Part shown: positions 1-54,797 of the stretch, piece after piece | Layout: each line of letters opens with the position of its first letter | Position numbering within the stretch: position 1 is the first letter of the stretch | NCBI RefSeq assembly: GCF_001050195.2 | Contig: NZ_DF967965.1 | Span: 1,100,486-1,155,282 of the forward strand | Length of the DNA: 54,797 nt | Direction of reading: 5' to 3' | Origin: Anaerolinea thermolimosa | GTDB lineage: Bacteria; Chloroflexota; Anaerolineae; Anaerolineales; Anaerolineaceae | Made by a program: the position numbers and the translations under genes | Notes under the pieces: model-generated | What the model was told of the DNA's origin: nothing | The model's database searches: none | The model's input: only the letters and a program-made list of their open reading frames with translations

Positions 1-116
1 GCGATCACTCCCGCCCTGATTTTACCTTTCTCAATCAGGGCCCGCAAGCGAGCCTCGTCCAGCCCGTACTTGCGGGCGGCTTCGGGAACCGGGAGAAACG
101 TGGGGAGTGTGACCAT
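1..116 (-). CDS. Helix-turn-helix (MerR/excisionase-like) protein, N-terminal part
   Basis: The gene runs off the left edge, and only the first 38 residues are visible. They read as a short winged-helix/excisionase-type segment: a prolines-rich start, then 'PEAARKYGLDEARLRALIEKG', trimmed here to its key pattern of EAA-x-YG followed by RLRxLIExG, typical of MerR/Xis DNA-binding folds. The start is chosen because AGGAGG lies 7-8 bases upstream (about 125-130 on the plus strand, read in reverse). The T-run of the tRNA-Cys terminator lies directly upstream. Function beyond DNA binding cannot be told from this fragment. Confidence 0.6.
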   Translation of the reverse strand, partial: MVTLPTFLPVPEAARKYGLDEARLRALIEKGKIRAGVI

Positions 117-131
117 GCCCAACCCTCCTGC

Positions 132-172
132 TAAAAAACACAAAACGCACCCAGGGATCCATCGGGTGCGTT
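132..172 (-). terminator. Rho-independent terminator of tRNA-Cys
   Basis: Nine-base perfect stem (144-152 with 164-172, AACGCACCC/GGGTGCGTT) with an 11-base loop. On the minus strand it is followed by a T-rich tract (132-145). It lies 34 bases downstream of the tRNA 3' end. Confidence 0.85.
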
Positions 173-205
173 GCAAGGAACAGGGATGGAATCCCTGCTT
201 TGGAG

Positions 206-276
206 AGGCGACGATGGGATTTGAACCCATGATCAGGGTTTTGCAGACCCTTGCCTTGCCACTTGGCCACGTCGCC
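206..276 (-). tRNA. tRNA-Cys (anticodon GCA)
   Basis: Read on the minus strand this is a complete 71-base cloverleaf. The acceptor stem is GGCGACG (276-270) with CGTCGCC (213-207) and a U discriminator, as usual for tRNA-Cys. The anticodon loop contains GCA flanked by GGTCT/AACCC, and the T loop reads GGTTCAAATCC. The CCA tail is not encoded. It has its own promoter (295-323) and terminator (132-172), so it is a monocistronic tRNA. Confidence 0.95.
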
Positions 277-294
277 TTTTTTGAGTGCGGGTGT

Positions 295-323
295 ATTTTA
301 CGTGAAGGCAGGCGAAATGTCAA
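295..323 (-). promoter_or_regulatory. Promoter of tRNA-Cys
   Basis: Consensus -35 TTGACA (318-323), 17-base spacer, -10 TAAAAT (295-300) on the minus strand. The predicted start of transcription is about 12 bases before the mature tRNA 5' end. Confidence 0.8.
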
Positions 324-387
324 CCTCGGAATGGTCAAATTCGAGAGGTTCTACCTTTGGTTCGAAAAATCCAGCTGCTCCGAATTG

Positions 388-415
388 TTGCGAATCTCAA
401 TGAAATGGATACAAT
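388..415 (+). promoter_or_regulatory. Promoter of the sdhCDAB operon
   Basis: TTGCGA (388-393), 16-base spacer, TACAAT (410-415). Transcription would start near 422, giving a leader of about 30 bases that contains the GGAGG ribosome binding site at 442-446. Confidence 0.6.
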
Positions 416-451
416 TACTCTAGTGATCCAATTCTTCCCTCGGAGGTGTGT

Positions 452-871
452 ATGTCGAATTTGAAGACCACCCTGACCGGGTATACCGGGTATAGGGGTC
501 GTGAAGGACACTGGGCGTTTTTATTGCATCGAATCACGGGTCTGGGGGTGGTTTTATTCCTGGCGATTCACATTCTGGATACTTCGTTCGTCTATTTTGC
601 TCCCCAGCTATATGATGAGGTACTGAAAGTTTACCGTTCTACCCTTTTTGGCATTGGTGAGGTCGTGCTTGTATTCTGTCTGTTTTATCACGGAGTGAAT
701 GGCATCCGAATCGCTTATCTTGACTTGCTGGCACCAAAAGCCTGGACCATTGAGAAGACTCGCCGATCGGCTTATCTTGTTTTGGTGATCACGCTGGTTC
801 TCTGGGTGCCTTCGGCAGGGTATATGATTTATAACCTGCTTCGGCATAATTTTGGGATGTTTGGTGGATAG
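452..871 (+). CDS. sdhC: Succinate dehydrogenase cytochrome b subunit SdhC
   Basis: Membrane anchor of complex II (succinate:quinone oxidoreductase), 139 residues with three hydrophobic helices. The family signature HRITG is present (H26, R27), as are H40 and an HGVNGIR block with H80, the likely heme b ligand. An upstream in-frame GTG at 446 lies inside the GGAGG Shine-Dalgarno sequence (442-446), so the ATG at 452 is preferred. It is the first gene of the four-gene sdhCDAB operon; sdhD follows after 9 bases. Confidence 0.93.
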   Translation: MSNLKTTLTGYTGYRGREGHWAFLLHRITGLGVVLFLAIHILDTSFVYFAPQLYDEVLKVYRSTLFGIGEVVLVFCLFYHGVNGIRIAYLDLLAPKAWTIEKTRRSAYLVLVITLVLWVPSAGYMIYNLLRHNFGMFGG

Positions 872-880
872 GAGTGGAAC

Positions 881-1273
881 ATGAGCGTTACAGCCAAGGA
901 ACCAGAGAAAATCCGCATCCAGAAAAACTTTGATCAAATTGCCTGGATGGCCATGCGCTACAGCGGAGTATTGTTAATTCCCCTGGCGTTTGGACACATG
1001 ATTTTACAGGATGTGGTGGTTGGGGTACATCAAATTACCACGGATTATGCGGTGGAACGCATGGCAACCCTGGGATGGAAGTTATACGATATTTTTCTTC
1101 TGGCTTTTGCGTTTGGTCACGGAATGAACGGGGTTCGTCAGGTATTTCGCGATTACATCCATAACCCCAGGTCGTTCCGTATTGTGAGTTCTATCTTATT
1201 CGTGGTATGGTTGGTCATCTCGGTCATTGGGGCGATCACCTTACTGGCAATTAACCCGGCAATGGGCCGGTAG
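881..1273 (+). CDS. sdhD: Succinate dehydrogenase membrane anchor subunit SdhD
   Basis: Second hydrophobic anchor of complex II, 130 residues with three predicted membrane helices. It carries FGHM (H39) and FGHGMNGVRQ (H80), which mirrors the HGxNGxR block of SdhC and suggests heme or quinone-site histidines in both anchors. A GGAGTGG ribosome binding site precedes the ATG. It is placed between sdhC and sdhA, with 16 bases to the sdhA start. Confidence 0.92.
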   Translation: MSVTAKEPEKIRIQKNFDQIAWMAMRYSGVLLIPLAFGHMILQDVVVGVHQITTDYAVERMATLGWKLYDIFLLAFAFGHGMNGVRQVFRDYIHNPRSFRIVSSILFVVWLVISVIGAITLLAINPAMGR

Positions 1274-1289
1274 TATCTCTGGAGATAGT

Positions 1290-3083
1290 ATGACCAATAT
1301 TCACCAGTACGATGTAGTTGTGGTTGGTGGTGGCGGGGCTGGATTAATGGCTGCCATGTATGCCTCTCAACGGGCAAAGACCGCAGTAATCAGCAAGCTT
1401 TACCCGGTTCGTTCGCATACGGGCGCAGCCCAGGGCGGTATTGGTGCGGCGCTGGGCAACCTGGAGGAAGACAGCCCGGAGTGGCATACGTTCGACACAG
1501 TAAAGGGGTCCGATTACCTGGGTGATCAGGACGCAATCGAGTTTATGTGCCATGAAGCCGTACAGGCTGTATATGACCTGGAGCACATGGGGCTTCCCTT
1601 TTCGCGCACAGCAGATGGCCGAATCGCTCAACGCCCCTTTGGCGGTCACACAAATAATGTGACTAAAAAACCAGTCAGGCGTGCCTGTTACGCCTCAGAT
1701 CGAACCGGGCACATGATTCTTCAAACACTTTACCAGCAGTGTATTAAAAACAATATTTTGTTTTACGATGAATTCCAGGCCATGGATTTGTTGCTGGTGG
1801 ATGGTAAGGTGGCTGGGGTGGTAGCAGTAGAACTGGCGACCGGCGAGTTGCATGTCTTCCATGCCAAAGCTGTGATCTTCGCCACTGGAGGGCACGGGCG
1901 TATCTGGGAAATTACTTCCAATGCATATGCCTACACCGGGGACGGGTGTGCTATTGTTGCACGGCGGGGTATTCCTCTGGAAGATATGGAATTTTTCCAA
2001 TTTCATCCGACCGGGATTTATAAATTAGGCATTTTGATTACGGAAGCGGTGCGGGGCGAGGGCGGAATTCTCTTCAACAAAAAGGGAGAACGCTTTATGG
2101 AGCGCTATGCGCCAACCATCAAAGACCTTGCCTCGCGTGATGTGATCAGTCGGGCGATGTATCTGGAAACGCGTGCCGGTAATGACGTCAACGGACAGCG
2201 ATTCTTTTACCTGGATGTCACACCTGAAACCGTGAACAAATACGCTGAAATTGATGGCCGAACCCGTCCCGATGGAACCCCGTATCGGGTTACTGCACAG
2301 GAAATCCTCTCTAAAATCCCCGATATTGCTGATTTTTGCCAGACTTATCTCGGAATCGATCCAACCAGACAACCCATCCCGGTACAGCCAACCGCTCATT
2401 ACGCCATGGGCGGGATTCCTACCAATATTATGGGTCAGGTGGTGATCGATGAGCAAAACACAGTATTACCAGGGTTATATGCGGCGGGAGAGGTAGCCTG
2501 TGTGTCGGTCCATGGGGCAAACCGCCTGGGCACGAATTCTCTGGTCGATTTAATCGTTTTTGGCAAGCATTCCGGGATACATGCTGCCGAATTTGCTCTG
2601 GGGGCTGATTTTGTTCCCCTTCCCGCTGATCCGACCGAATACGTGCGAGAGCAAATTTCCCGGTTACATGCAGGTTCCGGGAAAGAAAAGGCTGCGGCCA
2701 TTGCTCGTGAAATGAAAGCAGAGATGTTTGATCACGTGGGAGTCTTCCGAACACAGGAAGGGCTGGAACACGCGATTCAAAAGATTCGGGAACTTCAGGA
2801 ACGTTTTAAGGACGTGCGTGTGACCGATAGTGGAAAGATCTTCAACATGGAGTTATTACAGACATGGGAGTTGGGGAATATGCTTGATCTGGCCCTGGTC
2901 ACTGCACAATCGGCACTGGCGCGAACTGAAAGCCGTGGTGGCCATGCGCGGGATGATTACCCGGCTCGCGACGATGTGAACTGGTTGAAACATACTCTTG
3001 CCTGGATGGACAGGGATCAAATCCGCCTGGGGTATAAGCCAGTGGTGATTACGAAGTATCCACCCAAAGAGAGAACGTATTAG
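1290..3083 (+). CDS. sdhA: Succinate dehydrogenase flavoprotein subunit SdhA
   Basis: Catalytic FAD subunit that oxidises succinate to fumarate, 597 residues, the usual length. Visible signatures are the Rossmann motif GGGGAG (residues 13-18), RSHTGAAQGG with H43 as the covalent FAD attachment histidine, HPTGIY, the ASRDVISR segment with the active-site arginine region, QPTAHYAMGG and GANRLGTNSL. The open frame extends upstream to 1227, but that would overlap sdhD. The ATG at 1290, preceded by GGAGAT, is the natural start. Cytoplasmic face of the membrane, bound to SdhB. Confidence 0.96.
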   Translation: MTNIHQYDVVVVGGGGAGLMAAMYASQRAKTAVISKLYPVRSHTGAAQGGIGAALGNLEEDSPEWHTFDTVKGSDYLGDQDAIEFMCHEAVQAVYDLEHMGLPFSRTADGRIAQRPFGGHTNNVTKKPVRRACYASDRTGHMILQTLYQQCIKNNILFYDEFQAMDLLLVDGKVAGVVAVELATGELHVFHAKAVIFATGGHGRIWEITSNAYAYTGDGCAIVARRGIPLEDMEFFQFHPTGIYKLGILITEAVRGEGGILFNKKGERFMERYAPTIKDLASRDVISRAMYLETRAGNDVNGQRFFYLDVTPETVNKYAEIDGRTRPDGTPYRVTAQEILSKIPDIADFCQTYLGIDPTRQPIPVQPTAHYAMGGIPTNIMGQVVIDEQNTVLPGLYAAGEVACVSVHGANRLGTNSLVDLIVFGKHSGIHAAEFALGADFVPLPADPTEYVREQISRLHAGSGKEKAAAIAREMKAEMFDHVGVFRTQEGLEHAIQKIRELQERFKDVRVTDSGKIFNMELLQTWELGNMLDLALVTAQSALARTESRGGHARDDYPARDDVNWLKHTLAWMDRDQIRLGYKPVVITKYPPKERTY

Positions 3084-3095
3084 AGGAGCTCAGCC

Positions 3096-3803
3096 ATGCA
3101 AATTAAACTGCGTGTTTTTCGGTTTGATCCTGAAAAGGACCAAAAACCCCGATTCGATACTTTCTTCATGGATGTGGATCCGAACGACAGGGTTCTTGAT
3201 CTGCTGGAATACGTCAAGGCGGATTTTGATAGCAGTCTGGCGTTAAGGCGTTCCTGCGCGCACGGAATCTGCGGGTCGGATGCTATGCGGATTAACGGGA
3301 GGAATTATCTGGCATGTAAAGTGCTGGTGAAAAACCTGCATAGCGATCAGATCACAGTGGAGCCGCTTCTCGGTTTGCGGGTGATTAAAGATCTGATCGT
3401 GGATATGGAGCCATTCTTCGAAAATTACCGGTCGGTACTTCCATACCTGATCAACGATGAGGCGTTACCTGAGGATGGTAAGGAGCGGCTGCAAACTCCC
3501 GAAGAACGTGATCGTTTCGAAGATACTACTAAATGTATCTTGTGTGCGGCGTGTACCACTTCCTGCCCGTCTTTCTGGTCTGATGAACGCTATGTTGGTC
3601 CGGCTGCGATTGTCAATGCACACCGGTTTATATTTGATAGCCGTGACCGAGCTGCTGAACGGAGGTTGAATATTCTCAATCAACAGATTGGAGTATGGCG
3701 TTGTCGGACGGCATTTAACTGCACAGAGGCCTGCCCAAGGGAAATTCATATCACTACGGCCATTGCCGAGGTAAAACAGGCCATTTTGAGCGGTAAGGTT
3801 TAA
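3096..3803 (+). CDS. sdhB: Succinate dehydrogenase iron-sulfur subunit SdhB
   Basis: Electron-transfer subunit of 235 residues. The [2Fe-2S] site has C54, C59, D62 and C74 (Asp in the third position, as in the E. coli enzyme). The [4Fe-4S] site is C147-x2-C150-x2-C153-x3-C157P. The [3Fe-4S] site is C203, C209 and C213P. It starts 12 bases after sdhA with GAGGAG as ribosome binding site, and is the last gene of the operon before a bidirectional terminator. Confidence 0.96.
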   Translation: MQIKLRVFRFDPEKDQKPRFDTFFMDVDPNDRVLDLLEYVKADFDSSLALRRSCAHGICGSDAMRINGRNYLACKVLVKNLHSDQITVEPLLGLRVIKDLIVDMEPFFENYRSVLPYLINDEALPEDGKERLQTPEERDRFEDTTKCILCAACTTSCPSFWSDERYVGPAAIVNAHRFIFDSRDRAAERRLNILNQQIGVWRCRTAFNCTEACPREIHITTAIAEVKQAILSGKV

Positions 3804-3825
3804 TCCGCCAGTTACCCAAAAAATT

Positions 3826-3866
3826 CCGGCGCTGTTCCCGGGTTGAGGAATAAGCGCCGGTTTTTT
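3826..3866. terminator. Bidirectional terminator between sdhB and the GH5 gene
   Basis: Eight-base stem CCGGCGCT (3826-3833) with AGCGCCGG (3853-3860), loop of 19 bases, followed by TTTTTT (3861-3866). A six-base A run (3818-3823) sits on the other side, so it can serve both convergent genes. Confidence 0.75.
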
Positions 3867-3881
3867 AATATCAGATTGATG

Positions 3882-5765
3882 TCAGGCAGGGAAAATTATT
3901 ATCCGATGTATCCCTCCCGGCTCGGCAGGCGAATATTCCAGGCGTTGATCTTCTGGAAAATAACGGGTCTGTCCTGCCGGGGCTTCGACCCGGATTCCAG
4001 AAGGGTACTGGAAGGAGGGAATAAAAAGTTCTGTCGGGGCATTAATCGTCGGATCGTGCTCGAAGTGATACTCCATGCGCTTTTTCTTCCGGTCAAAGCG
4101 TAGATAGACTGGTTTACCGGCAGTGGCTACCGGGTAGGGACGTAGAACAGCATCCAGCGCTCGCCCACCGGAATGAATATCTTCAGGGTCGGTTTGCTGG
4201 TCACGGCTGAAAATAGAGAAATCCTCGCCATTCCACTGATCGCCATGCTGATTGGTGTTGTCGGGAGTGTAATTCCATAAAGCACCGGATAGAAGATTGG
4301 CTTCGATGGCGCGCATCGAACGATCCATGGCTTTGGATTGCGCTGAAAAATCTCCGTTTCGAAATGCCCGCCGATTATTCAAATCAAAGGGAATTCCGAA
4401 TTCTCCAATGAATACCGGTGCTCCACCCAGGTGTTCCTTTGCCTCATGTTTGAACCGCGCGAGTTGTTCGCGGAAAGAGCGCTCAATGGCCCAGGGGGTA
4501 AAAACGGGTTTTCCGGTGTGGAAATCGCCAGCAACCCATGAAGAATAATGTTTGAACACCAGGGTATATGCGTCGTACCAGTGTGGAGCATAAACTATGC
4601 GGGGAGCATCCTCTTTACCCCAATGAGGGGCAGGTGTGCTTGGCTCGGTCTCAATAAAAATGATGGCCTGAGGGATTTCTTCGCGAATCTCTCGAGCAAA
4701 CCGGTTGGCAAAAGGCTGAAAATAATCCTGGTTGAAATTAAGTGTCCGCCCATTGACCTGATGGAAGTGAAATGGGCGAAGCAGTCGAGGTTGTCCGGTA
4801 GGCCCAATATCCCAGACGCCATTGGAGCGCCAGATGCACTCGAACCCTTCTCGCCAGAGCCTCTGCCCTTTTGGATTGATCAATCGCGAGGCAATCTTCC
4901 GATTCCCGCTTAGTTTAAAGTCCCAAACTCCAACCTCCAGGGGGATTCCACTGGCTAACACCATGGCTTCGAGAGGAGTGGGAAAATCTCCAAGGCGTGG
5001 CCTGCCACAGCATTCATTCAGATCCTCAATTCCGATGTAGCCTCGAACAGGTTCATTCATCGTGTCAAAACCAACAACATTCGGCTGGTCGCGTAAGGCA
5101 TGTGCCAACCGGCGCATGGCAGCAATGTAATGCCGTTGGAGAAATTCCTGTGCGGGTTCTCCTTCCATGAAGGTCTTGGGTGCTAAATCGTTACCGGCGA
5201 AGAAAAGCGCGAACATCGTGGCGGCGGCCAGCTTATGTGCATTGGTTGGCCAGATCATCCGTGGGAATGGGTCGCCATGGAGGGCGTGGACGATGGCTGC
5301 GCCGGTTTCCTGAAGATAACGTAAATCCATACCGGCCAGTTCCAGAGTCCATCCAGGTGCACCATCGCCACCGGTAAAGCGGCTCCACACATCCTGATGC
5401 GGATCGATAAACACGCGGATCCCATAAGAGTGGGCTTTTTCAAGGATTGCGTGCACGTAGTGAATGTACTCATCATCGTACATTCCGGGGCCTGCGTGTT
5501 CGATGGCTTCCCAGGTGATTAAAAAGCGAAGGAAAGTGAACCCCCATTTTTTTAGCCTTGCAAAATGCTCGTCAGCTTCATCGAGAGGAAAAGGCCGCCC
5601 CACGAAAGAGACTTCGCGGTGATTGAAAAAGCCATCACGGATATGGGTGGGTAAATGTGGCCGACTTGGAATCTTACTGCTGCCTGCCAGGTTGATTCCC
5701 CGCAGCATCAGTGTACGGCCAAATTCATCTACAAAATCGGAGTTTCGAATGGATAGAATGCTCAT
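3882..5765 (-). CDS. GH5 beta-glucosidase (GH5_12-like glucosylceramidase / steryl glucosidase type)
   Basis: Glycoside hydrolase of 627 residues with a GH5 (beta/alpha)8 barrel. The acid/base glutamate is E238 in TMNEPV and the nucleophile is E455 in FIGEFGIP. The DPHQDVWSRF block (121-130), SGDGAPGWT-like loop and long insertions resemble the endoglycoceramidase/steryl glucosidase subgroup of GH5, which also has a beta-sandwich C-terminal domain, here roughly 540-627. No signal peptide is seen, so it is probably cytoplasmic. A TATAAT box lies 13 bases upstream of the ATG, with no clear Shine-Dalgarno sequence, so the mRNA may be nearly leaderless. The GH5 assignment is firm; the lipid-glycoside substrate is inferred from resemblance. 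Confidence 0.8.
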   Translation of the reverse strand: MSILSIRNSDFVDEFGRTLMLRGINLAGSSKIPSRPHLPTHIRDGFFNHREVSFVGRPFPLDEADEHFARLKKWGFTFLRFLITWEAIEHAGPGMYDDEYIHYVHAILEKAHSYGIRVFIDPHQDVWSRFTGGDGAPGWTLELAGMDLRYLQETGAAIVHALHGDPFPRMIWPTNAHKLAAATMFALFFAGNDLAPKTFMEGEPAQEFLQRHYIAAMRRLAHALRDQPNVVGFDTMNEPVRGYIGIEDLNECCGRPRLGDFPTPLEAMVLASGIPLEVGVWDFKLSGNRKIASRLINPKGQRLWREGFECIWRSNGVWDIGPTGQPRLLRPFHFHQVNGRTLNFNQDYFQPFANRFAREIREEIPQAIIFIETEPSTPAPHWGKEDAPRIVYAPHWYDAYTLVFKHYSSWVAGDFHTGKPVFTPWAIERSFREQLARFKHEAKEHLGGAPVFIGEFGIPFDLNNRRAFRNGDFSAQSKAMDRSMRAIEANLLSGALWNYTPDNTNQHGDQWNGEDFSIFSRDQQTDPEDIHSGGRALDAVLRPYPVATAGKPVYLRFDRKKKRMEYHFEHDPTINAPTELFIPSFQYPSGIRVEAPAGQTRYFPEDQRLEYSPAEPGGIHRIIIFPA

Positions 5766-5777
5766 ACCCCTGGGGTT

Positions 5778-5806
5778 ATTATAATAAGCCAGAGGTTATC
5801 CCGCAA
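5778..5806 (-). promoter_or_regulatory. Promoter of the GH5 gene, very short leader
   Basis: TATAAT (5778-5783) with TTGCGG 17 bases upstream (5801-5806) on the minus strand. Transcription would start about 5771, some 6 bases before the ATG at 5765. Confidence 0.5.
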
Positions 5807-5995
5807 TCCGGATTCTTCCAGAGTCTGCGGTTTTTTTAAGGGAAGTTCTTCACTCGTTTCCCTTTTGTAAAAAAAAGATAGAGCAACGGAATATTTTCCC
5901 ATTCGTCGGGGGAGCTGGATGGGATTGTAACCCAGCACCATCTTATCCGATGCTTGAGAAAAGCCCCAGTATAAAAAAGGATGCCGAAGAAAAGA

Positions 5996-6448
5996 TCAAC
6001 TTTCAGGTAGAAGCGCGTTGAGTAAGATGATCACGCCACCCAGAATCAGGAGATAGGGCCAGTAGGATCCGAGGCTGAGGTTAAAGAGGAAATACAACGC
6101 GATGAAAAGAAAGATAACCCCACCTATCAGACTGTTTCGCGCCCGTTGAGTCAGGCGCTTTTCTTCCTGGTAATGATTCCAGGCATCGGCGAAGGAAGTA
6201 AAAGATGGAATGAGAATAAACAACGCCCACCAGTTGTTGAAAGAAAAGTTTGTGAAATTCTGGAGCAGTAACAGCCCGCCCGCCAGAATGAGAATTGCAC
6301 CGACAACCCAGCCGGAATTTTTCCCATGCCGGCGCCTCTGGTTTTCATGGAAGGGGAGATTGGAAGAGGGATGATTTTCTTCAGGCCGTTGTTTCCATTC
6401 GGAATTGGGTCCTGGTTGGATATCTGAGTCATTGCTCTGGCCTGTCAT
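5996..6448 (-). CDS. Small membrane protein with LiaI/LiaF-like (DUF5668-type) transmembrane region
   Basis: Protein of 150 residues: a polar, basic N-terminal 45 residues, then four closely packed hydrophobic segments (about 48-66, 70-86, 106-124 and 128-146). The first pair, with GAILILAGGLLLLQN and WWALFILIP, has the look of the LiaI-LiaF-like transmembrane region found in envelope-stress proteins. AAGGAG precedes the ATG at good spacing. It stands alone between the GH5 gene and the DUF1858 gene. Function unknown; a role in envelope stress sensing is only suggested by the fold. Confidence 0.65.
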   Translation of the reverse strand: MTGQSNDSDIQPGPNSEWKQRPEENHPSSNLPFHENQRRRHGKNSGWVVGAILILAGGLLLLQNFTNFSFNNWWALFILIPSFTSFADAWNHYQEEKRLTQRARNSLIGGVIFLFIALYFLFNLSLGSYWPYLLILGGVIILLNALLPES

Positions 6449-6693
6449 GGTTCACTCCTTATAGCTCTACTATTTTATGTGGCTCTATACATCATATACG
6501 AAAATCATAACGAAAGGTTGTATCAGTTTTTGATGTGACAGATGCAAGCAAGGATATCTTTGGCCTACATTGAGGCAAGGAATGAAAAAGCCTTCTCCCT
6601 GTGGTTGTGTGAGAAAAAGAGCGAGACATGGCTCAATGATCAGGGGAAGAATGCGTGAGATGGCAAAGGCCGCTTATGATTGAGGCCGGAATT

Positions 6694-6939
6694 TCAACGA
6701 GATTGGGCGCAGGGTGGGGATTGAATTGCCTGGGTGAGGTCGTGCAGGAGAAGGTCCAGAGAGATATCGTGCACAAGAGCGGCCTCTGCCACGGTATCGA
6801 ACGCGGCCAGACTGCACCCCACACAACTCATGTGATGGCGCAGGAACACGGCGATAGTTTGAGGGTAGTGCTCCATGATCTGAGCTACTATCACATGAGG
6901 GGCTATTTCTAAAACACCGGAGGATTGATTCTTATCCAT
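6694..6939 (-). CDS. DUF1858-type small redox/metal protein
   Basis: 81-residue protein with the DUF1858/ScdA-N fold pattern: PHVIVAQIMEHYPQTI, then HHMSCVGCSLAAFDTVAEAA with a CxxC pair (C39, C42), and a final helix DLLLHDLTQAI. Proteins of this type occur next to hybrid-cluster proteins and nitrosative-stress (RIC/ScdA) genes, and the CxxC may bind metal or sense redox state. The frame is open further upstream to 7050, but that part would overlap the Crp/Fnr gene. The ATG at 6939 fits the domain start. It is probably cotranscribed with the Crp/Fnr regulator. Confidence 0.75.
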   Translation of the reverse strand: MDKNQSSGVLEIAPHVIVAQIMEHYPQTIAVFLRHHMSCVGCSLAAFDTVAEAALVHDISLDLLLHDLTQAIQSPPCAQSR

Positions 6940-6997
6940 TTCTGTGGCCCAGTATACAGGGTTAACTGTTTTTCCTCTTTGCGCCTGAACAAAGATA

Positions 6998-7714
6998 CTA
7001 AATACTCGCCCCGCCGGTTGGAAGGTCTTCCGCGATTTTAACCAATCCATGGGGAAAACAGATGATAATTTTTTCCCGGCCGCTTTTTATGAGGCCCTGG
7101 TTTTCCCACTGGCTGAGAATACGACTGACGGTAAACAGTGTGGTTCCGGTCATCTCAGCCAGGTTTTGCCTTGAAAGAGGGAGATCAATGAGCACACCCT
7201 CGTTTGTCTTACGGCCGGTCTGAGCTGCCAGTCGAAGAAGAGCCCGTGCCAGCCGTCTTTCTACCCGTTCGGTGGCAAGCTCTTTTAAACGATCCTGGTA
7301 TTCGTGAACCTGCTCGGCCATCATTTTCATGGCATTCAACGAAATGGATGGATATTTCTCGAGGAGAGGCTTCATCGCCGAGTGACTCCAGGTCAGGGCC
7401 TGGCAGGGCTCAGCCGCCTGAGCTGTCACCGGATAGATTGTGTTCTCAACCAGAGCAATGACTGCAAAGAAGGTCCATGCCCCAATAAGGCGCATGAGCA
7501 CCTGCTGGCCATCAGGTGTAAGTTGGAGTAGTTTAACACTTCCATCTTTCAACAAATAAAAGGAACTTGCAGGGTCGCCCTGAAGGAAGAAAAATTCTCC
7601 GGCATCCAGCCAAATCAGCCTTGCCGCAGAATATACCTCATGCAAGCCCAGATCACTCAGACCATTGAAAATGCTGGAATTTCTAAGGAAAGAGAGAATC
7701 TCATCATCAACCAT
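6998..7714 (-). CDS. Crp/Fnr-family transcriptional regulator
   Basis: 238 residues: an N-terminal cyclic-nucleotide-binding-like beta barrel (about 10-125, with SSIFNGLSD, GEFFFLQGDPASS), a dimerisation helix, and a C-terminal winged helix. The recognition segment is LSRQNLAEMTGTTLFTVSRI. There is no cysteine cluster for a Fnr-type Fe-S centre, so the ligand is unknown; the shape and the DUF1858 neighbour are reminiscent of Dnr/NnrR-type NO-responsive regulators (inference). The open frame extends to 7855 but would overlap the yceI-like gene. The ATG at 7714 matches the family start and leaves 70 bases between the genes. Confidence 0.85.
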   Translation of the reverse strand: MVDDEILSFLRNSSIFNGLSDLGLHEVYSAARLIWLDAGEFFFLQGDPASSFYLLKDGSVKLLQLTPDGQQVLMRLIGAWTFFAVIALVENTIYPVTAQAAEPCQALTWSHSAMKPLLEKYPSISLNAMKMMAEQVHEYQDRLKELATERVERRLARALLRLAAQTGRKTNEGVLIDLPLSRQNLAEMTGTTLFTVSRILSQWENQGLIKSGREKIIICFPHGLVKIAEDLPTGGASI

Positions 7715-7784
7715 CTGGCCTATTGTAGCCGAATTTTTGCCCGTTACGGTTTCATTTTCTATACTGATGTTCGAAGGTAAACCA

Positions 7785-8546
7785 TCAGGGAACCTGTTCA
7801 AAGGTGAACGTAACCGTAAGGGTAACGCCATCCTTGACAATGAGCACGCCGGCAATATCAGGAGGTTCTACACCCCAGTCTTTCATCATTAAAAAGGTGG
7901 TGGCTTCACCGGTCAGGCGGTTGCCGTTTTTAACAGCTTTTACATTCCACGTGATGGGACGTGTAGTATCTCGCACAGTCAGATTTCCTTCCATCTGGAA
8001 GGTTAATTCCTGCCCTTCCTGAGGTTTGATCGGAAATCCGATCAGCTGGCTGATGGTGAATTTTGCTAACGGGAAACGGGAGGACTCGAGCCAGCGATTG
8101 CGAATAGCATTATCTCTGCGAGAGCTGTCTGTGGTCAGGGTGCTGATATCTACGGTCAACTCACCAGATTGGATTTGAGCAGGATTGTTTAAATCGACTA
8201 AAAATTCACCAGTTACCTGACTGGTTTTTCCAATTGCTGTATTGAGGCGATTATTTTCATTAAGGAAAGTTTCATCGACCGCATATTGAACCACCGTCTC
8301 AGCCGGAACAATTTTAAAAGTCACAACCGGGGAAGAAATCGACCGGGAGGTTGGATCGGTGGGATAGCTCGCATCAGGGGTGGGTGATTCCTCAGGGGTA
8401 GCGGTGAGAGCCGGTGTGAGGGTTGGAGACTCTTGCCTGGGTAACGTTAGAGTCGGTGAAGATGTGCGGGTGGGTACAGAGGGTGTACAGGCAGAGATGA
8501 AGAGGAGAATACTGGTAAGAAGGATGTGTACTTTGTTATGGAACAT
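7785..8546 (-). CDS. YceI-domain lipoprotein
   Basis: 253 residues. An N-terminal hydrophobic stretch ends in the lipobox LFISAC (C20), so it is an exported lipoprotein. A Thr/Ser/Pro-rich linker (about 21-75) follows. Residues 80-250 form a YceI lipocalin-like barrel, with SGELTVDISTLTTDSSRRDNAI and the TTRPITWNVKA strand. YceI proteins bind isoprenoid-type lipids and respond to stress or pH in other bacteria. AAAGGG is the ribosome binding site. It is first in a likely operon with the Crp/Fnr and DUF1858 genes, and its promoter is visible. Confidence 0.85.
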   Translation of the reverse strand: MFHNKVHILLTSILLFISACTPSVPTRTSSPTLTLPRQESPTLTPALTATPEESPTPDASYPTDPTSRSISSPVVTFKIVPAETVVQYAVDETFLNENNRLNTAIGKTSQVTGEFLVDLNNPAQIQSGELTVDISTLTTDSSRRDNAIRNRWLESSRFPLAKFTISQLIGFPIKPQEGQELTFQMEGNLTVRDTTRPITWNVKAVKNGNRLTGEATTFLMMKDWGVEPPDIAGVLIVKDGVTLTVTFTFEQVP

Positions 8547-8592
8547 AGAGGGTTCCCTTTCTGATTTGAAGAGAGTCTATCTTTGATGCCAA

Positions 8593-8622
8593 ATCATAAC
8601 CTAAATAGATGCAATTTATCAA
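8593..8622 (-). promoter_or_regulatory. Promoter of the yceI / Crp-Fnr / DUF1858 group
   Basis: TTGATA (8617-8622), 18-base spacer, TATGAT (8593-8598) on the minus strand. A TGAT-N5-ATCA inverted repeat (8584-8596) overlaps the -10 box and could be a Crp/Fnr-family site for autoregulation; this is inferred. Confidence 0.5.
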
Positions 8623-8654
8623 ATAACAGGCCAAAAATAAAGAAAACTCTCATT

Positions 8655-8691
8655 TAAAAAAATAAATTAGCCCCCTGGAATGACAGGGGGC
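8655..8691 (-). terminator. Terminator of the lhgO operon
   Basis: Eight-base stem GCCCCCTG (8670-8677) with CAGGGGGC (8684-8691), six-base loop, T-rich tail on the minus strand (8655-8669). It is 26 bases beyond the lhgO stop. Confidence 0.85.
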
Positions 8692-8716
8692 GTGGTGTGA
8701 TTGGGGTAAAGGATGT

Positions 8717-9922
8717 TTACAGGTTAAAGTTTTTCGCCGCCATGGCCGCAATGGATTCGCCAATAGCAATGGAAGCGGTGGCGGCAGGTGAGGGCGCATT
8801 GAGCACATGGACCATGCGGGCTGCTTCCACGATCCGGAAATCATCCACAAGATTCCCCTGGGGATCCAATGCCTGTGCCCGAACACCTGCACCGCTGCGG
8901 TGAATATCATCCGCAGTCAGATCTGGAAGGAGGCGTTGTAAGGCTTTTACGAACGCTGCTTTGCTCAAGGAGCGGTAGTACTCCCCGACGGCGGTTTTCC
9001 AGTATTTCGCGGCCATTTTCCAGAACCCACCGTAGAGGGCATATTCGAACATGTCCCTGAGGGAAATATCGCTCATTTTGTATCCTTCGCGCTTGAAAGC
9101 CAGGACGGCATTGGGGCCAGCTTCAATCCCACCTTTGACCATGCGGGTGAAGTGCACGCCCAGGAATGGAAAACGCGGATCGGGAACGGGGTAGATCAGA
9201 TTGCGAACGAGGTGGTGTTTTTCAGGGATGAGTTCGTAGTACTCACCGCGGAAGGGAACGATTTTAAGGCCCGGGTCTACCCCGCATAAGCGGGCTATCC
9301 GGTCGGATTGTAAGCCACCGCAATTTATTAAATTGCGTGTAGCTATTTCTCCCTGGGGAGTGGTCAGGACAAACTCGTTTCCAGCCTTTCGGAAGCCAGT
9401 GACTCTGGCGTTGGTTTTTATCTCTCCACCGGCTTGCTGGATCAGGCTGGCATAAGCCTGGCAGACCCCCACATAATCCACAATGCCGGTTTGTGGTACA
9501 AAGATAGCGGCGATGCCAGCGGCATAAGGTTCGTACTCCTTGATTTCTTCTCCCTTTAACCGGCGCAGGCCGTTGAGGCCATTCTGAAGCCCTCTTTCAT
9601 AGAGGCGGTCGAGTGCGGGTAGTTCGCTTTCCGAGGTGGCCACGATGACTTTTCCACAGCGATCGTGAGCAATTTGATGTTCAGCGCAGAACGCATACAT
9701 GGCCTCGCGTCCCTTGACGCAATTTTGGGCCTTTAAGGAGCCGGGCTTGTAATAAATTCCCGAATGAATGACCCCGCTATTGTTTCCGGTTTGATGGGCA
9801 GCGAGGCGATTTTCAGCCTCGAGAACGATGAGTGAGGGGTGTTTTTCCCGGGTCAGGGCCATGGCTGTGGCGAGGCCCACAATTCCACCGCCAATGATAG
9901 CAATATCGTATGTACTGGGCAT
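8717..9922 (-). CDS. lhgO: L-2-hydroxyglutarate oxidase LhgO (FAD-dependent)
   Basis: 401-residue FAD oxidoreductase of the DAO superfamily. It has the dinucleotide motif GGGIVG (10-15), then the LhgO hallmark segment NNSGVIHSGIYYKPGSLKA (about 48-66), GGEIKTNARVTGF, and C-terminal GAGVRAQALDPQG. LhgO oxidises L-2-hydroxyglutarate to 2-oxoglutarate and passes electrons to the quinone pool. Ribosome binding site AGGAG. It is last in a three-gene minus-strand group after G1P dehydrogenase and the FGGY kinase, 36 bases behind the latter. That context leaves open a related 2-hydroxyacid or polyol-phosphate substrate instead. Confidence 0.85.
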   Translation of the reverse strand: MPSTYDIAIIGGGIVGLATAMALTREKHPSLIVLEAENRLAAHQTGNNSGVIHSGIYYKPGSLKAQNCVKGREAMYAFCAEHQIAHDRCGKVIVATSESELPALDRLYERGLQNGLNGLRRLKGEEIKEYEPYAAGIAAIFVPQTGIVDYVGVCQAYASLIQQAGGEIKTNARVTGFRKAGNEFVLTTPQGEIATRNLINCGGLQSDRIARLCGVDPGLKIVPFRGEYYELIPEKHHLVRNLIYPVPDPRFPFLGVHFTRMVKGGIEAGPNAVLAFKREGYKMSDISLRDMFEYALYGGFWKMAAKYWKTAVGEYYRSLSKAAFVKALQRLLPDLTADDIHRSGAGVRAQALDPQGNLVDDFRIVEAARMVHVLNAPSPAATASIAIGESIAAMAAKNFNL

Positions 9923-9958
9923 GGTTTCCGTCTCCTGGCTGTTTTTTTTGGATAGTGT

Positions 9959-11494
9959 TTATATTATAGACCCCAAATCGCCAAAATGGGAAAGGCCAGC
10001 CAGGTGATACATGGTTTCTTTGAGGGATGGATACAGAGCGCAGTAGACGTCTTCGAAAAACCGGGTGTAGATAGTATGACTGTTGGGGTCTGGTTCGATC
10101 CACCGGGAGGGAAGGGGCGCCATGGCGTTTACGGCGTCTGTATAAGAAGGGAACCAACCTGAGCCGATGGCTGCCAAAATGCCAGCACCGAGAGATGCTG
10201 CCTCGGTATTGCTTGAAATAGCTATGGGGCGGTTGAGAATATTGGCCAGAATTTGCCGCCATAAACGGCTGTGAGTTCCCCCTCCTGACGCAATGATTTG
10301 CTTCACCGGAAGGTGGGTTTCCATTTCGGCATGTTGGAGTTGGAGGCGTAGTTCAAACCCCAAACCTTCGAGAATCGCTCTGAATAGATGTTCTGGCTTA
10401 TGGAAACCTCGAAGGCCAAAAAAGACTCCGCTGGCGTGGGAATCCCAGTAGGGATTCATGGCGCTGTTCAGATAAGGGATCATGACTACACCCTCTGCGC
10501 CTGGAGGTAAAGAGGAAGCTTTCTTTTCCAGCTCATCCAGGGATTCCTGATCTCTGAGAAGATCGCGAGTGAACCACTGGATGGTAAAGCCCCCTGCCAG
10601 AAGCACCATTTCGAGTACATAACTGCCGGGCATTCCACCGATCATGGTGCGGAAAGCTGGAGAGACTTTATACGCCGTGCTTACCAGTCCTGTAATGATG
10701 GATGTGCCCAGGCTTAAACTGGCGAGAGAAGATGAGGAAACTCCGCTTCCCAGCGTGTTGGCCTGACCATCACCCAGCCCGGCAACGACAGGCAGGCCAG
10801 CGGGCAGCCCTGTTTCTTGAGCGGCTTCCCGGGTAAGTGTACCGATTACCTGACCAGGTTCATATAACTCAGGAAATTGATCCGGGCTCAAACCAAGCCA
10901 TGATAAACAGTGGGGATCCCACTGGCGTCCGGGAATATCCAGCAGGCCGGTCGGATCGGCGCTTGCGGTTGACGTGGCGAACTTTCCGGTGAGGCGGTAA
11001 TTCAGGTAGGCTCCGGTATCAAGCAAATGGGCTGTTTTTTTGAGGTTTCCCGGTTCCTGCCGCCGGAGCCATTCGAGTTTTCCAATGATTAAATTGGGAG
11101 TCAACGGTTTTCCGGTGCGTTCTTGATAATTGGGGTCATTCAGGGCACTCACCACTTCATCATGAATGGGCCTGGATCGCTCGTCCATCCAGAGGATTGC
11201 CGGGCGTAAAGGACATCCTGTGGAATCAAGCAGGACAAAGGTTTCGCGTTGATGTGAGATACTTATAGCTGCAACTCGACCTGCATTGACGGAGCGGATC
11301 GCCTGGCGAATAGCCAGCACAGTTGCATTCCACCACTCCTCGGCAGATTGTTCAAACTGTCCGGGAATGGGCTGAAGAATGTCTAACTCCTTCCGGCCTT
11401 CTCCGTGGGGAAGGCCCCTGGCATCCCAGAGCATGGCTTTGCACGCAGTGGTGCTGAGATCAAGTCCAAGAACCAGGTCTTTCTGAAGAGCCAT
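9959..11494 (-). CDS. FGGY-family carbohydrate kinase (xylulokinase-like)
   Basis: 511 residues with the two actin-like FGGY domains. N-terminal phosphate-1 loop DLSTTACKAMLWD, catalytic-region WMDERSRP (about 100-108), ADPTGLLDIPGRQWD, and the C-terminal signature GLGFELRLQLQ ... IIASGGGTHSRLWRQILANIL. It phosphorylates a sugar or polyol with ATP; FGGY members include glycerol, xylulose and ribulose kinases, and the overall look is closest to xylulokinase. The substrate cannot be settled from sequence. It starts only 2 bases after the G1P dehydrogenase stop, so the two are surely cotranscribed and probably work on linked substrates. Confidence 0.85.
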   Translation of the reverse strand: MALQKDLVLGLDLSTTACKAMLWDARGLPHGEGRKELDILQPIPGQFEQSAEEWWNATVLAIRQAIRSVNAGRVAAISISHQRETFVLLDSTGCPLRPAILWMDERSRPIHDEVVSALNDPNYQERTGKPLTPNLIIGKLEWLRRQEPGNLKKTAHLLDTGAYLNYRLTGKFATSTASADPTGLLDIPGRQWDPHCLSWLGLSPDQFPELYEPGQVIGTLTREAAQETGLPAGLPVVAGLGDGQANTLGSGVSSSSLASLSLGTSIITGLVSTAYKVSPAFRTMIGGMPGSYVLEMVLLAGGFTIQWFTRDLLRDQESLDELEKKASSLPPGAEGVVMIPYLNSAMNPYWDSHASGVFFGLRGFHKPEHLFRAILEGLGFELRLQLQHAEMETHLPVKQIIASGGGTHSRLWRQILANILNRPIAISSNTEAASLGAGILAAIGSGWFPSYTDAVNAMAPLPSRWIEPDPNSHTIYTRFFEDVYCALYPSLKETMYHLAGLSHFGDLGSII

Positions 11495-11496
11495 TT

Positions 11497-12900
11497 TTAG
11501 TCAAGCACACCGGCCATTTCAAGCACTGCTTCCGCGGCTTCTGGAAAAAGGCCCATTTCCCAGGCGAGATCGAGGAGGGTATAACGTGAACGGTATTGAG
11601 GTCCTTTTATCAGTGCCTCTATGGCGTCTTCTTTACTGCGATGAACCGAGGAGAGGCTCATGGGCATTCCTGCCTGCCGCAAAGGTTCACGGATCGATGC
11701 GAGAGAGGGAGCGTACGGGGCTACCGCATTCCAGAGGTGTTCCCAGTGGTCTTGCACCCAGCGAATCCGGTCAATCAGTGCATCATCCGAAAGGTATTTT
11801 GTTTTAACCACCTCATTGAAGATGGGGGCGGCCTTACCATAACGTACCTGGTTTTCTCGCAGAAGATCTTCTACGGGTGGTCGGTGGCGGACAACCTGCC
11901 TGGGATCAATTTTTCCCGGGTCAATCTTACGCATGTATTCATAAAATGCGAGCATAATGATCGTGCCCACCCCTACCTGCGTGCCATGAAGGTTCTTGGG
12001 AAGGTGACGGGTGTGGGTCAGTAAGTCCCAGAAATGAGAGATCACGTGCTCAGCCCCTGAAGAAGGAGAAGTCTCTCCATTGAGGATGGTCATCGAAAGC
12101 CCTGATTTCAAGATGGCTTCACCCAGAAAAGTGATGGCCCGGGGATCGCGATGGGCAATGCCCCTGGCTGAAGCATGAACCTGGCGTTCGTTCTCGGCGG
12201 TCATTTCGTAGGGGAGTGGGCAGAAATATCCTCCCCGGATAAATTGAGAGAGCTTCCAGTCGGCATTGCAGATGCTCCTGGCCGCCAGGTCACCGACTCC
12301 GGCATGGATCATCTCCATAGGAGCATTAACCATGATGTCTACATCCAGGAAAACCGCGTCAGCCGGGTTGAGTAAGACGCTGGTTTTGACATCGTTTTCC
12401 GTCATTGTGGCCGTGATCGAGGTATAGGCGTTCATGGAAGGTGCCGTGCCAAGAATGAGGAAGGGGCGGTGAGTGCGGGTGGCAACCCATTTTGTAAGGT
12501 CGCAGATCACCCCGGAGCCAGCACCAATGAGGATTTCGGTATCGTCATCCACAGCTAACGCCAGCTGGTTACCCAGTTCGGTTTCCGAATCGAGGAGAAC
12601 CCCTTTTTGCCCGGCTGGTAGAAGAGAAAGGTTCAGACCATTTTGACGCAGTGGGCGAATTACTCCCTCCACGATAATTTCCTCAATTGCACGATCAAAA
12701 AGGATTTGAACCTTTCGTGGGGGGTGCTGAAGGATTCTTTCCAGAGAATGGGGGATTTCTTCTACCAGATGCCCTACGCGCATTTCACCGATAGGAACCT
12801 GGTGAGTTTGCCCGCAATATGGGCAAAAAAAGGTGGAATATGACAGGCCGTTAGAATCTCGGCTGAGAAAATCTTGGAGTGACAGGATTGATGTAGCCAT
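11497..12900 (-). CDS. sn-Glycerol-1-phosphate dehydrogenase family protein (AraM/EgsA-type)
   Basis: Iron-containing/dehydroquinate-synthase-like NAD(P) enzyme of about 467 residues. The nucleotide-binding part has GAGSGVICDLTKWVA (about 150-165) and the G1PDH family blocks APSMNAYTS and NLHGTQVGVGTI, with metal-ligand histidines in GAEHVISHFWD. Bacterial AraM reduces dihydroxyacetone phosphate to sn-glycerol-1-phosphate. An extra N-terminal 50 residues carry a CPYCG knuckle, which is not usual for the family. A TATAAT box sits just upstream, so the inner ATG at 12900 (leaderless or nearly so) is preferred to the ATG at 12906. First gene of the araM-kinase-lhgO group. Confidence 0.8.
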   Translation of the reverse strand: MATSILSLQDFLSRDSNGLSYSTFFCPYCGQTHQVPIGEMRVGHLVEEIPHSLERILQHPPRKVQILFDRAIEEIIVEGVIRPLRQNGLNLSLLPAGQKGVLLDSETELGNQLALAVDDDTEILIGAGSGVICDLTKWVATRTHRPFLILGTAPSMNAYTSITATMTENDVKTSVLLNPADAVFLDVDIMVNAPMEMIHAGVGDLAARSICNADWKLSQFIRGGYFCPLPYEMTAENERQVHASARGIAHRDPRAITFLGEAILKSGLSMTILNGETSPSSGAEHVISHFWDLLTHTRHLPKNLHGTQVGVGTIIMLAFYEYMRKIDPGKIDPRQVVRHRPPVEDLLRENQVRYGKAAPIFNEVVKTKYLSDDALIDRIRWVQDHWEHLWNAVAPYAPSLASIREPLRQAGMPMSLSSVHRSKEDAIEALIKGPQYRSRYTLLDLAWEMGLFPEAAEAVLEMAGVLD

Positions 12901-12907
12901 GCCCATG

Positions 12908-12913
12908 ATTATA
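12908..12913 (-). promoter_or_regulatory. -10 box of the G1PDH operon
   Basis: Perfect TATAAT on the minus strand, ending 7 bases before the ATG at 12900-12906. The -35 region is weak (TTTTCC-like near 12930-12935). No Shine-Dalgarno sequence can fit, implying a leaderless mRNA. Confidence 0.5.
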
Positions 12914-12954
12914 GTGGAAAATGATATGAGGAAAATGCGAGAATGAATGTTTTT

Positions 12955-13352
12955 TCAGAATTGACCGGACAGGACTCTTTCACCGGTTGGCCCAGCAGAT
13001 CCACCGGCTGGTTCGATGGTGACCCCAAATCCGTCATAATGAGTCAGAAGATCGAGTGATTCGATCCTGAGAACCGTATATCCATTCTTCCCGACAGAGA
13101 AGACCCCACCGCTGGTGCGGATTCCATCACGGATTAGCCAGAGTTGGTACTGGAAATCTGGGGGGAGTTCCTTCAACCGGTTGACTACCAGCAAACCAAA
13201 CTCTCCACTTCGGCAGGTTACTCATCATTGAGGATTTTCAAGGCTACCCCAAATACGAGATGGCTATAACGGTTATTGAGTTCGCTCAAAGTTGCCGGGT
13301 CTTTCTGGCGGATTTGTTCGAAGAGAAGATGATCTGATGATAAAGATGACAT
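12955..13352 (-). pseudogene. Fused remnant of an ECF sigma factor and RskA-type anti-sigma factor
   Basis: Two broken pieces lie head to tail. Positions 13352-13218 encode 44 residues that match the start of ECF sigma region 2 (LLFEQIRQKDPATLSELNNR, then YSHLVFGVALKIL) and end at a TAA. In another frame, 13221-12955 encodes the C-terminal part of an anti-sigma-K (RskA) domain: LPPDFQYQLWLIRDG, GGVFSV, then GVTIEPAGGSAGPTG. The rest of sigma (regions 2.2-4) and the transmembrane and N-terminal anti-sigma parts are missing. The simplest explanation is one internal deletion with its junction near 13213-13222. TATAAT lies 16 bases before the sigma ATG. Neither piece should be functional. Confidence 0.75.
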
Positions 13353-13461
13353 CACTGAGCGAATTATACGGTAGAATGCTCGCGCCAGAAGTGATTGCTT
13401 TTTCACATGAAAACGCAGGGTTACTCCATCGGAAACAAAAAGGAACGAAGGCAAATCGAAA

Positions 13462-13863
13462 ATGAAGGGTTTTCTTGATAATTGGAAGTCGATGGCGAGG
13501 CGTTTAAACACTGAGGTGTATGCGCTCTACCTGGCTTACCGAGATCCACGCACACCTTTATACGCCAGGATATTCACGGCGTGTGTAGTCGGGTATGCTT
13601 TCAGCCCGATAGACCTTATCCCCGATTTCATTCCTATTCTGGGATATCTGGATGATCTCTTGCTTATTCCGCTCGGTATAAAGGTGGCTATTGGAATGAT
13701 TCCACCGGAGGTAATGAGAGATTGTCGGGAGAAAGCCCATACAATGTTCCCAAACGGGAAGCCGGTTAACCGGGTAGCAGCAGCAGTCATTGTGCTGGTA
13801 TGGCTGGTTCTTGCCATTCTGATCATTTCTCAAGTTTTAAGGGTGGTTTTACAGGTATTCTGA
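13462..13863 (+). CDS. YkvA-family membrane protein (DUF1232)
   Basis: 133 residues. The DUF1232 core is YRDPRTPLYARIFTACVVGYAFSPIDLIPDFIPILGYLDD, recognisable by the invariant Y-x-x-SPIDLIPD-x-IP-x-x-G-x-x-DD pattern (about 48-68). A second hydrophobic helix at the C-terminus (about 108-130) makes it a small integral membrane protein. GAAGG precedes the ATG. Biochemical role unknown. It is divergent from the sigma/anti-sigma remnant and convergent with the MFS gene. Confidence 0.85.
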   Translation: MKGFLDNWKSMARRLNTEVYALYLAYRDPRTPLYARIFTACVVGYAFSPIDLIPDFIPILGYLDDLLLIPLGIKVAIGMIPPEVMRDCREKAHTMFPNGKPVNRVAAAVIVLVWLVLAILIISQVLRVVLQVF

Positions 13864-13875
13864 AGGCATGTGCTC

Positions 13876-13914
13876 CCGGGCAGGGTTGAGATCAGGTGTT
13901 CAATCCCTGCCCGG
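13876..13914. terminator. Hairpin between convergent genes
   Basis: Ten-base perfect stem CCGGGCAGGG (13876-13885) with CCCTGCCCGG (13905-13914), extendable by TTGA/TCAA with a bulge. There is no T run on either side, so termination would be weak or factor-dependent. Confidence 0.45.
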
Positions 13915-13924
13915 CAGGGCCCGA

Positions 13925-15232
13925 TCAGGCTCTATGTTCATCGAGGCTGACAACCCCGGATTTGAGTAGATGGGGTTCTGGAGCCTGGCGCGAAAAGCGC
14001 CGATAAAGATAGAGAACAGGAGCTGAGAGCAGACTGGTGGCGAGGATAGCGCTTCGGAGGGAGAACGCTTTCCCAATAGCGCCCACTCCGGGGCCACCGG
14101 CAATCTGGCCAAAGGCGTTGGCCTGGCCAACCATTGATATTACCGTCGCACGGACACGGGATTCGATGTTATTCACCAGCCAGGTATCAAACAATGGGCC
14201 GATGAGCCCTTCGAGGATACCTCTCAATAGCATACAGAGGGCAGCCAGGTAGAAATTGCCTGACGCGGCAAACCCAATCACCAGGGTTATGGAGGCTCCA
14301 TGGAGGATCATCAAAGCCCGGGCGCTGCGTTGAACTGAGGCAGTGAGTTGTTCAAGGCGCGGACGGAGAAATGCTGTGACGATGAAAGAGCCAATCCCTC
14401 CAAAGATGTGAATGACCCCAAACCAGACCACGGGTTGGAAATTGCCCAGGGTTGGAAATGTGAAATTCTGCAATAGATGGGCATCTGCCAGGCGGTCGTA
14501 TCCTTCGCTGGCGGCCCCACGAAAAATTTCCACAATGGCCAGGGTAAGCAGTACCGGGCTGGAGCGAATAATCTGTAGACCGGTTTGGAAAGTTGCTGCT
14601 AACCCATGAAGATGCCCTGAAAGAGTAGGTTCAAGGGCCTGCGGTTTAAATTGGGTTTCTGGCATCCACAATAACATAACCAGGCTGATAAACAGGTAGA
14701 GCCCGCCACCGACAAGCAGGGGAAGGTGAAGAGAAAGGCTGGCAATTATGACGCTGATCGCAGTGGCAATCAGGCCAACCAGCCGGTTTACCTGACCGCT
14801 TTTGATAAAGATGTTTCCTACGTTCTCAGCCCCGATTTCGTCAGCCAGCCATGCCTGAGTAGCGCCACTGGTGAAAGTGTAGCCAATGCCCCAGATGACC
14901 TGTCCAACCATCACTGCCCAGAAAGTGGGAATGAATCCATACAGGAGAAAGGAGCATCCCACAATGAACATACCGAGGGTGATCGAAAATCGGCGGCTAA
15001 ATGTGTCGGCGATTACCCCGGTGGGGACTTCGAAGAGAAGGACAGTTCCTTCCAGCACCGTTCCCACCAGCACAAGCTGGAGTGGATTAAGCCCCACGCG
15101 CTGAATAAAATACACCGTCATCACGGTAAAAAGAATTGTATCGGCCAGAGTCTGGATGGCACTGGTAGAGAGATATAACATGGAGGGTGAAAGGTAGCTG
15201 CGTGGGCGGGAACGATTATCCATCGGTTTCAT
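13925..15232 (-). CDS. MFS transporter
   Basis: About 435 residues with 12 predicted membrane helices. The cytoplasmic loop after helix 2 carries the MFS motif A variant EVPTGVIADTFSRR (G-x-x-x-D-x-x-x-R-R). A second half-repeat starts near residue 220. The general look is that of DHA3/macrolide-efflux-like exporters, but the substrate is unknown. The start overlaps the end of the RIO kinase gene (stop 15216), so translation is probably coupled; ATGs at 15232, 15223 and 15265 are possible, none with a strong ribosome binding site. Confidence 0.8.
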   Translation of the reverse strand: MKPMDNRSRPRSYLSPSMLYLSTSAIQTLADTILFTVMTVYFIQRVGLNPLQLVLVGTVLEGTVLLFEVPTGVIADTFSRRFSITLGMFIVGCSFLLYGFIPTFWAVMVGQVIWGIGYTFTSGATQAWLADEIGAENVGNIFIKSGQVNRLVGLIATAISVIIASLSLHLPLLVGGGLYLFISLVMLLWMPETQFKPQALEPTLSGHLHGLAATFQTGLQIIRSSPVLLTLAIVEIFRGAASEGYDRLADAHLLQNFTFPTLGNFQPVVWFGVIHIFGGIGSFIVTAFLRPRLEQLTASVQRSARALMILHGASITLVIGFAASGNFYLAALCMLLRGILEGLIGPLFDTWLVNNIESRVRATVISMVGQANAFGQIAGGPGVGAIGKAFSLRSAILATSLLSAPVLYLYRRFSRQAPEPHLLKSGVVSLDEHRA

Positions 15233-16196
15233 CCGTTTCATTGATGACCGGCATTTCGGGATCACCGCGATGCTTCATCCAGATCGAGTGTGCCAGACGG
15301 TAGGGATTGGGGTGTATTCCATATCGCAGGAAATAGTCGCAGATTCTCTGAACATCTCTGCGAAAAATGTCCCAGGCTTCGCGGTTTTCATCCGGTGAGA
15401 TAGCCTGAGGAAAGTCGATGATGGTGGAACGACCGTTCCAGTAAAGCACATTGTAGGCGGAGAGATCGGCGTGTATTTTCCCCAGCGATAGCATAACCTC
15501 CACTGCATGAAGGAGGGTATCGAATACCTGGCGTGCCTGCTGCCGGGTAAGTGTTATCTCTGTGAGATTGGGGGCGGGGTGGTCAATATCCCCGATGTAC
15601 TCCATCAAAATGGTGTTATCACTTGAGGTCACTGGTTCGGGCACGGGTAATCCGGCGTCGTAGAGTATCTGGAGTGTTTTATATTCGTGTTGAAGCCAGG
15701 AAGTATGGGATAACTCCTTTCCGTAAGTTGTGCCTTTTCGCACGGCGTGGAGCATACGGCCATCATGGACGACCTTCCCATATTCATCAAGAACCACGCG
15801 GTTGGCGCGGTATCGAATATCGTTACGTAAATTACGCACCATGCGAGGCCGGTAAAGTTTTGCAGCCAGCAATTCCATCTTCAAAGAAGGATGAGCCTGA
15901 CAAAGATATACATTGGCCTCTTTCCCGCCTTTAATCCGCCGCATCACATCAAGGATATATCCCGTGTCGTAGAGAGAGCCGAGAAAGTTGAAAATCCATT
16001 CGCGTTCCCAACGCGATGCGCCAAGAGATGGGTTAAAAGCCTCTTCAGTGCCCAGGTTTTCAAGGCCGACATGCTGGGCGATCTCTCCTAAAAGGGAGTG
16101 GTCGTTGCGTTTTTTTCGTTTTCTGGAGGGAGCAGGTTGCTCTGAGATGAGTTCAAAATCATCATCGAGATCATGTCGAATGTTCAAACGAGGCAT
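15216..16196 (-). CDS. RIO-type serine/threonine protein kinase
   Basis: 326-residue atypical kinase. It has the nucleotide-binding loop RIKGGKEANVY (87-97), the lysine K113 in AAKLYRP, the catalytic loop IHADLSAYNVLYW (D244, N249) and the metal-binding IIDFPQA (D261), which replaces DFG as usual in RIO1 proteins. The basic N-terminal tail includes SRKRKKR (24-30). RIO kinases act in ribosome maturation in archaea and eukaryotes; bacterial roles are little known. The open frame extends to 16280, but the extension contains a terminator-like hairpin (16230-16251), so the ATG at 16196 is chosen. It overlaps the MFS gene downstream. Confidence 0.85.
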   Translation of the reverse strand: MPRLNIRHDLDDDFELISEQPAPSRKRKKRNDHSLLGEIAQHVGLENLGTEEAFNPSLGASRWEREWIFNFLGSLYDTGYILDVMRRIKGGKEANVYLCQAHPSLKMELLAAKLYRPRMVRNLRNDIRYRANRVVLDEYGKVVHDGRMLHAVRKGTTYGKELSHTSWLQHEYKTLQILYDAGLPVPEPVTSSDNTILMEYIGDIDHPAPNLTEITLTRQQARQVFDTLLHAVEVMLSLGKIHADLSAYNVLYWNGRSTIIDFPQAISPDENREAWDIFRRDVQRICDYFLRYGIHPNPYRLAHSIWMKHRGDPEMPVINETDETDG

Positions 16197-16223
16197 ACTT
16201 CTATCTTTCTTTCTAGAGAAAAC

Positions 16224-16251
16224 AAAAAGGCCACAAGGAAATGCCCGTGGC
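16224..16251 (-). terminator. Terminator-like hairpin in the RIO kinase leader
   Basis: On the minus strand GCCAC...GTGGC (16251-16247 with 16234-16230), extended inward by two G-U pairs and one G-C pair, followed by CTTTTTGTTTT. It lies about 27 bases before the RIO kinase ATG, so it could act as an attenuator. Confidence 0.5.
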
Positions 16252-16297
16252 AGGAAGGTTGTGATTGATGCGGTTTTCAAACTCTCGCAGGGGAGAT

Positions 16298-16330
16298 AAA
16301 AAAGCCGCGGTGCATGGGTGCACCCGCGGC
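16298..16330 (-). terminator. Strong terminator of the 27-residue peptide gene
   Basis: Eleven-base-pair stem, GCCGCGG-TGCA (16304-16314) with TGCA-CC-CGCGGC (16319-16330, one bulged C), tetraloop, then six T's on the minus strand (16298-16303). It lies 22 bases beyond the peptide stop codon. Confidence 0.85.
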
Positions 16331-16352
16331 CAGACCGATCTTTAAAAATCAG

Positions 16353-16436
16353 TTATGGACGAGGTGCACACACGCCATCTAAACCTGTTCCGTAACGGAC
16401 AGGGGTACGAGAATATGAGGTTTTTACCGATGACAT
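16353..16436 (-). CDS. Unannotated 27-residue peptide with very strong RBS
   Basis: Short frame starting MSSVKTSYSR and ending DGVCAPRP, with one cysteine near the C-terminus, basic (three Arg, one Lys, one Asp) and with no hydrophobic segment. It is preceded by AGAAAGGAGGTG, a near-complete complement of the 16S rRNA tail, 4-5 bases from the ATG. It has a consensus promoter (16469-16498) and a strong terminator (16298-16330), giving a self-contained transcript of about 165 bases. I do not recognise the peptide. It could be a small protein in its own right, a modified-peptide precursor, or a leader peptide controlling the RIO kinase gene downstream. No modification enzyme is nearby. Confidence 0.65.
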   Translation of the reverse strand: MSSVKTSYSRTPVRYGTGLDGVCAPRP

Positions 16437-16468
16437 GTGACACCTCCTTTCTGTATTGTGATACAAGC

Positions 16469-16498
16469 ATCTTACTGTAAGTGCATGTAATTTGTCAA
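16469..16498 (-). promoter_or_regulatory. Promoter of the 27-residue peptide gene
   Basis: Perfect TTGACA (16493-16498), 18-base spacer, TAAGAT (16469-16474) on the minus strand. Transcription would start near 16462, just after the end of the epimerase gene. Confidence 0.7.
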
Positions 16499-16512
16499 TG
16501 GTTGAGAAAAGG

Positions 16513-17514
16513 TTAAATCCGAACAGTGGATCGGGTTTTTCGGGCGTTTTCCATCCACCAAGCCACTGTATCACGTACCGACTCGGCCAGGGTGCGTGGT
16601 TGATAGGATAACCGGCGGCGGGCTTTCTCAATATTGATTGCCGAGTTGCTGAGCAAGGTTTCAATGGAGTATCGGGTAAAGCGTGGGCGCTTGTGTGCCA
16701 GGCGGTAATATTTTTCCGCAAGGACCGCCAGTGCCATTGCCACATCGATCGGCAGTGTAATGGCCCGGATACGGCTTCCGATGGCTTCTTTAACCAGGGA
16801 ATATAACCGGGGAATGGAGATCTGCTCACCGCCAAGAATATAGGTTTCTGAGCGGTCACCCAGGTCTCTGGCGAGAATGTGACCGACTGCTACATCACGC
16901 ACGTCCACAAAATCGAACGCGCCCGGAATAAGCCAGTTGACCGGGGTAGAGATCCAGTCCAGGAACATTTCGCCCATTTCAGAGCGCCTGAAGTCGTAGG
17001 GGCCGATAACGCCCGTCGGACAGACGATGACAGCATCCAGGTCAGAGCAGGCTGCCTGCCTGACGGCCTCTGAAGCCATGGCTTTGGTGCGATCATATGC
17101 ACCTGCCGGATTTTGGGTGTCAAAGGGGAGGGTTTCGTCGATTGGCACCCCATGAGGTGGGCGAGCCAGGGCATGAATGGAACTGGTGTAAACGATCCTG
17201 CGAACCCCACAGGATCGGGCGGCTTGAAGGACATTCAACGTGCCTTCTACATTGACACGGTACAGAATGGGGGCATGCTCTTCAAGCAATGAGACGAGTG
17301 CTGCCATGTGGAAGACAGTATCTACACCCTGAAAGGCTTTTTCCAGTGAGGCCGGAATTAAAATGTTGCCTTCCACCTTTTCGACTGGAAGCCCATCGAG
17401 CGAAGATGTATCTTCTCCGGGGAGCACCAGAACCCGAACAGGTTCCCCCCGCCTCACCAGTTCTCGTGCCAGGACATTCCCAAGGTGTCCTGCTGCGCCA
17501 GTAATCAGATTCAT
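16513..17514 (-). CDS. NAD(P)-dependent epimerase/dehydratase (extended SDR)
   Basis: 333 residues with an N-terminal Rossmann fold: TGAAGHLG (5-12), and the catalytic set S111/S112 with Y140-x3-K144 (YDRTK). FHMAALVS and NVEGTLNVLQAA are typical of the dihydroflavonol-reductase / 3-beta-hydroxysteroid-dehydrogenase-like branch of extended SDRs. Substrate unknown. Its ATG overlaps the TetR stop by 4 bases (ATGA), so the two are translationally coupled and the regulator probably controls this enzyme. Confidence 0.85.
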   Translation of the reverse strand: MNLITGAAGHLGNVLARELVRRGEPVRVLVLPGEDTSSLDGLPVEKVEGNILIPASLEKAFQGVDTVFHMAALVSLLEEHAPILYRVNVEGTLNVLQAARSCGVRRIVYTSSIHALARPPHGVPIDETLPFDTQNPAGAYDRTKAMASEAVRQAACSDLDAVIVCPTGVIGPYDFRRSEMGEMFLDWISTPVNWLIPGAFDFVDVRDVAVGHILARDLGDRSETYILGGEQISIPRLYSLVKEAIGSRIRAITLPIDVAMALAVLAEKYYRLAHKRPRFTRYSIETLLSNSAINIEKARRRLSYQPRTLAESVRDTVAWWMENARKTRSTVRI

Positions 17515-18110
17515 AACTCCTTCTTCCTGAAACCTTCTATTAGAGATTGAACTCCCTGCCGGGTTACTTCTTCCCAGGAAGTACCGGAGGGGTCAAAAAA
17601 AGCCTGTAAGAGAATGCCGAGAGTCATTGCAATAAGTAATCGAGAGGCCATTTCGGGGTCAAGGTTTGGTGATAGCGACCCTTCTACGATACCCTCTTTG
17701 AACTTTTCTGAAAAGAAGTGGACATACCTGTAATAAGGATCGACTACTACCTGCCAGAATTCTGGCTGTCGGCTTGCCTGCATCCAGAATTCAAGAAAGA
17801 TGACAGCCCGTGTGCGCGCTCCTTCAAAAATTTTCCCGGTCTGGCCAGCCATGGTGATTAATCCGGAGGGAATATCACTGGAGTTGGCAAGCTTTTGGGT
17901 TATTTCAAGGTCCAGTTGTTGTAACCAGTCTTCCAGGAGGGCCTGAAAGACAGCTTGCTTACTGGGAAAATGGTGATAAAAAGCGCCTTTGCTGACTCCG
18001 GCAGAATCGCAAATATCCGCTACGCCTGTGGCGTCGTATCCTTTTCTGGCGAAAAGGGATTCGGCTGAGGTAAGGATCCGAGCGCGGGTTTCTTCACTGC
18101 GATGTTGCAT
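17511..18110 (-). CDS. TetR/AcrR-family transcriptional regulator
   Basis: 199 residues. The N-terminal HTH (about 8-54) has RARILTSAESLFARKGYDATGVADICDSAGVSKGAFYHHFPSKQAVF, recognisable from the LFxxKGYxxTxVxxI and GVSKGxFYxHFxSK patterns (quoted here as key pattern only in part). The C-terminal ligand domain is variable, so the inducer is unknown. GGGAG precedes the ATG. It is first in an operon with the epimerase, and a palindromic operator overlaps the presumed transcription start, so autorepression is likely. Confidence 0.9.
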   Translation of the reverse strand: MQHRSEETRARILTSAESLFARKGYDATGVADICDSAGVSKGAFYHHFPSKQAVFQALLEDWLQQLDLEITQKLANSSDIPSGLITMAGQTGKIFEGARTRAVIFLEFWMQASRQPEFWQVVVDPYYRYVHFFSEKFKEGIVEGSLSPNLDPEMASRLLIAMTLGILLQAFFDPSGTSWEEVTRQGVQSLIEGFRKKEL

Positions 18111-18126
18111 GCGAACTCCCTGAAAA

Positions 18127-18151
18127 ATACAGACCGGTCGGTATGATTATA
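18127..18151 (-). promoter_or_regulatory. TetR operator and -10 box of the tetR-epimerase operon
   Basis: An 18-base palindrome ATAC-a-GACC|GGTC-g-GTAT (18127-18144; one mismatched pair) lies directly downstream of a perfect TATAAT (18146-18151, minus strand). The site covers the expected transcription start, and has the shape of known TetR-family operators. Confidence 0.7.
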
Positions 18152-18196
18152 TCATTAAACATCCCCAACGGATGATACGATTTTTATGAAATGGAT

Positions 18197-18799
18197 TTAA
18201 CGATTGACCCAACGCTCCAGGTTTACTGGAGAGATAAAGCGTTCCATTTTCTCCAGAAGGATTTCCGGGGCGGGGGCATCGATTAACAGGGCACGATGCT
18301 CGGAATAAATAAAGCCGTGACTGATGGCCTGGTTCACCATATCAAGTAGAGGATCGTAGTAACCGCCGGTATTCAATATTCCAATGGGTTTTTGGTGTAA
18401 CCCGATCTGTGCCCAGGTAAGGGTTTCAAATAACTCTTCCAGAGTGCCGAACCCACCGGGAAGGGCAATAAAAGCATCGGCCAGAGCGCTCATCCGGGCC
18501 TTGCGGGAGTGCATGTCGGGGGTGATTTCGAGATGGGTGAGGCTCTCATGGATCAGGGAAGGTAGATTCAGGTTTTCGGGTACGATGCCAATGACTGTTC
18601 CGCCCATGTGAAGGGCGCCATCAGCAACCGCACCCATCATGCCGGTTTTTCCACCTCCATAGACCAGTTGAATCTTACGTTGGGCAAGCAATGCTCCCAT
18701 TGACGAGGCGGCGTGTAAAAATTGGGGTTCCAGACCATCCGCTGAACCACAAAATACACAGATGGAGTGAAAGCGCTGGTACGTGGAAGGAGTCGTCAT
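18197..18799 (-). CDS. LOG-family cytokinin riboside 5'-monophosphate phosphoribohydrolase
   Basis: 200 residues with the lysine-decarboxylase-like Rossmann fold of LOG proteins: YGGGKTGMMGAVADGA (47-62), R99-K100 in MHSRKARM, and the PGGFGTLEE motif (114-122) that carries the catalytic glutamate. These enzymes hydrolyse nucleoside 5'-monophosphates to free base and ribose 5-phosphate. The ATG at 18799 overlaps the stop of the GH3 gene (ATGA), which fixes the start and shows translational coupling. Confidence 0.88.
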   Translation of the reverse strand: MTTPSTYQRFHSICVFCGSADGLEPQFLHAASSMGALLAQRKIQLVYGGGKTGMMGAVADGALHMGGTVIGIVPENLNLPSLIHESLTHLEITPDMHSRKARMSALADAFIALPGGFGTLEELFETLTWAQIGLHQKPIGILNTGGYYDPLLDMVNQAISHGFIYSEHRALLIDAPAPEILLEKMERFISPVNLERWVNR

Positions 18800-20988
18800 G
18801 ATTTGATCACCTGAAAAGTTGTGCCGAGGCTGGCTGTACTGTCGGTGCCAACCCAAACTTTAAACGTACCCGGCTCCAGATGCCGACGGCGATCGGTGCC
18901 ATAGAAAGATAATTCTTCAGCCCCAAGCTGGAAGGTGACGATCTGGCTCTCGCCGGGTTGCAGGTGTACCCGTTTAAACCCTTTTAATTCGCGGACGGGG
19001 CGGGTGATGCTGGCAACACAATCCTGAACGTAACACTGGACGGTTTCTGTGCCTGCTCTGGAACCAGTGTTGGTGACCTGGACGGAGACACAGATAACTT
19101 CATCCGGGTGAATTTCAGGGCGGTCGATCGCAAGACCGCTGAGAGAGAACATGGTATAGCTCAATCCAAACCCAAACGGGTACAGTGGAGAACCAGGAAC
19201 GTCCAGATATCGATCTACATAAGCGTATTCAAGGGGGGAGGTTTCTCCAACCACGCTAAAAGAGCGCCCGGTGCTATTGAAATTGTAATGAATGGGAATC
19301 TGCCCGGTAGTTCGAGGGAAGCTTGCAGGGAGTTTTCCGGAGGGGGCTTCTTCACCGAACAGGAGATCTGCGATGGCGGCGGCGCCCATGCTCCCTGGAT
19401 GCCATGCATAAAGGATGGCATCGGCACAACGGGCAACGCGGCTAAGGTTGAGGGGGCGGCCAGCGAGCACGACCACAACCAGTGGCTTGCCCAGCCTTGC
19501 AATGGCCTCAATGAGTTCCTCTTGCCCGGCAGGCAGATCAATGGAAGCCACATTATGGTTTTCGCCGCTCCGTCCCTCAGATTCGCCTGCAAAGAAGGTG
19601 ATCACATCCGCTTTCATGGCTTCTGCCAGCATTTCATCCTGAAGGGCATCGGAAGGAGCCAGACGTACTGCATCAGGTGCGGCCTGTTGCATGGCTTCGG
19701 CGATAGTCTGGGTTTCGTGTAATAAGCCGTCCAGCGTCCAGGAACCGAGTAATGCTGCACGTTGATTAACCAGTGGCCCCATGACAGCGATTTTCAGGCC
19801 GGTTTTTTTGAGAGGCAGGAGATCTCCATGATTTTTGAGAAGCACCATTGACTCACGGGCGATTTGCCGGGCAACTTGTTGATGAGCCGGGGAGAAAAGG
19901 GTCTCAGAGGCCTTTGTTGCATTGGCGTAGGGATGTTCAAAGAGCCCAAGGCGGAATTTTATCGTGAGGATACGCTGAACGGCGTCATCAATCCGTTCCA
20001 GGCTCACTTCACCGCTTTCAACCAGGTCTTTCAGGTAACGGATATAGGTCTGGGTAACCATTTCCATGTCCACCCCGGCGGTAAAGGCCAGACGCGCTGC
20101 GCCTCGTTCATCTTCTACTACCCGGTGATGCACCAGTTCGCTCACCGAGGCCCAGTCGCTGATGACAAAACCAGTAAAACCGAGTTCCCCTTTAAGAAGT
20201 TCTGTAAGCAAGTAGTGGCTTCCAGAGGCCGGTTCACCGTTGATATCAAGGAAGGCCGACATGACCGATCCCACTCCGGCATCAACGGCGGCCTTGAACG
20301 GAGGAAGGTAAATGTTTCGCAGGGTTACATCGGTGATTTCTGCGGTGTTGTAATCGCGGCCACCCTCTGCCCCTCCATAACCAATGTAATGTTTGGCGCA
20401 GGCCAGGATGCGCTCCGGGTCTGAAAGGTCCTTCCCCTGGAAGCCGAGGACAGCGGCGCGTGCCATCTGACTGGCAAGGTAGGGGTCTTCACCGGAACCC
20501 TCAGCGATCCGCCCCCATCGCGGATCGCGAGCAATATCGAGCATGGGGGCAAAGGACCAGTTTACCCCGGCGCTCGACGCCTCACGGGCAGCAATGGTAT
20601 AAGCCTGCTCTACCAGCCCGGGATCGAAAGTGGCTGCCATACCAAGCGGGATCGGGAAAATGGTACGATACCCATGGATGACGTCTCTTCCAAAGAGAAT
20701 GGGAATGCCCAGGCGCGATTCTTCCACTGCAATGCGCTGGTATTCGTTGATTTCCTCTATCTCCAGAGCTTTTTCATGCCCGCTCCCGGCGAGGTTAGAA
20801 CCCGCCAGAATTCGTGAGCCAACCCCGTACTGGCGAATAAAGGCCTTTACCTCATCAATATTATCGGGTCTTGCCCAGATCTGGTAAAGCTGGGCAATTT
20901 TCTCTTCCAGGGTCATACGTGAGAGGAGATCTTCGACCCGCCGATCGATCGAGAGGGATGGGTTTTTATAAAGAGGTAATGTGTGCAT
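18796..20988 (-). CDS. GH3 beta-glucosidase-type glycosidase
   Basis: 730 residues with the full GH3 three-domain layout: a (beta/alpha)8 barrel (about 12-330; RDPRWGRIAEGSGEDPYL, KHYIGYG, nucleophile D278 in VISDWASV), an alpha/beta sandwich (about 370-580; GESEGRSGENHN with the likely acid/base glutamate), and a fibronectin-III-like C-terminal domain (about 640-725). No signal peptide is seen, so it is probably intracellular and acts on imported beta-glucosides. It is coupled to the downstream LOG gene by a 4-base overlap. Confidence 0.9.
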   Translation of the reverse strand: MHTLPLYKNPSLSIDRRVEDLLSRMTLEEKIAQLYQIWARPDNIDEVKAFIRQYGVGSRILAGSNLAGSGHEKALEIEEINEYQRIAVEESRLGIPILFGRDVIHGYRTIFPIPLGMAATFDPGLVEQAYTIAAREASSAGVNWSFAPMLDIARDPRWGRIAEGSGEDPYLASQMARAAVLGFQGKDLSDPERILACAKHYIGYGGAEGGRDYNTAEITDVTLRNIYLPPFKAAVDAGVGSVMSAFLDINGEPASGSHYLLTELLKGELGFTGFVISDWASVSELVHHRVVEDERGAARLAFTAGVDMEMVTQTYIRYLKDLVESGEVSLERIDDAVQRILTIKFRLGLFEHPYANATKASETLFSPAHQQVARQIARESMVLLKNHGDLLPLKKTGLKIAVMGPLVNQRAALLGSWTLDGLLHETQTIAEAMQQAAPDAVRLAPSDALQDEMLAEAMKADVITFFAGESEGRSGENHNVASIDLPAGQEELIEAIARLGKPLVVVVLAGRPLNLSRVARCADAILYAWHPGSMGAAAIADLLFGEEAPSGKLPASFPRTTGQIPIHYNFNSTGRSFSVVGETSPLEYAYVDRYLDVPGSPLYPFGFGLSYTMFSLSGLAIDRPEIHPDEVICVSVQVTNTGSRAGTETVQCYVQDCVASITRPVRELKGFKRVHLQPGESQIVTFQLGAEELSFYGTDRRRHLEPGTFKVWVGTDSTASLGTTFQVIKS

Positions 20989-21187
20989 GGGAAATCCTTG
21001 GTGGTTATAGAATACAGAAAGTGACGAGAGGTTCCGACGAAAGTAGCTTCTTAAGTTTTCTGGTCAGGTTATACAACCTATTCTACCTGAAGATCGGTAG
21101 AGGGAGGGAGCAGGAATCCATGCTCTGAAAAAGAAGGTTTATACTTATTTTGTTGCCTGGATGAGTGATAGAAAGGATGTACAAAAA

Positions 21188-22519
21188 ATGGCACTGGAGC
21201 GCATACAGGTCAGTGAGAACAGGCGGTTTCTGGTCACTGAGAGTGGCAAACCATTTTTCTGGCTGGGAGACACAGCCTGGGAGTTGTTTCATCGGCTTAA
21301 CCGGGAGGATGCAGACAGGTATCTGGCGAATCGAGCTGAACGAGAGTTTACAGTCATTCAGGCGGTCATCCTGGCAGAATTTGATGGATTGCGAACACCG
21401 AATGTGTACGGGCAGATCCCGTTTTTGGATCTCGATCCTGCACAACCCAATGAGGCGTATTTTGCCCATGTTGACTGGGTGATACGCCGGGCGGCCAGAT
21501 ATGGATTGTATATTGGTCTTTTACCCACCTGGGGTGATAAGGTCATTGCAATGTGGGGCGACGGACCAGTGATCTTTAACCCTCAAAATGCTCGTGTATA
21601 TGGTGAATATCTGGGTCACCGATATCGGGAAGATACCAATGTGATCTGGATTCTGGGAGGGGACCGCCCCGGAGAAGGCCTGCGCGATGTATGGACGGCC
21701 ATGGCAGAGGGGATTCAATCGGGGCTGGGAAGGAAACCCCTGATTACTTTTCATCCGAATGGTGGGCATGGTTCATCAGAATGGTTTCACCAGGAAAGCT
21801 GGCTGGACATCAATATGTGGCAATCGGGGCATGGTATGGTTGATGCGCCAACCTGGGATATGATCGCCCGAGATTACAATCGTATTCCGGTAAAACCCGT
21901 GCTGGATGGTGAGCCAAATTACGAAGACCACCCCATAGATCCCTGGACGCGTAAATGGGAACCGAAACTGGGACGATTTACCGATTATGATGTGCGTAAA
22001 CAGACTTATCGCTCGGTGTTTGCCGGTGCATGTGGGGTCACGTACGGCCATCACACGATCTGGCAATTTTACAGGCCGCCGTTTGAACCGATCAATTATC
22101 CGGCCTTTACATGGGACGAGGCTATCTACCGTCCAGCATCAGCTCAAATGGCCCATTTAAAGCACCTGATGGCATCTCGACCCTATTTCTCACGGATACC
22201 AGATCAGGGGTTGCTTCTTTCTAATCCTGGTGAAGGGGCAGGCCATATTCGTGCTACCCGTGACATCGATGGAAGTTACGCATTTATTTATCTTCCTCAG
22301 GCCGGGCAAACTGTCGAAGTAGATATGAGCCGGTTCGCCGGGCCTGTGAAAGGCTGGTGGTATGACCCGCGCACGGGGAAGGCATATCCGGCCGGTGAAT
22401 TCGGAAACCTGGGGGGGTGTTCGTTTGTTTCTCCACTGGGCGGGCCAGACTGGGTTCTGGTTCTGGATGAAGCGGCCAGAAACTACTTGCCACCGGGAAG
22501 GGGAGAATATTCGGCCTGA
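21188..22519 (+). CDS. GH140-like apiosidase (DUF4038-type) glycosidase
   Basis: 443 residues. The barrel domain starts [29 protein letters not shown], with the typical F-W-L-G-D-T-A-W-E box (about 15-25), followed by [21 protein letters not shown] and [10 protein letters not shown], the last with a likely catalytic glutamate. A small C-terminal beta domain (about 345-435) resembles the one that follows DUF4038 in GH140 apiosidases of the rhamnogalacturonan-II pathway. No signal peptide. The ATG at 21188 (AAGG upstream) is preferred; 21161 is in frame, and a TATACT at 21140 would give it a short leader. The 3' end overlaps the convergent kinase gene by 37 bases. Confidence 0.75.
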
Positions 22520-23304
22520 GGAGGGATGGGCCTTTGAAACACGACTCTGGAAATAATGACCGGATCGGCTTTTTCTATCAGGATGTCGGCGGGAATGGAG
22601 GACTGCAGAACGAGCTGGATATTGGGAAGATCTACTCTGTGAAGATGGTTTTCAGTACGTGCCTGGGATTTTCCTCCACGCAGGTGGCGGGCGCGCAGAC
22701 TGACGAGCAGGGTGTCGAGAGGAGCCCGGATAAATACAGTATGGTCGAACAGAGAGTGCAATTCTTTCCATGGAGGTAAATTCAGCAAAAGGTAGTTCCC
22801 TTCAACCAGGATTAAACGATGATCGGGGAGGATGGTGCCGGCGTCGCTTACTGGTTCGTGCAGGGCTCGACTATAGATGGGATAAGTCAGATGAGGTTGG
22901 TTACGGGCCTGTTCGAGGAAAGAGGTGAAGCTATCCACATCGAAGGTTTCAGGCGCGCCTTTAATTTCACTCAGGAGAACAGGTTCGTTATGATGGACAG
23001 TGGAATGGGTAGAGAGATACCTGTTAGGGAAATGCCAGCCATCCTGTCCAACCACGGCAGCCAGGCGGGGGTGGATGGTGTTGAGTAAGGCCGCAAGGAT
23101 CAGTGAGAAGGAAGTTTTCCCGCTTCCCGGTGGCCCGGCGATGGCTACCAGAGAACGCCAGGGTCGATCCATTCGCTCAAGAAAGTATGTGGCAATCGGA
23201 AGATAATGAAACAATACCTGGTCTTTTTTCAGAGTGAGCGTGGCACCTGAAAAATCGGGTGAGAGATGCTGTCCGGCAAGCTTTTTCCAGATGCTTCTGG
23301 TCAT
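22483..23304 (-). CDS. P-loop nucleoside/sugar kinase (uridine kinase / FrcK-like)
   Basis: About 273 residues. Walker A is GPPGSGKT (57-64), followed by [11 protein letters not shown], a [11 protein letters not shown] block and [12 protein letters not shown], then the Walker-B-like [11 protein letters not shown]. This set is typical of the phosphoribulokinase/uridine kinase/pantothenate kinase superfamily, in particular the 'nucleoside/nucleotide kinase' branch that includes fructose kinases. Substrate not determined. Starts at 23304, 23316 or 23388 are possible. A TATGAT 7 bases before 23304 would suit a leaderless message. The 3' end overlaps the apiosidase-like gene. Confidence 0.75.
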
Positions 23305-23379
23305 ATCCTCTATCATACTGGAAATTAAGCCCTTCCCGGGTAGAAAATGGGTTTTGGATTGTTGAGGAGAAATGATTCC

Positions 23380-24882
23380 ATGGATCAACTGAATGAACTA
23401 AAAAAACGACTTGGGGTGGTGCATGACCTCAATACTGCGGGGATGGTATTGAACTGGGATCAGTTAACCTGTATGCCACCCGGTGGCGTAGAAGCCCGAG
23501 CAAGGCAACTCTCGACGCTGGGCCAGCTTGCGCAGGAATGGTTTACCTCGGAGGAGGTCGGCAGGCTGTTGGAGGAACTTCAACCCTATGCAGAAAGCCT
23601 CCCCTATGATCATAAGGATGCGGCGCTCATCCGAGTGGCGAAACGTCAATATGATTGGGCGAAAAGAATCCCTCCGGAACTCATGGCCCGTTTCTATCAG
23701 CATTCGGCCACCACTTATCAGACCTGGGTTGAGGCAAGAACGAAAGGGAATTTCAGGCTGGTTGAACCCCTTCTTGAGAAAACGCTTGATCTGAGCCTTG
23801 AGGTGGCTTCACACTTCCCTGAGGCAAGGCATCCGGCAGATCCTTTCATCGAAGCCAGTGATTATGGGATGACTGTGGATTTAATTCGTCCTATATTTGC
23901 TGAATTACGCAAAGAACTGGTTCCGCTGATGGATGCGATCACCAGCCAGCCGCCGGCTGACGATTCTTGCCTGAAGCAGTATTTTGATAAAGAGAAACAA
24001 ATTGCCTTTGGGGAAGAGGTGATCCGTCAACTTGGTTTTGACTTCCAACGCGGGAGGCAGGATCAGTCTGCTCATCCTTTTACGACGGCCTTTTCAGTAA
24101 ACGACGTACGGATCACTACCCGTGTTCGGGAAAATGATTTCAGCGAGGCTTTTTCCTCCACTGTACATGAGGCAGGGCACGCAATGTATGAGCAGGGAAT
24201 TGACCCTGCGCTGGAAGGTACGCTGCTGGCCAGTGGAACTTCGGCGGGAGTGCATGAGAGCCAGTCTCGATTGTGGGAAAACATTGTAGGGAGAGGGGAA
24301 GACTTCTGGTTTTATTTTTATCCACGCTTACAGAAGACTTTCCCTGAACAGTTGAGTCATGTCACTCTGGATACCTTCCTGAAGGCGTTGAATAAAGTGC
24401 AACGCTCGTTAATCCGAACAGAGGCAGATGAAGTAACTTATAACCTGCATGTGATGATTCGGTTTGAACTGGAGCTGGAAATGTTAGAAGGAAAGCTTCA
24501 GGTTCGTCATTTGCCTGAAGCCTGGAATGCACGATATCAGGCGGATTTGAAAGTTACTCCGTCAGGTGACCAAGATGGCTGCCTGCAGGATGTTCACTGG
24601 TATGCAGGTTTTATCGGAGGCGCGTTCCAGGGATATACACTTGGGAACATCCTTTCCGCGCTGTTTTATAGACGGGCGCTGCAGGAGAACCCGCAAATTC
24701 CTGACGAAATGAGGCAAGGGAACTTTGCCACGCTTCGGAACTGGCTGAGGCGATCGATTTACCAGTATGGGAAAATATTCACCACCCAGGAACTGGTTGT
24801 ACGCGCCGGGGAACAGGGAATCACCATTGCGCCTTATCTGGAGTATCTTCGCGGGAAATACAGCCGGTGGTATGACCTCTAG
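23380..24882 (+). CDS. Carboxypeptidase Taq (M32 metallocarboxypeptidase)
   Basis: 500 residues, typical for M32. The zinc-binding HEAGH lies at 263-267 (TVHEAGHAMYEQG), with the downstream ESQSRLWEN glutamate ligand and the IRTEADEVTYNLH motif of the family. It releases C-terminal amino acids from peptides in the cytoplasm. GAGGAG lies upstream of the ATG at 23380; an in-frame start at 23347 has no ribosome binding site. It is convergent with the patatin gene, 8 bases apart. Confidence 0.93.
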   Translation: MDQLNELKKRLGVVHDLNTAGMVLNWDQLTCMPPGGVEARARQLSTLGQLAQEWFTSEEVGRLLEELQPYAESLPYDHKDAALIRVAKRQYDWAKRIPPELMARFYQHSATTYQTWVEARTKGNFRLVEPLLEKTLDLSLEVASHFPEARHPADPFIEASDYGMTVDLIRPIFAELRKELVPLMDAITSQPPADDSCLKQYFDKEKQIAFGEEVIRQLGFDFQRGRQDQSAHPFTTAFSVNDVRITTRVRENDFSEAFSSTVHEAGHAMYEQGIDPALEGTLLASGTSAGVHESQSRLWENIVGRGEDFWFYFYPRLQKTFPEQLSHVTLDTFLKALNKVQRSLIRTEADEVTYNLHVMIRFELELEMLEGKLQVRHLPEAWNARYQADLKVTPSGDQDGCLQDVHWYAGFIGGAFQGYTLGNILSALFYRRALQENPQIPDEMRQGNFATLRNWLRRSIYQYGKIFTTQELVVRAGEQGITIAPYLEYLRGKYSRWYDL

Positions 24883-24890
24883 AAGGCCCC

Positions 24891-25847
24891 TCAGGCGGCA
24901 GGGGGAGGGGAGGTTTTTCTTCCGGGGCCACCTGCCGCTTTGACCGATGGAATGGCATCGGTGAGGTCGTTTTTAACTTTTTCCCAGAGGCGGTCTCCAT
25001 AGTGTGCCAGATCGGGAATTTTATCTGCACCGTCCATGCCAATGGGTTCGAGAAGGTCGACGTTAAAACGGCGAAAATCGAGCTGAGGGAAGAGGTTGCC
25101 CACCAGATGCACCTGCTGATCGTCGGCAGAATGAAGAAAAGCTCCCAGAACAGGGGCAATCCATTGCCAGGGATAAAACGCATCGGCTTGCCCGGGAGCT
25201 AATGTATGGGGATCGCGTCCGGTGCCAAAGCTGATCAGGGTGGTTTCGGCGGGGTCCCAATTCAGGCAATACATTGCCTCGTAGGCGGCCAGATAGCAGG
25301 GGTTGGCGTAAGCACCAACGCCGCCATCTACATAGCGGCCGTCGACGATGGGAAAGTACGTAGGAACAACGCTTGAGGCCAGTACGGCTTTCACCACTGG
25401 CCAGGCTTTGTATTCTTCTTTCCACGGTTTGACAAAGCAGGTGTGGTTTGCGACCAGGTCAAACGTGGTAATGACGGTATCGATTTGCGGAGTCAGATTC
25501 CACAGATCTCCCATGGTGTGATCTCCAATGTATTTCTGGAGCGCATTTTGGAGAGGTTCAATGGGGTAACGATATCGGCTGAGCGGGAAGAATGTAGTTC
25601 GCCAGCTCTTTTGAAAGATGGTGTTGCCCAGATCGACATAAAGTTGATACATCTGGCTGGCGGTGAGGCCACTGGCCACGCCTGCTGAGATGATAGAACC
25701 CGTAGATGTACCAGCGGAAAGCTGAAAGATGTGATTTACAGATCGACCGAGTTCTTGTTCTAACAGGGCCAGTGCACGGGTAACGATGACACCCTTGATA
25801 CCACCGCCGTCTACGGCCAGAGCCACATTCTTCCGAAAAGGTTTCAT
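24891..25847 (-). CDS. Patatin-like phospholipase
   Basis: 318 residues. Oxyanion loop DGGGIKGV (13-20), nucleophile elbow GTSTGS (Ser at 48), and the catalytic aspartate in YVDGGVGAYANP, giving the Ser-Asp dyad of patatins. Likely substrate is a phospholipid acyl ester. No signal peptide or membrane helix is seen. AAGG lies 8 bases before the ATG, and an AT-rich tract (25860-25905) probably holds the promoter. Defence-system partners such as a cyclic nucleotide synthase are not next to it. Confidence 0.88.
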   Translation of the reverse strand: MKPFRKNVALAVDGGGIKGVIVTRALALLEQELGRSVNHIFQLSAGTSTGSIISAGVASGLTASQMYQLYVDLGNTIFQKSWRTTFFPLSRYRYPIEPLQNALQKYIGDHTMGDLWNLTPQIDTVITTFDLVANHTCFVKPWKEEYKAWPVVKAVLASSVVPTYFPIVDGRYVDGGVGAYANPCYLAAYEAMYCLNWDPAETTLISFGTGRDPHTLAPGQADAFYPWQWIAPVLGAFLHSADDQQVHLVGNLFPQLDFRRFNVDLLEPIGMDGADKIPDLAHYGDRLWEKVKNDLTDAIPSVKAAGGPGRKTSPPPAA

Positions 25848-25968
25848 AGGATTGCCTTCTTATATAGATAATTTAGATATATATAGTACTAGTTTAGCAT
25901 AGATTGGATCAGAAAGCAATTTTTCTCGTCCCAAAGAAAGCCTGGTGAGACGGAGGAAGGGAAAGAGG

Positions 25969-26556
25969 TCAGGCGCGAAGGAACTGGGTGTAGAGAACCT
26001 GCTCAGGGATTTCAGCGGTCACCGTATCGCCCGTAGAAATGGTGCCCGGGTGTTCCACCCAGGCCACGACACCTCTGCGGTGTACGGCCGCCTTGACAAA
26101 AGCGGCTGCCAGATTGGGGAGGTGTGGAAATTCTTCCTGTAATATTCGTCCGGGGTGCAGGCATGGATCATTTTCACCGTGTACGATGAATACTGCCCCA
26201 CCCGGGAAAATCAACCTGGTGGCGGGTGGGAGGAAGGTGAGAGCGGGAATTCCGCTTATGAGAAGGTTTGCTCCCAACCATTCTGGCTTGATAATGGGGA
26301 TGTTTAAGTCAGTGGCAACCCTCAGCATTTCTTCCTGAGAAATAATGGAGATTTGCCGGGTGTTACGAATTTCTGTCTGGCGAGGGTACTGCGGGTAGCG
26401 CCCATTTGATGGGAAGGTGAAGCCATAGTGGCGGTCGCCGGGAATACCAGCCAGATGCACACGGATGGTATCCTTCCGTGAGCTGGCAATGGAACCGGGA
26501 ACGTCACAGACTAAAACCGCCTCGACTTTTCCACTGACCTTTATGGGATAGTTCAT
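25969..26556 (-). CDS. MOSC-domain protein
   Basis: 195 residues with a MOSC (molybdenum cofactor sulfurase C-terminal) beta-barrel: AGIPGDRHYGFT (about 37-48), NTRQISIISQEEM, EWLGANLLISG and the HGENDPCLHPGRI segment with the conserved cysteine. Related YiiM/YuaD-type proteins act with molybdenum cofactor on N-hydroxylated compounds. The ATG at 26556 has GAAGGTG upstream; a TTG at 26574 is in frame but less likely. Confidence 0.85.
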   Translation of the reverse strand: MNYPIKVSGKVEAVLVCDVPGSIASSRKDTIRVHLAGIPGDRHYGFTFPSNGRYPQYPRQTEIRNTRQISIISQEEMLRVATDLNIPIIKPEWLGANLLISGIPALTFLPPATRLIFPGGAVFIVHGENDPCLHPGRILQEEFPHLPNLAAAFVKAAVHRRGVVAWVEHPGTISTGDTVTAEIPEQVLYTQFLRA

Positions 26557-26701
26557 CACACACCTTCCGGGCAAATGAGTTTGAGATCATATCAAGTATA
26601 CATGAGGGGAAGGATTCAGGGAGTAATCTATTTCAAAAAAGGGCAAAATAGGCTGTTTTTTACCTCAAGGGTTTTTGCGATAATGATCTAATGTTCTACG
26701 A

Positions 26702-26736
26702 ATCAAAAGGGCGGCACTGTAAGCCGCCCTTTTGAT
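26702..26736. terminator. Long perfect hairpin, terminator of the GH3-GH4 operon
   Basis: Fourteen-base perfect stem ATCAAAAGGGCGGC (26702-26715) with GCCGCCCTTTTGAT (26723-26736), seven-base loop. It lies 11 bases past the GH4 stop. The U-rich side CCTTTTGATT serves the minus strand. It could work for both strands. Confidence 0.8.
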
Positions 26737-26747
26737 GATCAAAAGCC

Positions 26748-28073
26748 TCAGGCTTTAAAATGCTTGAACTGGGGCAGATAGGGTCGGTTTATCTCCAGCA
26801 GTTCATTGACCATACTGCGGATTTCGGCCAGGGAAAGCACGGAGGCCGCGAGTGGGTCGTAACAACAGGCCTGATATACCAGGGTGGGGTCACCGGTGAG
26901 CGCCGCTTCGACGGCCATTTCTTCGGTCATTACCGAAAGGTGGTTGAGTGCAACCAGCTGCGGCGGCAACGCTCCCACATGAACAGGATGCAAGCCAGCT
27001 TTATCGACGAAGACAGGCACTTCGACACACACATCATCTGGAAGGTTGGTGATGAGTTTGGTGTTGGGTACATTCCCGTTGAACTGGAAGGTTTCGCCCC
27101 CCTTGATGGCATTGATGATATAGGCTGCATATTCATGCCCCCTTTCAAGGCTGATGGGGGTTTCTTTAGCAAACCACTTTTTGGCCTCTTCCTTCCAGTC
27201 CCCTTCCCGTCTCTGGTATTCTTTGAGGATGTAGGCATGAACGCCCGGGTTCCAGCCAGTGCCATGAGTGCAATATTTTTCGATCAGATCCTGGCGTTTG
27301 CGGAACCACCAGTTGTATTCAGAATTGTGGCCGGAGGATTCGGTCACATAATAACCGAGGGCCTTGAACATTTCATTCCGTACGATCTCTTCGTTGTAGA
27401 TTTCCGGTTTTTCGATGGCCTCTCGCAGTAAGGGGTAGGCATCCTTGCCGTTCCACTCGTACTTCAAATAGAAGGCCTGGTGATTGATCCCGGCACAGGT
27501 GTAGGTTATTTCAGACATGGGCGCGCCAATCCATTTTGCCAGCATCTCGGCAGTACCCTGCACGCTATGGCAAAGCCCTGTGAGCTGGATGTTGCTGGCG
27601 CGGTTCATTGCCCGGCAAAGCATGGCCATCGGGTTGGTGTAGTTGAGCATGAGGGCGTCAGGGCAATATTGTTCCATATCTTTGGCGATGCTGACCATCA
27701 CCGGTATGGTACGCAGAGCCCGGAAAATACCCGCAGTACCACGAGTATCGCCCACGTTGAAGTCCACGTTGTATTTTTTGGGAATCTCAATATCGTGGCG
27801 CCACACATCCGTAGAACCAACCAGAATGGTAACCAGGACGACATCAGCCCCCTTGAGGGCTTCAATGCGATCTTTCGTTGCCCAGACTTTTGCGGGATAG
27901 TTCCCCAACTGGATGATTTTTTGCACCGACTTGAGGGCAAAATCGAGGCGTTCATCATCAATGTCCATGAGGCAAATTTCCGCGTCTCGAAGGAGGGGGA
28001 AGGTGAGAACGTCTCGGACAAGTCCTCGAGTAAAACCAAAACTGCCTGCACCAATGAATGTTATTTTTGTCAT
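26748..28073 (-). CDS. GH4 alpha-galactosidase / alpha-glucosidase (MelA-like)
   Basis: 441 residues, a NAD+- and Mn2+-dependent GH4 glycosidase. NAD-binding [16 protein letters not shown] near the N-terminus, [11 protein letters not shown], the metal-site cysteine in GLCHSVQG and histidine in GINHQAF, and [14 protein letters not shown]. The non-phospho binding site pattern resembles MelA alpha-galactosidases. GGAG precedes the ATG at 28073. It follows the PA14-containing GH3 gene by 57 bases and is probably cotranscribed with it. Confidence 0.88.
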
Positions 28074-28130
28074 GCTATCTCCAGGATCCAAGAAATATTC
28101 CGGTTATAACCGGTTGCCAATGAGATGTTA

Positions 28131-30623
28131 TTAAGCCATCGTGAGAGAGGCTTTCAGTCTAATATCGCGGGACGAGCTTCCCACGAGAATCTCAAACTGC
28201 CCACGTTCCACTACCCAGCGAGATTGGTAGGGGTCATAGAAAGCGAAGGCACGCGAATCGAGGGTAAACTTCACCGTCTTGCTCTCGCCTGGAGCCAGGG
28301 CAACCTTGGCGAAGCCTTTTAACTCTTTCGGCGGCCTCGCCAGTGAAGACTCGGGATCGCAGACATACAGCTGCACGACTTCTTTCCCCGCAATGGAGCC
28401 AGTGTTCTTCACGGTGACGCTCACCTCGACCGATTCGCCGATTCGGGCTTCTTGAGGCAGGGTGAGATCACGGTACTCAAAGGTGGTGTACGAAAGGCCG
28501 TGACCGAAGGGGAAGAGCGGTTGAATGTCTTTTTTATCGTAGTATCGGTATCCCACGAAAATGCCTTCTCCGTAGATCACTTCGCGCCCACCGGGGTAAT
28601 TGATGTAAGCCGGTGTGTCTTCCAGCCGACGGGGGAAAGTGACGGTAAGTTTACCAGAGGGGTTTACTTCGCCAAGAAGAATGCGGGCGATAGCATTTCC
28701 ACCTTCCTGGCCGGGGTAATAAGCCTCTACAATGGCAGGTACTTGATCAGCCCAGGGCATTTCTACTGGAGAACCGGCATTCAACACCACGATGGTATGC
28801 GGATTAGCCTGGGCAACCGCCTCGATCAGGCGATCCTGTGGGCCAGGGAGGCGCATGTGGGGACGGTCTGCTCCTTCGCTCTCAAACCCTTCGGGCATAC
28901 CGGCGAAGATGATGGCCACATCACAGGTGGAAGCCAATTGCGCTGCTCTTGCAATGCGTGCGTTCTCGTCTTCCTGATATTTCCGGGAAAGCGCCAGGCG
29001 AGCATGGGCAAAATGCAAATCGTCGTCTTTGAGGAACTCAAGAACAAGTGCATAGGCTTTGCCGGATTCCAGATGCAGGGAATACTCAGCGCGAGTATCT
29101 GTGCGATCCTGAGCCAGATTGGAAGGAAGGGATAGATGTTCCAGGATTTGTTTCCCATCGATGATTACCCGGCATTGGGCTGTGTTGGACAGATACAGGG
29201 TGTATTCGCCGCTTTCAGGCACCTGGAGCCGTCCAGAAGCGCGGAGAGAGAAGCGGGGTGAGGTTACATGTTGTGCGGGAAGGGAGTTGGCCCACATCCA
29301 AAACTCAGTTTTGGGGACGTACAGCACATCGACTGCTTCCCCTTGCAGGTTGGGGTTATCAAAGAACTCAACCTTCAGTCCCTGGCCGGTATCAGTAAGG
29401 GGTTGCAGATAATCCTGACCAATGACAGGTGGGTCTTGCCAGTTATCGCAACCCTTCTCGTAGACAATTTCCACTTTGTTCCCCAGGCGCGCCTCCAGCC
29501 CTTGTAAGGGTGAAACGCGGTACGGAGGATCTACAAAAGACGAACCTCCGCCACCAATACGATCTTCTGCGGCGTTGGGGCCGATTACAGCAATGCGGCG
29601 CAGTCCTTCGGGGCGTAGCGGCAACAGGTTCCCTTCGTTTTTCAACAGGGTGATGGATTCTTCAGCCACCACGCGGGCCAGCTCCTGATGTTGCGGAGAA
29701 TTCACTGAACCTGCTGGAAGGCTGGCTTCATCTTCGAATCTGCCAACCTTGAACAATATGGTCAGAATACGACGCACGGCATCATTTATGTCGGCTTCGT
29801 CAATTTGCCAGATATTCACCCCTTCTTCAAGTAACTGTCCGTAGTATTTAGCAGGGCCTGGCATTTCCAGATCGAGGCCATTTTTCACCGATTCAATGGT
29901 GGTGTGATTGGCGCCCCAGTCTGAGACCACCAATCCTTCGAATCCCCATTCGTTTTTCAAAATCTCGCGAAGGAGATGGCGGTTTTCGCTGGCGTAAACG
30001 CCATTAATGCGGTTGTAAGAACACATCACGGTGTAGGGTTGAGCTTCTTTCACCACCATCTCAAAGTGGGGCAGGTAAATTTCTCGCAGGGTGCGTTCAT
30101 CGACCTGAGAAGAACCCCGGAAGCGTTCCACTTCCTGATTGTTACAGGCGAAGTGCTTAAGGGAGGCCCCCACCCGCCGACTCTGAAGTCCTTTGACCCA
30201 GGCGGTGCCGATTTTTCCGGCGACGAATGGATCTTCGGAGTAGGCTTCAAAATTTCGCCCGGCGAGTGGGTGGCGTACGATATTCACGCATGGACCAAGC
30301 AGGATATCGCATCCCATACCACGGGTTTCTTCAGCAAGTGCGGCGCCAACCTGTTCGATTAACTCGGTGTTCCATGTAGCGGCCATGGATACACCCGTGG
30401 GAAAGCAGGTGGTCGGGCCAGCCTTGCGCCCGGCGTCGGGGTAGCTGGAGCGTACCCCGTGGGGGCCGTCCGTCATGGTCATGGACGGAATTCCCAGGCG
30501 CTCGATCGAGACGGTATGCCAGGCATCTTTCCCGGAAAGGAGGGATACCTTTTCATGCAGAGTCATTTTCTCCAGGAGTGCCTGTACTCGCTCCTGTATG
30601 TCTTGATTGGTGAGATTGGCCAT
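28131..30623 (-). CDS. GH3 beta-glucosidase with PA14 insertion
   Basis: 830 residues. GH3 barrel with TDGPHGVRSS, KHFACNNQE and nucleophile D235 in VVSDWGANH; alpha/beta sandwich interrupted by a PA14 carbohydrate-binding domain (about 400-560, LKVEFFDNPNLQGE onward); fibronectin-III-like C-terminal domain with GKEVVQLYV. PA14 insertions of this kind shape the substrate pocket in BglX/Cel3-like glucosidases. No signal peptide. AAGGAG precedes the ATG. Divergent from the GH38 gene and upstream of GH4 in the same operon. Confidence 0.9.
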   Translation of the reverse strand: MANLTNQDIQERVQALLEKMTLHEKVSLLSGKDAWHTVSIERLGIPSMTMTDGPHGVRSSYPDAGRKAGPTTCFPTGVSMAATWNTELIEQVGAALAEETRGMGCDILLGPCVNIVRHPLAGRNFEAYSEDPFVAGKIGTAWVKGLQSRRVGASLKHFACNNQEVERFRGSSQVDERTLREIYLPHFEMVVKEAQPYTVMCSYNRINGVYASENRHLLREILKNEWGFEGLVVSDWGANHTTIESVKNGLDLEMPGPAKYYGQLLEEGVNIWQIDEADINDAVRRILTILFKVGRFEDEASLPAGSVNSPQHQELARVVAEESITLLKNEGNLLPLRPEGLRRIAVIGPNAAEDRIGGGGSSFVDPPYRVSPLQGLEARLGNKVEIVYEKGCDNWQDPPVIGQDYLQPLTDTGQGLKVEFFDNPNLQGEAVDVLYVPKTEFWMWANSLPAQHVTSPRFSLRASGRLQVPESGEYTLYLSNTAQCRVIIDGKQILEHLSLPSNLAQDRTDTRAEYSLHLESGKAYALVLEFLKDDDLHFAHARLALSRKYQEDENARIARAAQLASTCDVAIIFAGMPEGFESEGADRPHMRLPGPQDRLIEAVAQANPHTIVVLNAGSPVEMPWADQVPAIVEAYYPGQEGGNAIARILLGEVNPSGKLTVTFPRRLEDTPAYINYPGGREVIYGEGIFVGYRYYDKKDIQPLFPFGHGLSYTTFEYRDLTLPQEARIGESVEVSVTVKNTGSIAGKEVVQLYVCDPESSLARPPKELKGFAKVALAPGESKTVKFTLDSRAFAFYDPYQSRWVVERGQFEILVGSSSRDIRLKASLTMA

Positions 30624-30736
30624 GTTTTTTTCTCCTTACGGGGAATTCATTACCCTATCATCCTATCATAACTTAATTAAAACAGGCATGTGATTTAAAT
30701 CTCAAAAATGGGATGATTCTACGAATTGAGGGTAAA

Positions 30737-30753
30737 ATCATTCCGGGAATCAT
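30737..30753. promoter_or_regulatory. 17-base inverted repeat between divergent GH3 and GH38 genes
   Basis: ATcATTCC-g-GGAATcAT: arms of eight with seven matching pairs around a central base. It overlaps a TAAAAT (30733-30738) that may be the GH38 -10 box. Likely operator, owner unknown. Confidence 0.35.
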
Positions 30754-30829
30754 GTTGTGATTTATTTGAAGGCGCTAACGGATACAGGCACCTTATCTCT
30801 TATCAAAATACTCTTTAAGGATGGAGAAA

Positions 30830-33800
30830 ATGGCACTGACACCTGAATGGGAACATCGCATTAAACGTTGGGAAGAAGCGCTCTGGAATAGCATTTATCA
30901 GCCCCTGGGTTCACTGAACCTGGAAGGTTTTTCAACCACGCTCAGGCTAACCCCCGAAAGCGCGGCTGAACAAATTTTTCAACCCATGCCTGCTGGCACA
31001 CCCTGGGGTGGAAAATGGGAGTATGGATGGTTTCGAACCCGACTTGTTACCCCGGAAGGTGCAGCAGGAAAACGGCTGGTTGTTCGGCTGGAACCGGGAG
31101 GTGAGAGCCTGGTGTGGATTAATGGCCGGGTTATGGGGTCGGTGGGCTGGGGGCATCGCGAGATCACGCTGAGCCGTTCAGCCAGAGCAGGGGAGAGCTT
31201 TGATTTATTAATCGAAGCCTATGCCGGTCATGGGCGGATTACCGTAGGAGACGGCCCCAACCTCTGGGGGATGCAAACTGTTCCTGAGCCGCCTGCCCAG
31301 CAAACCCGGGTTGGGGATTGCACGTATGGAGTCTGGCGCGAAGAGGTCTACCAGCTGGCAGTGGATTTTACGACCCTTTTCGAATTACGTGGCCTGCTTG
31401 ATCCGTTAAGCTTGCGGGTTTCTGAAATAGATGAAGGGTTGATGGATGCGACAAGGATCATTGATTTTGAACTTCCTGAAGAGCAGATGCTTGAAACAAT
31501 GCGCGCTGGCCGAGAACGTCTGAAGCCCTTGCTTGCATGCCGGAATGGTTCGACTGCACCCACGTTATTTGCCTTCGGCCATGCGCATATTGATGTGGCG
31601 TGGCTTTGGCCACTCCAGGAGACAGAACGAAAGATTGCCCGTACAGCCATCAACCAGCTGGCACTCATAGAAGAATATCCGGAGTTTCGCTTCTTACAGA
31701 GTCAGCCGCATTTGTACACCATGCTTAAAAAGCACTACCCTGAACTCTATGAACGGTTCACCGCTGCGGTGAGAGCCGGTAAAGTCATAGCCGATGGAGG
31801 GATGTGGGTAGAAGCGGATACCAATATCAGCGGTGGAGAAAGCCTGATTCGGCAAATTCTGTACGGCAAGCAATTTTTCCGGGAAGTGCTCGGTGTGGAC
31901 AGCCGGGTGTTATGGCTGCCGGACGTGTTTGGATATTCCGGTGCCTTACCGCAAATCCTGAAGGGTTGTGGAATGATGGGTTTTACCACCCAGAAAATCA
32001 CCTGGGCTTATGGCGGGGGGGATCCTTTCCCTTACAATACTTTCTGGTGGGTGGGGATTGATGGAACAGAAATCCCTGCGCATATTTTTACCGATTACAA
32101 CAGCCAGACCCGTCCGCGTTTTATTCATGAGCGATGGAATAATCGATTACAGAAAAATGGTATTCAAACGATGATCATGGCATTTGGCTGGGGCGATGGT
32201 GGGGGTGGCCCGGAGCGCGATCATCTTGAGTTCCTGCGCCGCGCGGAAGACCTGGAGGGATTACCCCGGGTTCGGCTCGCTTCTCCAGAGGCTTTCTTTG
32301 AAGATTTACGGCGGCGGGGGTTGCCCAAAGAACGGTATGTTGGAGAGCTCTACTTCCAGGCCCACCGGGGAACGTATACTTCACAGGCGAAAACGAAAAA
32401 GGGGAACCGGAAGAGTGAGTTTGCTCTTCGCGAAGCTGAATTCTGGGCTACAGCCGCCCGTTCATTAAAGGGTTTCGCCTTTGATGCGGTAACTTTACGT
32501 GATGCGTGGACGAAGGTGCTTCTCAACCAGTTCCATGACATTTTGCCCGGTTCTTCGATCCAGCGGGTATATCAGGAAGCTGAAGTTTTACACAGTGAGG
32601 CGATCGCAGAAGCTCAGGAAACAGCCCAAAAAGCGGCTCAGGTGTTGACGGGCGACGGTGAATCGGTGGTGGTATTTAACTCCCTGAACTGGCCGCGAAA
32701 GGTACTGGTAGAGGCCGGAAAGAATGTGGTTGAGGTAGAAGTACCTCCATGCGGGTGGACTACGGTTGAATCAGGGAATTCCGGGAGATCTGCTGAGAGC
32801 GCATCTTCAGCGGGCCTGCTGGCTGATGGCGGTGCTTATCTGGAGAACGACCTCCTTCGCGCCGAGTTCAATGCGAAGGGTGAGCTGGTTTCTCTGGTGG
32901 ATAAAGAAACCGGTCGGCAACAGATGGCCGGGGCCGGAAACCGGTTCTGCATGTATAAAGACGTCCCCGATATCTGGGATGCCTGGGATCTAAATAGCAT
33001 GACCGAGGAATTGCCAGTAGCGCTGCCCGATGATGGGAAGCTTGAGGTGATGATGACTGGACCGCAGGTGGCCCGGTTACGCCTGACCCGAAAATTACTC
33101 CATTCTGAACTAACCCAGATCATCAGCCTGCGAAGGGGGTCGCGGCGAATAGACTTTGCTACCGGTATTGACTGGCAAGAAAGCCATAAGCTTTTGAAAG
33201 TGAACTTCCCGGTTACGATTTGGACGGATGAGGCCATCCATGAGATTCAATTTGGGCATTTGCGCCGCCCCAATCACCGTTCGCGTCCCTATGATGCAGA
33301 TCGGTTCGAGGTTTGCAATCATAAATGGTCAGCCTTGGTTGAAGAGGGGCGGGGTGTGGCGGTGCTCAATGACTGTAAATACGGGCTGAGCGTCAAGGGA
33401 AACAGCATCAACCTGACTTTACTCAAGTCGCCACTGGCGCCCGACATGTACGCTGATAAGGGCTTACAAACCTTCACCTATGCCTTGTATTACTGGAATG
33501 GCTGTCTGTTTGACAGTGGGGTGGTTCAGGAAGCTTACGATTTGAATGTGCCACCTCTGGTGATTCGCGGGGCAGGGGGGACGGGTTCTCTCTTCTCCAT
33601 TGACGCACCCAATATCATCCTTGAAACGGTGAAGCCTGCTGAAGACGGTTCGGGCGATGTCATTCTTCGTCTCTATGAGTCGATGCGGACAGCGACAACG
33701 TGCCAGTTACGCACCGCTTTGCCTTTCAGAAGCGCGGTGGAAACCGATATGCTTGAAGCCCCGATCCACGACCTGGCCAGAGAAGGTGAAGGAATCTCTA

Positions 33801-33850
33801 TGGAGTTTCGTCCCTTTGAGATAAAAACGGTACGCTTGAGGATGCATTAA
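30830..33850 (+). CDS. GH38 alpha-mannosidase
   Basis: About 1006 residues. N-terminal beta domain (1-240), then the GH38 catalytic domain with the zinc-binding GHAHIDVAWLWP segment (about 250-260) and nucleophile D365 in LPDVFGYSGALPQ, a three-helix middle domain containing NQFHDILPGSSI, and C-terminal beta domains. It removes alpha-mannose from oligosaccharides; the Ams1/class II cytoplasmic type fits its length and lack of signal peptide. The ATG at 30830 has AAGG nine bases before it; an in-frame ATG at 30821 is also possible. Convergent with the GGDEF gene. Confidence 0.92.
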   Translation: MALTPEWEHRIKRWEEALWNSIYQPLGSLNLEGFSTTLRLTPESAAEQIFQPMPAGTPWGGKWEYGWFRTRLVTPEGAAGKRLVVRLEPGGESLVWINGRVMGSVGWGHREITLSRSARAGESFDLLIEAYAGHGRITVGDGPNLWGMQTVPEPPAQQTRVGDCTYGVWREEVYQLAVDFTTLFELRGLLDPLSLRVSEIDEGLMDATRIIDFELPEEQMLETMRAGRERLKPLLACRNGSTAPTLFAFGHAHIDVAWLWPLQETERKIARTAINQLALIEEYPEFRFLQSQPHLYTMLKKHYPELYERFTAAVRAGKVIADGGMWVEADTNISGGESLIRQILYGKQFFREVLGVDSRVLWLPDVFGYSGALPQILKGCGMMGFTTQKITWAYGGGDPFPYNTFWWVGIDGTEIPAHIFTDYNSQTRPRFIHERWNNRLQKNGIQTMIMAFGWGDGGGGPERDHLEFLRRAEDLEGLPRVRLASPEAFFEDLRRRGLPKERYVGELYFQAHRGTYTSQAKTKKGNRKSEFALREAEFWATAARSLKGFAFDAVTLRDAWTKVLLNQFHDILPGSSIQRVYQEAEVLHSEAIAEAQETAQKAAQVLTGDGESVVVFNSLNWPRKVLVEAGKNVVEVEVPPCGWTTVESGNSGRSAESASSAGLLADGGAYLENDLLRAEFNAKGELVSLVDKETGRQQMAGAGNRFCMYKDVPDIWDAWDLNSMTEELPVALPDDGKLEVMMTGPQVARLRLTRKLLHSELTQIISLRRGSRRIDFATGIDWQESHKLLKVNFPVTIWTDEAIHEIQFGHLRRPNHRSRPYDADRFEVCNHKWSALVEEGRGVAVLNDCKYGLSVKGNSINLTLLKSPLAPDMYADKGLQTFTYALYYWNGCLFDSGVVQEAYDLNVPPLVIRGAGGTGSLFSIDAPNIILETVKPAEDGSGDVILRLYESMRTATTCQLRTALPFRSAVETDMLEAPIHDLAREGEGISMEFRPFEIKTVRLRMH

Positions 33851-33877
33851 TTCCTGTGTTTGCTTTATGAGGCGAGT

Positions 33878-34960
33878 CTAACCTGGCTCTGCCCATTCAA
33901 CCCGATTGCGGCCATTGTTTTTAGCGCGGTAAAGCGCCACGTCAGCACGATTGACGAGGGTTTTCAGCGTATCGTGGTCATTTGCCAAAGCCACCCCAAA
34001 CGAAAGGGTGATGGGAATGTCATCGGTAAAGGGATGGGCTTCAATAACATCGCGTAAGCGTGTTGTCAATTGATGAACGCGCTGAGGTTGATCTTCAAGG
34101 GCCAGAATGATGAACTCTTCTCCGCCCCAGCGCCCGATGACATCACTGGCGCGTAGTTGAGTATGCAGGCATTCGCCCACCTCTCGTAGAACCCGGTCGC
34201 CGGTCTCGTGGCCGAAGGTGTCGTTAATCCTTTTAAAGTGATCGACATCTGCCAGGATGACGGCCAGTTTTCTTTTATGGAGAAGGTGTTCTTCGAGAAG
34301 TGCGGTTATTGCACGCCGGTTAGGGAGCTGAGTCAGAAGGTCGGTGTAGGCAATATGCTGGATGCGGTCAACTTCTATAATGGTCTGGTTGAGTTCGTCC
34401 TTGGCCCTGGCGAGCAGGAAGATTAATAATGCGATTCCGGCAAGACGAACTTCCAGGCGCACGAATTCTACCCAGAGGGGATGAGAAAACCCCCAGAAAT
34501 ACCATATACCTACTCCCAGGCTCAATGCAGTGATGGTTAAACAATATCCCAGAGCAAGGTCGCGCCGGAAGGTCATAAAACTGAGGATAAAGAGGAACAC
34601 AAATACCCAGAAAATGGCCTCAATTTCAGCCCATTGCTGTTGCGGGTCTTTGTAAAAGAGGAGTAGAAAGATAAATTTGGACATGAAGAGCAGGCTGACT
34701 CCTGCCAGCACGGAGCGCTCAATGATTGTCAGTGGAATCCGTGGCCAGAGGAGGGCAAGGCTCCATATCCACAGGAAAACCATTAAGAGAGGGTAAACCC
34801 AGGCAATAAAAGGGTTTTCTTGATGGTGCTGTAACCAGACCGCCAGAATAGACGGGAAACTGGCCAGTGAAGCCACCAGATAAAAGAGGCGACGCCGTCT
34901 GTCAAATTGCTGATAGAGCCGGTGGACTGTTTCTTCGGGGGATTTTTTGGGTAACGGCAT
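33878..34960 (-). CDS. Membrane-bound diguanylate cyclase (GGDEF)
   Basis: 360 residues. Six or seven hydrophobic helices lie at 26-185, then a GGDEF domain at 200-358. The active site is intact as GGEEF (279-283), and the inhibitory RxxD site is RASD (270-273). NDTFGHETGDRVLRE is the usual preceding block. It would make cyclic di-GMP in response to an unknown membrane signal. GAAGAGA lies before the ATG. It stands alone, convergent with GH38. Confidence 0.92.
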   Translation of the reverse strand: MPLPKKSPEETVHRLYQQFDRRRRLFYLVASLASFPSILAVWLQHHQENPFIAWVYPLLMVFLWIWSLALLWPRIPLTIIERSVLAGVSLLFMSKFIFLLLFYKDPQQQWAEIEAIFWVFVFLFILSFMTFRRDLALGYCLTITALSLGVGIWYFWGFSHPLWVEFVRLEVRLAGIALLIFLLARAKDELNQTIIEVDRIQHIAYTDLLTQLPNRRAITALLEEHLLHKRKLAVILADVDHFKRINDTFGHETGDRVLREVGECLHTQLRASDVIGRWGGEEFIILALEDQPQRVHQLTTRLRDVIEAHPFTDDIPITLSFGVALANDHDTLKTLVNRADVALYRAKNNGRNRVEWAEPG

Positions 34961-35144
34961 TTCTCTTCAGGGGTTAACAAGGCAAAATTCAGGGAAAACT
35001 ACGGCCTGACACGTCAATCGCCGCCTGTGAATAAAGCCCGGGCAGGCTGCTTGAAACGATTTCTTGCAAGGAGGTGCGCTCTCGAGATGCGATTATACTG
35101 GAAGGTTATGCGTTTTTCATGGAAATAGCGGGAACAGGGTTCGG

Positions 35145-35159
35145 AATGAATCCATCAAC
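35145..35159 (+). repeat. 15-base direct repeat, first copy (second at 35237-35251)
   Basis: AATGAATCCATCAAC occurs here and again at 35237-35251, in both cases giving an ATG that starts MNPST. The sequence around the two copies is otherwise unlike. Confidence 0.8.
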
Positions 35160-35241
35160 ACGCAGGTGGCTGAATCCCTCTTTAGAGAGGAAAACTGCTC
35201 TTGAATCCTTTATAGTTTCTTCTGGAGGTAGCTTGAAATGA
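35146..35241 (+). CDS. Upstream ORF overlapping bioY, 31 residues
   Basis: Frame starting MNPSTRRWLNPSLERK and ending at a TGA that overlaps the bioY ATG (ATGA at 35238-35241). AGGG lies seven bases before its ATG, and a TATACT at 35094-35099 could be the promoter. It begins with the same five residues as BioY because of a 15-base duplication. It may couple or limit bioY translation, or be a fortuitous frame. No family recognised. Confidence 0.4.
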   Translation: MNPSTRRWLNPSLERKTALESFIVSSGGSLK

Positions 35242-35825
35242 ATCCATCAACCGTCAAGGAAACCTATTTCCCTTTCGTTGAAGCCCTCTGGCCGAACATT
35301 GATCGTAAACGGGAAGTCATTCTCATCCTGGGATGTAGCTGGTTGATTGCTCTTTCGGCCCAGGTCGTTATTCCACTTCAACCGGTTCCAGTTACTGGCC
35401 AAACCCTGGGTGTCTTACTGGCGGGGGCATTGCTGGGGAGCAAACGTGGAGCCATGACGGTGCTCACTTACCTTCTCCAGGGGGTGTTGGGCCTTCCTGT
35501 TTTTGCGGGAGGAACGAGTGGCCTGGCCAGGGTGTTTGGCCCGACGGGAGGGTATCTCTTGGGGTTTGTGGTAGCGGCATTCGTGGTGGGGTGGCTGAGC
35601 GAAAGGGGATGGGATCGGCGCTTTATCACCATGATTTTCTCCATGTTGATTGGAAATGCGGTCATTTATACTCTGGGCTTACCCTGGCTGGCAATTTATG
35701 TGGGATGGGGATCAGTGATGAAGCTTGGGCTTGTTCCATTTATTGCCGGGGACATACTCAAGGTAATCCTTGCCGCGATGATACTGCCTCAGATCTGGCG
35801 CTGGGTGAAACCCCGAAATGAGTAG
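35238..35825 (+). CDS. bioY: Biotin transporter substrate-binding subunit BioY
   Basis: 195 residues, the S component of an ECF-type biotin transporter, with about six membrane helices. Diagnostic blocks are PLQPVPVTGQTLGVLLAGALLG (written here as its key PVPVTGQT), YLLQGVLGLPVFAGG and GPTGGYLLGF. GGAGG lies nine bases before the ATG. The EcfAT energising genes are not next to it, so it may share a module elsewhere or work alone. Preceded by an overlapping short ORF and followed by a terminator. Confidence 0.93.
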   Translation: MNPSTVKETYFPFVEALWPNIDRKREVILILGCSWLIALSAQVVIPLQPVPVTGQTLGVLLAGALLGSKRGAMTVLTYLLQGVLGLPVFAGGTSGLARVFGPTGGYLLGFVVAAFVVGWLSERGWDRRFITMIFSMLIGNAVIYTLGLPWLAIYVGWGSVMKLGLVPFIAGDILKVILAAMILPQIWRWVKPRNE

Positions 35826-35869
35826 TTGAGTCTGTTCCAGAGATCAGGATAACTTTAGAAAGAGGAGTC

Positions 35870-35901
35870 AACGCGGGGTGCGTTTTTCATCACCCCGCGT
35901 T
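35870..35901. terminator. Terminator between bioY and the P-type ATPase
   Basis: Eleven-base stem AACGCGGGGTG (35870-35880) with CACCCCGCGTT (35891-35901), ten-base loop, followed by TTATT. It can serve both convergent genes. Confidence 0.75.
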
Positions 35902-35909
35902 TATTATGC

Positions 35910-38264
35910 TCAAACCTTTTTAAGTGCCAGCAGGCGCAGGCCATTCAAGACCACCAGAACAGTACTGCCTTCGTGCCCCACCACGCCGAGCGGTAAAGGC
36001 AGGTTGAGCCCAAAAGCGCTGACTACCAGGAGTACAATCACGGCCAGGGCAAAGGTGAGATTTTGCCAGATAATTTGTCGTGAACGACGTGCAAGGAAGA
36101 TGGCATGGGGCAGGTTGGTTAAATCATCTGCCATCAACACCACATCTGCGGTTTCTAGCGCCACATCACTGCCAGCCCCCCCCATAGCAATCCCCACATC
36201 GGCGGCGGCGAGTGCGGGTGCGTCGTTTACACCGTCGCCCACCATGGCTATCTGACCGTATCGGTGGCGTAAGGTTTCAAGGACAGCCACCTTGTCCTGT
36301 GGAAGGAGCCCTGCGTGTACTTCGTCTACTCCGGCCTGTGCAGCGATCGCATGTGCCACCGCTTCGTTGTCGCCGGTTAACATCACCACCTTTTGCATAC
36401 CCACTTTCTTAAGAGACTGGACAATCTCGCGAGCGTTGGGGCGGATGCTATCGGCCAGGCCAAATATCCCCAGCCATTTTCCCGGAGTGAAGGCGAGCAT
36501 CACGGTTTGCCCCTTCTCTTTAAGGGTGTTTAGATGTTGTTTTAGCTCTGGCGGAACAGGAACGCCTCGTTCATGAAAGAGACGTTCATTCCCCACCCAG
36601 ATGGCTCTGCCCTCTACATAAGCTTCAATTCCCTGACCGGGAATGGCCCGAAACTCACTGGCCGTAGAGAGAGGCAGGTTCCTTTGCCGGGCGATCTCGA
36701 GAATAGCATTCCCCAGGGGGTGTTCGGAACGGCTTTCGGCAGATGCTACGAGTCGGAGTAATTCCTCCTCCGTGACTCCCTCTGCGGGAATTATGGATTG
36801 TACCACAGGGATACCGGTAGTCAGGGTGCCGGTCTTGTCAAAAGCGATAACTTTGAGATCAGCAGTTTTTTCCAGATGGATGCCCCCTTTGAAGAGAATA
36901 CCATTACGTGCTCCATTAGCAATGGCTGATAAGATGGACGCGGGGGTAGAAATGACCAGAGCGCAAGGAGAAGCTACGACCAGCCAGGTCATCGCCCGAT
37001 AAAAGGTGGGGTAAAAAGGTTGATTGAACAGTAGGATCGGGATAAGGGTAAGGAACACGGCTCCACCCAGGACAAACCAGGCGTAAATTTGCTCGAAGGC
37101 ATCCAGGGCTGTCTGGGTGCGAGCTTTGCTGTTTTGAGCCTGTTCAACCATCTGAACGATCCGGGCAAGGGTTGTGTCCTGTGCAAGGCGAGTCACCCGA
37201 ACCTCCAGTGCTCCGTTTCCGTTTACTGTGCTGGCGAAAACGGCATCCCCAGATTTTTTGAAAACCGGAACCGACTCACCGGTGATATTGGCCTGGTTAA
37301 CTTCGGAATTGCCCCGAACGATTTCTCCATCCACAGGAAAACGTTCTCCAGGTTTAACCAGTACGATATCTCCGATGACCAGCTTTTCAACGGGCAAAGT
37401 CATGATCCGTGAACCATGCCTGACAGTAGCCGTGGGGGGGCGCAGGTCAAGAAGCTTTTTAATCGCCTGGCGGTTTCGCTCAAGGGCGTAAGTTTGCAGG
37501 GTGTTCGACAAGGAGAAGAGGAACAACAAGATCGCGCCTTCCAGCGGCTGGCCGATGATGGCGGCTCCCACAGCGGCAAAGATCATCAACAGGTTAACGT
37601 CCAGTTTGTGCTCCTCGCGCAGGGCGTTTATCCCATCGATCAGGCCGAAAACCCCGCCAAGCAGGTAAGCCGTCAGGAATAAGCCGTTTTGAAATGCCGG
37701 ACTGATACCGTAAAGGCCACCGAGGTAGGCCGCCAGTGTGGCCAGGGCAGTGATAAGGGTGAAGAGAATTTCTAACCTTCGCCGGGAAAAGGAAAAGAGA
37801 AAAGTTGGTCGAGAGGAAATTTCTGGCGAAGACTCGGACGGGAAAAGGGATTCCACCACAGCCTGATTACTGCCGGGAGCGGTAGCGCCATTCAGAGAGA
37901 TAATGAGTTCTCCCTCCCGAAAGAGGGTCTGTGTAGAGGAGGCGGTCATCAGACGTGAAAAATGATTGTGTACGGATTCACCCATCTGGGCGGCACATAG
38001 TGCGCATGCCTGTTCGCCTTTGACGCCGCACTGGGCAACCCTGAGGCCCGCTTTTTGTCCGGCTTGCCGCACCAGATGCAGGGCACGTTCAGGGGAGAGA
38101 ATTCGCGGGTCATAGGTAATTCGTAAATGGCCATCTTCTGTCGAGAAGTGCACATCCCGAATACCCGCGTAACCTTCCAGGGTATCCTCCAGGATTGTGG
38201 TGCAGCGCTGTGAAACCGGTGGAATAGAAATGGGTTGTTCAAGCGAAGTGGATTTCATGGTCAT
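35910..38264 (-). CDS. P1B-4-type metal-exporting ATPase (PfeT/CoaT-like)
   Basis: 784 residues. Phosphorylation motif DKTGT, actuator TGES, nucleotide-site HPLGNAI, TM motif SPCALVIS (SPC instead of CPC) and C-terminal HEGST. SPC together with HEG(G/S)T marks the P1B-4 group, which exports Fe(II) or Co(II), rather than the Zn/Cd or Cu groups. The N-terminal 120 residues look like a degenerate metal-binding domain followed by a CALC pair. The ATG at 38264 has GGAGG eight bases upstream and overlaps the end of the PerR-like gene, so repressor and pump are coupled. Iron efflux is the favoured role. Confidence 0.85.
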   Translation of the reverse strand: MTMKSTSLEQPISIPPVSQRCTTILEDTLEGYAGIRDVHFSTEDGHLRITYDPRILSPERALHLVRQAGQKAGLRVAQCGVKGEQACALCAAQMGESVHNHFSRLMTASSTQTLFREGELIISLNGATAPGSNQAVVESLFPSESSPEISSRPTFLFSFSRRRLEILFTLITALATLAAYLGGLYGISPAFQNGLFLTAYLLGGVFGLIDGINALREEHKLDVNLLMIFAAVGAAIIGQPLEGAILLFLFSLSNTLQTYALERNRQAIKKLLDLRPPTATVRHGSRIMTLPVEKLVIGDIVLVKPGERFPVDGEIVRGNSEVNQANITGESVPVFKKSGDAVFASTVNGNGALEVRVTRLAQDTTLARIVQMVEQAQNSKARTQTALDAFEQIYAWFVLGGAVFLTLIPILLFNQPFYPTFYRAMTWLVVASPCALVISTPASILSAIANGARNGILFKGGIHLEKTADLKVIAFDKTGTLTTGIPVVQSIIPAEGVTEEELLRLVASAESRSEHPLGNAILEIARQRNLPLSTASEFRAIPGQGIEAYVEGRAIWVGNERLFHERGVPVPPELKQHLNTLKEKGQTVMLAFTPGKWLGIFGLADSIRPNAREIVQSLKKVGMQKVVMLTGDNEAVAHAIAAQAGVDEVHAGLLPQDKVAVLETLRHRYGQIAMVGDGVNDAPALAAADVGIAMGGAGSDVALETADVVLMADDLTNLPHAIFLARRSRQIIWQNLTFALAVIVLLVVSAFGLNLPLPLGVVGHEGSTVLVVLNGLRLLALKKV

Positions 38265-38709
38265 GGCTTGTTCCTCCGTGAGAGACCTGGGATTGACAAT
38301 CGGGACACAGGCCGTAATACATGACCCTGGCTCCGAGAAGGCGATACCCTGAAGCCATCTGAACTTCATGATCAACCTGATGAATATGCTCACTGGGGAA
38401 GTCGATCACTTTGTGGCACTTCAGACAGGCGAGGTTAATATGCGGGGAGGTATCTGCATCGTAGTGAACTGCGTTATCGCCAGCTTCGCCGAGCAAATTG
38501 ATGACCCCATGCTGTACGAGAACGTCCAGGGTGTTATAAACGGTGGCCAGGCTGATTGATGGATAACGTTTCACCAGCTCTTCGTAAATTTGCTGAGCGG
38601 TCGGGTGCTCCTGAGACTCGGCTAGTAAACGGCAGATTTCAATCCGCTGGGGGGTGATGCGCAAACCGGCGAGTTTTAACGTGTCTATCATTTGTTGATA
38701 ATGAGTCAT
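38239..38709 (-). CDS. PerR-like Fur-family metal-dependent repressor
   Basis: 156 residues: winged helix (about 1-80, with ITPQRIEICRLL and SLATVYNTLDVL) and a dimerisation domain with two structural zinc pairs, C95/C98 and C135/C138. By spacing from B. subtilis PerR, the regulatory site would be H35, D84, H90, N92 and D103. Asp at 103 (not Glu) is the PerR-type choice, while N92 replaces a histidine. AAGGAG lies nine bases before the ATG at 38709; the frame is open far upstream but would run through the promoter. The downstream ATPase overlaps it by 26 bases. A PerR box covers its own promoter. Confidence 0.88.
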   Translation of the reverse strand: MTHYQQMIDTLKLAGLRITPQRIEICRLLAESQEHPTAQQIYEELVKRYPSISLATVYNTLDVLVQHGVINLLGEAGDNAVHYDADTSPHINLACLKCHKVIDFPSEHIHQVDHEVQMASGYRLLGARVMYYGLCPDCQSQVSHGGTSHDHEIHFA

Positions 38710-38726
38710 TTGTAACCACTCCTTAC

Positions 38727-38762
38727 TTGTAATCATTATAAATAAAAAATTATTCTTGTCAA
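38727..38762 (-). promoter_or_regulatory. Promoter and PerR box of the perR-like / P1B-4 ATPase operon
   Basis: TTGACA (38757-38762), 16-base spacer, TATAAT (38735-38740) on the minus strand, both perfect. The -10 box lies inside TTGTAATCATTATAA (38727-38741), which differs by one base from the PerR box TTATAATNATTATAA, so the operon is probably autorepressed. Confidence 0.85.
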
Positions 38763-39004
38763 GATACCCGGGACAGATTTGTGGAGTGGATAAAATCCTT
38801 TGCCTGTGTGCCACAGGAGAACGGTGGCTGTGCGGGTGCAGGTATGGAACAGGATTGCAATTGAGATGACGAAATGACGGCATAGACACTCACAGCGAGC
38901 AGGGCGAATATGTGTAATCGCGTCTGCCCGCTGCGGGTAGTAAAGAATGGCATGGAAGGAATCAGGTTACAGGTATTTCACGGCTGGCTTTCAGTTCCCA
39001 TTTA
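38763..39004. other. Gene-free gap between the PerR-like operon and the GH151-like gene
   Basis: The gap contains no convincing gene. A 64-codon minus-strand frame (38759-38953) lacks a ribosome binding site and ends inside the TTGACA of the PerR-like promoter. No strong hairpin was found here. Confidence 0.5.
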
Positions 39005-40984
39005 TCAAGCCTGTGGGTAGGTAATGGCAACCATCTGATGACCATACACTTCAGGTACCACGAAGCGGAGGTATCCCTCTGAGAATTCAAAGAATAGGGG
39101 CACGTTTTGTGGAACCAGTGATACTGAACCAGGTTCCCGGGTTGAACGCACCGAAACAGAAAGGTGATGGATGGGAAGAACATCCTCGATGGTATCGAGT
39201 TCCAGGCCGCGCCGTTCGGGAATGTAATGCAAGAGGTGAAGTATTTGTCTGTGATGATGAGGTTGTTCGTTCAGGGTGACACGCAGGGTCGAAGGCCCGG
39301 AGATGCGGACTGCAGGTTGAGGGAGAAGCATCTTCAGGGCATTGAGGAAAAGGGTTTTCACCCAGTGGGGGGCTCGCTGGCGGTATTGAGTGAAAATGGG
39401 GTGAGCGAAATAGATGACATTCCCGTGGCGGAGAACTGCAGGATAAGCTGTTTGATGCGATGAGGGGGTGTGCTGATGGGAACAAAAATGGCGGAAATCC
39501 CGGTTAAAGTAAGGGATGGCAGTCGAAGCAAGCACCTCAGTATCCGGCAGAGGGGAGACCTGCTGCCCGCGTAGATACATGACGTGTTCGACAGGGGGAA
39601 GACCCTGGCCAATTTCTCCGGCGGGAAGGATAAAATCGGGGCTGTAAGGTGCATCGCCTACCCGGTTCACGCCAAAGGCCGGTAAGGCGAAATTCTGTCC
39701 ACCTTCCATGAGGCCAGAACGGTGAGAGGCGATGATCTTCCCTCCGTGCTCAAGATAAGCCTGAACTTTCTGAGCCAGTTGAGCATCGAAGAGCACCTCA
39801 TCAGGAAAAATGAGCACCTGGTAAGCAGAAAAGTCGCTCTGGCTATCGAGCACATCAAACTGATGTGCGCCTTCTTCCAGCATCATTAAGGCACCTGCGG
39901 TACTATCGGAAACCATCGCCCCGGTAACCTCTTCGGTGTTTAAAAGGCCTATCTCTGCCACTGGTCTGGCGCCTTCACACCAGGGCTCTTTTTCTTCAAC
40001 GCTGGCATATACGGAACCGATGAGTCGATAGGTATCCTGACAAATTTTCCCATCCGGGTGAAGTTGATCACCAATGGAGCATTTTGCATTGAGGGCGAGC
40101 ATACGGAAGCACTCGAACTGCAACGCGGCCGGGTTCTTGAAGGAGTGAAAGTCACCCCAGGAGGTATGAAACTTCCCCGTCATTCCCAGGCAATCCAGTC
40201 CAAGGGTACGGGCGTAACGCATGGTAAGGGGAAAGTGAAGATATCCCCACCCGGCACTCGGCAGAGATTCCAATTCTAGGTGCGAGTACGCACCGGTTGT
40301 GTTTCGTACCAGAGAGTTGATGTGGCCGGCGTTGTAGAAAATGGTACAGTCTTTACTGAAGGAACGTACAAACGCCGTCATTTCCTGTTTGAATTGATCA
40401 ATGACCATTCTACCAAAGCGGATTCTGTTGCTCTGGTCAGAGGGATCAAGACCCTGTTCGAGCATCGCTTTTCGGCTCCAGATCGAAGAATCATCCAGCG
40501 GCTGGACGATATCAAAAAACAATCCATCCACCGGGAAGAGCGAAAACAATTCCTCAACATGCTTTTTGAGGAAGTCCAGATAAGGAGAATTTACGAGCAG
40601 ATAGCGGTAGAACCCGGCTTCATAAGGTGGCGTGCCCAGGATTTTTCCATCTGCTCCGATAGCCAACCATTCAGGATGCTCTTCGGCAGTGAAATGATCC
40701 CACTGTACTGTGGTGTAAATTGGAACACGGATGCCTTTTCTGTGGCAGGCTTCGATCTGCTCTGCCAGTAAATTACGCACCAGGTGAGGATGGCGTCTTT
40801 CAGGATTGACCCGAGAATCGTAGTAAAGATACCCATGGTGGCACCGGGCGAAACAGGTCACTGAGTTAACGTGGGCCTGCTTCAAAGTAGTGGCGAATTC
40901 TTCGGGGTCGAAAGCTTGCCCCACCCCGACAATGTGCTGGCTGGTGTGAAAGTCGAGATGAACCTGGCGGTAGCGGAGTTCCAT
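39005..40984 (-). CDS. Putative alpha-L-fucosidase-like glycosidase (GHL6 barrel + beta-galactosidase trimerisation domain, GH151-like)
   Basis: 659 residues. The N-terminal barrel (about 1-360) begins YRQVHLDFHTSQHIVGVG and has CFARCHHGYLYYDS, IYTTVQWD and VDGLFFDIVQ, the pattern of the hypothetical glycosyl hydrolase 6 family. Residues about 370-590 resemble the beta-galactosidase trimerisation domain (YQVLIFPDEVLFDAQLAQKV). This pair is the layout of GH151 alpha-L-fucosidases; the activity is inferred. No signal peptide. GGGAGG precedes the ATG at 40984. It lies downstream of, and in line with, acetyl-CoA synthetase. Confidence 0.7.
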   Translation of the reverse strand: MELRYRQVHLDFHTSQHIVGVGQAFDPEEFATTLKQAHVNSVTCFARCHHGYLYYDSRVNPERRHPHLVRNLLAEQIEACHRKGIRVPIYTTVQWDHFTAEEHPEWLAIGADGKILGTPPYEAGFYRYLLVNSPYLDFLKKHVEELFSLFPVDGLFFDIVQPLDDSSIWSRKAMLEQGLDPSDQSNRIRFGRMVIDQFKQEMTAFVRSFSKDCTIFYNAGHINSLVRNTTGAYSHLELESLPSAGWGYLHFPLTMRYARTLGLDCLGMTGKFHTSWGDFHSFKNPAALQFECFRMLALNAKCSIGDQLHPDGKICQDTYRLIGSVYASVEEKEPWCEGARPVAEIGLLNTEEVTGAMVSDSTAGALMMLEEGAHQFDVLDSQSDFSAYQVLIFPDEVLFDAQLAQKVQAYLEHGGKIIASHRSGLMEGGQNFALPAFGVNRVGDAPYSPDFILPAGEIGQGLPPVEHVMYLRGQQVSPLPDTEVLASTAIPYFNRDFRHFCSHQHTPSSHQTAYPAVLRHGNVIYFAHPIFTQYRQRAPHWVKTLFLNALKMLLPQPAVRISGPSTLRVTLNEQPHHHRQILHLLHYIPERRGLELDTIEDVLPIHHLSVSVRSTREPGSVSLVPQNVPLFFEFSEGYLRFVVPEVYGHQMVAITYPQA

Positions 40985-41057
40985 GCGAAGCCCTCCCAAA
41001 ATTTGGATCTTTGGATAGTATTGTACATCAGGTTGCTGGTTGACTCTGGAACAGGAA

Positions 41058-41083
41058 CCAGCCCTGCGCTCATGCAGGGCTGG
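41058..41083 (-). terminator. Hairpin downstream of acetyl-CoA synthetase
   Basis: Ten-base perfect stem CCAGCCCTGC (41058-41067) with GCAGGGCTGG (41074-41083), six-base loop. The tail on the minus strand (TTCCTGTTCC) is only partly T-rich, so termination may be partial. Confidence 0.5.
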
Positions 41084-41108
41084 TACACCGGGTATCCGAG
41101 AGAGGGGC

Positions 41109-43016
41109 TTACTCTTCCAGGGTGCTCAGGTCACCTTCTGGCAGACCCTGTGCCCGGGCTTTTAATACCCGGCGCATTATTTTCCCGCTGCGAGTCTTGG
41201 GAAGCTGGGAGACAATGGTGATCTTCTCTGGTCTGGCAATGGGTCCCATTTCGTGAGCCACGTGAGCGCGCAGTTCCTCAATCAAGGACTCGGAGGGTTC
41301 GAAACCGGCACGGAGAATAACGTAGGCGTGAATAGCATTCCCCTTAATATCGTGGGGCAGGCCAATAGCAGCCGCTTCGGCGACGGCAGGATGGCTGACA
41401 AGCGCACTTTCGATCTCGGCGGTTCCAAGGCGATAACCTGACACTTTAATCACATCATCGACTCTCCCGATGATCCAGTAATAACCATCTTCGTCTTTTC
41501 GAGCGCTGTCTCCGGTGAAATATACACCTGGAAATTTGCTCCAGTACTGAGACACGTAACGATCGGGATCGTTGTAAATGTTCCGTAACATGGCCGGCCA
41601 CGGGCGCTTCAAAACCAGGTATCCTTCTTCACCAGCGGGAAGAGAATTCCCGTTTTCATCCACAACATCGGCCTCGATGCCGGGGAAGGGTTTGGTAGCG
41701 CTTCCGGGTTTGAGGGGAGTTTCGGGGAGGGGAGTAATCATAAACATCCCCGTTTCTGTTTGCCACCAGGTATCCATTATAGGGCAACGCCCTTTACCAA
41801 TAGCCTCGTAATACCAGCGCCAGGCTTCTGGATTGATTGGCTCACCCACGGTTCCAAGCAAGCGGAGGCTGGAAAGGTCATGGCGATTGGGCCAGGCCTC
41901 GCCGTAACGCATCAGACCGCGAATCGCCGTCGGGGCGGTGTACAAAATATTAATCCCGTACTTCTCAACCATACTCCACCAGCGGTTCGGATAGGGATAG
42001 GTGGGCGCTCCTTCGTACATGAAGCTGGTCGTTCCCAGCAGTAAGGGCCCATAGACGATGTAGCTATGACCGGTAATCCAACCCGGGTCTGCTGTACACC
42101 AGTAGCGGTCTTCTTCTTTCAGATCAAATACCCATTTCAGGGTGGTGGCCACCCCGACCATGTAACCACCATGGGTATGTAAAATGGCCTTGGGGCGTCC
42201 GGTAGTACCTGAGGTATAGAGGAGGAAGAGAGGATCTTCGGCATCCATTTCCTCCGTTTCACAACGAGAATTTCCGCTGGCGGTACGGGCTACCGGGAGG
42301 GTCATCAATTCGTGGTACCAGTAGTCACGCCCCGATTCCATGGTGACGGGCTGGCCAGTTCGCCTGACTACTATTACATGTTCAACAGTGGCACAGCGTT
42401 TCAGGGCTTCGTCCACTATATTTTTTAATTCCACGATTTTCCCGTTCATATAGCCGCCATCGCAAGTGATGACCACCTGCGACTGGCTATCTTCGATCCG
42501 TCCGTGCAGGGCTTCGACAGAAAAGCCCCCGTATACGACCGAATGAACGGCACCAATCTTTGCACAGGCAAGCATGGCCACAGGGAGTTCAGGGATTCGT
42601 CCCATGTAGATCGTTACCCGATCTCCTTTATGTACCCCCATACTGCGCAGTACATTGGCGAACATGCACACTTCGCGGTTGAGTGCATGGTATGAAAAAG
42701 TACGCTGGTCGCCATTTTCACCTTCCCAGATGATTGCCAGTTTATTCCGCCGCCAGGAGCGGACATGACGGTCGAGGCAGTTGTAGACGATATTGGTGGT
42801 GGCCCCTACGAACCATTGATAAAACGGTGGATTGGAGTCATCTAAAACTCTTGTCCATGGGCGGAACCATTCAAATTCTTTCGCCTGTTCTTCCCAGAAG
42901 CCTTCCAGGTTTTGATCAGCCATGCGAGCGAGCACATCACGGTTGTTAATGTGAGCCGACTCTACAAGTCCAGGAGGTGGAGGAAAGAAATCGCGGAGGC
43001 GCTGATCGGTGGCCAT
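41109..43016 (-). CDS. acsA: Acetyl-CoA synthetase (AMP-forming)
   Basis: 635 residues, close to the usual 640-650. Adenylation motifs are YTSGTTGRPKA, DTWWQTETG and YFTGDSARKDEDGYYWIIGR. The C-terminal catalytic lysine lies in KTRSGKIMRR, the usual acetylation target. It converts acetate, ATP and CoA to acetyl-CoA. AAAGGG precedes the ATG. It is transcribed divergently from the megasynthase gene with 382 bases between, and may supply acetyl units to it. Confidence 0.95.
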   Translation of the reverse strand: MATDQRLRDFFPPPPGLVESAHINNRDVLARMADQNLEGFWEEQAKEFEWFRPWTRVLDDSNPPFYQWFVGATTNIVYNCLDRHVRSWRRNKLAIIWEGENGDQRTFSYHALNREVCMFANVLRSMGVHKGDRVTIYMGRIPELPVAMLACAKIGAVHSVVYGGFSVEALHGRIEDSQSQVVITCDGGYMNGKIVELKNIVDEALKRCATVEHVIVVRRTGQPVTMESGRDYWYHELMTLPVARTASGNSRCETEEMDAEDPLFLLYTSGTTGRPKAILHTHGGYMVGVATTLKWVFDLKEEDRYWCTADPGWITGHSYIVYGPLLLGTTSFMYEGAPTYPYPNRWWSMVEKYGINILYTAPTAIRGLMRYGEAWPNRHDLSSLRLLGTVGEPINPEAWRWYYEAIGKGRCPIMDTWWQTETGMFMITPLPETPLKPGSATKPFPGIEADVVDENGNSLPAGEEGYLVLKRPWPAMLRNIYNDPDRYVSQYWSKFPGVYFTGDSARKDEDGYYWIIGRVDDVIKVSGYRLGTAEIESALVSHPAVAEAAAIGLPHDIKGNAIHAYVILRAGFEPSESLIEELRAHVAHEMGPIARPEKITIVSQLPKTRSGKIMRRVLKARAQGLPEGDLSTLEE

Positions 43017-43398
43017 TGTCTTTTTCCCTTTCTTTTCCAGATGAGCCGTTTGTTTCTTTTGGGTAATTACAGATCGCTTATAAAGATATAATATATCAAA
43101 TTTATCAAATTATACCCATGAATTTCTCGGGGGTTTTTCCAAAGAATGCCCGTTAAATTACAGAAATATCGGGCGTAACTTCTGGGTAAAGATAGTGTTT
43201 CACGCTTTAGGAGCAACCCGGTAATATTGGGGACGGGTATTCCTTCGACCTGTGTGGTCATGGCAGGAAAAGAAGGTTCGGCTCTACATCACCTGGTTTA
43301 TTCCATCGATCGGACTGGGTTCACTGTTGGGAATTTACCGATGAGAGGTTTTCCTGGTGGTTGAACGTTGTGGGTCGATGAATTCCTTTGGAGGAGAT
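43017..43398. other. Divergent control region between acsA and the megasynthase
   Basis: 382 bases without a gene. An AT-rich tract at 43078-43118 contains several TATAAT-like words on the minus strand and two TTGATA-like words, suiting an acsA promoter. No clear promoter for the plus strand and no riboswitch fold was recognised. GGAGG at 43390-43394 is the megasynthase ribosome binding site. Confidence 0.5.
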
Positions 43399-46300
43399 AT
43401 GCCAATTACCAAACCGGTAGCCGTGGTCGGAATCGGCGCAGTCATGCCGGATGCGAATGACGCAGCGACCTTCTGGAGCAATATCAAGCAGGGGCGTTAT
43501 TCCATCACCGAGGTGCCTGAAAACCGCTGGTCTGTGGATTTGTACTACGATCCAGACCCCACTGCTCAGGATAAAACATACTGCAAAATCGGCAGCTGGG
43601 TGAGAGACTTTGTTTTTCAACCGTTTCAATGGGGAATTGCCATCCCTCCTCGGGTACTTGAACAGATGGACCAGGCCCAGCAGTGGGCCATTGCTGCCAC
43701 CCGGCAAGCATTGCTGGATTATGGCTATCCACAGCGGGCTGTGAATCAAAGCCGAACGGCAGTGATCATCGGAAATGCACTGGGGGGTGAGAAGCATTAT
43801 GTCACGTCGTTACGCATTCGTGCTCCAGAGTTTCTCCGGGCACTCTCATCTGTTCCGGAATTTCAGACTCTGCCTGAAGCTCTTCAGAAGGCATTGCTGG
43901 AGGGAATGCGAGAGAAGATCCGCAAGTCAACGCCGGAGATTACCGAAGACACGATGCCAGGGGAACTCTCAAATGTGATCGCAGGCCGGGTAGCGAATGT
44001 GTTTAACTTCCAGGGCACGAATTTTGTTACCGATGCGGCATGTGCCTCTTCACTGGCGGCGCTTCAGGCGGCTATTGAAGGATTGAATCACCATCAATTT
44101 GACCTGGTAGTAACAGGTGGCGTCGACAGTATGATGGGGGTGGACGGATTTGTTAAGTTCTGTAAAATTGGGGCACTTAGCCCGGATGGTTCACGCCCTT
44201 ACGCTGATGGTGCTAACGGGTTTGTGATGGGAGAGGGAGCGGCTATCTTCCTGCTGAAACGGCTGGAAGATGCGGAACGCGATGGTGACAAAATTTATGC
44301 TGTGGTGCGGGGCATTGGTTCCAGCAGTGATGGGAAAGGGAAAGGAATCACCGCCCCTAACCCGAACGGGCAGGAAAGAGCCATCGAACGCGCCTGGAAG
44401 AACGCCGGTATTTCTCCAGACACAGTTGGACTGATTGAGGGGCACGGCACCTCGACCAGAGTTGGAGATCTGGTTGAAGTCGAAAGCCTGGTTCGTATTT
44501 TTGGACAATTCGGTTTAAAACCCGGTTCGATTGCCCTGGGATCGGTAAAATCGAACATCGGGCATTTGAAGAGCGCCGCTGGCGCAGCCGGTGTCTTCAA
44601 GGTGGCCATGGCATTGTATGAGAAGGTGCTTCCACCGTCGATCAATTTTGAAAAACCCAACCCCAATATCGACTTTCCTCACATTCCATTTGCGGTCAAC
44701 ACTCAACTCCGTCCCTGGGAGGTGCGGAATGGACAGGTTCGAAGGGCAGGGGTAAGTTCATTTGGATTTGGAGGCACCAATTTTCATGTGGTGATGGAAG
44801 AGTACGTTCCAGGTCTGACTGCTGGCGAAAGCCGTCTGTTTGCAGGGGTGGATGTAAAGGGGAGAGAAGTGGAGGTGCCTACTCCATCTTCCGTTGCCTC
44901 TGCGTACCGCGACAGTTCGGCTATTTCTGTGAAAAACTATTCAGAGCCGCCAGTATCTTCCTCGGAAATTAAACCGTATCGTGGTCTTTTCTTCCTCAGC
45001 GCGGATACCGTACCTCAACTTCGAGAAGTGCTCTCTGAACGGATTGAGCAAATAAAAGCGGGGAATGTTCCATCATCTGCACTTCCTGCTCTGGAAGAGA
45101 TTCAGCGCCCGGAAAGGCTGGCCATTGATTATGGCGATCCTGCAGAATTGCTCAAACGGGCAGAAAGAGCGCTGAAAGGGTTCGAGGCTGATGTAAATCC
45201 CTGGCAGGCTCTGGTGGCCCATGGGATTTTTCGGGGAAGCGGACAGCCGGGTAAAGTGGCTTTCCTTTTCCCGGGTCAGGGATCACAATACGCCAATATG
45301 TTGAAGGATCTCTGTGAGGTAGAGCCGATTGTCGCTGAAACATTCAAGGAAGCAGATCGGGTCATGACCCCGATCCTCGGGCGGCCACTGACTGATTTTA
45401 TTTATGTAAGTGGAGATGAGGCTGCCCTGGCTGAGGCTGAAAAGGCGCTGCGGAATACAGAGATCACCCAGCCGGCCATGCTTACAGCCAATGTTGCTCT
45501 ATTGCGACTGCTGAAGCACTTTGGTTTTTCGCCAGATATGGTGATCGGCCATAGCCTGGGCGAATATGCGGCCCTGGTAGCCGCTGAAGTGTTGACCTTT
45601 GCTGAGGCACTGGAGGTGGTCTCGGCGCGGGGCCGCGAAATGACGAAGGTGACCTGGGAAGACAACGGGTGTATGGCGGCAGTGTCTGCACCGATTGAGA
45701 AAGTGGAAGCTCTGCTGCAAACCGTGGATGGGTATGTGGTGATTGCAAACATCAACAGCCCCACGCAATGCGTTATTGGTGGAACCACAGCGGCTGTGGA
45801 TGCGGCTCTGGATGCATTTATGAAAGCCGGTTTTCAGGGTACAAAGATTCCTGTTTCTCATGCGTTCCACACCCGGATTGTCGAACCGGCCAGCGAACCT
45901 TTGCGCCAGGTGATTTCCCGGATGAATATCCAGTCGCCCCGAACCACAGTCATCGCGAATGTTACGGGTGAGGTCTACCCCACCAGCCGGGATGAAATCC
46001 TGGACCTGCTGGCAAAACAGGTAGCTTCGCCGGTGCAGTTTATTAAAGGCATGGAGACGCTTTACCGGCTGGGAGCCCGGGTATATGTGGAAGTAGGGCC
46101 AAAGCGGGTGTTAAATGCGCTGGTTTCCGATATCCTTAAGGGCCGCACTGATGTGGCGATCCTGGCAACGAACCACCCTCGTGAAGGGGCTGTGGTGAGT
46201 TTTAATAAAGCCCTTTGTGGTTTGCTTGCGGCGGGAATTTGCCCGCAAACGAAGGAAAAACCTCTGACGATCGAGCTTTCAGAGGGGCGGCAACCGGTTT

Positions 46301-49300
46301 CGGGAGTCAATCGGGATGAGATCCGGCAATTTGTTTTGAGGATGGTCAGTGAGAAGACTGGCTATCCCGAAGATATGCTTGACCTGGAGCTGGATCTTGA
46401 AGCCGACCTGGGGATTGATACGGTCAAACAGGCTGAGCTACTGGCTGAGATCCGTTCTCATTTTGGGATTCCGCGACGCGAGGATTTGCGCCTGAGCGAT
46501 TACAACACCCTGGCCAAGGTGATCGCGTTTATTGATGAGGCATTGAAAAGCCAGCCCGCAGAAGAACACGTGGAACTCACCATGCTCAAAGGTGAGCAAA
46601 CAGAAGCTGTTATGCCTGTTTCTGGAGATACCCCGGTCGAGACGGAGGAAGTGAGTCAGCAACGAACTGTTCGTTATTCGGTCTCGGATGGCCGGTTGCC
46701 TCTCACTGGTTCGGTGGTGATTTCGGGGGCCGGCCTTGGTTTGCCGGGGAGAGAAAAGCCGGTTTTTACGGATGATAATATTCACCACATTCTGCGTGGA
46801 GAAATCCGCATTGAGCCATTACCGGAAAATCAACGCAGGCACATGCTTGAGAAGCGTGTTGTCAGGCTGATTAAAAGCGAGGCCGGGGCAGTGATGCAGA
46901 TGATCGATTCACTCGATCAGACCATAAAACTGGCCGGCCAACGTGGAAAGTTTGACCCGGTCGATGATTTCGGTATCCCGGCAGACCGGGTGGAAGCCAC
47001 CGATATTTCGACCCGGCTGGCCATAGCCGCCGGGATTGAAGCCCTTCGGGATGCAGGTATTCCTCTGGTGATGCGGTATCGCATGACAAGTAAGGGGACG
47101 TATCTACCTGATCGCTGGAAGCTGCCTGAGGCTCTGGCTGATGAAACGGGGGTCATTTTTGCCTCGGCCTTTCCTGGCCTGGATGAGATGGCCAGAGAGG
47201 CTGGAAGATATTACACCTTCCGTCATTTAGAGGATCAAATAACGGAGCTGGAAGGCATTCTCAAGCTGGTGCCGATGGAGCAAACCGGGCTTCGGGCAAC
47301 CCTTGAGGAACGTATTCGCACGCTTAAAGCACAAAAGGATGCCCTGGATTATCATTTCGACCGGCGCTTCATCTTTCGGGTGTTAAGCATGGGGCATTCT
47401 CAATTCGCGGAATATATCGGGGCACGTGGGCCAAATACCCACGTTAATGCCGCCTGTGCCACAACGACCCATGCTATTGCACTGGCTGAAGACTGGATCC
47501 GAACCGGTAGAGCGCGGCGGGTGATTGTGATTGCGGGAGATGATGTGACTTCTGGCCCCCTCGCTGGCTGGGTAGGCACAGGTCTGATGGCTTCAGGTGC
47601 GGCGACCACCGAGGGTGACCCTCGAAAGGCGATCTTGCCTTTTGACCGGCGGCGAAACGGGATGGTGATGGGAATGGGGGCCGCCGCGGTGGTGGTGGAA
47701 TCGGAAGATGCTGTGCGGGAGCGCGGTATGCGGGGCATCTGTGAGGTGCTTGCCACTCAGATCGCTAACAGTGCGTTCCATGGTACACGGCTGGACGTTC
47801 AGCATGTCAGTGAAATTATGGAGCGCTTGATGACTCAGGCTGAACAGCGATTCGGCTTGCGGCGACATGAGATTGCACCCAGGACGGTATTTGTCTCTCA
47901 TGAGACCTATACCCCGGCCAGAGGAGGCTCCGCTGCGGCTGAGATTCATGCCTTGCGCCATGTCTTTGGGGAACAGGCCAACCAGGTGGTGATCGCCAAC
48001 ACCAAAGGATTTACAGGGCACACGATGGGCGTGGGTATCGAAGATGTGGTGGCCATTAAAGCGATTGAAACAGGGTTGGTTCCCCCGATTGCTAATATTC
48101 AAGATGGATTCGAGCCCGACCCCGAGCTGGGTGACTTGCGTTTGTCCAGAGGGGGGCATTATGATGTAGAGTTTGCACTTCGCCTGGGTGCGGGTTTTGG
48201 CTCGCAGATCGCGATGACTTTGCTGCGAAAGATACCCGGGGTGGGTGAACGGATTCAACGCCCTATTTATCAAAAGTGGCTGGCTGAAGTAGCCGGTTAT
48301 GAAACTGCTGAGCTGGAAGTGGAAAAGAGGACTCTGCGTGTCAGGCATGATGGTCCGCCTGTCAGACCTCCGGCGCGTTCGAACTGGCAATTCGGGCAGG
48401 GTCCGACACTGTGGGCCATCGAACATGTTGATCGGGTTTCTTTTACTCAGGTCGTTTCGGGTCAGAAAACTGACAAACCTTCACCATCTATCGAGGTGAT
48501 CGGGGAGGTTTCTCAGCCACAGAAACCGATGACGCCGTTACCGGAAGTGTCGGTTCAGACCTCTGATGAGGAGATTCGGGCGTTTGTACTGCGGGTGGTG
48601 AGCGAGAAGACTGGCTACCCGGTGGAAATGCTCGACCCGGAGCTGGATCTGGAAGCCGACCTGGGCATCGATACCGTTAAACAGGCAGAACTGTTTGCCG
48701 CCATTCGAACTCATTTCAACCTTCCACGTCGTGAAGATTTACGTCTGGCTGATTACAACACACTGGAAAAAGTGATTCGATTCATGAAAGAGTCTCTCGC
48801 CGGGCAGAGATCAGCTTTGCATGCTCAGGAGGTTGAGCGTAAGCCTGAAACTCCAACGGGCGGCGTTATGGTTGTTGAGCATGCTGTTCAGGCTGGGCCT
48901 CATTCTGAGGAAATCAGGGATTTTGTTCTCAAGACCGTGAGTGAAAAGACGGGATATCCCATTGAAATGCTGGATGTAGACCTTGACCTTGAGGCTGATC
49001 TGGGAATCGATACGGTGAAACAGGCCGAGTTGTTTGCCGCAGTTCGGACGCATTACAATCTTCCGCGGCGAGAAGACCTCAGGCTTGCGGACTACAACAC
49101 TTTAGCGAAAGTGATCCAGTATATGCAGGAGGCTCTGGGGCAAACCCCGAAAGGCCGCGATATAACTACGCCAGAGAAAGAGAAATTAGAGGGGGGCTCA
49201 AGCGAGTCTTCTGAAGAAGTTTTTCCTGAAACTACTTCGCCTGTGGATGATGAAGCAATCAAGGCTTTTGTTTTGAAAGCCGTCAGCGAAAAGACCGGTT

Positions 49301-52137
49301 ACCCGGTGGAAATGCTCGATCTTGAGCTGGACCTGGAAGCCGATCTGGGTATTGACACGGTGAAGCAAGCGGAGTTATTTGCCGCTGTGCGTGAACATTA
49401 TCAACTTCCACGCCGTGAGGACTTACGTCTTGCCGATTACAATACGCTTTCTAAAGTAATCCAGTTTATGCGAGACTCGCTGATGGCACAGAGGGCACTG
49501 GCTGGCGAAACTCAAGCGGCCTCTTCACAGGTTGGAGAGGTTGAAGCAACCCCAGAAACTTCCGCTAATCCGCTCGATTATTTGTTAAAGCAATCTGTGG
49601 AGCAGGTCATACCGCGCCGGGTTGTGGTTCCGGTGTTGCGCCCCAGATTGGATTTATGTGTTTCCACGGGCGTTGTTCTGGATGGTTCCAGCCGGATTGT
49701 GGTGGTTGCTGACCAGGGAAAAGCTGCTGAGGCTCTGGTCAGACGGTTGCGAAGCCGTAAGGTGCAGGTGCTCATGATCCCGGGAGACTGCCTTTCTGAT
49801 TCTCTTACGGATGTGGAAGCATTTGCCTCTGCTGGCGGGGTTTCCGGGGTGTACTTCCTCCCGGCGCTGGATATTGAGCCCCCACTTGCAGAAATGAATG
49901 AAGAGATCTGGCAGGCAGAGCTGGGTCGCCGCGTCCTGAGTCTGTATGCTCTATTACGGACTATTCCCGGTGAGCCGTTCCTGATGAGCGCTACGCGGAT
50001 GGGTGGCCTTTATGGCTATTCGCCCGAAGGTTCAATTGCTCCTCTGGGTGGGGGGGTAAGCGGTTTTACCAAGGCGTTAGCCCGGGAACGGCCCCATGCT
50101 CTGGTCAAGGTGGTGGATTTCGAAAAGGAGGCAAAGCCGGGAGAGATTGCTTCTCGCTTACTCTCCGAGACTTTAAACGACCCGGCCGTTGTAGAGATAG
50201 GTTGGAAGGAGAACCAGCGCTACGGATTTACCCTGATAGAACACCCTCTGGACGAATCCGAGCTGGCTTTGAGCGGAGATGAAGTGTATGTGGTGAGCGG
50301 TGGATCGGGCGGCATAGTTGCCCCGGTGGTGCTGGATCTGGCAAGAAATGCGGGGGGAAGGTTCTACCTGCTCAGCCGAACTCCGTTGCCTGAACCCGAC
50401 GATACTGAGGTGAGAGCGCTAAGGGCTGATCGGGAGGCCTTCAAGTTAAAAAAGATGCAGGAGCTGAAAGCGCGGGGTGAAAAAGCCACCCCTGCGGTGG
50501 TGGATCAAAAACTGGCGGTACTGGATCGCGCCCTTGCCACCCTGGATATGATCGCCGCAGCAGAGAAGTCCGGAGCGACCATGAGGTATTTGCCCTGTGA
50601 TGTGACGGATCCTGTGTCGTGCGAGCGCGCTGTGCAGACCATTGTTGCTGAAGCGGGTAAGGTGGATGTTTTTATTCACGCTGCAGGTGTAGAAAGAAGC
50701 CGAAAACTGGAATCCAAACCGCTGGAAGAATTCCTACAAACTCTGGCGGTAAAGGCTTCTGGATTTTTCCACCTTTTCAAAGCGATGGAGAAGCATGGAT
50801 GCGTCCCTGAAAAAATGGTGTTCTTCTCCTCAGTGGCTGGCCGGTTTGGAAATACCGGGCAGACGGATTACAGCGCTGCCAATGATTTACTTGCCAAGCT
50901 GGGGGCATCTATTCGGGCCACTTACCCCCACATGCAGGTGGTGACGATCGACTGGGGCGCCTGGGCTGAGGTTGGAATGGCCAGCCGCGGTTATGTGCCA
51001 GAGTTGATGAAACGTGCCGGGATTGAAATGATGCACCCGGCCGTGGCTGCACCTCTGGTACGTCAGGAGATTAATCACCATACTCCCGGCGGTGAGGTGA
51101 TCTATGCTGGTTCCCTGGGGGTGCTGGAAGAAGCGCTAAAGGCAGACGGCGGTTTGGACCTGGAAAAGGCAAACCAGGCTCTGACTCGGGGCCAACCGAA
51201 GCATCTCATGCTGACTCGGGTTACGGGTATGAACCTTGAAGAAGGTGTTATCCTGGAAGCGGAACTGGACCCGAACGCCGAGCCTTTCTTGCGAGACCAT
51301 GCATTGAACGGGATTCCATTGCTTCCGGGGGTGATGGGTATCGAAGGGTTATCTGCAGCGGCACAACACATCGCTTCGGTGCTGGCCTCAGAAAAGGGCA
51401 GTTACCAGGTGACGAGGCTGGAAAATATCCAGTTTCGGGCTCCGTTTAAGTTTTATCGCAATCAACCGCGTAAGGTTACCTGGAAGGCACGCGTGCTTCG
51501 CGAAGGCGATTCCCTGGTGGGTTATGCCAGCCTGGAATCTACCCTTGCGCGTTATGGGCGTGACCCGGAGCGAATGTTGCACTTTACAGGAAAGGTGTAC
51601 TTACAGCCAACCACTGAACCGCTTGAGGCAGCAAAGAGCCAGGCACCGGCATGGAATGGATCGAGGATTCTCCCGGCTGATGAAATATACCGTCTGTATT
51701 TCCATGGGCCAGCCTTCCGGGTTTTGGAAGCAGTGCAGCAGAAGCCAGGAATAGTCTTGGGTAAACTAAGCCAGAAATTACCCCCTCTCACCCGGGAAGA
51801 ACAGTCTTTCATTCTCTCTCCCTTGCTGGTGGAACTTTGCCTGCAAACGGCAGGGGTCTGGGAGATTGGGGCGAAGGGAATCATGGCGCTACCTCGTTCA
51901 ATAGGCAGGTTGATGATATATCCCGGGGAGGTGAATGGGGATGAAATTTATGCAGAGGTGATACCCCATAGTGAAGGCGGAGAACGTCCCCGTTTCGATG
52001 CCCGGGTAGTGGATGCCAAAGGGCGAGTCTTGCTGGAATTAGAAGATTATCGAACTGAGCCACTGCCCTACACCGTGGAGAAAGAACAGCTCATGCCCCT
52101 GCAAATCTGGTTGAACAACGATCCCAGAGAAGGATGA
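43399..52137 (+). CDS. PUFA-synthase-like megasynthase KS-AT-ACP-KS-ACP-ACP-ACP-KR-DH
   Basis: Single chain of 2912 residues. KS1 (1-455): C215, H349, H389. AT (619-915): GHSLGEY with S719, and HAFH with H824, the malonyl-specific pattern. ACP1 (972-1048). KS2 (1106-1640): C1353 in NAACATTTH, H1501 in SHETYTP, H1541 in GFTGHTMG. ACP2-4 (1723-2027). KR: structural half about 2060-2285, GGSGG 2301-2305, S2478, Y2491. DH double hot-dog (2600-2895): H2634xxxGxxxxPG and E2812xxxQ where Asp is usual. The ACP style (TGYPxEMLDxxxDLEADLGID) is that of polyunsaturated fatty acid synthases. All four ACPs have Thr in place of the pantetheine Ser. ATG 43399 has GGAGG at 43390. The product is unknown, probably a long-chain lipid or polyketide made iteratively. 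Confidence 0.88.
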   Translation: MPITKPVAVVGIGAVMPDANDAATFWSNIKQGRYSITEVPENRWSVDLYYDPDPTAQDKTYCKIGSWVRDFVFQPFQWGIAIPPRVLEQMDQAQQWAIAATRQALLDYGYPQRAVNQSRTAVIIGNALGGEKHYVTSLRIRAPEFLRALSSVPEFQTLPEALQKALLEGMREKIRKSTPEITEDTMPGELSNVIAGRVANVFNFQGTNFVTDAACASSLAALQAAIEGLNHHQFDLVVTGGVDSMMGVDGFVKFCKIGALSPDGSRPYADGANGFVMGEGAAIFLLKRLEDAERDGDKIYAVVRGIGSSSDGKGKGITAPNPNGQERAIERAWKNAGISPDTVGLIEGHGTSTRVGDLVEVESLVRIFGQFGLKPGSIALGSVKSNIGHLKSAAGAAGVFKVAMALYEKVLPPSINFEKPNPNIDFPHIPFAVNTQLRPWEVRNGQVRRAGVSSFGFGGTNFHVVMEEYVPGLTAGESRLFAGVDVKGREVEVPTPSSVASAYRDSSAISVKNYSEPPVSSSEIKPYRGLFFLSADTVPQLREVLSERIEQIKAGNVPSSALPALEEIQRPERLAIDYGDPAELLKRAERALKGFEADVNPWQALVAHGIFRGSGQPGKVAFLFPGQGSQYANMLKDLCEVEPIVAETFKEADRVMTPILGRPLTDFIYVSGDEAALAEAEKALRNTEITQPAMLTANVALLRLLKHFGFSPDMVIGHSLGEYAALVAAEVLTFAEALEVVSARGREMTKVTWEDNGCMAAVSAPIEKVEALLQTVDGYVVIANINSPTQCVIGGTTAAVDAALDAFMKAGFQGTKIPVSHAFHTRIVEPASEPLRQVISRMNIQSPRTTVIANVTGEVYPTSRDEILDLLAKQVASPVQFIKGMETLYRLGARVYVEVGPKRVLNALVSDILKGRTDVAILATNHPREGAVVSFNKALCGLLAAGICPQTKEKPLTIELSEGRQPVSGVNRDEIRQFVLRMVSEKTGYPEDMLDLELDLEADLGIDTVKQAELLAEIRSHFGIPRREDLRLSDYNTLAKVIAFIDEALKSQPAEEHVELTMLKGEQTEAVMPVSGDTPVETEEVSQQRTVRYSVSDGRLPLTGSVVISGAGLGLPGREKPVFTDDNIHHILRGEIRIEPLPENQRRHMLEKRVVRLIKSEAGAVMQMIDSLDQTIKLAGQRGKFDPVDDFGIPADRVEATDISTRLAIAAGIEALRDAGIPLVMRYRMTSKGTYLPDRWKLPEALADETGVIFASAFPGLDEMAREAGRYYTFRHLEDQITELEGILKLVPMEQTGLRATLEERIRTLKAQKDALDYHFDRRFIFRVLSMGHSQFAEYIGARGPNTHVNAACATTTHAIALAEDWIRTGRARRVIVIAGDDVTSGPLAGWVGTGLMASGAATTEGDPRKAILPFDRRRNGMVMGMGAAAVVVESEDAVRERGMRGICEVLATQIANSAFHGTRLDVQHVSEIMERLMTQAEQRFGLRRHEIAPRTVFVSHETYTPARGGSAAAEIHALRHVFGEQANQVVIANTKGFTGHTMGVGIEDVVAIKAIETGLVPPIANIQDGFEPDPELGDLRLSRGGHYDVEFALRLGAGFGSQIAMTLLRKIPGVGERIQRPIYQKWLAEVAGYETAELEVEKRTLRVRHDGPPVRPPARSNWQFGQGPTLWAIEHVDRVSFTQVVSGQKTDKPSPSIEVIGEVSQPQKPMTPLPEVSVQTSDEEIRAFVLRVVSEKTGYPVEMLDPELDLEADLGIDTVKQAELFAAIRTHFNLPRREDLRLADYNTLEKVIRFMKESLAGQRSALHAQEVERKPETPTGGVMVVEHAVQAGPHSEEIRDFVLKTVSEKTGYPIEMLDVDLDLEADLGIDTVKQAELFAAVRTHYNLPRREDLRLADYNTLAKVIQYMQEALGQTPKGRDITTPEKEKLEGGSSESSEEVFPETTSPVDDEAIKAFVLKAVSEKTGYPVEMLDLELDLEADLGIDTVKQAELFAAVREHYQLPRREDLRLADYNTLSKVIQFMRDSLMAQRALAGETQAASSQVGEVEATPETSANPLDYLLKQSVEQVIPRRVVVPVLRPRLDLCVSTGVVLDGSSRIVVVADQGKAAEALVRRLRSRKVQVLMIPGDCLSDSLTDVEAFASAGGVSGVYFLPALDIEPPLAEMNEEIWQAELGRRVLSLYALLRTIPGEPFLMSATRMGGLYGYSPEGSIAPLGGGVSGFTKALARERPHALVKVVDFEKEAKPGEIASRLLSETLNDPAVVEIGWKENQRYGFTLIEHPLDESELALSGDEVYVVSGGSGGIVAPVVLDLARNAGGRFYLLSRTPLPEPDDTEVRALRADREAFKLKKMQELKARGEKATPAVVDQKLAVLDRALATLDMIAAAEKSGATMRYLPCDVTDPVSCERAVQTIVAEAGKVDVFIHAAGVERSRKLESKPLEEFLQTLAVKASGFFHLFKAMEKHGCVPEKMVFFSSVAGRFGNTGQTDYSAANDLLAKLGASIRATYPHMQVVTIDWGAWAEVGMASRGYVPELMKRAGIEMMHPAVAAPLVRQEINHHTPGGEVIYAGSLGVLEEALKADGGLDLEKANQALTRGQPKHLMLTRVTGMNLEEGVILEAELDPNAEPFLRDHALNGIPLLPGVMGIEGLSAAAQHIASVLASEKGSYQVTRLENIQFRAPFKFYRNQPRKVTWKARVLREGDSLVGYASLESTLARYGRDPERMLHFTGKVYLQPTTEPLEAAKSQAPAWNGSRILPADEIYRLYFHGPAFRVLEAVQQKPGIVLGKLSQKLPPLTREEQSFILSPLLVELCLQTAGVWEIGAKGIMALPRSIGRLMIYPGEVNGDEIYAEVIPHSEGGERPRFDARVVDAKGRVLLELEDYRTEPLPYTVEKEQLMPLQIWLNNDPREG
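46312..46542 (+). other. ACP1 domain of the megasynthase, separate from the tandem set
   Basis: Residues 972-1048, between AT and KS2. The attachment position is T1008 (codon ACG at 46420) in LGIDTVKQAEL. It differs from ACP2-4 mainly in LLAEIRSHFGI. Confidence 0.8.
48565..49479 (+). repeat. Three tandem ACP domains (ACP2-4) of the megasynthase
   Basis: Units at 48565-48795, 48904-49134 and 49249-49479, with periods of 113 and 115 codons. Each has LGIDTVKQAELFAA, with threonine at residues 1759, 1872 and 1987 (codons ACC, ACG, ACG). The proteins are nearly the same while synonymous codons differ, so the duplication is old and held by selection. Linkers are unlike. Confidence 0.85.
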
Positions 52138-52880
52138 CCTCGACCCTTTACTGGAATCTTGAAAGTGGTGGGCCGGCAATGGCGGATTGGCAGGCGGGTA
52201 CGGGTTTAAATTTCCTGTCTCCTGCAGAACACAACCGCCTTGCCGGCTTTCGGTTCGAACGGCGCAGATTGGAATGGCTTCTTGGCCGAAGAACCGCTAA
52301 ACGTTTGCTTTATGAATGTTGTACTGATCTGGTAGGGGTTCCACCTGAAAAAATCACCATCGCTAACAGGGCCGGGGGTGCACCTTATGTGATTCTGGAT
52401 GGAGAGTACGAACTTAAAGGTTGCCTATCAATCAGTCACCGCGATGATCTGGCCGCCTGTGCCTGGGTTGAAGGGCCTGTAACCGGGCTGGGGATTGATA
52501 TTGAGCGCATTGAAAAGCGAGACACCAGTTTTCTAGAAGATTTTTTTACTGAGCAGGAACGGATGTTTGCACAGGCTCTCCCTGAGCCAGAGCAGACACT
52601 CTGGGTAACGCTTGGCTGGAGTGTGAAAGAGTCGGCCTTGAAAGTTCGAGGAGTGGGGTTGCGTGCAGACACGAGAGAGGTAGAATTGCGGAAGGTAAGC
52701 GGGTTGTTTCGAGCCCGGGAAGCCGAACACCAGTGGAAACCGGTGGGGATTCAAACCGGAGCCTATTCTGATGGGATATGGCAGGCCTGGTGGCGAAAGC
52801 ACGGGGAATATCTCCTCACCCTGGTGGTCCATAGCCAGGGTGAGGAGGAGTGGATGCTGAAAGAAGTTGCTCAGCGTTGA
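52134..52880 (+). CDS. Sfp-type 4'-phosphopantetheinyl transferase
   Basis: 248 residues. The family blocks are GIDIERIEKR (Mg2+/CoA site, about 122-131) and WSVKESALKVRG (about 163-174), with FLSPAEHNRL near the N-terminus and LSISHRDDLAACAW. It transfers the phosphopantetheine arm from CoA to carrier proteins. Its ATG overlaps the stop of the megasynthase (ATGA), so it is made together with the protein it should activate. The four ACPs with threonine at the acceptor site are its obvious, and unusual, partners. Confidence 0.92.
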   Translation: MTSTLYWNLESGGPAMADWQAGTGLNFLSPAEHNRLAGFRFERRRLEWLLGRRTAKRLLYECCTDLVGVPPEKITIANRAGGAPYVILDGEYELKGCLSISHRDDLAACAWVEGPVTGLGIDIERIEKRDTSFLEDFFTEQERMFAQALPEPEQTLWVTLGWSVKESALKVRGVGLRADTREVELRKVSGLFRAREAEHQWKPVGIQTGAYSDGIWQAWWRKHGEYLLTLVVHSQGEEEWMLKEVAQR

Positions 52881-52892
52881 AAAAATTTTTGG

Positions 52893-54554
52893 CTAAATGA
52901 GCGGATGTTCAGGAGTGTAGCGGTTGAGATCGGCTGGCAGGAAAATTCCCTGCAACCTGGCCGCCTGTAAACGGCTTAGATAGGCTGCCCCTGTGAAAAG
53001 GTGGAGAGTGACATCCACGACGTGGCGATTGGCGGGTTGCTCCAGATAAGTTCCCCGAACCCATTCGTTAAAGACGCCCATGGATGGCCCACACCAGATC
53101 TGGTAATCCATTTCACGGCCTTCCTCGCCGGTATTGGACCAGCGGGAGGAAAGGCCGAGGTACCAGCGAAATACCAGGGCCATTTTATGATGAGGATCCT
53201 TTTCTGCACGTACCAGTTGAGCGGGATCCCGATCTGTAAAAAACTTTACTGTATCTGACCAGATCTCATCAAAGGTTCGTTTAAAAATGGTCTTCTCGAG
53301 GCGATCGCGCTCGGCTTGAGGCACCTCTTCCCAGGTGGTGTAGCGAGAGTATATTTCGTATAGCTTTGAAGCGCGGGGGGCAAACATTGTGCCACGTTTA
53401 AGAACCTGAACTTTTACTCCCATCTCGAACATATCGGCTGCCGGTGCCATGGCGACATCAGCCATTTCGGCCTGGGCTAACAGGTTGCGGGTTTGCTCCG
53501 AAGTACCTGCCTCAACACAGGCCTGGTTGATCGAGCCGGTTGTGACGTATGCTGCACCTAATGTGAAGGCTGCGAGGACGGCCTGTGGAGTGGCGATGCC
53601 GCCGGCTGCGCCTATGCGTACAACCTGAGAGTAAGAATAACGGGATTGCATCTGGTCTCGCAGGGTGAGAATGGCAGGGATAAGCCCCACCAGGGGGCGA
53701 TTATCGGTATGCCCCCCTGAGTCGGCTTCTACGGTGATGTCATCAGCCATAGGGATTGAGCGCGCGAGCTCAGCCTGCCGTTGTGTAATTTTTCCTTCTT
53801 CCAGAAGGCGATGGACCAAATCATCAGGGGCCGGGGAAAGGAACCGGCTGGCGACTTCTTTACGAGAGATCTTCGCAATGATGTGATGATTGACCTGAAT
53901 TTTTCCCTCTGGTGTAAGTTCCAGACCACTTAATCGATAATAGGCGAGGGCATAGGTGATATCGAGGTAGGCTGAAGCCTCGACGACCGGAATGTTCTTC
54001 TGCACGTACAGTTCGGCTGCGCGCTGTTCAAGGCGGGGTTCGTTGGGGCTATTCAAGAGATTAAAGGCATAAGGCCCGTTCGGCAGGGCGTCTTGAATTT
54101 TGGCTATGGCGGCTTCTATGCGGGAAGGGCTGCATCCGCCTGCCCCAAATGATCCCATCAATCCTGCTTTACCGAGGCTGATCACCAGGTCTTCTGATGC
54201 AATAGCACCAGCCATGGCTCCGGCATAAAAAGAAGCCCGGGTATGATAGGTACGGCGAAAAGACGGATCTCCGAGGCTTTCCCAGGGAACTGCAGGGATT
54301 ATGCCGAGAATGGGGAGGTTTTCAGATTGTACGGAAGAGGCGGAAAGAACTTCCCCTTCGGATACCAGGCCGATCTTCTTTTCAGAGAGAACAACCCAGA
54401 GGGGTTGATCGATCTGTAGAAGAGAAGAGCGCATCTGAACAGGTGTAAAGGCGATGGTTTGAGAATCTCCATGCCATTTTAATGCCGACCAGGGGCGGAG
54501 AGCTGAAGACAAGAGAGAGTCAGTTTCATTGGTAATGGAGCGAGCAGGAATCAT
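52893..54554 (-). CDS. PfaD-type trans-acting enoyl reductase
   Basis: 553 residues of the PfaD family (nitronate-monooxygenase-like FMN barrel). Recognisable are LGKAGLMGSFGAGGCSPSRIE, the DITVEADSGGHTDNRP loop, IGAAGGIATPQAVLAAFTLGAAYV and VLKRGTMFAPRASKLYEIY. PfaD enzymes reduce enoyl intermediates on polyunsaturated fatty acid and some polyketide synthases, and the megasynthase lacks an enoyl reductase of its own. It faces the phosphopantetheinyl transferase gene with only 12 bases between the stop codons, so it needs a separate promoter near 54570-54650; none is obvious. Confidence 0.93.
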   Translation of the reverse strand: MIPARSITNETDSLLSSALRPWSALKWHGDSQTIAFTPVQMRSSLLQIDQPLWVVLSEKKIGLVSEGEVLSASSVQSENLPILGIIPAVPWESLGDPSFRRTYHTRASFYAGAMAGAIASEDLVISLGKAGLMGSFGAGGCSPSRIEAAIAKIQDALPNGPYAFNLLNSPNEPRLEQRAAELYVQKNIPVVEASAYLDITYALAYYRLSGLELTPEGKIQVNHHIIAKISRKEVASRFLSPAPDDLVHRLLEEGKITQRQAELARSIPMADDITVEADSGGHTDNRPLVGLIPAILTLRDQMQSRYSYSQVVRIGAAGGIATPQAVLAAFTLGAAYVTTGSINQACVEAGTSEQTRNLLAQAEMADVAMAPAADMFEMGVKVQVLKRGTMFAPRASKLYEIYSRYTTWEEVPQAERDRLEKTIFKRTFDEIWSDTVKFFTDRDPAQLVRAEKDPHHKMALVFRWYLGLSSRWSNTGEEGREMDYQIWCGPSMGVFNEWVRGTYLEQPANRHVVDVTLHLFTGAAYLSRLQAARLQGIFLPADLNRYTPEHPLI

Positions 54555-54733
54555 GAGCTGGTCATACCTCGAAAAGGGGGATTATGTAGCATATAACCCT
54601 CCCTTTTGAGGATGGTTGCGAGGTAAAAAACCATTACTGGTGGAATTGTGTTGAAAATGGTGATCGTTCCAGTATTGGTAAAACATTGGTGAAGGAACAG
54701 GAATGAGGGCTGCCCCCTGGCGAATTACCAGGG

Positions 54734-54797
54734 TTACGCCATCAAGTCAGCCAGGTGCAAACCACGGGCCAGATGGTTTCCAGCTAAGGCGATCAGG
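54734..54797 (-). CDS. C-terminal fragment of an unidentified protein at the right edge
   Basis: Twenty codons ending in TAA (54734-54736). The read-out LIALAGNHLARGLHLADLMA looks like an amphipathic helix. A short hairpin CCCTGG/CCAGGG follows the stop. Too short to name; could be chance. Confidence 0.3.
   Translation of the reverse strand, partial: LIALAGNHLARGLHLADLMA

What the first reader, a model, noticed from the sequence alone, without database searches (positions are those of the whole stretch)
46312..49479. All four carrier domains have threonine instead of the phosphopantetheine serine
Seen: LGIDTVKQAE at residues 1008, 1759, 1872 and 1987, where PUFA-synthase carriers have LGIDS(I/V)K. 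The change is the same in all four, with different codons (ACG, ACC, ACG, ACG), so it is not a sequencing error or a recent copy. The adjoining PPTase argues the domains are still modified. Inference: either the PPTase accepts Thr, or the ACPs work without an arm, for example as docking or scaffold domains.
Basis: partly seen in the sequence, partly recalled or inferred. Interest (0 to 1): 0.85.

Follow-up and report, generated by a model that had tools for sequence, protein, structure and literature searches.

The report
Threonine-bearing carrier domains in lipid synthases
A family of fatty-acid-like megasynthases found in both bacteria and archaea carries threonine where carrier proteins normally need serine to hold their swinging cofactor arm, and it usually travels with its own arm-attaching enzyme, so the arm is probably put on threonine.

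Summary
All four carrier domains of the 2926-residue synthase read LGIDTVKQAE (Thr codons ACG, ACC, ACG, ACG). I surveyed relatives mainly with the second ketosynthase (KS2), which does not contain the site, and masked the site when finding carriers. Of 315 carriers in KS2-bearing synthases from Chloroflexota, archaea, an actinomycete and a third bacterial phylum, 310 have Thr and 5 Ser. All 60 carriers of 22 related synthases without KS2 have Ser. Catalytic sites are intact. A phosphopantetheinyl transferase (PPTase) is fused or linked in 76 of 82 loci with room to see it. In 145 archaeal genomes, PPTase was matched in 37 of 42 with the synthase and 2 of 103 without. Most likely the cognate PPTase puts the arm on Thr. 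That reaction is inferred; nothing here shows the +340 Da adduct. The synthase resembles 'Type R' secondary lipid synthases (PMC3098273). My searches of an open-licence library turned up no report of natural Thr carriers.

The parts
43357..52137 (+). Synthase gene, 2926 aa, order KS1-AT-ACP-KS2-ACP-ACP-ACP-KR-DH
   Evidence: Open frame; Pfam domains; TIGR02813 PfaA 1069.4 bits, cut-off 1010.1
43411..44802 (+). KS1 ketosynthase, Cys/His/Lys/His intact
45250..46164 (+). AT acyltransferase, GHSLG Ser and His intact
46309..46551 (+). ACP1; Thr codon ACG at 46420-46422
46708..48210 (+). KS2, second ketosynthase, Cys/His/Lys/His intact; used as the survey query (46690-48363)
48562..48804 (+). ACP2; Thr codon ACC at 48673-48675
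48901..49143 (+). ACP3; Thr codon ACG at 49012-49014
49246..49488 (+). ACP4; Thr codon ACG at 49357-49359
50272..51093 (+). KR ketoreductase, Tyr and Asn intact
51199..52035 (+). DH dehydratase (hotdog), His intact
52134..52880 (+). Phosphopantetheinyl transferase, Sfp type; its ATG overlaps the synthase stop codon
   Evidence: PF01648 58.5 bits, cut-off 25; model pLDDT 94.1; fold matches to Sfp and AASDHPPT
52893..54554 (-). PfaD-family enoyl reductase, convergent with the operon; probable partner
   Evidence: TIGR02814 653.3 bits, cut-off 449.25; a PfaD relative lies in 25 of 32 Anaerolineaceae-set loci

Best explanation
The four domains are working acyl carriers whose 4'-phosphopantetheine arm is attached to threonine instead of serine. 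The dedicated PPTase (52134-52880) transfers the arm from CoA to the Thr hydroxyl. The loaded carriers then pass acyl groups among KS1, AT, KS2, KR and DH, probably with the PfaD-type enoyl reductase, to make an unknown long-chain lipid. Thr is a maintained state of one branch of PfaA-like synthases found in Bacteria and Archaea. Shown here: the Thr, its conservation, the intact catalytic sites, and a linked PPTase with its conserved residues. Inferred: the transfer to Thr, the course of the reaction and the product.
For: Site holds Thr in 310 and Ser in 5 of 315 carriers of KS2-bearing synthases, against Ser in 60 of 60 carriers of 22 related synthases without KS2. Thr-to-Ser swaps in matching domains, e.g. 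first ACP of L282 against L284 and L285. No further Ser-type carrier motif in 108 long frames, and no other Ser conserved in the carriers (best column 140 of 272). Active sites kept: KS1 Cys/His/Lys/His 82 of 82, AT Ser 83 of 84 (one gap), KS2 Cys/His/Lys/His 47 of 47, KR Tyr and Asn 75 of 75, DH His 56 of 56. PPTase fused in 21 and linked in 55 of 82 loci; nine residues invariant in 41 of 41 PPTases aligned. In 145 archaeal genomes PPTase is matched in 37 of 42 with the synthase and 2 of 103 without (Fisher p 1.3e-26, relatedness not corrected); 35 of those 37 have a single PPTase match.
Against: No direct evidence of modification. A background passage of PMC9310384 reports that Ser-to-Thr in spinach ACP-I cost function (primary paper not seen). 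I saw no clear Thr adaptation in the PPTase alignment. Six of 82 loci show no linked PPTase, among them L157, which has a Ser carrier. Five archaeal synthase genomes have no PF01648 match, although two of these (L170, L162) show a PPTase or part of one with my own profile.
Confidence: 0.85

Rival explanations
1. The carriers have no arm and act as docking or scaffold domains, or the synthase is dead.
For: Thr is not the known acceptor; a Ser-to-Thr change in spinach ACP-I is reported to cost function (PMC9310384 passage).
Against: Only Thr or Ser at the site in 315 of 315 carriers; catalytic residues intact; linked or fused PPTase in 76 of 82 loci.
Confidence: 0.05
2. The PPTase serves other Ser carriers, or a hidden Ser carrier in the synthase, and the Thr domains are bystanders.
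For: G384 has one PPTase match and also a Ser carrier on another contig; L154 and L282 mix one Ser carrier with Thr carriers.
Against: A scan of 108 long frames found Ser motifs only at the 5 counted sites. Of 34 single-PPTase archaeal genomes with the synthase and any PF00550 match, 33 have those matches only in the synthase or frames that look like pieces of it. The PPTase is fused to all-Thr synthases, e.g. L135, L136, L138-L141.
Confidence: 0.05
3. Thr carries something else, such as a direct acyl ester or a phosphate, rather than phosphopantetheine.
For: None found here.
Against: The partner enzyme has the Sfp/AASDHPPT fold and conserved PPTase residues.
Confidence: 0.03
4. Thr is modified, but the residue has no special role: an old substitution that the PPTase tolerates as well as Ser. 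This concerns why, and is compatible with the best explanation.
For: Ser and Thr interchange in a few lineages; most archaeal synthase genomes have no second PPTase that would need to be excluded, 35 of 37 having one match.
Against: Ser is one base away at every Thr codon, yet seen in 5 of 315 carriers; Thr-type and Ser-type synthases stay distinct inside one genome (G537: L274 and L269; G538: L284 and L270).
Confidence: 0.45

Closest known systems
Type R secondary lipid synthases (Shulse and Allen 2011, PMC3098273; sections 7 and 8 read)
   Same: One pfaA-like gene with KS, AT, a second KS-like domain, several ACPs and KR, followed by a PPTase; reported in Chloroflexi among others; product unknown.
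   Different: The window has one ACP before KS2, a C-terminal DH and a PfaD nearby. Its KS2 keeps Cys, His, Lys and His, while the paper calls the domain a chain length factor. The paper's main text does not contain the word threonine.
PfaA of PUFA synthases (TIGR02813)
   Same: TIGR02813 above its cut-off; tandem ACPs; PfaD neighbour.
   Different: Carriers are LGIDTVKQAE, not LG[IV]DSIKRVE; a KS2 lies in the same chain; KS1 falls on the other side of a branch with SH-aLRT 100.
Sfp-type PPTases (Sfp 4mrt, human AASDHPPT 2cg5)
   Same: Fold: VIA-align Z 21.9, rmsd 2.7 over 216 residues to 4mrt; Z 21.1, rmsd 3.4 over 232 to 2cg5.
   Different: About 19% identity; its linked carriers offer Thr instead of Ser.

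Membership tests
Type R secondary lipid synthase (PMC3098273) | KS-MAT-CLF-ACP(3-6)-KR in one pfaA homologue | tested here: inconclusive
   Domains present, but the order has an extra ACP before KS2 and a DH after KR, and KS2 keeps its Cys, unlike what the name chain length factor suggests
Type R secondary lipid synthase (PMC3098273) | PPTase gene directly downstream | tested here: met
   52134-52880 overlaps the synthase stop codon
Type R secondary lipid synthase (PMC3098273) | PPTase motifs x(G/D)xP and hShxH | tested here: met
   GGAP and LSISH read by eye in the translation against the motifs given in section 8
Type R secondary lipid synthase (PMC3098273) | Place in the published KS tree | not tested
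   Published Type R sequences were not fetched by name; L337's contig length of 5,801,598 fits Roseiflexus sp. RS-1, recalled
PfaA of PUFA synthases | TIGR02813 above its curated cut-off | tested here: met
   1069.4 against 1010.1 bits
PfaA of PUFA synthases | Ser carriers of the LGIDS(I/V)K kind | tested here: not met
   Thr in all four
PfaA of PUFA synthases | Makes PUFAs | not testable with these tools
   No product data
PF00550 carrier domains | Model above cut-off | tested here: met
   86 against 20.8 bits, 2 stretches passing 0.001 alone
PF00550 carrier domains | Arm on the acceptor residue | not testable with these tools
   Needs mass spectrometry
Sfp-type PPTase | Fold and conserved residues | tested here: met

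The most novel reading that the evidence does not exclude
Phosphopantetheinyl-threonine is a second, natural carrier code shared by Bacteria and Archaea. Housekeeping AcpS cannot read it, so the synthase is switched on only by its own fused or operon-linked PPTase, which insulates it from fatty-acid and Ser-type PUFA carriers in the same cell.
Probability: 0.4. Interest if true: 0.9.

Novelty: new variant of a known kind. Interest (0 to 1): 0.8.

Why it matters
The phosphopantetheine serine is treated as the fixed residue of carrier domains. A family with Thr in 310 of 315 sampled carriers, in two domains of life, makes that rule testable and points to PPTases with a different natural acceptor. 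Such a pair could serve as an orthogonal labelling or carrier-engineering system. It also marks an uncharacterised lipid pathway in 42 of 145 sampled genomes of an archaeal phylum.

Tried and rejected
Local accident or sequencing error: rejected; relatives in the same genus, family and class and in other phyla have Thr. Recent copying of one domain: rejected; Thr codons and flanking codons differ. An exact Thr DNA pattern as a census: too narrow. It matched 6 of 301 Chloroflexota genomes; of these G009 is an Lgt gene, G212 shows no carrier motif in frames of 150 aa or more, and it missed the LGVDTVKQ genomes among the 16 of 301 that the KS2 profile found. AlphaFold of a natural ACP-KR-DH-PPTase stretch (L314 with 4 relatives), to see docking in cis: pLDDT 54.3, uninformative. 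A Thr-specific pocket in the PPTase alignment: nothing clear by eye. The carrier in the plasmid collection: one record at E 1e-5, Nonomuraea.

Results against or outside the counts. In one search, with looser statistics, 234 carrier hits gave Thr 224, Ser 4, gap 5 and Glu 1; the Glu is a weak hit in L160 (VLGMPEQDITSV) that one search did not recover. In one search the KR Ser column that I named varied (S 32, T 25, G 18 of 75; I took the first of two adjacent Ser, and the second was not counted), DH Gly was kept in 52 of 56 and DH Pro in 55 of 56. The KS2 count there is 47 because only relatives aligned over more than 60% of the domain were used. In 'linked' means a PPTase frame on the same strand starting within 3 kb; for L061 that frame is long and the PPTase domain itself lies about 5.5 kb downstream.

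Rows dropped or assigned. In one search loci brought in by the KS2 search were called KS2-bearing; three frames (L023, one of two in L056, L173) have no KS2 hit in the same frame. The 39 loci were picked by me from the matches, for long frames at high and low scores. L170's PPTase was not among the 41 aligned.

Literature. Searches: carriers, Ser/Thr, PUFA synthases; archaeal synthases; listings were capped at 20. Passages only were seen of PMC9310384, PMC10607373, PMC11744666, PMC8003026, PMC8683515, PMC13291983, PMC10308959 and PMC3585217; of PMC3098273 the outline, passages and sections 7 and 8. Nothing seen described a natural Thr phosphopantetheine site. The library holds open-licence papers only. 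The Azotobacter (Type P) and other published Type M-T proteins were not fetched, so their residue is unknown to me.

Full report
What is there. The window holds one long gene (43357-52137, +, GTG start, 2926 aa). Pfam and NCBIfam give ketosynthase, acyltransferase, phosphopantetheine-binding, ketoreductase and polyketide-type dehydratase domains, and TIGR02813 (PfaA of PUFA synthases) at 1069.4 bits against a cut-off of 1010.1. The order is KS1-AT-ACP-KS2-ACP-ACP-ACP-KR-DH. Its stop codon overlaps the ATG of a PPTase (52134-52880). A PfaD-family enoyl reductase lies convergent (52893-54554), and an acetate-CoA ligase lies upstream on the other strand (41109-43016). The host is close to Anaerolinea: the same-genus genome G216 has a contig of the same length (436,206) as one of Anaerolinea thermophila TT109; that is an inference.

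The observation. All four carriers read LGIDTVKQAEL, with Thr codons ACG, ACC, ACG and ACG starting at 46420, 48673, 49012 and 49357. The genome's stand-alone ACP has the usual Ser. The genome has three PPTase matches: two AcpS-sized ones on contig C4 and the synthase-linked one.

The survey. To avoid selecting for Thr I searched mainly with KS2, which does not contain the site. In genome contigs, KS2 found 35 loci: 31 Chloroflexota, one marine proteobacterium and three marine Euryarchaeota. The motifs read there, with a pattern that allowed Ser, Thr, Ala, Cys, Gly or Pro, were LG[IV]DTVKQ in 106 of 107; the other is an unrelated frame. In whole genomes KS2 occurs in 42 of 145 sampled from the archaeal phylum of G301 and in 16 of 301 Chloroflexota. 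A record of the actinomycete Nonomuraea gerenzanensis also has it, at 58.6% identity. In the phylum of the marine proteobacterium I searched with TIGR02813 instead (106 of 235 genomes) and read 39 loci.

The count. Carriers were found with a profile whose site was masked and then counted. KS2-bearing synthases: 267 Thr and 5 Ser of 272 carriers in 91 frames, and 43 Thr of 43 in 13 further Chloroflexota loci, 10 of which show carriers; together 310 Thr and 5 Ser of 315. Synthases without KS2, from the same third phylum: 60 Ser of 60 in 22 frames, 16 of them PfaA-like and 6 of another kind. So the method sees both residues, and the residue follows the synthase type: genome G537 has a Ser-type PfaA (L269) and a Thr-type synthase (L274), and G538 likewise (L270, L284). 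On a KS1 tree of 103 rows the KS2-bearing group is one side of a branch (SH-aLRT 100), and the Ser/Thr label needs two changes with the two mixed rows left out. The two kinds also differ beside the site: LGIDTVKQAE against LGIDSIKRVE.

Why the arm is probably on Thr. First, the site holds only hydroxyl residues, through all four Thr codons, although Ala, Pro and Ser are each one base away. Second, the five Ser cases look like swaps within the family: the first ACP of L282 is Ser where L284 and L285 have Thr in very similar domains; L154 has one Ser and three Thr; L170 has Ser in both carriers; L157 has one Ser carrier in a short frame. Third, a loose scan for Ser-carrier motifs in 108 long frames found only those five, and no other Ser is conserved in the carriers. 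Fourth, the machine is intact: KS1 Cys, His, Lys, His in 82 of 82; AT Ser in 83 of 84 (one gap); KS2 Cys, His, Lys, His in 47 of 47; KR Tyr and Asn in 75 of 75; DH His in 56 of 56.

The partner PPTase. Among 82 KS2 loci with at least 900 bases downstream or a fusion, the PPTase is fused to the synthase C-terminus in 21 (14 in the third phylum, 7 archaeal) and linked on the same strand in 55, L061 only loosely. The six without are L343, L286, L294, L137, L157 and L173; G349 (L137) has PPTases on other contigs, and L173 has a partial PPTase at its contig end. R44, H102, G120, D122, E124, E142, E166, K170 and G175 are invariant in the 41 PPTases aligned. The AlphaFold model (pLDDT 94.1) matches Sfp and AASDHPPT best.

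The archaeal comparison. PPTase (PF01648) is matched in 37 of 42 genomes with the synthase and in 2 of 103 without (Fisher p 1.3e-26, relatedness not corrected). Of the five without a match, two (G346, L170; G425, L162) show a PPTase or part of one with my own profile. Of the 37, 35 have one match and two (G336, G349) have two. Of those 35, 34 have PF00550 matches, and in 33 of 34 these lie only in the synthase or in long frames that look like pieces of it; the exception is G384, with a Ser carrier on another contig. Of 13 PF00550 matches outside synthases in this sample I read seven, and all seven have Ser. G349, which has two such carriers, also has an AcpS-sized PPTase on the same contig as one of them. 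G336, whose synthase (L154) mixes Ser and Thr, has a second, AcpS-sized PPTase as well.

What speaks against it. No experiment is shown. PMC9310384 (background passage) says that Ser-to-Thr in spinach ACP-I cost function. The PPTase shows no obvious adaptation. L170, with Ser carriers, has a divergent PPTase that PF01648 missed and whose WxxKE motif has Ile for Lys; this hints at coupling but is one case. A cis model of ACP with PPTase was uninformative. MAG incompleteness limits every absence in the archaeal comparison.

Place among known systems. Shulse and Allen (PMC3098273, sections 7 and 8) describe Type R as KS-MAT-CLF-ACP(3-6)-KR with a downstream PPTase in Acidobacteria, Elusimicrobia and Chloroflexi, product uncharacterised. 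The window resembles it in parts and in PPTase motifs, with an added ACP, DH and PfaD, and a KS2 that keeps its catalytic residues. I file the synthase as Type R-like, membership not settled, and the carrier site as a new variant. It is not a Ser-type PfaA.

Meaning. The bold reading is a second carrier code, read only by the cognate PPTase. The cautious reading is an old, tolerated substitution. The bench tests listed would separate them.

Noticed in passing
window 46708-48210 (KS2): The domain that PMC3098273 calls a chain length factor in Type R keeps Cys, His, Lys and His in 47 of 47 relatives aligned, so it may be an active ketosynthase.
   Followed up: partly
L030, L034-L036, L040, L045-L055: In many Anaerolineaceae relatives the first carriers lie near residue 550, apparently between KS1 and AT, while in the window the first lies after AT; carriers recognised per synthase frame range from 1 to 6.
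   Followed up: no
G301 phylum sample: A PfaA-like megasynthase is present in 42 of 145 genomes of an archaeal phylum; its lipid product in archaea is an open question.
   Followed up: partly
L170:14515-15168 (G346): The archaeal synthase with Ser in both carriers has a divergent PPTase (WMAIEAISK) that PF01648 did not match.
   Followed up: partly
G000:C4:12474-12803 and 38812-39141: The window's genome has two AcpS matches with the same score, in frames of 132 aa on opposite strands of one 51,614-base contig; a real or assembly inverted duplication.
   Followed up: no
window 1-41000: The rest of the window is rich in glycoside hydrolases: GH5, two GH3, GH38, an apiosidase-like protein and GHL6.
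   Followed up: no
window 52893-54554: A PfaD relative lies in 25 of 32 Anaerolineaceae-set loci but was not found within the fetched stretches of the archaeal, other Chloroflexota or third-phylum loci at E 1e-30.
   Followed up: no
L061 (NZ_LT559118.1): A Nonomuraea record labelled as a plasmid is 11.85 Mb long with 10 listed features, so its Thr-type synthase is unannotated in that table.
   Followed up: no
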